Positions 1 through 33,123 of a stretch of DNA of 33,123 bases are shown piece after piece (within the stretch, counting starts at the first letter, position 1; each line of letters begins with the position of its first letter). The stretch is from IMG/VR virus record IMGVR_UViG_3300042869_000062, positions 1-33,123 of that record, one strand, 5' to 3'. This stretch comes from a virus. Position numbers and translations under genes: made by a program. The notes below the pieces were generated by a model. That model ran no database searches and was not told the origin of the DNA. It worked only from the letters and a program-made list of their open reading frames with translations.

Positions 1-90
1 ACTTTCAACGTACAAATAGACGGAACACAAGTAGCAACAAATACATTCGCAACTTTAAGCAATCAAACAATAAACGTTTTATGGCAATAG
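1..90 (+). CDS. 3' end of the 216-aa tail protein gene (partial; full copy at 32192)
   Basis: Position 1 begins in frame with ACT TTC AAC and the frame stops at TAG 88-90, giving the last 29 residues of the protein encoded at 32192-32842. The nucleotides are identical in both places. It is cut by the contig edge rather than being a degraded gene. If the genome is circular this is the same gene seen twice. The stop overlaps the ATG of the fibre gene at 81. Confidence 0.9.
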   Translation, partial: TFNVQIDGTQVATNTFATLSNQTINVLWQ

Positions 91-114
91 ATATTAACAT
101 ACCATCACAAGTAA
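1..114. repeat. Terminal direct repeat, left copy (exact match to 32753-32866)
   Basis: Bases 1-114 are identical to 32753-32866. The first mismatch is at 115 (a against g at 32867), after which the ends diverge while staying homologous. The repeat covers the last 29 codons of the 216-aa tail gene and the first 11 codons of the fibre gene. The simplest reading is a circular or circularly permuted genome whose contig ends overlap here. Confidence 0.95.
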
Positions 115-1559
115 AAACCTACGCTAATTTAGCTGCATTCCCTGCCTCAGGGAGCTTAAAAACTATTTACATAGCTGAGGATACCAATAAGACTTATCGT
201 TGGACAGGTAGCGTCTATGTAGAAATCTCTGCAAGCGCAGCATCAGGCTTAACAGTCGGCACTACACCGATAGCTTCGGGTACGGTAGGTCGGGTATTGT
301 TTCAAGGTACGGGGAATGTGTTGCAGCAGAGTGCAAACATTTTTTGGGATGATACGAATGTCCGTATTGGAATAGGCACAAGTACTCCAGCTCAAAAAAT
401 AGACGTACTTGGAAACGTCAATGGTGGCAATCTTGTAAACATTAAAAATGCGTCAACGGGAGCGGCTGCGGTTTCTGGTTTTCAATGTGAGAATAGTATT
501 TCTAATGGCTCGGTATTCCTTACATCTTCAAGTTACACACCTAACGGCGTATTAACTGCCAATACTTTAGGATTCTATTCGGGTGGGGTAACACCCATTA
601 CTATTTGTAGTGCAAATATAATTACTATGTCAACGGGTGGCGTTACTGAAAGGCTACGCATTGGAAACACGGGCAATGTCCTAATCGGAATAACAACCGA
701 TGCTGGCTTCCGTTTAGACGTCAATGGTACTGCGAGGGTGAGTGGTAATACAGTAGTTACAACTTGGATTGGTGTTGGTGGGGTTACTACTCCATCGGGA
801 ACGGGAGAAAAATTTAATGTTCAAGGAGCGCAAGTAATTAGTGGTTCGGGTGGAGCGGGTAATTTTTTACTCTATCAAATATCGGGAGCAAGTAGATTCA
901 TTGTAGGCTCTGAGGCGTCAATTGGTGGTACTGCTAATAATTACATAAATTATGTTTATGGAAATAATTCACATATAACCTATACAAATAACGTTGCAAG
1001 ATTAAGCGTAACGGGTGGTGGAAACGTCCTCATCAACACCACCACTGACGCAGGCTTTAGACTTGACGTTAACGGGACTGCGAGGGTGAGTGATAACTTT
1101 AGTTTAGGAAGTGGCACGGGTGCTTTTGATATTGATTTAAATAAGTCAAAAGGAAGCGGAGTTTGGGGTTCAATAAGAAATACCCTTGCATCTAGTTACT
1201 CAGCTATAAATTTAGGTACAAATGCTTCTGCAAGTAAACTAACAATTTATTCTTTTGGTTCGTCTTATAGTAGTACTGGTCAATATCAAGCTAACAAATC
1301 TTTACTAGAAGTTGTCGGAGATTTATTTGTAACTGCAAGTAATTTTATTTTTTATTCGGGTTCAGTTGGTGTTGGCACTACAACTCCTAACGCATCTGCT
1401 TTAATGGATATTGCATCCACAACAAAAGGCTTCCTTCCCCCACGAATGACAACAACACAAAAGAACGCAATTGCTACTCCAGCAACGGGTCTGCAAGTAT
1501 ATGACACCACGCTCAACCAAATGAGTTACTACAACGGAACAACTTGGACAAATATCTAA
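81..1559 (+). CDS. Tail fibre / receptor-binding protein, allele A
   Basis: This 492-aa protein is rich in Gly, Ser, Thr and Asn and looks like a trimeric fibre. After an N-terminal part of about 90 residues come short repeats of the type IGIGTSTPAQ and VGVGTTTPNA, and two near-identical 26-residue units (672-749 and 1020-1097) containing TTDAGFRLDVNGTARVS. The C-terminus (GFLPPRMTTTQKNAI, then YYNGTTWTNI) is of a type common in Bacteroidota fibre and surface proteins. The start at 81 overlaps the preceding stop by 10 nt. A second, diverged N-terminus lies at 32833. Role as the host-range determinant is inferred from composition and its place in the tail module. Confidence 0.8.
   Translation: MAIDINIPSQVKTYANLAAFPASGSLKTIYIAEDTNKTYRWTGSVYVEISASAASGLTVGTTPIASGTVGRVLFQGTGNVLQQSANIFWDDTNVRIGIGTSTPAQKIDVLGNVNGGNLVNIKNASTGAAAVSGFQCENSISNGSVFLTSSSYTPNGVLTANTLGFYSGGVTPITICSANIITMSTGGVTERLRIGNTGNVLIGITTDAGFRLDVNGTARVSGNTVVTTWIGVGGVTTPSGTGEKFNVQGAQVISGSGGAGNFLLYQISGASRFIVGSEASIGGTANNYINYVYGNNSHITYTNNVARLSVTGGGNVLINTTTDAGFRLDVNGTARVSDNFSLGSGTGAFDIDLNKSKGSGVWGSIRNTLASSYSAINLGTNASASKLTIYSFGSSYSSTGQYQANKSLLEVVGDLFVTASNFIFYSGSVGVGTTTPNASALMDIASTTKGFLPPRMTTTQKNAIATPATGLQVYDTTLNQMSYYNGTTWTNI
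672..749 (+). repeat. Fibre repeat unit 1 (26 codons)
   Basis: Encodes GNVLIGITTDAGFRLDVNG and then TARVSGN. It is repeated in frame at 1020-1097. Most codons differ synonymously, yet 16 nt (ACTGCGAGGGTGAGTG, 729-744) are identical in both copies. Confidence 0.9.
1020..1097 (+). repeat. Fibre repeat unit 2 (26 codons)
   Basis: Encodes GNVLINTTTDAGFRLDVNG and then TARVSDN, 348 bp after unit 1 and in the same frame. The identical 16-nt core lies at 1077-1092. Confidence 0.9.
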
Positions 1560-1569
1560 TAATAAATAT

Positions 1570-1839
1570 ATGACAACACAACCAACACAAGGAGTAGCAA
1601 TCGAGCCGATTGTCTACCCACTTAACGCAGGAACGGCAACGCAAATGTCCGTTTTAGTTCTTAACTTTACAACCGAGGCAACGACTTGCACAACGTACTG
1701 GCAGTTGCTAACCGCAGACGGACTCCAACTTTCGCAAGGTAACTACACCTTAACCGAAGAGGAGTTCGCAGCTTGGGGTACTGACAACAACTACGTTAAT
1801 CAGGTCGTTGCTCAAGCAATCGGAGTAACTTTAATTTAA
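1570..1839 (+). CDS. Small tail-region protein, 89 aa, unknown function
   Basis: I do not recognise a defined family. The protein is soluble-looking, with alternating hydrophobic residues (MSVLVLNF, TYWQLLTADG) suggesting a beta sandwich, followed by YTLTEEEFAAWGTDNNYV and a hydrophobic tail. It starts 10 nt after the fibre stop and lies in the same operon. Its position and the YWQLLTADG / LTEEEFAAWG pattern suggest an accessory of the fibre, such as an assembly or attachment factor, but this is inference from neighbourhood only. Confidence 0.7.
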   Translation: MTTQPTQGVAIEPIVYPLNAGTATQMSVLVLNFTTEATTCTTYWQLLTADGLQLSQGNYTLTEEEFAAWGTDNNYVNQVVAQAIGVTLI

Positions 1840-1850
1840 AAACAAAAAGT

Positions 1851-2000
1851 ATGTTAACGCTAACGGAAAAACAAGTAAAGCAATTGGAAACGGTAATCAG
1901 TCAAATGCCTACGATGTGGGGTATTCAGATTATCAACATCCTAAACGCAAAGGACGAGGAAAACACGGATGCAGAAAGCGGAAGTTCAGAAGGAGCTTGA
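1851..2000 (+). CDS. Small protein, 49 aa, unknown
   Basis: ATG at 1851 and TGA at 1998-2000 encode a short protein beginning MLTLTEKQVKQLETVISQM, with an amphipathic helix, a hydrophobic stretch MWGIQIINIL and an acidic Ser-rich tail. It begins 11 nt after the previous stop and overlaps the next gene by 32 nt, which is consistent with tight translational packing. It has no recognisable domain. The regular spacing in the operon and the clean helical N-terminus support it being real. Confidence 0.6.
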   Translation: MLTLTEKQVKQLETVISQMPTMWGIQIINILNAKDEENTDAESGSSEGA

Positions 2001-2490
2001 GAAGTTTAGAGACTATGTAATTGAAGCCTCAAAGAAAAACCTTGTAAGGTTAAAGAAATCAGACGGCAAGTTATACAAGTCACTAAGAGGAAACGTAAAG
2101 ACGATGCCAAATAGTATCTCCATTGAATTTATGATGGAGGACTATGGCATTTATCAAGATGCAGGTGTCAACGGACTAAAGCAAAAGAGAGGATCAAAGT
2201 ATAGCTATAGAAAAGGAGTGCCAAATGCTAAGATGTTAAAGTCTTTAGATGTTTGGCTAAGACGCAAAGGCTTATCACCAAGAGACAAATCAGGTAAGTT
2301 TGTTAAGCGAACAAGTATGAAGTTTGCACTTGCACGGAGCATCTTTAACAAAGGACTAAAAAAGAGTCTGTTTTTCACTAAGCCATTCGAAGCTGCTTAC
2401 AAAAGATTACCGGAAGAGCTGGTTGAAAAGTACGGATTGGATGCACTCAAGTTATTTAATCAACAAGTAGACAAAATAATTCAAAAATAA
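1969..2490 (+). CDS. HK97 gp10-like head-tail joining / tail completion protein
   Basis: The 173-aa basic protein has an N-terminal helix, a strand region (SISIEFMMEDYGIYQDAGVNG) and a basic loop with KQKRGSKYSYRKG. A helical part with FALARSIFNKGLKKSLFFTKPFE follows. The pattern FMMEDYGIYQDAGVNG followed by a basic loop and an aromatic FFTKPFE region resembles HK97 gp10-type minor head or tail-completion proteins of Bacteroidota phages. The start at 1969 overlaps the 49-aa gene, and the stop (2490) shares a base with the next ATG. The family assignment comes from pattern recognition and needs a profile search. Confidence 0.6.
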   Translation: MQKAEVQKELEKFRDYVIEASKKNLVRLKKSDGKLYKSLRGNVKTMPNSISIEFMMEDYGIYQDAGVNGLKQKRGSKYSYRKGVPNAKMLKSLDVWLRRKGLSPRDKSGKFVKRTSMKFALARSIFNKGLKKSLFFTKPFEAAYKRLPEELVEKYGLDALKLFNQQVDKIIQK

Positions 2491-3539
2491 TGGCAATACT
2501 TAACGCACGGAATCCCAACATAGTAAAAATAAACGAAACCTCTCAGATTGAGACCAAGCTGCAAATCTTTCTTTGGAATGGCACAGGCTCAATGCCTGCT
2601 TCACCATCTTACACACTAAGCAAGATGATACCATCTTCAAACAATCCTGCAACTTACTACGATGTTTCTCCGTACATCCGTGAGTACATTGACCACAACA
2701 CTCTGCAAACAATTACCAATGTCTTCACAGCTACTCCTTCAACGCAATGGTGCAATGTGGGCTTAAAGCTATTCAAGAAAATTACTACCTCATTTGTGCA
2801 GGTAGGAGCGACTCAGACGCACTTTGGTGTTGATGGTTACGGATACTTTGAGGAGGGCTCAAATCCTGCGTTAGGTAACTACTTATTGACGTCAGGAACT
2901 TACACATATAATTACGATTTGAGTGGTGAGTATGGATGGCTCACGCTTTACACAGGTTCAGGTAACTCAGTAAAGTACACGAACCTTTCAACAGGTGTAA
3001 CTTATACTACAGGAGTAGGAACAAATGTTTGGCGAGATATTCCAAGAGTGTACGATCCTTACGCTGCTGTAGGCAACAAACTAGAAATCATAGACGGTAG
3101 TTCAACCGTTCTTTTCACAGCTACTTTTGTACCTAAAGAAGAGTGCAAATACACACCTGTTCAAATTGACTTTGTAAACAAGTTCGGAGCGTGGCAACGT
3201 GAATGGTTCTTCAAAGCATCTTACAACGGATTGAGCGTTGAAAACACGGAGTATAATTTAATGCCTAGCACATTCCCTAACTACAATTTAAAAGAAGGTC
3301 AAAGAGCTGTGTTCAACGCCAACGGAAAGAAATCAATCCGTGTTAATTCAGATTGGGTTGCCGAAAGCTACAAAGAAGTAATTCAGCAGATGATGCTATC
3401 GGAGAAAATCCTGATTAATAAATTGCCTGCCAAAATAAACACGAAAACTGTAGACCTAAAGAAATCTATCAACTCATCTTTAATTAGCTACGTGATGGAG
3501 TTTGAGTTTGCTTATGACGTTATCAATTCAGTAGTGTAA
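2490..3539 (+). CDS. Tail structural protein, 349 aa
   Basis: A mostly beta-strand protein, with repeated Tyr, Thr and Gly stretches such as GTYTYNYDLSGEYGWLTLYTG and a C-terminus rich in Lys and Ile. It begins MAILNARNPNIVKINETSQI. The start codon overlaps the preceding stop by 1 nt, and its own stop overlaps the next ATG. It has no enzymatic motif. Being between the gp10-like gene and the tape measure, it is probably a tail tip or baseplate component that works with the 754-aa neighbour. I infer the role from position and fold-like composition only. Confidence 0.65.
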   Translation: MAILNARNPNIVKINETSQIETKLQIFLWNGTGSMPASPSYTLSKMIPSSNNPATYYDVSPYIREYIDHNTLQTITNVFTATPSTQWCNVGLKLFKKITTSFVQVGATQTHFGVDGYGYFEEGSNPALGNYLLTSGTYTYNYDLSGEYGWLTLYTGSGNSVKYTNLSTGVTYTTGVGTNVWRDIPRVYDPYAAVGNKLEIIDGSSTVLFTATFVPKEECKYTPVQIDFVNKFGAWQREWFFKASYNGLSVENTEYNLMPSTFPNYNLKEGQRAVFNANGKKSIRVNSDWVAESYKEVIQQMMLSEKILINKLPAKINTKTVDLKKSINSSLISYVMEFEFAYDVINSVV

Positions 3540-5803
3540 TGAGAAAAGTACAACTATACATTGAAGGCAACCGCATTGAGTTGTTTAACGATGAGCAGAT
3601 TCAGGTTACCAGCTCTATCCAAAATGTTCAGGATATCTCAAAAACTTACACGGATTTCTCACAAGGATTTACCGTACCTGCATCCGATGTGAACAACGCA
3701 TTTTTTGAGCATTGGTATAATTCAGATATTGACTTTTCAACGGATAACAACCTACGAAAAGACGCATACATTGAAATCAATCTAACTACCTTTCGCAAAG
3801 GAAAAGTACAATTAGACGGAGCATCACTAAGCAACGGTAAACCTAACTCTTACAAGCTCACATTTTACGGAGAAGGAGTAACGCTTAAAGATACCTTTGG
3901 TGAGGACTTACTTTCGGATTTAGATTATACTGCCTATGCTCATGCTTTTACTTCTGCTGAGGTTTTAACACGCATAACTAACACGACTAACACTTACGAT
4001 GTAAAGTATCCTCTAATCACGTCTAATCGCATTTGGGAGTATCAATCTATTCCACCAAACGCACCACTACCGAACTGGTTAGTAAATACGCTAACGCAAA
4101 ACGACATACACACGACATCAGGAGCTATTGCTAAAACTGAGTTGTTTCCTGCATTACGAGTAAGTAAAATCTTTGACCTTATTGAAGCAAAGTACGGCAT
4201 AACTTTCTCAGGTGCTTTCTTACAAGATGAGAGATTCACTAAATTATTTTTGTGGTACAAAGGCAAAGAAACTTTGGTGCAGTATTCAACTGCTTACAAC
4301 CTTACTGCTAATACAATTACTCCTACGTTCACAAACTACGATTTAACGAACACTTACACATCAGCTACAAACTCAGTACAAATACAAGAACTTGCAGGTG
4401 TAATTACGCACCGTTTGATTTACGAGGTAACTTCTACAACCACTTCGGCAAATTATAGCATTGACATATATCAAAACGGAAATTTGTACAATACAATTAC
4501 AGGTTTTGGCACAGGAGTTTACACCTTAGATACAATTACTCAAACCGCAGGCTTAGATGTTATTTATACTTTTCAAATTAGAACACAAGGAGCAAACGTA
4601 ATTAATTCTAGATTAAAATATGAAGTAGATTACATTACTGCAGGCTCTATAAACACGGACTACTTGACGGTAGTTTATACTGCACTTACTGTTAGCTTAT
4701 CAATTGACCTTGCAGCAAACGCACCTGTAATGAAGATAGCAGATTTCTTTTCAGGAATCCTAAAGACTTTCAATATGACTACCTACTCAATCACGGACGG
4801 TGAGTATTGGGTAGAGCCATTAGATGACTGGTATAGCAAAGGCGCAGTTGTAGACGTTAGCGAGTACGTTGATGTCACTACAATCGAAATGGAAAGAATG
4901 CCACTTTACAAAAACATTACTTTCAAATACCAAGATTCCGAATCTTTCTTAAACAAGAATTTCTCTCAAACCTATAGCCGCAATTACGGAGACACAACTT
5001 ATCAGTATAACTACGATGGGAGTGAGTTTATAGTTGAGCTGCCTTTTGAGAATTTATTGCAGCAGAAATTTACAGGTACTGATTTGCAAATAGCCTATTC
5101 ACTCAACGGAGAGTTCTCACCTTACATACCGAAGCCAGTTCTTCTCTACCAATACACGAACAAAACTTGTGACTTTAAATATGCTAACGATGGTGGCGGT
5201 CATTCAACAGTTACAAGCTACACACCATTAGGGCAAGACTTGATTTACAACAACACGAACTACACGCTAAACTTTGCACCTGAGACAAGCTCACTATTAT
5301 TAACACCCATACAAAATACACTTTTCGCTAATTACTATTTTAGCTACTTGTACAACCTTTACAATTTAAAGCAGCGATTGATCAATGTCAAAGCAAGGCT
5401 ACCTGTAAGCCTACTAACGGGATTGCAGTTAAACGATAGACTTATAATTAGAGATAGAAGATATATCATCAACGAGATAAAAACGAACCTAACAACTGGT
5501 GACGCAGATTTGCAACTCATCTTAGATTTCAGACCAATTGTAAACTCTACAAACCCAAATCCTAAAGTATCAACAGAAGGAGGAACTGTAAAGTACACGA
5601 TTAACCTACCAAACAACGCAGTAGAGGCATCGTTTACTTGTTCAGACCCTGATGTATCATTTAGTCCAAATCCAATGACTACAGGCGGTGTATTGATAAT
5701 CACTTTACCGAGTGGCGCAGCAGGAACGGTGTACACAATTGTAGTAACCTACACTTACTTGGATGGAACAACAACAACCGAATCTTTTTACATCATACAA
5801 TGA
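3539..5803 (+). CDS. Large tail-tip / baseplate protein, 754 aa, with C-terminal Ig-like domain
   Basis: It begins MRKVQLYIEGNRIELFNDEQ, and an N-terminal segment IQNVQDISKTYTDFSQGFTV is of a type I associate with Bacteroidota phage distal-tail proteins. A long beta-rich body with many Asn, Thr and Tyr follows. The last 80 residues or so (YTINLPNNAVEASFTCSDPD, then a Gly-rich strand pattern ending TYLDGTTTTESFYIIQ) look like an immunoglobulin-like domain that could bind surface carbohydrate. The stop overlaps the next small ORF as ATGA. Location between fibre and tape measure supports a tail-tip role. The exact counterpart in a model phage is uncertain. Confidence 0.65.
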   Translation: MRKVQLYIEGNRIELFNDEQIQVTSSIQNVQDISKTYTDFSQGFTVPASDVNNAFFEHWYNSDIDFSTDNNLRKDAYIEINLTTFRKGKVQLDGASLSNGKPNSYKLTFYGEGVTLKDTFGEDLLSDLDYTAYAHAFTSAEVLTRITNTTNTYDVKYPLITSNRIWEYQSIPPNAPLPNWLVNTLTQNDIHTTSGAIAKTELFPALRVSKIFDLIEAKYGITFSGAFLQDERFTKLFLWYKGKETLVQYSTAYNLTANTITPTFTNYDLTNTYTSATNSVQIQELAGVITHRLIYEVTSTTTSANYSIDIYQNGNLYNTITGFGTGVYTLDTITQTAGLDVIYTFQIRTQGANVINSRLKYEVDYITAGSINTDYLTVVYTALTVSLSIDLAANAPVMKIADFFSGILKTFNMTTYSITDGEYWVEPLDDWYSKGAVVDVSEYVDVTTIEMERMPLYKNITFKYQDSESFLNKNFSQTYSRNYGDTTYQYNYDGSEFIVELPFENLLQQKFTGTDLQIAYSLNGEFSPYIPKPVLLYQYTNKTCDFKYANDGGGHSTVTSYTPLGQDLIYNNTNYTLNFAPETSSLLLTPIQNTLFANYYFSYLYNLYNLKQRLINVKARLPVSLLTGLQLNDRLIIRDRRYIINEIKTNLTTGDADLQLILDFRPIVNSTNPNPKVSTEGGTVKYTINLPNNAVEASFTCSDPDVSFSPNPMTTGGVLIITLPSGAAGTVYTIVVTYTYLDGTTTTESFYIIQ

Positions 5804-5961
5804 TACAAAACATAATCACAATGCTGCAGTTAGATGATTTCTACGGAAACTCGGAAACCATTGACATTGCCAAAGGAAAATACAAGCTACAAACGTCTCT
5901 GAAGAAAGCGATAAAGCAATCAAAACGTGAACTAACAAACAAACGCAATGGCAGAGGTTAA
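5800..5961 (+). CDS. Small basic protein, 53 aa, translationally coupled to tape measure
   Basis: ATG at 5800 overlaps the stop of the tail-tip gene (ATGA), and TAA 5959-5961 lies inside the tape-measure gene, a 14-nt overlap. The product begins MIQNIITMLQLDDFYGNS and ends with the basic, helical KKAIKQSKRELTNKRNGRG. There is no known domain. Overlaps at both ends make it likely to be translated, and its position just before the tape measure suggests a tail-assembly accessory. Confidence 0.6.
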   Translation: MIQNIITMLQLDDFYGNSETIDIAKGKYKLQTSLKKAIKQSKRELTNKRNGRG

Positions 5962-7957
5962 AAATGTAAAAATAAATGTAGACACTAAGCAGGCAGTTGA
6001 TGCAATGGAGAACCTCTCCAAAGCTACCAACGATGTTTCTAAAAGTTTTGAAGAAGTTTACGGAGACTTGCAACCGCTTACAACTCGTATGGGTGAAGCG
6101 GAAGACCGATTGTATGAGTTAGCCAACGCAGGTAAAACCGCAACGCAAGAGTATCAGGATTTGCTAACAACTGTTGGTAATTATCGCAAGGTACAAATCC
6201 AAACTGATATGGCAGTTGATGCCGCTGCCGGAACGATGTCTACCAAACTCGGTGGTGCGTTAGGTGGTGCTACTGCAGGATTCCAACTTGTGCAAGGTGC
6301 AATGGGTGCTTTCGGTAGTGAGTCTGCAAAAGTAGAAGAGGCGTTACTCAAAGTGCAGTCAGCAATGGCTATTGCGGATGGTGTTCGTGGATTCCGTGAG
6401 GCTATTCCATCAATTAAGTCTTTCGGTGCGGCAATGAAAGCTGCTATCGGTTCAACTGGTATTGGTTTACTTGTTGTTGCGTTAGGAACTCTCGTAGCTT
6501 ATTGGGATGATATTAAAGCTGCTGTAGGTGGTGTAAGCGAAGAGCAAGATAAGCTCAACGCAAAGACGGACGCTAACGTACTAGCGCAACAAGCTAAATA
6601 CGATACCATTTCAGGTCAAGATAATATCTTAAAACTACAAGGGAAGTCAGAGCAGGATATTTTAAAAATTAAAAAAGCTCAAATTAATGCCGTAATTACT
6701 GCTACGGAAGCTCAATTAGTTCAGCAAGAATCTACCAAGAAAGCACAGGTTGCAGCAGCTAAAAGAAACAATGAAATCTTACAAGGCATCATTACTTTCC
6801 TTACTGCTCCTTTGCAATTATTATTGAAGACGGTTGATATGGTCGGTTCTGCATTAGGTAAGGACTTTGGGCTTCAAAAAGGATTTACTAAAGGTTTGGC
6901 TAATCTTGTGTTTGACCCTGAAGAAACGGCAGCGGAAGCAGACAAAACAATAGATGAAACTAAAAAGAAATTAGCTACTTTAAAAAACGAAGCTGCAGGA
7001 TTTGAAATTGCTTTACAACAACAATCAGACAAGTCATCTAAAACGGCAAAAGACAAAACTGAATCTAATAATGATTTAATTGGTAAAGCAAATGCAGAAG
7101 CTAAAAAACTTGCATTAGAACAACAACAACAACTTGATGCTAAATTAGAAGAGATAGCCGAACAAAACTATTTAAAAACCCTTTCAGACCAAGAAAAAGA
7201 ACTTTTAGCAGTACAGGATAAATACTTTGAATTAGAAACTTTAGCTAAAGGCAACGCTGAGGCTTTAAATGATATTGAGATAGCCAAACTAAATGAGCAA
7301 AACGACATTAACTTAAAGTATCAAAATATAGCTTATGAGCAAGATAAAGCAGCTAAAGCAAAACAAAAGGAGGCAGATGACAAGGCAGCTAAAGACAAAG
7401 AAGATGCGGAAAAAACATTAGTTGCAACTCTTGCTGCAATTAGAGAATCTGATTTTAATAACATTAGCGCAGGTATTAATTTAGTTAAAAACCTATTTGA
7501 AAACAATAAGAAAATACAAGCTGCAGCATTGATTGCTGAAAACGCAGTAGGAATTGCAAAAACAATTATATCTACCAAAGCGGCAAACCAAGCGGCAAGG
7601 GCGCAAGGAACTGCGTTAGCTATTGCAACAGGTGGTGCATCTGCTTTAGCAGCAGAGGCATTAGTATTAAGAAATAACATTGGAGCAGGTATCTCAATTG
7701 CTGCACAAATAGCTGCTACTGCAAAAGGTGTTTCGGCTTTAGGTGGCGGTGGTGGTGCATCTCCATCAGGTGGAGGCAGTTTATCAGAAGGTGGTGGTGC
7801 AGGAGGTATAACTCCTAACTTTAACGTAGTAGGCAACTCCGGTATGAATCAGCTTGCACAAATTCAGCAAACACCAGTTCAGGCTTATGTAGTTTCAGGC
7901 GAGGTAACATCTGCTCAGGCACTTGATCGCAACCGAATCAAAAACGCAACATTGTAA
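5948..7957 (+). CDS. Tail tape measure protein, 669 aa
   Basis: Long Ala/Lys/Gln-rich helical protein. N-terminal coiled coil (residues 1-80), a Gly/Ala-rich stretch with LGGALGGATAGFQLVQGAMG, a hydrophobic segment IGLLVVALGTLVAYW, long coiled coils with Lys/Glu/Gln runs, and a C-terminal Gly-rich stretch (GGGGGASPSGGGSLSEGGG) before ITPNFNVVGNSGMNQLAQIQ. This is the layout of a tape measure, which sets tail length and threads through the tube. Using the lambda ruler of about 0.15 nm per residue, 669 residues suggest a tail near 100 nm. It does not lie directly after the chaperone-like genes (31432), as it does in lambda. Confidence 0.85.
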   Translation: MAEVKNVKINVDTKQAVDAMENLSKATNDVSKSFEEVYGDLQPLTTRMGEAEDRLYELANAGKTATQEYQDLLTTVGNYRKVQIQTDMAVDAAAGTMSTKLGGALGGATAGFQLVQGAMGAFGSESAKVEEALLKVQSAMAIADGVRGFREAIPSIKSFGAAMKAAIGSTGIGLLVVALGTLVAYWDDIKAAVGGVSEEQDKLNAKTDANVLAQQAKYDTISGQDNILKLQGKSEQDILKIKKAQINAVITATEAQLVQQESTKKAQVAAAKRNNEILQGIITFLTAPLQLLLKTVDMVGSALGKDFGLQKGFTKGLANLVFDPEETAAEADKTIDETKKKLATLKNEAAGFEIALQQQSDKSSKTAKDKTESNNDLIGKANAEAKKLALEQQQQLDAKLEEIAEQNYLKTLSDQEKELLAVQDKYFELETLAKGNAEALNDIEIAKLNEQNDINLKYQNIAYEQDKAAKAKQKEADDKAAKDKEDAEKTLVATLAAIRESDFNNISAGINLVKNLFENNKKIQAAALIAENAVGIAKTIISTKAANQAARAQGTALAIATGGASALAAEALVLRNNIGAGISIAAQIAATAKGVSALGGGGGASPSGGGSLSEGGGAGGITPNFNVVGNSGMNQLAQIQQTPVQAYVVSGEVTSAQALDRNRIKNATL

Positions 7958-7977
7958 CAATTAAAAGTTGAATAGAT

Positions 7978-8562
7978 ATGAATATCATCGAACTAATTAT
8001 TGACGAAAAAGATGCAGCAAGCGGTATTGATGCCGTGAGTGTTGTGGAGTCTCCTGCTATTGAGGAGAACTTTATTGCCTTAGCAAAACACGAAGTAGAA
8101 CTTAAAGAGGTAGACAAAGAGAAGCGTATCTTAATGGGTGCGGCTCTTATTCCTAACAAGAAAATCTATCGTGTAAATGCAAAGAAAGAAGAATACTACA
8201 TCTACTTCTCGGAGGATACCGTACGTCAAGCTATGGAGTTGTTCTTTAAAAACGGAAACCAATCCAACGCAACCTACGAACACAAGGAAGCAATTAAAGG
8301 AATGACGGTTGTAGAATCTTGGTTGATTGATGACCCTAAATCGGATAAATCCCAATTATACGGATTCAGTTTACCAAAAGGTACTTGGATGATTTCTATG
8401 AAAGTCGACAACGATGAGGTTTGGAATGATGTCAAAGCTGGCAAGGTTAAAGGCTTCTCAATTGAAGGATACTTCGCTGACAAATTAGAAATGTCCTTAG
8501 AGCAACAAAAGAGAAATGAAATTATTGAACAACTTAAAAACCTACTTGATGAGCAAATTTAA
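7978..8562 (+). CDS. Prohead protease, XkdF-like (peptidase S78 type 2)
   Basis: The 194-aa protein has the pattern of the phage XkdF-like putative serine protease family: LIPNKKIYRVNA, YYIYFSEDTVRQAMELFF, then NATYEHKEAIKGMTVVESWL and KVKGFSIEGYF. His in YEH and Ser in GFSIEGYF are the expected catalytic positions by analogy to HK97-type prohead proteases. It would cleave the scaffold during capsid maturation. The C-terminus ends in a helix that overlaps the next small gene. It begins 20 nt after the tape measure and heads the capsid module. Confidence 0.8.
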   Translation: MNIIELIIDEKDAASGIDAVSVVESPAIEENFIALAKHEVELKEVDKEKRILMGAALIPNKKIYRVNAKKEEYYIYFSEDTVRQAMELFFKNGNQSNATYEHKEAIKGMTVVESWLIDDPKSDKSQLYGFSLPKGTWMISMKVDNDEVWNDVKAGKVKGFSIEGYFADKLEMSLEQQKRNEIIEQLKNLLDEQI

Positions 8563-8755
8563 AACACCAAGTAAAGCAAGTCCAAGAGCTGGTAGCAAAA
8601 GAGGCTGCCTATGTGAAAACGGAACATACTCAACTAAATGTTGTGATGGTAGTTTACAAGCTCAGGGAATTGGTAAAACGGCTACTGTTAACGAGCCTGC
8701 TCCTACTCAAACTGAGAACAACGGAGTAAGGACTATCATACGTCAAAACGGATAA
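8549..8755 (+). CDS. Small Cys-rich protein, 68 aa, unknown
   Basis: I chose the ATG at 8549 (MSKFKTPSKASPRAGSKRG), which overlaps the protease by 14 nt; an in-frame ATG at 8516 would add 11 residues encoded within the protease gene. The core GCLCENGTYSTKCCDGSLQAQ has four Cys and ends GIG. This motif recurs in Bacteroidota phage capsid regions as I remember, but I know no function. It could bind metal or be a structural knot. Located between protease and scaffold-like genes. Confidence 0.65.
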   Translation: MSKFKTPSKASPRAGSKRGCLCENGTYSTKCCDGSLQAQGIGKTATVNEPAPTQTENNGVRTIIRQNG

Positions 8756-8792
8756 AAATAAAACAAATATAAACACAGTTAATTTATTAAGT

Positions 8793-9143
8793 ATGAATAC
8801 TACAAAATCAGTTTATAATAAATTGTTCTCGGAAGACAAAACCGAGTTGAGTAAACACGAAGTGCATCTTGCTTTGATGGATGAGCTTGCAAACATAAAT
8901 ATGGAGGCAGGTTCATTATTGACACTTCAAGCGCAACAAATGGCTGCATTTGACAAATTGGAAAAATCTATTGCTCTAAATAAAAAAGGTTTAGCAGATG
9001 CTGAAAAAGGATTGAAAGCTGCGCAAGACTTAGGAGTAAAAGATGCTATTGACGCATTTAAAAGATGGGTGAAAAGTTTTAGCGATGATATTAAACGTGC
9101 TGAAAAAGGCAAAAAACTTGTAGCCGAACTTGATAATTTTTAA
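8793..9143 (+). CDS. Helical protein, 116 aa, unknown
   Basis: It begins MNTTKSVYNKLFSEDKTELS and is nearly all helical and charged, with regular hydrophobic spacing typical of a coiled coil. It sits 37 nt after the Cys-rich gene and 12 nt before the scaffold-like gene. Note that the phrase TELSKHE also occurs in the portal (ETGTELSKHEQLDNE), perhaps a shared short motif in head proteins. A capsid-assembly role is inferred from position only. Confidence 0.6.
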   Translation: MNTTKSVYNKLFSEDKTELSKHEVHLALMDELANINMEAGSLLTLQAQQMAAFDKLEKSIALNKKGLADAEKGLKAAQDLGVKDAIDAFKRWVKSFSDDIKRAEKGKKLVAELDNF

Positions 9144-9155
9144 CTATAAAAACAA

Positions 9156-9749
9156 ATGAACGAAAAATCAATCTTAAACAAAGTCCGCACACTTCTTGGT
9201 TTAGAAGTAAAGTTGGAAACTATGATGCTTTCAGACGGAGTATCAATGCTCGAAGCTGATGCTTTTGAAGCTGGTCAACCTGTATTTATCCTAACGGAAG
9301 ACGAACAACGTATCCCACTTCCAATTGGAGAGTACGAATTAGAGGATATGCGTATCCTTGTAGTAATCGAAGAAGGCATCATTGCTGATGTTCGTGAAGC
9401 TGCAGAGCCTGAAGTTGAAGTAGAAGTAGAAGCTCCTGAAGTAGAAGAGGAAGTTGAAGCTGCTGCCGAGACTACCCCACAAGCTAAAAAAGTCATTGAG
9501 TCTATCGTTAAAGAATCTTTCTTTAGCGAAATCGAAGCACTTAAAAAAGAGAACGAAGAATTGAAAGCACAAATTGCTTTATCTACTGTAGCCGCAGAAG
9601 AAGTTGCGCCTGTAGAATTAAGTGAAGAGCCTAAGCCTATTTCTTTCAATCCTGAGAACTCAACTGCTACCGACATATTCAAGTTTGCGACTAAAAGAAA
9701 CGCAACCACTATGGATAGCGTATTAAACCGAATTTCTAACATTAAATAA
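9156..9749 (+). CDS. Capsid scaffold-like protein, 197 aa
   Basis: Begins MNEKSILNKVRTLLGLEVKL. An N-terminal beta-rich part (about 1-80) precedes an acidic low-complexity stretch with EPEVEVEVEAPEVEEEVEA. A coiled coil (SFFSEIEALKKENEELKAQI) and a C-terminal tail follow. Acidic helical proteins placed between the protease and the capsid gene are typical scaffolds that are cleaved and ejected before DNA packaging. The low-complexity stretch is reflected in GAAGTAGAA-type codon repeats near 9410-9460. No enzymatic motif is seen. Confidence 0.7.
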   Translation: MNEKSILNKVRTLLGLEVKLETMMLSDGVSMLEADAFEAGQPVFILTEDEQRIPLPIGEYELEDMRILVVIEEGIIADVREAAEPEVEVEVEAPEVEEEVEAAAETTPQAKKVIESIVKESFFSEIEALKKENEELKAQIALSTVAAEEVAPVELSEEPKPISFNPENSTATDIFKFATKRNATTMDSVLNRISNIK

Positions 9750-9757
9750 CTAAAAAA

Positions 9758-10180
9758 ATGAGTACAACTTTAGTATCAATTTCAAACGACGATTTACGTC
9801 AAGTATTGCAAACGCAAGTAATCAGTTCAGCTACTACTTTAAGCGGAGCAGATTCAGGTAAATTATTCTCTTTGAATGCAGCAGCAGGCGCACAAATTAC
9901 TTTGCCTGCAGTAGCAACTTCAGCGGGTTTTAATTTCCGATTCACAGTACAGGCTTTATTTGCCACAACTGCTTGGACAATTAAAGCAGCAACAAATGTC
10001 ATTCAAGGTGGAGTAATTGTTAATTCAGTTAACGTTCTTGCAGGAGATGAGAACACAATTACTTTTTCAGCAAGTGCTGATACAATTGGTGATTTCGTTC
10101 AATTGCATTGCGATGGTGTTAACTGGTATGTTTCAGGAGTAGCAGCTTCAGCAGGCGCAATTACATTAACTGTAGTCTAA
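9758..10180 (+). CDS. Possible capsid decoration protein, 140 aa
   Basis: The protein is beta-rich and Ala/Thr/Ser-rich: LSGADSGKLFSLNAAAGAQI, TLPAVATSAGFNFRFTVQAL, then VIQGGVIVNSVNVLAGDENT and FVQLHCDGVNWYVSG. It lies between the scaffold-like gene and the capsid gene, with 8 nt upstream and 19 nt downstream. The ADSGK...ITLPA pattern occurs in head decoration and some fibre-like proteins, so it may trimerise on the capsid surface. A short head fibre is the alternative. Confidence 0.55.
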   Translation: MSTTLVSISNDDLRQVLQTQVISSATTLSGADSGKLFSLNAAAGAQITLPAVATSAGFNFRFTVQALFATTAWTIKAATNVIQGGVIVNSVNVLAGDENTITFSASADTIGDFVQLHCDGVNWYVSGVAASAGAITLTVV

Positions 10181-10199
10181 TCTTATAAAAATTAAAAAA

Positions 10200-11165
10200 A
10201 TGAGCAAATTAAATTTATCTACTACCCAAAGCATCAGCACAACATACGCAGGTGAGTTTGCAGGTAAGTACATTGCTGCAGCTTTATTGTCTGCACCAAC
10301 TCTTGACAAAGGCGGTATCACAATTATGCCTAACGTTAAGTACAAGCAAGTTATCAAGCGTGTTGCTACCGATGGTATCATCAAGAACGCAACTTGTGAC
10401 TTTGATCCGACGTCTACAATCACTTTGACTGAGCGTATTCTTCAACCTGAGTCTTTCCAAGTAAACTTACAATTGTGTAAGACTGACTTCCGTTCAGATT
10501 GGGATGCTATTCAAATGGGTTACTCTGCGTTTGACGTTCTTCCGAAGTCTTTCGCTGACTTCTTAATTGCACACGCTGCTGAGAAAGTTGCTGCCGGTAT
10601 GGAAACTTCAATTTGGAGAGGTGTTAACGCTACTGCAGGTGAGTTTGCAGGTATTATGACTCAGTTAACTACTGACGCAGCTTTACCAGCTGCACAAGAA
10701 ATCGCAGGTACTACTGTTGATGCTTCTAACGTAATTGCTGAGCTTGGTAAAATTGTTGATGCTTGTCCTGCTGCTATCTACGGTAAAGAAGACTTAACAT
10801 TATATGTATCTAACAACATCTATCGTGCTTATGTTCGTGCATTGGGTGGCTTTGCTGCTTCAGGTGTAGGTGCTAACGGTTACGACAACAAAGGTACAAA
10901 CCAAACTTTAGGTGATGTTTACTTTGATGGTGTTCGTGTATTTATGGCTAACGGTCTTGCTAACAACACAGCTCTACTTGCTCAGAAGTCTAACTTGTAC
11001 TTCGCAACTGGTTTGTTGAATGATATGAACGAAGTTCGTGTTATTGATATGGCAGAAAATGACGGATCTCAGAACATCCGAGTAGTTATGCGTTTTTCCG
11101 CAGATGCTAAATACGGCTTTGCATCAGACGTTGTTACTTACGGAATCACAAACTCTGCTAACTAA
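10200..11165 (+). CDS. Major capsid protein
   Basis: The 321-aa protein begins MSKLNLSTTQSISTTYAGEF. It shows a mixed helix/strand layout expected for an HK97-fold capsid protein: an N-terminal helical arm, DFLIAHAAEKVAAGMETSIWRG (spine-helix type), and a C-terminal strand region ending VMRFSADAKYGFASDVVTYG. It lies behind protease and scaffold-like genes and is followed by a strong terminator at 11189. Codon usage is biased toward a few codons (many GCT, GGT, TCT, CGT), which fits very high expression. The HK97-fold call is inference from position and layout. Confidence 0.85.
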   Translation: MSKLNLSTTQSISTTYAGEFAGKYIAAALLSAPTLDKGGITIMPNVKYKQVIKRVATDGIIKNATCDFDPTSTITLTERILQPESFQVNLQLCKTDFRSDWDAIQMGYSAFDVLPKSFADFLIAHAAEKVAAGMETSIWRGVNATAGEFAGIMTQLTTDAALPAAQEIAGTTVDASNVIAELGKIVDACPAAIYGKEDLTLYVSNNIYRAYVRALGGFAASGVGANGYDNKGTNQTLGDVYFDGVRVFMANGLANNTALLAQKSNLYFATGLLNDMNEVRVIDMAENDGSQNIRVVMRFSADAKYGFASDVVTYGITNSAN

Positions 11166-11188
11166 TCTTAGCTAAACTTAAATAATCG

Positions 11189-11220
11189 GGGAGGGCGGTA
11201 AAAACTTCCCTCCCTTTTTT
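11189..11220 (+). terminator. Intrinsic terminator after the capsid gene
   Basis: Perfect 7-bp stem GGGAGGG (11189-11195) / CCCTCCC (11208-11214), 12-nt loop, and T6 at 11215-11220. It lies 23 nt past the capsid stop and would make the capsid message end here, with some read-through to the tail-tube gene. Confidence 0.9.
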
Positions 11221-11242
11221 ATAACATTTAAAACTTAAAAAT

Positions 11243-11806
11243 ATGTCTTGTGATTTAGCAAATGGACGCTTGGAAGTATGTAAGGACGCTATCGGTGGTA
11301 TCGATGCGGTTTACTTCATTAATTATGGCGACTTTAATCCTGAAACTGACGTTGCATATGTGGCTGGTACTGATACCATCGACACTATCGCTAACGTTAC
11401 TTCCCTTTACAAATACGAACTCAAAGGAACTAACTCTTTTGAGCAAGTTGTAACTTCTTCTCGTGAAAACGGAACTACATTCGTTGAACAAACATTAACA
11501 ATGACTTTGAAAAAGCAAGATGCTACTACACACAAGTCAGTTAAATTGCTTGCTTACGGACGTCCGCAAATCGTAGTTCGCAACCGCAACAACCAATTCT
11601 TCCTTATGGGTCTTGAGCACGGTGCTGAATTAACTACTGCAAACGTGTCAAATGGTACTGCAATGGGTGACCTCGTAGGTTATACCTTGACTTTTGTAGC
11701 GACTGAGACTTTGCTCGCCAATCTTCTTGACTGCACTAATGAGGCAGGTCTTGCAGGTGGCGCAGGCGACGTGTTTGGTGCTACTACCACTATCGTTACT
11801 GCTTAA
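11243..11806 (+). CDS. Major tail tube protein (candidate)
   Basis: The 187-aa protein begins MSCDLANGRLEVCKDAIGGI and continues DAVYFINYGDFNPETD, then SFEQVVTSSRENGTTFVEQTL and VKLLAYGRPQIVVRNRNNQF. Strong beta-strand alternation and the CKDAIGGIDAVYFINYGD opening resemble tube proteins of Bacteroidota phages. Codon usage resembles the capsid gene, which fits an abundant virion protein. It is placed between two terminators, giving an isolated transcription unit by read-through. A capsid-adjacent head-tail protein is the alternative. Confidence 0.7.
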   Translation: MSCDLANGRLEVCKDAIGGIDAVYFINYGDFNPETDVAYVAGTDTIDTIANVTSLYKYELKGTNSFEQVVTSSRENGTTFVEQTLTMTLKKQDATTHKSVKLLAYGRPQIVVRNRNNQFFLMGLEHGAELTTANVSNGTAMGDLVGYTLTFVATETLLANLLDCTNEAGLAGGAGDVFGATTTIVTA

Positions 11807-11811
11807 TCGTT

Positions 11812-11854
11812 TTCTTCATAGCGTGTGAGAAGGGTGGCATTAGCTGCCCTTTTT
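11812..11854 (+). ncRNA. Candidate 3'-end regulatory RNA: 13-nt seed plus terminator
   Basis: TTCTTCATAGCGT (11812-11824) is the exact reverse complement of 24519-24531, which spans the start codon of the ERF gene. The 11-nt part CTTCATAGCGT (11814-11824) also occurs at 18421-18431, again just before a terminator. Here the hairpin begins at 11832. No promoter box is obvious upstream, so the RNA would have to be processed from the tail-tube message. Its function is hypothetical. Confidence 0.35.
11832..11854 (+). terminator. Intrinsic terminator after the tail-tube gene
   Basis: Stem GGGTGGC (11832-11838) / GCTGCCC (11843-11849), with 7 pairs including two G-T wobbles, loop ATTA and T5 at 11850-11854. 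It lies 25 nt past the stop. An upstream GTG at 11825 would put this hairpin inside the next gene, which is why the start at 11894 is preferred there. Confidence 0.8.
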
Positions 11855-11893
11855 GCTTTTAAAACAAATCGCTATCAAGTTAGTTACTTTATT

Positions 11894-12223
11894 ATGATTG
11901 TACTAACAACATCTACATCAGCTCAGACGTTCTCGTTTATTCCAAGAGACATACCTACATCAATGGTAATTACTGATGACCAAACCAACACACCAGTAAC
12001 GATATCTATCGGATCTCAGACTCAAGGTAACTACGTCAATACGCTAACTGCAACTTTTGCTTTAAAAGAAGGACATTTCTACGATTTGGTATTGTACAAA
12101 AACACGGACATCGTTTACAAGGATAGAATCTTTTGTACTGACCAAAACATCGTTTCATTTTCCGTAAACAACGGAGAGTATACATCTAACACCACATTAA
12201 ATACGTTCATAGTTTATGAGTAA
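11894..12223 (+). CDS. Head-tail region protein, 109 aa, unknown
   Basis: ATG at 11894 gives MIVLTTSTSAQTFSFIPRDI, a beta-rich protein with YDLVLYKNTDIVYKDRIFC and a Thr/Asn-rich end. An in-frame GTG at 11825 is rejected because the tail-tube terminator lies between. The TFSFIPRD...SMVITDDQT pattern is common as a small protein beside Bacteroidota phage portal genes as I recall it, with no assigned role. Its stop overlaps the portal start by 8 nt. Confidence 0.65.
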   Translation: MIVLTTSTSAQTFSFIPRDIPTSMVITDDQTNTPVTISIGSQTQGNYVNTLTATFALKEGHFYDLVLYKNTDIVYKDRIFCTDQNIVSFSVNNGEYTSNTTLNTFIVYE

Positions 12224-13991
12224 CAACGTACACGTCTTAAACCTATCGGCATACACTACTCCCGTCATTCAGGAGAGCAAGCGTGATGCGTGGGTTGACT
12301 TTGGAGAAGACAACAATTACTATCAATTCTTATTGGATAGATACACGAACTCCACTACAAACAACGCAATTATCAATAACATTTCACGTTTGGTTTACGG
12401 ACGTGGTATATCTGCGGTAGATGCTTCTCGTAAGCCGAATGAGTACGCACAAGCAATGGCTCTTTTCAATAAGGATTGTTTGCGTAAGATTGCTATTGAT
12501 AGAAAGATGCTCGGTCAGTTTGCAATTCAGGTACACTACAACGATAAGCACGATAGAATCCTAAAGGCATTCCATATGCCGGTGAATCTTCTTAGAGCTG
12601 AAAAATGTAATAAAGACGGAGAAATCGAAGCCTACTACTACTCGGATGATTGGACTGACGTAAAGAAATACCCACCTACAAGAATACCAGCTTACGGAAC
12701 GTCTAAAGATAAGATTGAGATTCTATTCTCTAAGCCTTACGCAGTCGGAATGAAGTATTATGCTTATCCTGACTATCAAGGCGCAGTACCTTACGCACTA
12801 TTGGAAGAAGAGATAGCTGATTACCTGATAAACGAAGTTAAAAACGGATTCTCAGGAACTAAAGTAGTCAACTTCAACAACGGAGTGCCTACTGAAGAGC
12901 AGCAGTCTATCATTACAAACAAGGTTTTAGGTAAGTTGACTGGTTCTAAAGGTCAGAAAGTAATCGTTGCTTTTAACGATAATATGGACACACGCACTAC
13001 CGTAGATGATTTACCTTTGAATGATGCTCCTGAACACTACACATACTTATCTGAGGAGTGTATGCGTAAGATTATGCTTGGTCACAACGTAACGTCGCCA
13101 CTACTTTTTGGTATTGCAGGCGCAAACGGATTTAGTTCCAACGCTGATGAGCTTCAAAACTCGTTTATCTTATTTAACAATATGGTGATTAAACCGCTTC
13201 AGGATGAAATACTTGAAGCCTTAGACACTATCTTATCATTTAACGGCATATCCCTTAACTTATTCTTTAAGACGCTTAAACCGCTTGAATTTACGGATTT
13301 AGAAAACGCTCAAAACTCTGAGCAAGTGGCTGAAGAAACAGGTACTGAGTTAAGCAAACACGAACAATTAGATAACGAGGTTGCTCAATCACTTATTGAA
13401 CTCGGAGAAGAGCCTTCTGAAAATTGGCTTCTAATAGACGAATTTGCTGTTGACTATGATTCGGACGACTCAGAGAACGAAATGCTCTCTAAAGAGCCTA
13501 AAACGTCTCTACTAAGCAAGGTGTACAACTTTGTAAGTACAGGTGATGCAAGACCAAACCTAAGAGACAAACAAGACAAGGTAATTGACGGAGTTAAGTT
13601 CGTTACTCGCTACGTTTATGCAGGTTCAGAACCAAGTGATAAATCAAGAGATTTCTGCAATGCAATGATGCGTGCTAAAAAGATTTATAGAAAAGAGGAT
13701 ATCATCAAGATGGGCGGTCAAGCAGTCAACAAGGGATGGGGTCCTAAAGGAGCTGATACGTATTCTATTTGGCTTTACAAAGGTGGCGGCAACTGCCATC
13801 ATCGTTGGAACAAACAAGTCTACGCAGCATTTGAAGGCAAGGCTTTAGATATCCCTAACGCTCGACAAATCGCACAAGCAAAAGCAGCTAAGTTTGGCTA
13901 CACTATCAAGAACGAAGCTTTGGTTTCTCAAAGACCAGTTGATATGCCTTACAACGGCTTTTTACCTACTAACCCAACATACGGCAAATAA
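12216..13991 (+). CDS. Portal protein with C-terminal extension, 591 aa
   Basis: Residues 1 to about 380 look like a portal: DFGEDNNYYQFLLDRYTNST, then INNISRLVYGRG, FHMPVNLLRAEK, and HNVTSPLLFGIAGANGFSSN followed by ELQNSFILFNNMVIKPLQDE. The portal forms the 12-fold vertex for DNA entry. Beyond an acidic linker, residues about 440-591 form a separate domain with VKFVTRYVYAGSEPSDKSRD, FCNAMMRAKKIYRKEDI and GGGNCHHRWNKQVYAAF. The CHHRW part is reminiscent of the C-terminus of Mu F / SPP1 gp7-like head morphogenesis proteins, so portal and minor head functions may be fused. No separate minor head gene is seen nearby, which supports this. Confidence 0.8.
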   Translation: MSNNVHVLNLSAYTTPVIQESKRDAWVDFGEDNNYYQFLLDRYTNSTTNNAIINNISRLVYGRGISAVDASRKPNEYAQAMALFNKDCLRKIAIDRKMLGQFAIQVHYNDKHDRILKAFHMPVNLLRAEKCNKDGEIEAYYYSDDWTDVKKYPPTRIPAYGTSKDKIEILFSKPYAVGMKYYAYPDYQGAVPYALLEEEIADYLINEVKNGFSGTKVVNFNNGVPTEEQQSIITNKVLGKLTGSKGQKVIVAFNDNMDTRTTVDDLPLNDAPEHYTYLSEECMRKIMLGHNVTSPLLFGIAGANGFSSNADELQNSFILFNNMVIKPLQDEILEALDTILSFNGISLNLFFKTLKPLEFTDLENAQNSEQVAEETGTELSKHEQLDNEVAQSLIELGEEPSENWLLIDEFAVDYDSDDSENEMLSKEPKTSLLSKVYNFVSTGDARPNLRDKQDKVIDGVKFVTRYVYAGSEPSDKSRDFCNAMMRAKKIYRKEDIIKMGGQAVNKGWGPKGADTYSIWLYKGGGNCHHRWNKQVYAAFEGKALDIPNARQIAQAKAAKFGYTIKNEALVSQRPVDMPYNGFLPTNPTYGK

Positions 13992-14491
13992 TGGCAACTG
14001 CACTACTCATAACAAGAGACGATTTGGTTCGTTTTACTGCGGTAAACGGGAATGTTGATACTGACAAATTTATTCAGTTCATTAAAATCGCTCAGGACAT
14101 TCACATTCAAAATTACTTAGGTACTAAGCTACTTCAGAAGATACAAACGGATATCACAGCAGGCACTTTAGCCGGTAACTACGCTACTTTGGTAAACACT
14201 TATGTAAAACCGATGTTGATCCATTGGGCAATGGTTGAATACTTACCTTTTGCAGCTTATACAATTGCTAACAAGGGAGTCTATAAGCACTCATCTGAGA
14301 ACTCTGAGAACGTAGATAAAAACGAAGTAGACTTCTTAATTGAGAAGGAACGTCAAATTGCTCAACACTACACGGAGCGTTTCATTGATTACATTGTATT
14401 TAGAAACAACTTGTTTCCGGAGTACACTACAAACTCAAACGGTGATATGTATCCTGATAGTGCAAATAATTACACAGGCTGGTATATATGA
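13991..14491 (+). CDS. Head-tail connector protein, 166 aa (gp6-like)
   Basis: It begins MATALLITRDDLVRFTAVNG and is mostly helical: IQFIKIAQDIHIQNYLGTKL, YVKPMLIHWAMVEYLPFAAY, then an acidic patch and QIAQHYTERFIDYIVF. Helical adaptor proteins of this size directly after the portal are typical of gp6/gp15-type connectors that dock on the portal. The start shares 1 nt with the portal stop. The family call is by context and helix layout. Confidence 0.65.
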   Translation: MATALLITRDDLVRFTAVNGNVDTDKFIQFIKIAQDIHIQNYLGTKLLQKIQTDITAGTLAGNYATLVNTYVKPMLIHWAMVEYLPFAAYTIANKGVYKHSSENSENVDKNEVDFLIEKERQIAQHYTERFIDYIVFRNNLFPEYTTNSNGDMYPDSANNYTGWYI

Positions 14492-14586
14492 GAACACGAA
14501 CTAAGGTAGGTACATACAAACCAAAAGAAGAAAACATTGAGAAACTTCGTGTTTTTCTAACTAAACTTATAAAAGATGGCAAATAG
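14488..14586 (+). CDS. Tiny basic protein, 32 aa
   Basis: ATG at 14488 overlaps the connector stop (ATGA), and TAG at 14584-14586 lies 11 nt inside the spike gene. The product starts MRTRTKVGTYKPKEENIEKL and ends with a basic amphipathic helix FLTKLIKDGK. Both overlaps suggest it is translated, perhaps mainly to couple translation to the next gene. It has no known function. Confidence 0.5.
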   Translation: MRTRTKVGTYKPKEENIEKLRVFLTKLIKDGK

Positions 14587-15493
14587 CAACGGATGGGGAG
14601 ACGGCGCAGCAAACAACTCAATAGGTTGGGGGCAAGGCGCAAACAATAACATCGGGTGGGGTGATTCACACGCTAAATCTTGGGCAGGCTTAACTGACAT
14701 AGTTGGTATTGACGCAGACGCTCAGGCATTCATTACTGCTGCTGCTATAACTGACCCTGTTCAAATCAACGCAATCAACACGCTTGTTGAGGGTATGAAG
14801 ACTGACGGAACGTGGACTAAAATGAAAGCTATCTATCCGTTTGTTGGTGGTACTGCTACAACTCACAAGTGGAACTTAAAAGACCCGAGAGATTTAGACG
14901 CTGCCTTTAGATTAGTATTCAACGGAGGATGGACGCATTCAAGTACAGGTGCTACTCCTAATGGAACTAATGGATGGGCGAATACATATTTACAACCATC
15001 TTCCGTGTTAACGCAAAATTCTACACACCTATCTTTCTATTCAAGAAGTAATATTTTAAATACATTTCAATTTGAAATGGGTAGTTTCACACTTCCATCA
15101 GGATTGGGTAGCTCGTCTTTTGGTATCTCTTATAATCTATCTCCAAATGGGCATATGAGAAATAGGGTATCATCTGCAACTCCTTCAACAGGTTTTATTC
15201 CAACTGATACACGAGGATTATTTGTTGCAAATAGAACTTTATCAACACAACAAAAAGCATATCAAAATGGAATCCTGAAGGAAACTGCAAATGTTAATTC
15301 AGATGGACTATCAATTCTTGAAATAGCAATAGGTGCAAATAGAACTGCTTTAACAGGTGGTTTCATCGTTGGTGATTATTCAGCTAAACAATGCGCCTTC
15401 TCATCTATCGGAGATGGACTTACCGACACCGAAGCATCAAACCTATACACCCGAGTTCAAGCATACCAAACCGCACTTTCAAGAAACGTATAA
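14576..15493 (+). CDS. Spike / appendage protein, 305 aa, lectin-like
   Basis: The N-terminus carries three Gly-Trp-Gly repeats (residues 6-8, 17-19, 27-29) in a GANNxIGWG pattern. A helical linker is followed by a beta-rich body of about 200 residues: FRLVFNGGWTHSSTG, LSFYSRSNILNTFQFEMGSF, AYQNGILKETANV and IVGDYSAKQCAFSSIGDGLT. This is the layout of a concanavalin/LamG-like jellyroll, often used for carbohydrate binding. It may be a head or collar spike or a second receptor-binding protein, distinct from the fibre at 81. The stop overlaps the next ATG (TAATG). Confidence 0.6.
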   Translation: MANSNGWGDGAANNSIGWGQGANNNIGWGDSHAKSWAGLTDIVGIDADAQAFITAAAITDPVQINAINTLVEGMKTDGTWTKMKAIYPFVGGTATTHKWNLKDPRDLDAAFRLVFNGGWTHSSTGATPNGTNGWANTYLQPSSVLTQNSTHLSFYSRSNILNTFQFEMGSFTLPSGLGSSSFGISYNLSPNGHMRNRVSSATPSTGFIPTDTRGLFVANRTLSTQQKAYQNGILKETANVNSDGLSILEIAIGANRTALTGGFIVGDYSAKQCAFSSIGDGLTDTEASNLYTRVQAYQTALSRNV

Positions 15494-15741
15494 TGAAATT
15501 AGCAGACATCACAACCGAAGATATCACCACCTTGGTCGGACTATTGACTGAGGTGCAAAAAGACGAATTAATCGGAGTAGCTTACGCTCCTGACTCTTTT
15601 TACAATCCTATTCAAGACCTTAACGATAATTGGATAATTTCAGTAGAGGAGATTGCAAATACTATAAATCCTGCAACTGAGTGGGTGAAAGATTTGCCTT
15701 TGACTATCTACATTCCTAAACCTACTCCAAGTCCGTTCTAA
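15493..15741 (+). CDS. Small conserved-looking protein, 82 aa
   Basis: ATG at 15493 overlaps the spike stop. The product starts MKLADITTEDITTLVGLLTE and ends with IISVEEIANTINPATEWVKD followed by LPLTIYIPKPTPSPF. The acidic N-terminal helix and the short proline-rich end (WVKDLPLxxYxPKP) are a pattern I recall from other Bacteroidota phages next to tail or lysis genes. I know no function. Longer readings starting at 15357 or 15391 would lie inside the spike gene and are not needed. Confidence 0.65.
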   Translation: MKLADITTEDITTLVGLLTEVQKDELIGVAYAPDSFYNPIQDLNDNWIISVEEIANTINPATEWVKDLPLTIYIPKPTPSPF

Positions 15742-15899
15742 TGAGACATAAAGACGCTATAGGTTCAATGTACTTCGTGTGTGGCTATCTCACCGCTATC
15801 GCTCTTATAATTGAAGGAGAACACATTTATCAAAAACTACTTGCTGCCGCCTATGGCTTTTATCTAACTTGGCACATTTTAAATCAATATGAAAACTAA
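15741..15899 (+). CDS. Small membrane protein, 52 aa (lysis region)
   Basis: ATG at 15741 overlaps the previous stop (TAATG), and TAA 15897-15899 lies 11 nt inside the holin gene. It begins MRHKDAIGSMYFVCGYLTAI and has two hydrophobic segments (about residues 9-24 and 33-47) separated by a short acidic loop IEGEHIYQ. A hairpin membrane protein of this size beside a holin could be a second holin or antiholin; this is inferred from neighbours. Confidence 0.6.
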   Translation: MRHKDAIGSMYFVCGYLTAIALIIEGEHIYQKLLAAAYGFYLTWHILNQYEN

Positions 15900-16311
15900 A
15901 TCACTCCTTATTTTATCTATGATATCCGTGTTAGCACCGATTAAACCAATGGTCTTATTGGCTATTCTTGCTATCATTTTAGATACTTGCTTTGGCATTT
16001 GGCGCAGCGTACGCAAACACGGATGGACTTCAATCCGCTCCCGTAGGCTGTCTAACACGATTTCTAAGAGCCTTTTGTATAGTGGTGCGATAGTATTTAT
16101 ATTCTTGCTTGAAAAGTTTGTCTTAGCCGATTTATTAGGCTACTTTATTTCAGTTGATTTGCTAATGACAAAAGCCTTTACTGCGTTCTGCGTTTTCACG
16201 GAAGTAAAATCAATTAACGAAAGCTACTTCTCAGTAACAGGAGTGAATGTTTGGGATAAGTTTATTGCCTTTGTTAAGCGTGGCAAAGAGCAAGTCGAAG
16301 AATTAAAATGA
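15889..16311 (+). CDS. Holin, toxin-secretion/phage-holin type
   Basis: The 140-aa protein has an N-terminal hydrophobic pair (LLILSMISVLAPIKPMVLLA, then ILAIILDTCFGIW), a basic loop with RSVRKHGWTSIRSRRLSN, then LLYSGAIVFIFLLEKFVLAD and a further segment around MTKAFTAFCVFTE. It ends in a charged tail VKRGKEQVEELK. The D-x-x-x-G-I-W pattern followed by a basic SIRSRRL loop matches the Phage_holin_4-type family. It would open the inner membrane for the lysin at 16410. It overlaps the small membrane gene by 11 nt. Confidence 0.75.
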   Translation: MKTKSLLILSMISVLAPIKPMVLLAILAIILDTCFGIWRSVRKHGWTSIRSRRLSNTISKSLLYSGAIVFIFLLEKFVLADLLGYFISVDLLMTKAFTAFCVFTEVKSINESYFSVTGVNVWDKFIAFVKRGKEQVEELK

Positions 16312-16350
16312 CTCCACTCGACTGCTTGCCATAGGTGAACACCGAGAACC

Positions 16351-16373
16351 CTCCGATGATACTGTTGTCGGAG
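16351..16373 (+). other. Hairpin between holin and lysin genes
   Basis: CTCCGA (16351-16356) and TCGGAG (16368-16373) form a 6-bp stem with an 11-nt loop inside the 98-nt gap between the holin and the lysin. No U-run follows, so it is not a typical terminator; it might adjust the lysin-to-holin ratio by RNA processing or pausing. Confidence 0.45.
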
Positions 16374-16409
16374 TTATTTACTTAATTGAGGTGAAAAACA
16401 CTTAAAAAA

Positions 16410-16985
16410 ATGGTAAAACCTTACACCGACAAACAATTACTTGACAAGGTTCAAAGCCTTGCATCTTTTGGTAAAATTCCTGCAGGATATTGGCTACTTG
16501 GAATCCGCTCACAAGATGATTTGCCTAATCGTTTTGACGATAAAATCTACCTCTTTAAAGGCGAGGAGTTTGTCTTGGTAACTTCAGCAACTACAAATCC
16601 CGGAACACCAACACTTCGCCAGTTTGAGAAAGTAAACAAAGACGGAGCTGCAATCTTAAAAGCGGATGAGTGGTACTACAACGTATGGAAGTTTGGTAAG
16701 CACAACGGAAAGGTTGAAGGACTATTGCAGTTAGGCAACAAAGTTAAAGTCTACCGAGACACGGATAAAGATGATAAATCAGAAGAGCAAGGAGTATTAC
16801 AAGAAGGATACTTTGGAATCAACTTCCATCCTAACACTTACGACTTAAGCAAACCATCAGGAACTACTATCGGATGGTGGTCAGCAGGATGTCAAGTTGT
16901 AAACAACATCACTAATTATAAGCTGATGATTCAACTGTTGAAGCGTGAGAAGCTGGTAACCTATTGCCTTATAAACGAATTTTAA
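16410..16985 (+). CDS. Endolysin-like protein with L,D-transpeptidase (YkuD)-type active site
   Basis: The 191-aa protein carries FGINFHPNTYDLSKP and IGWWSAGCQVV, with His140 and Cys161 in the H...S-x-G-C arrangement of YkuD-type enzymes. The front part (YWLLGIRS...IYLFKGEEFVLVTSATTNPG) is compatible with a small beta domain. It lacks a signal peptide, so it probably needs the holin for export. In its position next to holin and spanin it is likely the peptidoglycan-degrading lysin, acting as an endopeptidase with a transpeptidase fold; no other lysin candidate is seen. Assignment of hydrolase rather than transferase activity is inference. Confidence 0.7.
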   Translation: MVKPYTDKQLLDKVQSLASFGKIPAGYWLLGIRSQDDLPNRFDDKIYLFKGEEFVLVTSATTNPGTPTLRQFEKVNKDGAAILKADEWYYNVWKFGKHNGKVEGLLQLGNKVKVYRDTDKDDKSEEQGVLQEGYFGINFHPNTYDLSKPSGTTIGWWSAGCQVVNNITNYKLMIQLLKREKLVTYCLINEF

Positions 16986-17003
16986 ACCTATAACCTGATA
17001 AAA

Positions 17004-17444
17004 ATGAAAAAACTTTCAACCTATAGCCTGATTTTGTCGCTAATTTTGGCAATATTTGCGACAGGCTGCTCGGCTAACTATTACTTACGCAGAGCAATAA
17101 AGAAAGGATTTAGCGTGGGGGAGTCCGCTGATACAATTCGCATTTCTACAATAGACTCAATTCCGTACGTTTTAAGAGACTCTATTTATTGGGAGAAGGT
17201 AATAGTCCAAAAAGATACAATCGTGCGTTACAAACGCTTAGAAGTGCCTAAAACACGCTTTGAGACGCGTATCGAATATAAGTTAAAACGAGATACCTTA
17301 CGAATGATTGAAAAAGTAGAGGTAGTTAAGTACAAAACTGAGAAACACAAAAACAGGAAACCTAATCTTTGGTTGTTTATCATAGGCTTTGTTGCAGGAT
17401 TCGTAGCTAAGTACCTAATGAAATTCGCTAAATACACTTTATGA
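17004..17444 (+). CDS. One-gene spanin (u-spanin): lipoprotein with C-terminal membrane anchor
   Basis: A 146-aa protein that starts MKKLSTYSLILSLILAIFAT and has a lipobox ATGC with Cys22, giving an outer-membrane lipoprotein. The middle (about 40-115) is charged, with alternating strand-like periods such as DTIVRYKRLEVPKTRFETRI, and the C-terminus has a membrane segment LWLFIIGFVAGFVAKYLM (122-139). A lipid anchor at one end and a transmembrane helix at the other is the u-spanin layout, as in T1 gp11, bridging the two membranes in the last step of lysis. It overlaps the next gene by 4 nt (ATGA). The -3 Ala in the lipobox is less usual than Leu. Confidence 0.75.
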   Translation: MKKLSTYSLILSLILAIFATGCSANYYLRRAIKKGFSVGESADTIRISTIDSIPYVLRDSIYWEKVIVQKDTIVRYKRLEVPKTRFETRIEYKLKRDTLRMIEKVEVVKYKTEKHKNRKPNLWLFIIGFVAGFVAKYLMKFAKYTL

Positions 17445-18409
17445 AGTTTAGACCAAGAATAACAAGAGAAGAATTTGAGATAGTAGCACAATTCAGAGCA
17501 ATACAAAAAGAATCAAACGACTTAGGACTAAACGATCAGGACGTAAAACACGGATGGCTAAAGTCTAAAAAGGCTTCGCTTTTTTTTAAGAACCCAAACT
17601 TTAAGGAATCAGAAGAGCAGAACTACGAGCTTATCCGAGAATCTATTTTAAGTGAGATTAAAGAACATTTACCAGTTTATCCTACAGGTAAGCTCTGCGA
17701 TGCTTTTGAAGTAGGAGAGGTATATAACAACCAAATCGCAGTACAAAGAGTCTTGGAGGGAGTGCAAGGTATTTTAGACAAAGCAAGCGGATTCCACATT
17801 GATAGGATTCTTTTTATAGGTGGCAACGATATCTTACACATTGATACTCCAAAACGAACTACCACAGCAGGCACTTCTCAGGACACGGATGGAATGTGGT
17901 ACAGTAACTTCTTAATCGCAAAAAAACTATATGTCGAAATTCTCGAACAACTTATCAGCGTGGCTGACGTACATTTTACTTTCAATCCCTCTAATCACGA
18001 TTATACACACGGTTTCTTTCTTGCTGATGTTATTCAGACTTGGTTTAAAGATTGCAAGAACATTTCTTTTGACTGCTCTATTGCACATAGAAAAGGCTTC
18101 CAATACGGAAAGAACCTTATCGGCACGACTCACGGAGATGGAGCGAAACAACAAGATCTACCTATATTGATGGCTACGGAGTTTCCGGTTGAATGGAGTG
18201 AAACAAAACACAGGTATGTTTACACGCATCACGTTCACCATAAATCATCTAAAGACTACATTGGGGTCACCGTAGAGTCACTCAGGTCACCGTCCGGTAC
18301 TGATAGCTGGCATCATCGCAACGGCTATTCACACGTTCCTAAAGCAGTTGAAGGCTTTGTACATCACAAAGAGTTTGGGCAGGTTGCAAGATTAACTCAT
18401 AATTTTTAA
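17441..18409 (+). CDS. Calcineurin-like metallophosphoesterase, 322 aa, with altered motif I
   Basis: Metal-binding motifs of this family are visible: GGND (127-130), SNHD (184-187, a variant of GNHD), THGD (230-233) and HHVHH (263-267, equivalent to GHxH). The usual first motif D-x-H appears as CDAFEVG (D87, F89), so the His seems missing. Last gene of the late block, after the spanin (ATGA overlap), and ending at the terminator region 18436-18459. Phages of Bacteroidota often carry such a gene; its substrate (phosphodiester or nucleic acid) is unknown. Could be a nuclease acting on host or phage DNA. Confidence 0.75.
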   Translation: MKFRPRITREEFEIVAQFRAIQKESNDLGLNDQDVKHGWLKSKKASLFFKNPNFKESEEQNYELIRESILSEIKEHLPVYPTGKLCDAFEVGEVYNNQIAVQRVLEGVQGILDKASGFHIDRILFIGGNDILHIDTPKRTTTAGTSQDTDGMWYSNFLIAKKLYVEILEQLISVADVHFTFNPSNHDYTHGFFLADVIQTWFKDCKNISFDCSIAHRKGFQYGKNLIGTTHGDGAKQQDLPILMATEFPVEWSETKHRYVYTHHVHHKSSKDYIGVTVESLRSPSGTDSWHHRNGYSHVPKAVEGFVHHKEFGQVARLTHNF

Positions 18410-18417
18410 TATATTTG
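18384..18417 (+). promoter_or_regulatory. Bacteroidota-type promoter before the 18421 element
   Basis: TATATTTG at 18410-18417 fits the TAnnTTTG -7 box; a TTG at 18384-18386 lies 23 bp upstream as a weak -33 box. The start would fall near 18423, so the transcript would run straight into the terminator at 18436. The -7 box begins right after the stop codon of the phosphoesterase gene. Confidence 0.55.
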
Positions 18418-18420
18418 TAA

Positions 18421-18459
18421 CTTCATAGCGTAAGAGCCTCCTTAATCGGAGGCTTTTTT
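18421..18459 (+). ncRNA. Candidate short antisense RNA (seed plus terminator)
   Basis: Between a -7 box (18410-18417) and a terminator (18436-18459) lies CTTCATAGCGTAA (18421-18433), exactly complementary to 24517-24529 across the ERF start codon and to 10 nt (ACGCTATGAA) at the first early gene (18804-18813). The expected RNA is about 37 nt: a single-stranded seed followed by a terminator hairpin, as in minimal trans-acting sRNAs. Whether it is made, and which RNA it pairs with, is untested. Confidence 0.4.
18436..18459 (+). terminator. Intrinsic terminator at the end of the late block
   Basis: Perfect stem GCCTCC (18436-18441) / GGAGGC (18448-18453), extendable by an A-T pair, loop TTAATC, and T6 at 18454-18459. 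It ends transcripts from the lysis/phosphoesterase genes and from the promoter at 18410. Confidence 0.9.
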
Positions 18460-18808
18460 CGTATCATACTATGATTTTTGTATAGTATGTTATACTTAAT
18501 CGGGTATATTCCGACTAAAGTCACATTATATTATACCTTTTCGGGTGTAGTGCCGATAATTCAAAATATACTTTCCGGTAATTGAACAAATTAAACAATC
18601 GTTTACCCTTACTTTATGACATAAGTCCTAAGAATTACCCCTTACTTTGTTACAAAATGTAAAGTGAATATAAAAAATGTTCAAAAATTTTGCGCCTAAA
18701 ACCCTTGTAAAATAAAGGAATTTAAAAAACTTTTACTCCGAACGAAACTTTTTTGTTTATATCTCGATAAAGTATTATATATTTGTAGAAACTTTTTAAT
18801 TCAACGCT
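18460..18808. promoter_or_regulatory. Gene-free control region; possible replication origin
   Basis: This is the main part of the only long gap (18410-18808). It holds CATACTAT (18465-18472) / ATAGTATG (18482-18489), two related sites TCGGGTATATTCCGA (18500-18514) and TCGGGTGTAGTGCCGA (18541-18556), an imperfect direct repeat TTACCCTTACTTTATGACA (18603-18621) and TTACCCCTTACTTTGTTACA (18635-18654) spaced 32 bp apart, and a very A+T-rich stretch 18655-18780 before the early promoter. I see no ORF worth calling. The features fit an operator cluster or origin. Confidence 0.6.
18752..18785 (+). promoter_or_regulatory. Early promoter (TAnnTTTG type)
   Basis: TATATTTG at 18778-18785 with a TTTG at 18752-18755 (spacer 22) fits the Bacteroidota promoter pattern. 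It lies 23 nt before the ATG of the first early gene. The leader ends ...TTCAACGCT just before ATG. Confidence 0.75.
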
Positions 18809-18991
18809 ATGAACAAAGAACAACTTTTAGAACTTATCCGCAACGAAGAAGCGGAGCTTTACTTTCAGCTCTTAGAGCAACAAGACGCATTTGGTACTAA
18901 TGATAAAGGCACAATGCATACGGCAGCACAATGGTTTGCAATAACTACTTTACTTGATAAAATTGAAGAAAATGAAGAACTTAGTAAATAA
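18809..18991 (+). CDS. First early gene, 60 aa, unknown
   Basis: Begins MNKEQLLELIRNEEAELYFQ, an acidic helical protein with a central DAFGTNDKGTMHTAAQWFAI and an acidic end. No known domain. Its ATG follows ACGCT, the same context as at 22702 and 24524. First gene behind the early promoter at 18778, so it is probably made soon after infection and might act on the host; that is inference from position. Confidence 0.65.
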   Translation: MNKEQLLELIRNEEAELYFQLLEQQDAFGTNDKGTMHTAAQWFAITTLLDKIEENEELSK

Positions 18992-19223
18992 ATACGGATT
19001 TCTGTTTCAGGATCTAAATCAGGACGAGAGACAAATTTTAGGCGGTGGTATAGTTGCTGTGTTAGGCTTTAGCTTTTTGATTTGGTTGGCAAGTACAAAC
19101 ACTCTGCCAGTTCTAGATGCCAAAACACGAAACCATCAAACCCACCAAGAGCAATCTTACGAATTAAACAAGAATTTTAACAAATATGTAAACCGAATCT
19201 ACAATGAAAAATACGGAAAATAA
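18972..19223 (+). CDS. Small single-pass membrane protein, 83 aa
   Basis: I chose ATG 18972 (MKNLVNKYGFLFQDLNQDER); a TTG at 18954 is possible but not needed. One hydrophobic segment ILGGGIVAVLGFSFLIWLAS (about residues 22-41) lies between a soluble N-terminus and a polar C-terminus with many His, Gln and Asn. Overlaps the preceding gene by 20 nt. Possibly an inner-membrane early protein; function unknown. Confidence 0.55.
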   Translation: MKNLVNKYGFLFQDLNQDERQILGGGIVAVLGFSFLIWLASTNTLPVLDAKTRNHQTHQEQSYELNKNFNKYVNRIYNEKYGK

Positions 19224-19515
19224 ATTTTGGTTTGCTGCGACCTCGCAGAACATCAGCGCACAATTATTACAGGTAGAATGCTACGACCTAAACACGGACG
19301 AAAAGGTAGCTACAATAGAACTAAAATACACTTACGATGAGACATCAGAACAATGGACTGTGGAGCATACTGAATTCCATACCAACCCTACTATCAAAGA
19401 AATCACAGAGCTTACCGAAGAGCTGCTTGAAAGAGCAAGCAATGAGTTTCACGACTTCTGCTACCAATGCTCAATGTACGAGGAGTATGATGATGAGGAA
19501 TGGTGGTGTATTTAG
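19204..19515 (+). CDS. Acidic early protein, 103 aa, unknown
   Basis: Starts MKNTENKFWFAATSQNISAQ and shows strand-like segments (LLQVECYDLNTDEKVATIEL) followed by a helix with TEELLERASNEFHDFCYQCS and an extremely acidic end (EEYDDEEWWCI). The last third has three Cys (DFCYQCS and WWCI). It overlaps the membrane gene by 20 nt. I do not recognise a family. Acidic small early proteins can mimic DNA or inhibit host enzymes, but nothing here shows it. Confidence 0.6.
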   Translation: MKNTENKFWFAATSQNISAQLLQVECYDLNTDEKVATIELKYTYDETSEQWTVEHTEFHTNPTIKEITELTEELLERASNEFHDFCYQCSMYEEYDDEEWWCI

Positions 19516-19600
19516 CCGCCAACAATATGAGCATTTTTGGACAAACTTTAATTACGATCTATACAACCGCATTTGCGAAATAAAATACTCAGAATTATGA
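19487..19600 (+). CDS. Small ORF, 37 aa
   Basis: ATG at 19487 (two more ATGs follow in frame, at 19490 and 19493) gives MMMRNGGVFSRQQYEHFWTN and then FNYDLYNRICEIKYSEL. It overlaps the acidic gene by 29 nt and the next ORF by 4 nt (ATGA), so it fits the coupled arrangement of the operon. Aromatic-rich and without a known domain. The start is uncertain. Confidence 0.4.
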   Translation: MMMRNGGVFSRQQYEHFWTNFNYDLYNRICEIKYSEL

Positions 19601-19743
19601 GATTTAAACTGACATACAAAATAGGACTTGCAATTGTCCAAGAGTGGATATTCACTTCAAAAGGACTCGCTTACTGGAAAAAAAGAGACCTGATTGAGAC
19701 AGGAAGATTTAATGATGGAAAATTTTTGATAACACCGATATGA
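19597..19743 (+). CDS. Small ORF, 48 aa
   Basis: ATG at 19597 overlaps the previous stop (ATGA), and the TGA at 19741-19743 overlaps the next ATG (ATGA). The product begins MRFKLTYKIGLAIVQEWIFT and ends FLITPI. It contains a basic patch (YWKKRDLIETGRFNDGKF). Perfect ATGA junctions at both ends are the main support. No family recognised. Confidence 0.5.
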   Translation: MRFKLTYKIGLAIVQEWIFTSKGLAYWKKRDLIETGRFNDGKFLITPI

Positions 19744-20198
19744 ACTTTGAACAAGTATTAGAATACATCAAACAAGAAGATTTAGGTTGCAAGTCAAGAG
19801 AGCAGTTTTATGTTTTTAGACGTCACTATTTAATCAATGCAATTTATCAAACACGTCAATTTACGTTAGCGCAGATAGGTTCGTTTTTCAATAGAGACTA
19901 TTCAACCGTCTTGCACTCCGTCCGGAAGCATCAGGATTTGAAACGTGATAAGTTGTATCAACACATCAACGAAGGTTGCGCTAAGATCTTGCGTGAGCCA
20001 ATTACGTTCAGTAAACAAAGACGGAATATTTTTGATGATTTAGAAAAAGCAAACAGTGTAAGTATGTTAAAACGAATCAAGAGATACTACAAAGCTGGCT
20101 ACTACGAGCTGAGTCCAAAGCCGAGCAAGGAGAATTGGGAAAAGATTGGACAACACGTTAAAAATAATTTTCCACAAGACGAACAAAATCCAACTTAG
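19740..20198 (+). CDS. DnaA domain IV-like DNA-binding protein, 152 aa
   Basis: Residues about 25-66 match the helix-turn-helix of DnaA domain IV: RRHYLINAIYQTRQFTLAQI, then GSFFNRDYSTVLHSVRKH. DYSTVLHSV corresponds to the DnaA signature DHTTVxHA. There is no AAA+ ATPase part, so this is a free-standing DNA-binding domain with a basic tail (SMLKRIKRYYKAGYYELSPK). A TTTTCCACA site fitting the DnaA-box consensus TTWTNCACA lies at 20168-20176 inside its own 3' end. It may mark the phage origin and recruit host factors, or act as a replication regulator. Confidence 0.75.
   Translation: MNFEQVLEYIKQEDLGCKSREQFYVFRRHYLINAIYQTRQFTLAQIGSFFNRDYSTVLHSVRKHQDLKRDKLYQHINEGCAKILREPITFSKQRRNIFDDLEKANSVSMLKRIKRYYKAGYYELSPKPSKENWEKIGQHVKNNFPQDEQNPT
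20168..20176 (+). promoter_or_regulatory. Possible DnaA box
   Basis: TTTTCCACA fits TTWTNCACA. A single copy can occur by chance, but it lies in the 3' end of the DnaA-like gene and 28 bp before the next promoter. Confidence 0.3.
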
Positions 20199-20203
20199 AT
20201 AGT

Positions 20204-20211
20204 TATATTTG
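20204..20211 (+). promoter_or_regulatory. Promoter -7 box of the replication leader
   Basis: TATATTTG at 20204-20211 fits TAnnTTTG. A good -33 TTTG is not seen at the usual distance. The transcript would start near 20217 and enter the structured leader. Confidence 0.55.
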
Positions 20212-20306
20212 TGAATGGTTCGCTCTCACACCATAGAACCTAAAGGAATTATTGACCCTTGTAATGAAGTAGATGTGAGAGCCTACGGATTTGCGGGGGT
20301 TTTTTT
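20211..20306 (+). ncRNA. Structured leader / candidate attenuator before replication genes
   Basis: GCTCTCACA (20222-20230) pairs perfectly with TGTGAGAGC (20274-20282). ACCCTTGT (20255-20262) can pair with GCGGGGGT (20293-20300), using G-T wobbles, directly before T7 (20300-20306), and GTAG (20269-20272) with CTAC (20283-20286). The first stem and the terminator stem cross each other like a pseudoknot, so one may control the other. A reading frame from ATG 20215 crosses this region but is an unlikely start. The element could be an attenuator, riboswitch-like leader or stand-alone RNA. Confidence 0.5.
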
Positions 20307-20325
20307 ATGCTTAAAAATTAAACAA

Positions 20326-20514
20326 ATGAAAAGTAAAAATGATTATTATTTAATAGAATGCTCAAAGCATCATATTAAGGAAATGGATTTAACATATGTA
20401 TTGTGTGTTTATTCAAATGGATTTAAGGAAAAGAATATGGAGTTTAAATATGGTCAATATATACCTACTATTTTACCTTACAATTGTGAATCAAGTTATG
20501 TCGGGTTGGATTAA
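20326..20514 (+). CDS. Small protein, 62 aa, unknown
   Basis: ATG at 20326 gives MKSKNDYYLIECSKHHIKEM, then YVLCVYSNGFKEKNMEFKYG. The frame is open upstream to ATG 20215, but that would include the structured leader and its U-run, so I prefer the later start. It overlaps the next gene (20498) by 17 nt. No family recognised; A+T-rich like the surrounding leader. Confidence 0.5.
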   Translation: MKSKNDYYLIECSKHHIKEMDLTYVLCVYSNGFKEKNMEFKYGQYIPTILPYNCESSYVGLD

Positions 20515-21106
20515 ATTACATCGCAGTCTTAAGGATTGGGAGTGGTATGATGATCACAACTCAACTCGCTTGCTATTACATTTGCTTTTATCCGTAAACT
20601 ATGAAGATAGAGTTTGGAAAGGGCAGACAATAAAGGCAGGTACAATCGTTACCAGTTGGGAGAATCTCGCGAAAGAAGTAGGTCTATCGGTCAAGCAAAT
20701 TCGTACCGCAATGGACAAGTTAGAAAGGTCTAAAGAAGTGGCACGCTACACGACAAACAAATGGCAAGCTGTAAGCCTTGTAAAATGGAAGAAGTTGCAG
20801 TTAATATGTGAGCAAGAGGGCAAGCAAAAGGGCAAGCCAAGGGCAACAACTAAAGAAAGTAAAGAAATAAAGAATAATACTATACCTGAATTTCCTGAGT
20901 TTTTAGCTTACGCTTTAGAGAAAAAGCCTAAAATCAATCAGCAGGATTTACGACTAAAATACGAAAGTTGGAAAGAGAGTGATTGGAGTATAAATAGAAG
21001 TGGTAAATTGCAGCCTATTTCAAATTGGAAGGCAACGCTATTAAATACTCTTCCATACATCAACGAGATATCTTATAATTTACCATCACAAATTTGGGAG
21101 GGATAA
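20498..21106 (+). CDS. Winged-helix replication protein, 202 aa
   Basis: I chose ATG 20498 (MSGWIKLHRSLKDWEWYDDH), because earlier in-frame codons back to 20396 lie inside the 62-aa gene and match nothing. Residues 1-100 follow a pattern well known from Bacteroidota phages: GWIKLHRSxxDWEWYDDxxxxRLxxHLLLxxN, then GTIVTSWENLAKEVGLSVKQIRT, a winged-helix region like that of DnaD/replication-organiser proteins. The second half is basic with EFPEFLAYALEKKPKI. It is followed after 3 nt by the helicase and probably loads it at the origin, comparable to lambda O / DnaD roles. Confidence 0.75.
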   Translation: MSGWIKLHRSLKDWEWYDDHNSTRLLLHLLLSVNYEDRVWKGQTIKAGTIVTSWENLAKEVGLSVKQIRTAMDKLERSKEVARYTTNKWQAVSLVKWKKLQLICEQEGKQKGKPRATTKESKEIKNNTIPEFPEFLAYALEKKPKINQQDLRLKYESWKESDWSINRSGKLQPISNWKATLLNTLPYINEISYNLPSQIWEG

Positions 21107-21109
21107 AAT

Positions 21110-22135
21110 ATGTACAAGAAATTAACGGACTTGAATGCAGAAATGTTTAGCATAAGACACGAAAAAGATGTCAGAGGTAAATCAATTGGTTGGGATTGGG
21201 ATATGTTACCGATTACAATTAAAGAAGGCACTACAACTTACATAGGAGCAGCACCTGCATCAGGAAAGACGGAGCTTTGGTTTGAGATACTTATAAATCT
21301 TTCGTGTTTACACGGTTGGAATCACGTCATATTTTCTCCTGAAACTGGTAACTCTGCTGAGATATTTTCTGAGCTTTGTTACAAGTACATTGGAAAGCCA
21401 TACGTCCAAGGTCAGAGTTCAATGACAAATGGAGAGCAGGTAAGTGCAGAGATGTTTGTAAACCAACATTTTATTGTTATAGATCCGATTGATGAAGATT
21501 TAACCATAACAAAATTCTACGATTTAGTAGATGAGATAGAACGCAAGGAACAAATTACAATACACACCACTACAATTGATCCGTGGAATGAACTTACCGA
21601 GGAGTTTATATCTTCTGACTTAGGACGTGAAGACAAGTATTTGAGTAGGATATTAGGACAAGCACGTAAGAACGCACGAAAGACGAATAGACATAACTGC
21701 ATTATCAATCACGTTAGAGACCAACCAATGGTAACCGCAATGTCAGTAGCAGGAACTGAACTTAGGTACTTTCCAATTCCAACGGCAAGAGACTTTGCAG
21801 GCGGTCAGGTGTGGTTTAGAAAAGGTCTAAGCGTGTTAATTCCGTGGAGACCTCCTTACGGACTACCTGATGCTGATGGAAGCGGAGCAGAGAAAAACGA
21901 AGTGCATCTAAAAGTTGCCAAAAGCAAACCAAAAGGTGTGTCAAAAAACGGAGTATACAAGTTATTTTTGGACGTTGATCGCTACCAGTATTATATGCTT
22001 GACTACAAAGGCAACCGTGTTTATGCAAACCGAGGCACAACCTACAAAAAAGAGAATCAGGTGAAACTGCCGCAAAACGGAATAATATCAACATCGGAGA
22101 AACTCCGTAATTTAGCAAATCAAAACCCTTTCTAA
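21110..22135 (+). CDS. DnaB-type replicative helicase / RecA-fold ATPase, 341 aa
   Basis: Walker A is GAAPASGKT (residues 46-54). The context IGWDWDMLPITIKEGTTTYI before it and HVIFSPETGN after it is typical of DnaB/Twinkle-type P-loop ATPases. Further hydrophobic strands ending in acidic residues (QHFIVIDPID and HTTTIDPWNE), NCIINHVRDQP and RKGLSVLIPWRPP fit the core strands and DNA-binding loops. It lacks an N-terminal DnaB domain, which suits a phage helicase relying on a loader, probably the protein upstream. Its stop overlaps the next ATG by 1 nt. Confidence 0.8.
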   Translation: MYKKLTDLNAEMFSIRHEKDVRGKSIGWDWDMLPITIKEGTTTYIGAAPASGKTELWFEILINLSCLHGWNHVIFSPETGNSAEIFSELCYKYIGKPYVQGQSSMTNGEQVSAEMFVNQHFIVIDPIDEDLTITKFYDLVDEIERKEQITIHTTTIDPWNELTEEFISSDLGREDKYLSRILGQARKNARKTNRHNCIINHVRDQPMVTAMSVAGTELRYFPIPTARDFAGGQVWFRKGLSVLIPWRPPYGLPDADGSGAEKNEVHLKVAKSKPKGVSKNGVYKLFLDVDRYQYYMLDYKGNRVYANRGTTYKKENQVKLPQNGIISTSEKLRNLANQNPF

Positions 22136-22437
22136 TGGATTTAGGACTATTAAAAATAAAAACGAATGCAAACTTGTGGACTATTCAGCAAAGAATAAAA
22201 TCATCACGAGAGCAAATACTAAAAACAAGACCTGATGCAACTGATTACATTCGAGGAGCAGAGCAAAGCGAAGAGGAGCTATTAGAAGCAATAGCATTTT
22301 TGACAAACCTTTACGAACACGCAGTATCAATAAGCCGAGAAAATACAATTCTCGCTACTCGAAATATGGAGCTGCAACGACAAAAACACGAATTGGAAAA
22401 CCAAATTAAATTTAACCAAATAGAAAACGAGTTATGA
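22135..22437 (+). CDS. Coiled-coil protein, 100 aa
   Basis: Begins MDLGLLKIKTNANLWTIQQR. The second half is a long helix with EAIAFLTNLYEHAVSISREN and MELQRQKHELENQIKFNQIE, showing heptad spacing. It follows the helicase directly (1-nt overlap) and precedes another small helical gene (ATGA overlap). Could be a helicase partner or a scaffold for replication factors; function unknown. Confidence 0.6.
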   Translation: MDLGLLKIKTNANLWTIQQRIKSSREQILKTRPDATDYIRGAEQSEEELLEAIAFLTNLYEHAVSISRENTILATRNMELQRQKHELENQIKFNQIENEL

Positions 22438-22688
22438 TAAAAGAACAAAAGTTAGTCGCATTGTGCGCAGTATTACCAGTCTTAGCAGATTTTATTGAAG
22501 ACTTAAACGACAACGGAGTATTTCGCCAAACTTTAAAGAACAAAGCAACGATGCTAATGAAAGAAATTGAAAAGGTAGATAGAGCCGTTTTAAGAATAGA
22601 CGAAGCCAATGCCGAGCAGATTTGGAATGATCAAATAGAACTGCAGCAGTCTTTCAGGAATTGGATTGAAGAAACAATTAAACTATAA
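22434..22688 (+). CDS. Small helical protein, 84 aa
   Basis: ATG at 22434 overlaps the coiled-coil stop. Begins MIKEQKLVALCAVLPVLADF, is acidic and helical, and ends QSFRNWIEETIKL. No domain recognised. Operon position between helicase partner and methyltransferase; the 13-nt gap to the methyltransferase start contains the ACGCT context. Confidence 0.55.
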   Translation: MIKEQKLVALCAVLPVLADFIEDLNDNGVFRQTLKNKATMLMKEIEKVDRAVLRIDEANAEQIWNDQIELQQSFRNWIEETIKL

Positions 22689-22701
22689 AAACAAGAACGC
22701 T

Positions 22702-23976
22702 ATGTTGAGAGTAGGAAGTGATTTTAGTGGAGTAGGTGCATTTGACCAAGCTCTAAAACGAATGGGAGTAAATTACAAAACAATCTTTGCCTGTGATATG
22801 GACAAGTTTGCTCGTGAGACATTTATCCACAACTATGGTGAGCCTGAATACTATCCTAAAAACGTATATGACCGAGAGATTCCATCCGAGTCTTTGGATA
22901 TCTATATGACATCACCACCTTGCCAAGCGTTCTCATTAGCTGGTAAGCGACTTGGTAAAGAAGACAAGCGAGGTATCTTGTTCTTTAACTCACACGAGTT
23001 TATTCAGGTAAACAAGCCGAGATTATTTATCTTTGAAAATGTCAGAGGATTGCTTTCGGATGATGGCGGCAAAACATTTCAAGAGTGGGTGAATATGCTC
23101 GGAGGAAAGTCAGTTAATGGAGTGCCTGTGTTGTTCCCTTATGATGAGTCAGTTCCTTATCATTTGTATTGGCAAGTGCTGAACGCAAAGAATCACGGTG
23201 TCCCTCAAAATCGTGAGCGAGTTTTCTTGATTGGCATCCGAGACGATGTTGACAACCGCTTTCAGTTCCCACGAGAAGAGCATCTCACTAAGCGACTCAA
23301 GGATGTCTTGGAAGAGGAAGTGTTTGAAAAGTATTATTTGAGTGAGAAAATGGTTGAATATGTTTCAAGTTCAGGAACAAAAGATTTTTATTATAAACCT
23401 GAATTTTTATCAAATGAAAGCGAATATGCTAAACCAATTACAACGAAGCCAATATATAGAGCTGGTACAACCAATTACATTAAAGTAAAATCCAATCTTG
23501 AAAAGTATTATTTAAGTGAAAAAATGATTAATGGATTTACAAAACATAATGAGAATCATAATGAAAAAGGAACAGGATTTATTTTTGAGCCTAAAAATGA
23601 AAATGATATTGCTGCTTGTTTAAGAGCAAATGCGGCATTGTGTGCTACTGATAATACTTTAAGAGTTAAATCAGCTACATTAAAAGGATATGAAGAGGCA
23701 AGAGAAGGTGATTCAATCAATTTTAGTGTGCCATCTTCAAAAACACGAAGAGGAAGAGTAGGTAAAGGAGTAGCACAAACATTGGATACATCTTGCAACC
23801 AGGGTACAATGGATGGATTTAGGATCCGTAGATTAACTCCTAGAGAATGCTTCAGATTGATGGACTTTCCTGATACATTTACTTGGACAGTTAGCGACTC
23901 ACAAGCATACAAGCAAGCAGGCAACTCAATTGTTGTGAATGTGCTTTACAAAATCCTAAAACAACTTCCGTTATGA
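22702..23976 (+). CDS. C5-cytosine DNA methyltransferase, 424 aa
   Basis: All main motifs are present: FSGVGAF (8-14), SPPCQAFSL with catalytic Cys74, ENVRG (112-116), QNRERVFLIGIR (169-180), RRLTPRECFRLMDFPD (376-391) and QAGNSIVVN (405-413). I chose ATG 22702 because motif I is expected a few residues from the start; an ATG at 22666 lies in the previous gene. The target-recognition region (about 200-370) holds EKYYLSEKM twice (209-217 and 267-275) and is unusually A+T-rich. It would protect phage DNA from host restriction; no restriction gene is present. Confidence 0.9.
   Translation: MLRVGSDFSGVGAFDQALKRMGVNYKTIFACDMDKFARETFIHNYGEPEYYPKNVYDREIPSESLDIYMTSPPCQAFSLAGKRLGKEDKRGILFFNSHEFIQVNKPRLFIFENVRGLLSDDGGKTFQEWVNMLGGKSVNGVPVLFPYDESVPYHLYWQVLNAKNHGVPQNRERVFLIGIRDDVDNRFQFPREEHLTKRLKDVLEEEVFEKYYLSEKMVEYVSSSGTKDFYYKPEFLSNESEYAKPITTKPIYRAGTTNYIKVKSNLEKYYLSEKMINGFTKHNENHNEKGTGFIFEPKNENDIAACLRANAALCATDNTLRVKSATLKGYEEAREGDSINFSVPSSKTRRGRVGKGVAQTLDTSCNQGTMDGFRIRRLTPRECFRLMDFPDTFTWTVSDSQAYKQAGNSIVVNVLYKILKQLPL
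23326..23352 (+). repeat. Methyltransferase TRD repeat, copy 1
   Basis: Encodes EKYYLSEKM (residues 209-217). The same nine residues recur 174 bp downstream in the same frame, with a few synonymous changes. Confidence 0.85.
23500..23526 (+). repeat. Methyltransferase TRD repeat, copy 2
   Basis: Encodes EKYYLSEKM (residues 267-275), matching 23326-23352. Lies in the A+T-rich central part of the gene. Confidence 0.85.
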
Positions 23977-24488
23977 GGTGCAAGAACTGCAAGGATAAGT
24001 TTGATCCTATCCGCTTCAATCACAAATACTGCCTTAAAGAAGAATGCATTAGAGCTTTTGTAGCCGAAAGTAAAGAGAAGCAATGGAAGCAAACCAAAAC
24101 ACGAATGAAAGCAGATTTAGAGACAGTTCAAGACGTTGTTAAGGCAGCTCAGATAGTTTTCAATAAATACATCAGGGAGCGAGATAAAGCTCAACCTTGC
24201 ATCAGTTGTGGCTCACAACCTAAAAAAGAAAACGCTGGACATTTTTGGAATGCTAACAACCATTGGAATGTTCGCTTTGATGAGGATAATGTTCACCTGC
24301 AATGCGAGAGGTGCAATAGCTTCTTATCAGGGAACTTGATTGAGTATAGAGCCAACCTAATAACAAAGATAGGTCAGGAAAGATTTGAGCAACTTGAATC
24401 AAGAGCAAGGGTAACACGAAAATTTACAAAAGACGAACTAAAAGAAATTATAAAAAAATATAAAAAAAAGATTAATGAATTGAATTAA
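23973..24488 (+). CDS. ninG: NinG/Rap-like recombination protein
   Basis: 171-aa protein with an N-terminal Cys cluster (RCKNCKDKFDP and YC..EEC), a basic middle helix, and the core CISCGSQPKKENAGHFW, WNVRFDEDNVHLQCERCNSF, then LIEYRANLITKIGQERFE. This is the NinG (Rap) family, structure-specific nucleases that resolve recombination intermediates. It overlaps the methyltransferase by 4 nt and precedes the ERF/exonuclease pair, forming one recombination module. The first zinc-like cluster is complete. Confidence 0.85.
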   Translation: MRCKNCKDKFDPIRFNHKYCLKEECIRAFVAESKEKQWKQTKTRMKADLETVQDVVKAAQIVFNKYIRERDKAQPCISCGSQPKKENAGHFWNANNHWNVRFDEDNVHLQCERCNSFLSGNLIEYRANLITKIGQERFEQLESRARVTRKFTKDELKEIIKKYKKKINELN

Positions 24489-24492
24489 TTTA

Positions 24493-24500
24493 TATCTTTG
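24493..24500 (+). promoter_or_regulatory. Promoter -7 box before ERF
   Basis: TATCTTTG fits TAnnTTTG and lies 5 bp after the ninG stop and 23 bp before the ERF ATG. No good -33 box is seen. The short leader ends TTTTTACGCT before ATG, the target of the two complementary elements at 11812 and 18421. Confidence 0.6.
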
Positions 24501-24516
24501 TCTAAACAATTAATTT

Positions 24517-24531
24517 TTACGCTATGAAGAA
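24517..24531 (+). promoter_or_regulatory. Start region complementary to two 3'-end elements
   Basis: 24517-24529 is the exact complement of 18421-18433; 24519-24531 is the exact complement of 11812-11824. The ATG of ERF (24524-24526) is in the middle, so pairing in the RNA would hide the start codon. Confidence 0.5.
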
Positions 24532-25051
24532 TTTATTTAAATCGTTGGCTTTATTCCAACAAGAAGTGCCTGTAATTCACAAGGCAACACAAGGCTACGG
24601 CTACTCTTACGCTGACTTGCCTAAAATCTTTGAAGTAATCAATCCGCTGCTAAAAAAACACGGACTAGGATTTACTCAAACACTACACACAAAGGAAGGT
24701 GTTAACTACATTGCTACAATGGTATTTCACGTTGAGACTGGTGAGAACATAGAAAGCCTTGTCGCTATTCCTTACGTTCAGTTGAAAGGTATGAACGACT
24801 ATCAAGGTTTCGGTTCAGGAGTTACTTACTTCAGACGTTATGCACTCAGCTCTGCACTTGGTTTAGTAACCGACAAAGACACGGATGCATCAGGCGAGCA
24901 AGTTAAAACCGAGCCAAAGAAAAAAACATTAGATGCAAAAAGATTTCAAGATGCAGTAGTAGCTATATCAAATGGAAAATTTACTCGTGAGCAGTTAGAA
25001 AGCACATATGCATTAACCGAAGGTCAATCCGATATTCTTAACGCACTATGA
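24524..25051 (+). CDS. erf: ERF-family single-strand annealing protein, 175 aa
   Basis: Begins MKNLFKSLALFQQEVPVIHK. The pattern KATQGYGYSYADLPKIFEVI, NPLLKKHGLGFTQTL and then DYQGFGSGVTYFRRYALSSA with LGLVTDKDTDA is the ERF recombinase signature. ERF forms rings on ssDNA and anneals complementary strands during phage recombination and replication. The next gene, an exonuclease, overlaps by 4 nt, giving an exonuclease-annealase pair like lambda Red. Own promoter at 24493. The C-terminus is a short extra helical part. Confidence 0.85.
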   Translation: MKNLFKSLALFQQEVPVIHKATQGYGYSYADLPKIFEVINPLLKKHGLGFTQTLHTKEGVNYIATMVFHVETGENIESLVAIPYVQLKGMNDYQGFGSGVTYFRRYALSSALGLVTDKDTDASGEQVKTEPKKKTLDAKRFQDAVVAISNGKFTREQLESTYALTEGQSDILNAL

Positions 25052-25728
25052 AAGCTCTCAAAATTAGGTGCTCTGCCATTGGTAAAATAATGGCAACACC
25101 TCGCTCAAAAACTGAATTTCTAAGCCAAACGGCAAAGACTTACATTCACGAGTTAGTTATCCAAGAGAAATACGGCATCCGCAAGGAGTTTTCAAGCCGT
25201 TACACGGACAAAGGCAACGCAGTTGAAGATGATTCTATCTCGTTAGTCAATGATGTCTTAGACGTAAAGTTTATCTACAAGAACGAGGAGTATTTTGAGA
25301 ACGATTTTATTACAGGAACACCTGACGTAAACACGGAAGATGTATTGCTTGACGTTAAATCAAGTTGGGATGCTACAACCTTTCCTTTCTTTGAGACTGA
25401 AATTCCTACAAAAGATTATTATTACCAGCTTCAAGGATATATGTGGCTCACCGGAAAGCAAGAAGCAATGCTTTGTTACTGTCTTGTTGATACTCCGATT
25501 GAAATGGTAGAGGATGAGATCCGCAGAGCGCATTGGAAATTGCATAAACTTGAAGAGGATATGGATTTGCGTGAAGAGGTAGAAACCAAACACCAATTTT
25601 CACACATACCTAAGAACCGAAGAGTCAAAGTTTTCTTTGTGCAAAAAGACGAAGCAGTTATAGAGCAGATAAAAGCTAGAATTGAAGACTGCCGATTGTA
25701 TTACAATGCCTTAATGGAAATGCTATGA
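25048..25728 (+). CDS. YqaJ/lambda-exo-like exonuclease, 226 aa
   Basis: PD-(D/E)XK nuclease motifs are visible: DKGNAVEDDSISLV, ITGTPDVNTEDVLLDVKSSW (Asp before, then DVK) and YYYQLQGYMWLTGKQEAMLC. These match the YqaJ-type recombinase exonuclease layout. It would trim one DNA strand and pass the other to ERF. It overlaps ERF by ATGA and the next small gene likewise. Confidence 0.8.
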   Translation: MKALKIRCSAIGKIMATPRSKTEFLSQTAKTYIHELVIQEKYGIRKEFSSRYTDKGNAVEDDSISLVNDVLDVKFIYKNEEYFENDFITGTPDVNTEDVLLDVKSSWDATTFPFFETEIPTKDYYYQLQGYMWLTGKQEAMLCYCLVDTPIEMVEDEIRRAHWKLHKLEEDMDLREEVETKHQFSHIPKNRRVKVFFVQKDEAVIEQIKARIEDCRLYYNALMEML

Positions 25729-25916
25729 AAGAATTTATGGTAAAGGAACTTCTTGATAGATACGAAAAGTCAATACAGGAAGCCACATACTACAAAGCAA
25801 GAGTAAATCGACACGAAGATGATTTGAGAAAAGCTAATAGAGAAGCTCAGCAATTAAGAGTAAACGTTCATTTGCTTGAAGCAAAGATTGAAGAACTTGA
25901 AAAAAACGAACTATGA
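25725..25916 (+). CDS. Short coiled-coil protein, 63 aa
   Basis: Begins MKEFMVKELLDRYEKSIQEA and is one continuous charged helix with NREAQQLRVNVHLLEAKIEE. Both ends overlap neighbours (ATGA). Possibly a dimerisation accessory of the recombination genes; function unknown. Confidence 0.6.
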   Translation: MKEFMVKELLDRYEKSIQEATYYKARVNRHEDDLRKANREAQQLRVNVHLLEAKIEELEKNEL

Positions 25917-26122
25917 AAATAGAATTGACAACAAAAGAACTACAAGCAATGGTAGAGGGAAGGTCTCCTTATTATGATGCATTTAACCATCCATTAGTTA
26001 AAAAAGCAGGACATTCATTTTGCGAACCATACGGTAGCACAAGTTGGAGTAATTTACATAATCTTACGGATGAAGAGCTTTACGAATTGTATTTAATAAA
26101 TAAAAATAGTTGGAAAAGATGA
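25913..26122 (+). CDS. Small protein, 69 aa, unknown
   Basis: Begins MKIELTTKELQAMVEGRSPY, contains FNHPLVKKAGHSFCEPYGST and SWSNLHNLTDEELYELYLIN. No domain recognised. ATGA overlaps at both ends place it firmly in the operon. Confidence 0.6.
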   Translation: MKIELTTKELQAMVEGRSPYYDAFNHPLVKKAGHSFCEPYGSTSWSNLHNLTDEELYELYLINKNSWKR

Positions 26123-26442
26123 ACCAAGAAGTAACCGACAAAGTAGTTTTAGCCGTGATGGCTAAGTTTGCGCAACGCTCTGCAACTGGACTAAAGAAAT
26201 ACGGAGTAACATTAGACCGAGAAGACCTGACTATCTATGATTGGATAAATCACGCTCAGGAGGAGGCTATGGATTTCACTTTGTATCTTGAAAGAATCCG
26301 TAAAGAGATAAGCCTTGAAAAAGTTAAGAGCTTCAGCGAAGGCTACCGAGAAGCGTTAGGAAATTACCGCGAAACTTTACTAACAAAAAAAGGCTGCGCG
26401 TGCTATGGCAGTAACGCAATGCACGAATGTAATTGTAAATAA
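26119..26442 (+). CDS. MazG-like protein, 107 aa
   Basis: ATG 26119 overlaps the previous stop (ATGA); an in-frame TTG at 26110 is less likely. Contains RSATGLKKYGVTLDREDLTI and DWINHAQEEAMDFTLYLERI, with E48, E49 and D52 in the EExxD arrangement of all-alpha NTP pyrophosphatases (MazG-like). The C-terminal tail is Cys-rich (CACYGSNAMHECNCK), perhaps binding a metal. It may clean nucleotide pools or counter host starvation signalling; this is family knowledge, not shown here. Confidence 0.65.
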   Translation: MNQEVTDKVVLAVMAKFAQRSATGLKKYGVTLDREDLTIYDWINHAQEEAMDFTLYLERIRKEISLEKVKSFSEGYREALGNYRETLLTKKGCACYGSNAMHECNCK

Positions 26443-26457
26443 ATCAGAATAAGATGA
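26441..26457 (+). repeat. Junction repeat copy 1 (AAATCAGAATAAGATGA)
   Basis: A 17-nt sequence that includes the start of the 86-aa gene; identical at 26720-26736. A close relative without the final ATG match is at 26939-26951. Confidence 0.85.
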
Positions 26458-26714
26458 AGTTTAAGCACAAACTTATTTTAGTTTTCTTTACTGCAATTAT
26501 ATTAGAAGCAAACAGCATTGCAGGTTTTAGATTTTTAATGGACAAAAATTGGATGGGAATGGTTTTGATGGTATTTGTAAATCCTTTATTGTGTTTACCT
26601 ATGAACCACTATAACATTGAAGCTAAAACATTTAAAGAAAGATTATTTATTGCTTTGACTTTTGCTTTTGGTTTTGCAGTTGGCGTAGGAACAATAAGAC
26701 CATTTTTTTTATAA
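26454..26714 (+). CDS. Small membrane protein, 86 aa
   Basis: Begins MKFKHKLILVFFTAIILEAN. Hydrophobic segments at about residues 6-25, 33-50 and 66-82 suggest three membrane passes; the middle has MGMVLMVFVNPLLCLPMNHY. It starts inside junction repeat 1. Function unknown; membrane proteins of early phage regions sometimes block superinfection, but there is no specific sign here. Confidence 0.6.
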   Translation: MKFKHKLILVFFTAIILEANSIAGFRFLMDKNWMGMVLMVFVNPLLCLPMNHYNIEAKTFKERLFIALTFAFGFAVGVGTIRPFFL

Positions 26715-26732
26715 CCTTTAAATCAGAATAAG
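26713..26732 (+). repeat. Junction repeat copy 2, 20-nt part (AACCTTTAAATCAGAATAAG)
   Basis: Exact 20-nt match to 26932-26951. Here it is mostly non-coding and precedes ATG 26733. Confidence 0.9.
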
Positions 26733-26951
26733 ATGACAGCAGTAGAATGGTTGATTAACGAAATTAATATGCAATATCCTAAAATCAATGTTATGTGGAA
26801 AGGATGGGTAATTGACAAAGCCAAAGAAATGGAGGAGAATCAGAAGATTCAATTTGCTTGTAAAGTTGTTGAGGTAAGTTTTGAGAATTACATACAAGGC
26901 AAGACAACGGAGCAGATAGCTAAAGAATTATTAACCTTTAAATCAGAATAA
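26733..26951 (+). CDS. Small protein, 72 aa
   Basis: Begins MTAVEWLINEINMQYPKINV and continues KGWVIDKAKEMEENQKIQFA. This MTAVEWL...KAKEME pattern is a small protein family I recall from many Bacteroidota phages, function unknown. The last codons (LLTFKSE, stop) are made from the 20-nt junction repeat, so the repeat is coding at this end and non-coding at the other. Confidence 0.7.
   Translation: MTAVEWLINEINMQYPKINVMWKGWVIDKAKEMEENQKIQFACKVVEVSFENYIQGKTTEQIAKELLTFKSE
26932..26951 (+). repeat. Junction repeat copy 3, 20-nt part
   Basis: Exact copy of 26713-26732. It forms the 3' end of the 72-aa gene and the leader of the gene at 26954. Confidence 0.9.
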
Positions 26952-26953
26952 GT

Positions 26954-27115
26954 ATGAAAATAGAAATCACACACTACGGACACAAAGCGAGCTATGAGTT
27001 CGAACACGAAGATGTAACGCTTGAAGACTTGCTTTATCACTTGGATAAATTGCTCAAACTAACGGGCTACACATTTGATGGGGAATTAGAAATATCTAAA
27101 TTTGAAGAAGAATGA
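26954..27115 (+). CDS. Small acidic protein, 53 aa
   Basis: ATG 26954, TGA 27113-27115. Begins MKIEITHYGHKASYEFEHED and continues TLEDLLYHLDKLLKLTGYTF. Two strands followed by a helix and a short strand suggest a compact small fold. It shares ATGA with the next gene. No known function. Confidence 0.6.
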   Translation: MKIEITHYGHKASYEFEHEDVTLEDLLYHLDKLLKLTGYTFDGELEISKFEEE

Positions 27116-27210
27116 GACCAGACAAAGAATACCTAGCAGCACTTGCCACGATGATAATGGTAACTGCAATAGTAATAATTTTAGTAATCAAGTTAATTTT
27201 TAATATATAA
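27112..27210 (+). CDS. Tiny single-pass membrane protein, 32 aa
   Basis: ATG 27112 overlaps the previous stop. Begins MRPDKEYLAALATMIMVTAI and is then almost wholly hydrophobic (VIILVIKLIFNI). Likely one membrane helix. Too short for any family call. Confidence 0.5.
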   Translation: MRPDKEYLAALATMIMVTAIVIILVIKLIFNI

Positions 27211-27213
27211 CAA

Positions 27214-27450
27214 ATGGAAAACAAAGTAAACACAGGAGCTATCTTCAAAAACACGAACAAGAAAGCTGACAACCATCCTGACTACAAAGGAAAAGTAAAC
27301 GTCAACGGTAAAGAAATGGAGGTTGCGTTATGGATGAAAGAAGGCAAAGCTGGCAAATTCTTTAGCGCATCATTTAGCGAGCCGTATGTTGCTCCGACTG
27401 AAGAGCGCAGACCTGTAGGTGATAGTATTGATGATGATCTGCCTTTCTGA
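27214..27450 (+). CDS. Small protein with SSB-like acidic tail, 78 aa
   Basis: Begins MENKVNTGAIFKNTNKKADN, continues HPDYKGKVNVNGKEMEVALW and MKEGKAGKFFSASFSEPY, and ends GDSIDDDLPF. The end closely resembles the DDDxPF tip with which bacterial SSB recruits partners. The body has a short strand-rich part with VNVNGKEMEVALWMKEGK, as in small OB-like proteins. It may be a phage ssDNA-binding protein or a decoy for SSB partners. It shares one base with the next gene's ATG. Confidence 0.6.
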   Translation: MENKVNTGAIFKNTNKKADNHPDYKGKVNVNGKEMEVALWMKEGKAGKFFSASFSEPYVAPTEERRPVGDSIDDDLPF

Positions 27451-27671
27451 TGTACATTGATGATGACACACTCCGAAAGCAACTGAATAGGATACTGCTT
27501 GTAAAAACACGAAACCAAATAGTCCAAGACATAAAAGCCAAAGGACTAAAGATGCATCAGTTTCAAGTAAACAACTTCCTACAAGGCAAAGACGTAACCT
27601 TATCAACCTTACACAAGATAGATAATTACGTAACGAGAGAAATTTACTCCAACAACCTAGAGCCACTTTAA
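27450..27671 (+). CDS. Small HTH protein, probable late-promoter regulator, 73 aa
   Basis: Begins MYIDDDTLRKQLNRILLVKT. A helix-turn-helix of lambda-Cro/C1-like layout is plausible in NQIVQDIKAKGLKMHQFQVN, NFLQGKDVTLSTLHKIDNYV. The last gene of the early block: its stop lies in the terminator 27661-27683, and it sits just before the late promoter with its paired 13-bp repeats. This position suggests it binds them. The HTH call rests on pattern only. Confidence 0.55.
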   Translation: MYIDDDTLRKQLNRILLVKTRNQIVQDIKAKGLKMHQFQVNNFLQGKDVTLSTLHKIDNYVTREIYSNNLEPL

Positions 27672-27683
27672 AGTGGCTTTTTT
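27661..27683 (+). terminator. Intrinsic terminator at the end of the early block
   Basis: AGCCACTTTAAAGTGGCT (27661-27678) is a perfect 18-bp palindrome; the hairpin has a 7-bp stem with loop TTAA, and the run of six T covers 27678-27683. It contains the stop codon of the HTH gene. Confidence 0.9.
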
Positions 27684-27689
27684 AATTTA

Positions 27690-27720
27690 TTTGTGTGATT
27701 AGAATTTAGTCTTATATTTG
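27690..27720 (+). promoter_or_regulatory. Late operon promoter (TTTG-N19-TATATTTG)
   Basis: TTTG at 27690-27693, spacer of 19, TATATTTG at 27713-27720. This is the best promoter of the window. I see no other comparable promoter downstream until 18410 across the join, so it may drive the whole late region. Confidence 0.8.
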
Positions 27721-27734
27721 TTTAGAATTTAGTC
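27699..27734 (+). repeat. Paired 13-bp direct repeats around the -7 box (candidate operator)
   Basis: TTAGAATTTAGTC at 27699-27711 and again at 27722-27734, 23 bp apart (about two helical turns), lying on either side of the -7 box. A regulator bound to both would cover the promoter. Confidence 0.75.
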
Positions 27735-27735
27735 A

Positions 27736-28263
27736 ATGGATGCACTTAAAATTTTAGCAGACCACCACAAAGAATGGGTAAAGATAGTCCGTTCATTTGG
27801 AGAGCAAGACCTTGCCGAAGATGTAGTGCAGGATGTTTACCTGAGAATCGTAAAGTACAACTACGAGGAGAAGATAATCAAAGATGGTAAACCAAACATT
27901 GCTTTGATGTGGATGATGCTTCGCAACCGAGCATTTGAAATAAACAAAACGGGCAGCGTTCAGTTTCTATCATTAGACGAAGTAAGAGGAGTTGCAGATG
28001 TTGATTGTGAATTAGAAAAACACGAAGCACTTGAAAGATTGCATATCAGGATACACGAAGAGATGGATAATTGGCATTGGTATGACTCAATGTTGTTTAA
28101 AGTCTACAAGGAAGGAAACGCATCAATGAGAGACATTGCTAAAGACTCAGGCATCAGCTTAACTTCGATATTTAACACGCTAAAGAATTGCAAAGAACGA
28201 CTAAAGGAAGAAGTCGGAGAAGACTATACTGATTTTACTAACCAAGATTACGATTTAATATAA
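27736..28263 (+). CDS. Sigma-70-like factor, 175 aa
   Basis: An N-terminal helical part with DLAEDVVQDVYLRIVKYNYE resembles sigma region 2 (DxxQDVxLRxxK), and the C-terminal part with MRDIAKDSGISLTSIFNTLK NCKERL resembles the region 4 HTH. First gene behind the late promoter and operator-like repeats, so it may redirect host RNA polymerase to late transcription or act as a regulator. No phage-specific promoter for it was found. Confidence 0.7.
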   Translation: MDALKILADHHKEWVKIVRSFGEQDLAEDVVQDVYLRIVKYNYEEKIIKDGKPNIALMWMMLRNRAFEINKTGSVQFLSLDEVRGVADVDCELEKHEALERLHIRIHEEMDNWHWYDSMLFKVYKEGNASMRDIAKDSGISLTSIFNTLKNCKERLKEEVGEDYTDFTNQDYDLI

Positions 28264-28268
28264 CTAAA

Positions 28269-28640
28269 ATGGCAAAAACACGAACACCAAGAAAAGCTCA
28301 AGGATTAGGAGATACCATAGAGCAAATAACTGAAGCTACCGGTATCAAGAAACTTGTCAACTTCATTGCAGGAGAAGACTGCGGATGCGATGCGAGAAAG
28401 GAAAAACTCAACGAGTGGTTTCCATACCGCAAACCTGAATGTCTAACCGAAGCGGAGTACAACTATCTTACGGAAATACGGATCAATGAAACGGAAACCT
28501 TCAGACCAAGCGAAGTAACAGTAGTAAGAGAAATCTACTCACGAATAATGAAGATACGTTTAGAACCATCCTCTTGCGCTTCTTGCTTTAGAGAGATTGT
28601 ATTCAACCTCAGAAAGATTTACAACGCTTACGAGGCATAA
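28269..28640 (+). CDS. Conserved-looking Cys-containing protein, 123 aa
   Basis: Begins MAKTRTPRKAQGLGDTIEQI. Contains FIAGEDCGCDARKEKLNEWF and YRKPECLTEAEYNYLTEIRI, then CASCFREIVFNLRKIYNAYE. Six Cys, in CGC, EC, C and CASC clusters. I recall this type from Bacteroidota phages near the terminase, without known function; a zinc-binding packaging or replication accessory is possible. It stops 1 nt before the methyltransferase start. Confidence 0.65.
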   Translation: MAKTRTPRKAQGLGDTIEQITEATGIKKLVNFIAGEDCGCDARKEKLNEWFPYRKPECLTEAEYNYLTEIRINETETFRPSEVTVVREIYSRIMKIRLEPSSCASCFREIVFNLRKIYNAYEA

Positions 28641-28641
28641 T

Positions 28642-29787
28642 ATGAAAGTAGATAAAGTAAAAATCAGCGAGGTAAAGACGAACCCAAAGAACCCACGTCT
28701 AATCAAAGACGATAAGTTTAAGAAGTTAGTTAAGTCTATTCAGGAGTTTCCTCAGATGCTGGAGCTGCGTCCAATAGTAGTAGATGAGAACAACATTGTA
28801 CTGGGTGGCAATATGCGTTTAAAAGCGTGTAAAGAAGCAGGTATGAAAGAAGTTTACATTGTCAAGGCAGAGAACTTAACTGAGCTGCAGAAAGACGAAT
28901 TCATAGTTAAGGACAACGTAGGCTTTGGAGAATGGGATTGGGATATGTTAGCTAACGAATGGGATACCGAAAAACTTGACGAGTGGGGTTTAGACTTGCC
29001 TGTTGATTTAAGCGTAACCGAACTCGAAGCAGAGGAAGATGACTTCAGCGTTCCCGAAGGCGGTATTGAAACTGATATTGTATTAGGAGATTTATTTGAG
29101 ATAGGAGAACACCGTTTACTTTGTGGAGATAGTACGGATAGTGATTTAATAGAAAAACTATTAGATGGTAAAAAAGCCGAATTACTTTTAACTGACCCAC
29201 CTTATGGAATTGACTACGGTGGTATGCTAAAAGGAAAAGGAGATGGAAAAGGAGGAGCTGATAAAAACGGATGGAAATCTTATGATGCACCCGATTGGGA
29301 TAAGTCAAAACCCGAAAATGGAGTATTACAATATCTTTGTGAAATCACGGACAATCAAATAATATGGGGAGGAAACTATTTTACAGATGATTTACCTCCA
29401 ACAATGGGATGGCTTATTTGGGATAAAGGACAAAGAGGATTCAGTTTAGCAGATGGAGAAATGGCGTGGACTTCTTTTAACAATGCATTAAGAATAAAAG
29501 AATATGCAAGAGCAAAAGCAAACCGAGAGGAAAAAAACCATCCAACTCAAAAACCACAAGAAATAATGAATTGGTGTTTTGAATATGCGGATAGACATTC
29601 AAAGAAAGAAATTAAATTAGTATTGGATGCTTATTTAGGTTCAGGTTCTACAATGGTTGCTTCACACCAACTTAAACGCAAGTGCTACGGAATGGAATTA
29701 GACCCGAAGTATTGTCAAGTTATTATTGACCGAATGAAAAAGTTAGACCCGAGTTTGGTTATTAAACGCAACGGAGAAATAATTTGA
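28642..29787 (+). CDS. ParB-like / N6-adenine DNA methyltransferase fusion, 381 aa
   Basis: I chose ATG 28642 (MKVDKVKISEVKTNPKNPRL); the reading frame is open further up but overlaps the previous gene. Residues 1-100 form a ParB/sulfiredoxin-like domain (KLVKSIQEFPQMLELRPIVV, then IVLGGNMRLKACKEAG). The C-terminal enzyme has the catalytic TDPPYG motif and the SAM-binding LDAYLGSGSTMVA, in an order typical of class beta enzymes, with NHPTQKP between. It probably methylates adenine to protect phage DNA. Second methyltransferase of the genome; no restriction partner. Confidence 0.85.
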   Translation: MKVDKVKISEVKTNPKNPRLIKDDKFKKLVKSIQEFPQMLELRPIVVDENNIVLGGNMRLKACKEAGMKEVYIVKAENLTELQKDEFIVKDNVGFGEWDWDMLANEWDTEKLDEWGLDLPVDLSVTELEAEEDDFSVPEGGIETDIVLGDLFEIGEHRLLCGDSTDSDLIEKLLDGKKAELLLTDPPYGIDYGGMLKGKGDGKGGADKNGWKSYDAPDWDKSKPENGVLQYLCEITDNQIIWGGNYFTDDLPPTMGWLIWDKGQRGFSLADGEMAWTSFNNALRIKEYARAKANREEKNHPTQKPQEIMNWCFEYADRHSKKEIKLVLDAYLGSGSTMVASHQLKRKCYGMELDPKYCQVIIDRMKKLDPSLVIKRNGEII

Positions 29788-29801
29788 AATAAATAAGAAG
29801 G

Positions 29802-30134
29802 ATGGCAAACGACGAAAACTTAAAGCCTGCACAAAAAGGCGAGGTAAGAAATCCAAACGGAAGACCGAAAGGCTCACTAAACCGCAGCACAATAGCACGC
29901 AAGTGGCTTGAAGTAAATCAGGCTCTAAAGAACCCATTAACAGGCGAGCAAGAAACTATGAGCCAAGAGGATTTAATGACGTTAGCGTTGATTAAAAAGG
30001 CTCGTGAAGGCGATGTAGCAGCTTACAAGGCATTAATGGACTCAGGCTATGGTGCACCACTTCAGCAAGTAGAACAAACAATAACCGAGTTACCACTATT
30101 CCCTGATGTACAAGAGGACAACGGCAACGAATAA
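29802..30134 (+). CDS. Small terminase-like protein, 110 aa (DUF5681 type)
   Basis: Begins MANDENLKPAQKGEVRNPNG; the stretch NPNGRPKGSLNRSTIARKWL is the DUF5681-type DNA-binding signature found in front of large terminase genes. Later the helical MTLALIKKAREGDVAAYKAL. The gene overlaps the large terminase by 29 nt. It would select the packaging start site on concatemers. The role is from family and position. Confidence 0.75.
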   Translation: MANDENLKPAQKGEVRNPNGRPKGSLNRSTIARKWLEVNQALKNPLTGEQETMSQEDLMTLALIKKAREGDVAAYKALMDSGYGAPLQQVEQTITELPLFPDVQEDNGNE

Positions 30135-31266
30135 AGTACTGGCTTTAAAGAAGCGTATTAAGATTGTTCAAGGTGGCACGTCGGCTTCGAAAACGTATTC
30201 AATCCTTGCGGTGTTAATTGACAAGGCACTACGCAAAGACGGAATAGAAATAAGCATAGTAGCAGAAAGCATACCTCATCTAAGAAGGGGAGCATTAAAA
30301 GACTTCGTTAAAATACTAAAATGGACAAACCGATTTAATGACCAACAGTTAAATAAGTCTTTACTTACATACCATTTTAAAAACGGAAGCGTTGTAGAGT
30401 TCTTCTCTGCAGACGATGCGTCTAAGCTCAGGGGTGCGAGACGTGACATCTTGTACATCAACGAGTGCAACAACGTAACCTTCGAGGCTTACAACGAACT
30501 TTCAATCCGTACAAAGAAAGAGGTATTCTTAGACTTTAACCCTGCCAATGAGTTTTGGGTACACAAGGAACTAAAAGACGAACCTGACACGGATTTCATA
30601 ATCTTAACCTACAAAGATAACGAAGCGTTAGACGAAAGTATTGTCACACAAATAGAAAAGAACCGAGACAAAGCAGTTACGAGTTCTTATTGGGCTAATT
30701 GGTGGAGAGTCTATGGTCTTGGTGAGGTAGGCAGTCTTGAAGGAGTGGTGTTCAATAATTGGAAAGAGATTGATACAATACCAGTTGAGGCAAAACTCAT
30801 CGGAATAGGGCTTGACTTTGGATACACGAATGACCCTACGGCAGCAATTGAGGTGTATAATTGGAACGGAAAACGAATAATAAACGAACTTGCTTACCGG
30901 ACAGGTATGGTCAACTCCGACATCGCAAAGATACTTCCGTCAGGCATCATCATTTACGCTGATTCAAGTGAACCGAAATCAATCGAAGAAATCAGGAGGC
31001 AGGGAAAAACAATCAAAGGAGTAACAAAAGGAGCTGACTCAATCAACTACGGAATTGATGTGATGCAAAGACAAGATTATTTAGTAACCAAATCAAGCAC
31101 GAACCTTATCAAAGAACTTCGCTCATATTGTTGGGATACTGACAAGCAAGGTCAACGTATGAGAAAACCTATTGATCACCTGAATCACGCTATTGACGCA
31201 CTTAGATACCACGAAATGGAAGCACTCGGACTAAAATCAAACTATGGACAATACAACATCCGATGA
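30106..31266 (+). CDS. terL: Terminase large subunit, 386 aa
   Basis: ATPase part: GGTSASKT (residues 23-30) as Walker A, DILYINECNN as Walker B with its catalytic Glu, and LDFNPANEFWVHK further down. Nuclease part: GLDFGYTNDPTAAIE, IIYADSSEPKSIEEIRR and DHLNHAIDALRY hold the three acidic residues of the RNase H-like fold. It pumps DNA into the head through the portal and cuts it. The start at ATG 30106 overlaps the small terminase. Next gene overlaps by 23 nt. Confidence 0.9.
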   Translation: MYKRTTATNKVLALKKRIKIVQGGTSASKTYSILAVLIDKALRKDGIEISIVAESIPHLRRGALKDFVKILKWTNRFNDQQLNKSLLTYHFKNGSVVEFFSADDASKLRGARRDILYINECNNVTFEAYNELSIRTKKEVFLDFNPANEFWVHKELKDEPDTDFIILTYKDNEALDESIVTQIEKNRDKAVTSSYWANWWRVYGLGEVGSLEGVVFNNWKEIDTIPVEAKLIGIGLDFGYTNDPTAAIEVYNWNGKRIINELAYRTGMVNSDIAKILPSGIIIYADSSEPKSIEEIRRQGKTIKGVTKGADSINYGIDVMQRQDYLVTKSSTNLIKELRSYCWDTDKQGQRMRKPIDHLNHAIDALRYHEMEALGLKSNYGQYNIR

Positions 31267-31429
31267 GCTGCCTAAGATGATTAGAGTGGTTGAGCAGTAC
31301 ATTCAAGATACAACTGGTAAGAAAGTCAACATCGTATTCAACGACATCTTCAACGTAAGAAGGCATACTCAGATGTTGGCTCAGGCTTATGCCTATGTGT
31401 TACAAAAAGACGAATCAAAAGTTAAATAA
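31244..31429 (+). CDS. Small protein, 61 aa, unknown
   Basis: Begins MDNTTSDELPKMIRVVEQYI and continues NIVFNDIFNVRRHTQMLAQA. A helical pattern with a short strand. I recall similar short proteins (KxxxVVEQYI...KVNI) after terminase in related phages, but with no role. It overlaps the terminase and ends 2 nt before the chaperone gene. Confidence 0.6.
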   Translation: MDNTTSDELPKMIRVVEQYIQDTTGKKVNIVFNDIFNVRRHTQMLAQAYAYVLQKDESKVK

Positions 31430-31431
31430 AT

Positions 31432-32187
31432 ATGGAAGTACAAATCAACGTACCATCAAATCTAAACGAGATACCACTAAAGCACTATCAGGACTTCTTG
31501 AAAGTGCAGCAGAACTCTACTGACGAAGAATTTGTAGCTCAAAAAATGATTGAGATATTCTGCGGAATCCGATTGAATGAGGTAGCTAAGATAAAGCTCA
31601 CTTCCTTAAACGAATTGATAGTTCACTTCACTCAACTATTTAATCAGACACCTAAATTCACTCCGACTTTTAAGATTGGAGATATTGAGTTTGGTTTTAT
31701 TCCGGAACTTGAAGAGATAACATTCGGTGAGTATGTGGATTTAGATTCTCACTTGCAGAGTTGGGATAACTTCCATAAGGCAATGGCGGTGCTTTACCGT
31801 CCTATCAAAACACGAAAAGGAGAAAAGTACGACATCAAAGACTACGACCCAAACTTAGGCATCCAAGAGCTTATGAAGTTCGCACCATTAGACATCTGCA
31901 TTGCTGCATCGGTTTTTTTTTGGACTTTAGAAAGCGAATTACTGCAGGCTACCCTGAACTATTTGGAGAAGGAGATAACGAAGCAGAAGAACCTATCGCA
32001 GACTTTAGCGAAACAACTCAATTTAGCAAAAGATGGGGATGGTATCAATCACTTTATGCAATCGCTAAAGGAGATATCACTAAGTTCGACGAAATCACCA
32101 AATCAAGACTTACTCGGTGTCTCACCTATCTCACCTTCGAGAAGCAGAAAAACGAAATTGAAAGAAGACAATTTGAAAGACAACTAA
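31432..32187 (+). CDS. Tail assembly chaperone-like protein, zero-frame product, 251 aa
   Basis: Begins MEVQINVPSNLNEIPLKHYQ. Residues 1-163 are shared with the frameshift product. After the T9 run the zero frame continues for 88 residues with LNYLEKEITKQKNLSQTLAK and GDGINHFMQSLKEISL, a helical part that resembles proteins from other Bacteroidota phages as I recall them. Both frames stay open almost to the same end. Placed between terminase and tail genes. A role as the short chaperone (lambda gpG-like) is inferred from the frameshift layout. Confidence 0.65.
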   Translation: MEVQINVPSNLNEIPLKHYQDFLKVQQNSTDEEFVAQKMIEIFCGIRLNEVAKIKLTSLNELIVHFTQLFNQTPKFTPTFKIGDIEFGFIPELEEITFGEYVDLDSHLQSWDNFHKAMAVLYRPIKTRKGEKYDIKDYDPNLGIQELMKFAPLDICIAASVFFWTLESELLQATLNYLEKEITKQKNLSQTLAKQLNLAKDGDGINHFMQSLKEISLSSTKSPNQDLLGVSPISPSRSRKTKLKEDNLKDN

Positions 32188-32195
32188 GACGATGA
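31432..32195 (+). CDS. Frameshift product of the chaperone pair, 254 aa (-1 shift at 31914-31920)
   Basis: The -1 frame is open from 31920 to the TGA at 32193-32195, has no Met codon at all, and is read as LDFRKRITAGYPELFGEGDN, then FSKRWGWYQSLYAIAKGDIT and LTYLTFEKQKNEIERRQFER. The KRWGWYxxLYxxAxGD pattern is typical of a conserved Bacteroidota phage protein. The slip would occur on T TTT TTT (31914-31920), which is in the right phase, so 163 residues are joined to 91. The stop overlaps the next ATG as ATGA, which supports translation to that point. Comparable to lambda gpG-gpGT, but a separate TTG start cannot be excluded. Confidence 0.6.
31913..31921 (+). other. Slippery T9 run for a probable -1 ribosomal frameshift
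   Basis: Nine T in the coding strand, read G GTT TTT TTT TGG. T TTT TTT occupies the zero-frame P and A codons (31915-31920), an ideal slip site. No downstream pseudoknot was worked out by eye. Confidence 0.65.
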
Positions 32196-32842
32196 CAGGA
32201 TTCTATAAAGTATTGGAATTAATTAAATGGCATTTTGATAATGACCCATTAGTCAACACGACTACTGAGGGTGATATCTTTGAAGTGGATTTAAACAAGC
32301 AGACTATCTTTCCGCTTGTACACTTAATGACTAACAACGTATCTTTCGAGACCAACGTAGTGCGTTACAACCTCTCGTTGATTGCTATGGACATCGTTGA
32401 CATCAGCAAGAAAGCTACAACTGACGTTTATGTCGGTAACTCAAACGAGCAAGACGTACTCAACACGCAACTGGCAATCTTAAATCGCTGCTATGACCAA
32501 ATGTTACACGGCAATTTGTGGAATTTAGAGTTCGTGGTTGACGGCAATCCAACGTGTGAACCTTTTACTGAGAGATTTGAGAACTACCTTGCCGGATGGA
32601 CAATGACTTTTGACGTCTTGATCCCTAACGAAATGACAATTTGCGAGAACGACAGCAGCTCTCCATTTTGTGTAAGCGCAACCGTTCAAAACTCTAACTT
32701 AACTTATACTGCTTCAGTTGCAAGCGGTGGCTTGTTAGTTTTACCTGATACTACTTTCAACGTACAAATAGACGGAACACAAGTAGCAACAAATACATTC
32801 GCAACTTTAAGCAATCAAACAATAAACGTTTTATGGCAATAG
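32192..32842 (+). CDS. Tail terminator-like / tail completion protein, 216 aa
   Basis: Begins MTGFYKVLELIKWHFDNDPL and continues with TIFPLVHLMTNNVSFETNVV, RYNLSLIAMDIVDISKKATT and LAGWTMTFDVLIPNEMTICE. The mixed helix-strand core of about 150 residues looks like a tail terminator of the gpU type, a guess from layout. The C-terminal 60 residues form a Thr/Asn-rich strand region that ends TLSNQTINVLWQ; a copy of its last 29 codons begins the window. It is coupled upstream by ATGA and to the fibre gene by a 10-nt overlap. Confidence 0.55.
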   Translation: MTGFYKVLELIKWHFDNDPLVNTTTEGDIFEVDLNKQTIFPLVHLMTNNVSFETNVVRYNLSLIAMDIVDISKKATTDVYVGNSNEQDVLNTQLAILNRCYDQMLHGNLWNLEFVVDGNPTCEPFTERFENYLAGWTMTFDVLIPNEMTICENDSSSPFCVSATVQNSNLTYTASVASGGLLVLPDTTFNVQIDGTQVATNTFATLSNQTINVLWQ

Positions 32843-32866
32843 ATATTAACATACCATCACAAGTAA
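32753..32866. repeat. Terminal direct repeat, right copy
   Basis: Identical to 1-114. See the left copy. Confidence 0.95.
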
Positions 32867-33123
32867 GAACCTTTGCTAATTTAGCCGCATTCCCTGCAAC
32901 GGGAGCGTTAAAAACAATCTACATAGCAGAGGACACTAATAAAACTTATCGTTGGACAGGCAGCGTTTACGTTGAGGTTTCAGCAGCAGGCGCATCAGGC
33001 ATAACAATAGGCACAACAGCTATTGCTTCGGGTACTGTCGGACGTGTGTTATTCGAGGGAACGGGGAATGTAGTAAGCCAATCGGCAAACTTGTTTTGGG
33101 ATGCTACAAACAACCGCTTGGGG
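32833..33123 (+). CDS. Tail fibre, allele B (partial, runs off the window)
   Basis: ATG at 32833 in the same context as the fibre at 81. After the shared first 11 codons the two sequences differ at many third codon positions and some residues: FANLAAFPATGALKTIYIAE against YANLAAFPASGSLKTIYIAE, and GTGNVVSQSANLFWDATNNR against GTGNVLQQSANIFWDDTNVR. The variation is that of a divergent allele or a paralogue, not of sequencing error. Cut at 33123 with no stop in the frame. Confidence 0.85.
   Translation, partial: MAIDINIPSQVRTFANLAAFPATGALKTIYIAEDTNKTYRWTGSVYVEVSAAGASGITIGTTAIASGTVGRVLFEGTGNVVSQSANLFWDATNNRLG

Follow-up and report, generated by a model that had tools for sequence, protein, structure and literature searches.

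The pT181 repC gene is governed by a countertranscript-driven attenuator, in which an antisense RNA, through loop–loop pairing, and an exclusive preterminator stem are involved in stopping transcription early in the leader of this replication initiator gene. In phage HK022, put is an antitermination RNA, i.e., a nascent leader transcript made of hairpins that sets read-through; to our knowledge, it has neither a terminator hairpin of its own nor kissing loops. For phages of Bacteroidota, we know of little work on the control of replication-gene timing, and of no description of RNA-based control.

The expression platforms of corrinoid (cobalamin) riboswitches contain an L5–L13 kissing loop in the 5′ leader (PMC10653944), and in the IncIα plasmid ColIb-P9 the translation of repZ is controlled by a pseudoknot in the leader (reviewed in PMC8383071).

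The leader described here precedes the replication genes in a full virus record of 33,123 bases (the whole stretch analysed, hereafter the window), which is a phage contig, probably of a host among the Flavobacteriia. It resembles the corrinoid platforms (PMC10653944) in having a loop–loop kiss in a 5′ leader that would control a terminator or a ribosome-binding site, and ColIb-P9 repZ (PMC8383071) in having a pseudoknot or kiss that may control translation from within the leader of a replication-gene mRNA. However, it contains no cobalamin aptamer, no antiterminator was seen, and its kiss is a helix of 6–9 bp reaching from a tiny 5′ hairpin to the terminator's own apical loop. Unlike in ColIb-P9, the pseudoknot includes the terminator hairpin, no antisense RNA is known, and the carrier is a phage rather than a plasmid. 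With pT181 the leader shares loop–loop pairing and (here predicted) premature termination ahead of a replication initiator, but here a single RNA pairs with itself, and an exclusive stem is not conserved. The position of the kiss inside the terminator's own loop, together with the lack of an exclusive stem or a known effector, sets the leader apart from these three systems. As with put, a nascent phage leader of hairpins would set read-through, but a comparison with put gave no sequence resemblance and no Rfam match. A literature search for a described equivalent returned none. We file the leader as a new RNA family of the cis-acting attenuating kind and as a member of none of the systems compared.

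Architecture of the Leader and Its Genomic Context

In the window, the leader is flanked by a DnaA-C-like gene on its 5′ side and by the next start codon on its 3′ side, and this interval contains no second promoter of the same type. The relevant features are the following.

19740–20198, + strand: DnaA domain-IV-like (DnaA-C-like) gene upstream of the leader (PF08299, E 1.6e-8)
20204–20211, + strand: –7 promoter element TATATTTG of the Bacteroidota TAnnTTTG type, retained in nearly all relatives while the preceding DNA has diverged
20216–20306, + strand: predicted leader RNA of about 91 nt, with its own promoter, a 5′ hairpin, a terminator and a loop–loop helix
20217–20221 with 20236–20240, + strand: P1 hairpin at the RNA 5′ end, 5 bp with a 14-nt loop; double compensatory changes in 5/5 pairs, 98.8% of cells paired
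20222–20230, + strand: kissing helix, P1-loop strand GCTCTCACA, partner of 20274–20282; double changes in 6/9 pairs
20241–20253, + strand: unpaired conserved linker TAAAGGAATTATT, whose ATTATT core also occurs in compact variants
20254–20264 with 20291–20301, + strand: P2 terminator stem, 11 pairs; double changes in 7/11 pairs, 97.1% of cells paired
20266–20267 and 20288–20289, + strand: symmetric internal loop above P2, GA opposite GA
20269–20272 with 20283–20286, + strand: P3 upper terminator stem, 4 bp; double changes in 4/4 pairs
20274–20282, + strand: kissing helix, terminator apical-loop strand TGTGAGAGC, covarying with the P1-loop strand
20300–20306, + strand: U-run (T7), predicted 3′ end of the terminated RNA
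20326–20514, + strand: first ORF 3′ of the leader, 62 aa, no assigned function; its ATG lies 19 nt past the U-run
20495–21106, + strand: DnaD-like helicase loader/replisome organizer, true start about 20495 (PHROG 2514, E 3.6e-17)
21110–22135, + strand: replication ATPase (PHROG 5482; DNA primase-helicase PHROG 239)

The promoter box reported in the initial annotation is present and, apart from it, no intergenic TAnnTTTG site was found between 18778 and 24493 of the window. When the published F. johnsoniae promoter spacing, with a G at –5 (PMC6847099), is applied to this element, transcription would start at about 20216, i.e., at P1 and past the first base of an ATG at 20215. As for the DnaD-like gene, the mechanically called ORF starts about 33 codons early (20396–20494 being extra); alignments to homologues begin at residue 34, and the homologues start at ATG 20495.

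The P2/P3 hairpin (–17.7 kcal/mol, z = –3.6) runs directly into T7, so that a stable, covarying hairpin is followed by a U-run, the pattern of an intrinsic terminator. The perfect 9-bp helix noted earlier is likewise present (GCTCTCACA with TGTGAGAGC); it is a pairing of two loops over at least 6–7 bp with covariation, as in kissing complexes of the RNAI/RNAII and TAR/TAR* type. On paper, this helix would join the P1 loop to the terminator apical loop in three dimensions. The second stem of the initial annotation is real and does end at T7, but the 8 bp assigned to it were too few, there being 11 pairs plus the 4-bp upper stem; the P1 hairpin had been missed altogether. The whole architecture of the window leader beat 5000/5000 dinucleotide shuffles.

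Evidence for a Structured RNA

Starting from homologues of the DnaD-like and ATPase proteins, we collected 130 loci from IMG/VR. By BLAST, the leader is kept in most of them, while the DNA 5′ of the promoter is variable. Covariation was assessed on 34 distinct leaders, aligned by MAFFT on sequence only. In this set, 94.7% of the cells of the full structure are paired and 22/29 pairs show changes on both sides; the cell counts overstate the number of independent events, since the leaders share ancestry, which bears less on the variety of pair types. All four helices (P1, kiss, P2 and P3) contain many compensatory changes, and the covariation score was 0.694, as against 0.236 for shuffled alignments and about 0.10 or less in slid registers. 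RNAalifold, run independently, predicted the same nested helices. G–U cells outnumber A–C cells by 69 to 14, which points to selection on a plus-strand RNA. The covariance model (R1) found a single copy in the window (106.7 bits) and one copy per locus in the relatives. We are left with very little doubt that the leader is a structured RNA, and covariation in homologous leaders, the check that had been proposed, agrees with the earlier view of crossing helices and an intrinsic terminator in front of replication genes.

That view had also held that the region lacks convincing coding and belongs to no recognized class. Both points stood. Among the 34 relatives, a coding role was rejected in any frame on either strand, and leader lengths are not multiples of three. 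The frame from the ATG at 20215 is open in the window by chance: the ATG is present in 11/34 relatives and stops occur in 20/34. A leader-peptide attenuator was rejected as well, as no short reading frame stays open across the same set. No Rfam family matched the window or seven relatives (including the phi18:3, FCL-2 and JQ loci) at the gathering score, and relaxed thresholds gave chance-level matches only (E 2 or worse). A search for tRNA and tmRNA found none.

What found no support was the idea that the two stems exclude one another. Because the 9-bp helix links the P1 loop to the terminator apical loop, the stems can coexist in a kissing complex, and individual sequences maintain the pairing of both (88% and 97% of cells). 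The either/or switch derived from that idea would need a conserved competing antiterminator stem, and none was found: pairing of the linker with the 5′ arm of P2 amounted to 4.24 bp, as against 4.33 bp for shuffled linkers, and this candidate was discarded. The kiss is compatible with the terminator hairpin.

Distribution in Viruses of Flavobacteriia

The leader is common to many viruses of Flavobacteriia, comprising dozens of related contigs and cultured phages of five host genera. Among 72 IMG/VR loci with at least 1.3 kb of sequence upstream of the replication ATPase, 70 carry the element (the descriptor recognized 61, and 9 more were identified among the remaining 11 through an R1 match or by eye); L082 and L101 alone seem to be without it. 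Over 86 distinct loci, the first start codon lies a median 18 nt past the U-run, and it is on the leader's strand in every case. In most loci showing the DnaA-C-like gene, the promoter follows its stop codon by 8–47 nt. Over all loci, the kiss takes 21 distinct sequences.

Loci without a model match mostly have a compact form at the same place. Here P1 has about 4 bp, and its loop of 6–7 nt is wholly complementary to a terminator loop of 6–7 nt closed by a short P3 (e.g., GTTGCAG/CTGCAAC). In 19 distinct sequences this kiss is 100% paired, one column pair having three fully different pair types and another having two. The internal loop of the terminator in compact leaders (e.g., L022, 2925–3009) reads AGTA opposite GAA, a sequence signature of the bulged-G (sarcin-ricin) motif, where the long forms have GA opposite GA.

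Turning to cultured phages, the R1 model detected the element in Cellulophaga phage phi18:3 (E 1.3e-7). The same architecture occurs in Flavobacterium columnare phage FCL-2 (kiss CATCCAC/GTGGATG, model E only 0.32) and in Tenacibaculum phage JQ (kiss GCATCCTAC/GTAGGATGC), and it stands before the replication gene modules of Polaribacter phage P12002L and Croceibacter phage P2559S. The FCL-2, JQ, P12002L and P2559S elements have unrelated loop sequences. Each of the cultured-phage elements scored above 5000/5000 dinucleotide shuffles, and the gene behind them, or the one further on, belongs to replication-initiation, DnaD-like or primosomal PHROGs. Given their synteny and similar layout, the long, compact and cultured-phage forms are likely to share an ancestor, although the model gives no proof of this for FCL-2, JQ, P12002L and P2559S. 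The descriptor has a background in AT-rich DNA (22 matches among 1057 shuffled promoters), so that genomic position counts in these calls.

When the complete records of Flavobacterium 6H, Cellulophaga phi39:1 and phi46:1, and Nonlabens P12024S were scanned with the descriptor, nothing convincing turned up, and no element was seen by eye near the ATPase gene of Riemerella PT15. Genome contigs were scanned both by pattern and by protein alignment, and no prophage or host-genome relatives were found. In P2559S (L189), the annotated start of gp48 at 33955 falls inside the terminator hairpin; the true start is probably the ATG just past the T-run, near 34000.

Copies of the Kiss Strand at Start Codons

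In 5 of the 21 kiss classes (AGGCAG, ATGCAG, GTGCAG, GTTGCAG and CTTCGAC), a second copy of the P1-loop strand lies no more than a few bases from the start codon of the following gene, whichever gene that is. Such copies occur in 18 of 73 distinct loci, where permutation predicts 1.5; between classes, 5 of 1460 comparisons matched. Since the first four classes are akin to one another, the copies amount to evidence from two lineages. The kiss class of the window lacks a copy of this kind. In AGGCAG-like classes, as read from the sequences, the copy also lies in the loop of a small A–U hairpin formed with the U-rich tract. The match between loop and start codon is broken in L028, where 1011–1121 is a natural recombinant joining an AGGCAG-class leader to a start region with a GTTGCAG copy.

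Structure around the start codon reduces translation in F. johnsoniae (PMC6847099), so pairing of the terminator loop at that place should repress, and P1 would then be a decoy. To judge from these sequences, the terminator loop could mask the ribosome-binding region in the two lineages, the window's not being one of them. We give even chances to translation being involved in the lineages that carry such copies.

Proposed Function and Alternatives

We lean towards the view that the element is a cis-acting 5′ leader, extending from its own promoter to an intrinsic terminator, that would attenuate the replication operon in Flavobacteriia phages. That it acts in cis on this operon seems, from its arrangement, at least as credible and perhaps slightly more so, and it probably sets how much of the replication genes is made. 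The layout fits a general transcription attenuator, in which partial termination before the first gene would be regulated. Of the functions suggested in the initial annotation, an attenuator remains the best guess, whereas a small-molecule riboswitch has no positive evidence.

In the working that we propose, most transcripts would end at the U-run, and the replication operon would be expressed from read-through. The kiss may stabilize the terminator hairpin or time its folding, so that whatever engages or disrupts P1 would set read-through; the signal might be feedback by a replication protein or an RNA, which is a guess. The lack of a conserved antiterminator counts against this proposal, as does the lack of a start-codon copy in the window's class. 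In the two lineages with start-codon copies, the terminator loop might pair with the copy instead, P1 would act as a decoy holding that loop off the ribosome-binding region, and the translation of leaky transcripts would also be controlled. A stronger version, in which the terminator apical loop doubles as an antisense to the start region of the next gene, the 5′-terminal hairpin mimics that region, and competition among the three loops couples termination to translation of the replisome organizer in a new class of leader RNA, is one that we put forward tentatively and regard as rather doubtful. If true, a kissing loop built into a terminator plus a loop copy at the start codon would be a simple way of coupling termination and translation. 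As the element is widespread, compact and present in cultured phages, it is directly testable.

Alternatively, the element might be a stand-alone small RNA, transcribed and terminated by signals of its own, that acts in trans on host or phage transcripts and owes only its timing to its location. The complete transcription unit of about 91 nt from 5′ hairpin to U-run, the compact stable fold and the conserved unpaired linker are all what such an RNA would have. However, its tight spacing to the next start codon and its invariable orientation over the 86 distinct loci speak against action in trans, and both candidate seed loops vary freely while pairing mutually. The start-codon copies are seen only in cis and, at other start codons of the phage loci (potential trans targets), the kiss sequence is not enriched (0.28% own vs 0.40% control). 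We consider a small RNA unlikely; the layout favours a leader, though a small RNA of the same structure would look similar.

A ligand-binding riboswitch, in which the P1-loop tail, the linker and the internal loop form a pocket and the ligand alters the terminator, strikes us as very improbable. Conserved unpaired nucleotides in a pseudoknotted leader with a terminator do recall known riboswitches, but neither the P1-loop tail nor the linker is kept in compact leaders or in several of the cultured phages, where the P1 loop consists of hardly more than the kiss of 6–9 nt. There is also no alternative antiterminator fold and no Rfam match, and the genes downstream are for replication rather than metabolism. 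We give even less credit to a part in the phage replication origin, whereby transcription through the element, or the RNA itself, would activate or prime replication. The place of the element between a DnaA-C-like gene and a helicase loader would suit this, but DnaA boxes are not above chance (4 vs 5.3 expected), there are no iterons around it, the covariation is typical of an RNA with a terminator, and the loop copy tracks start codons rather than DNA sites.

Neighbouring Sequences

The slot between the leader and the replisome organizer holds differing families of proteins of about 60 aa without known function (20326–20514 in the window; also L003, L006, L104 and 15 others). One of these proteins (MNEIYLQCQFNDKD...) was found in 18 loci. 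Where such proteins are present, no start-codon loop copy was seen. In seven loci (L036, L037, L133, L145, L147, L149 and L151), a homing-endonuclease-type gene lies directly behind the leader, before the replication genes; that of L037 has NUMOD4 and HNH_3 domains, and the genes of the other six cluster with it. This suggests that the site behind the leader is an insertion hot spot.

Further upstream in the window, about 400 nt (18409–18809) between the structural and early genes are mostly noncoding and contain two TATATTTG promoters, at 18410 and 18778. A strong hairpin and T-run (GAGCCTCC..GGAGGCTTTTTT) lie within about 25 nt downstream of the promoter at 18410. This promoter could thus yield a very short RNA only, or the hairpin could be the terminator of the structural operon.
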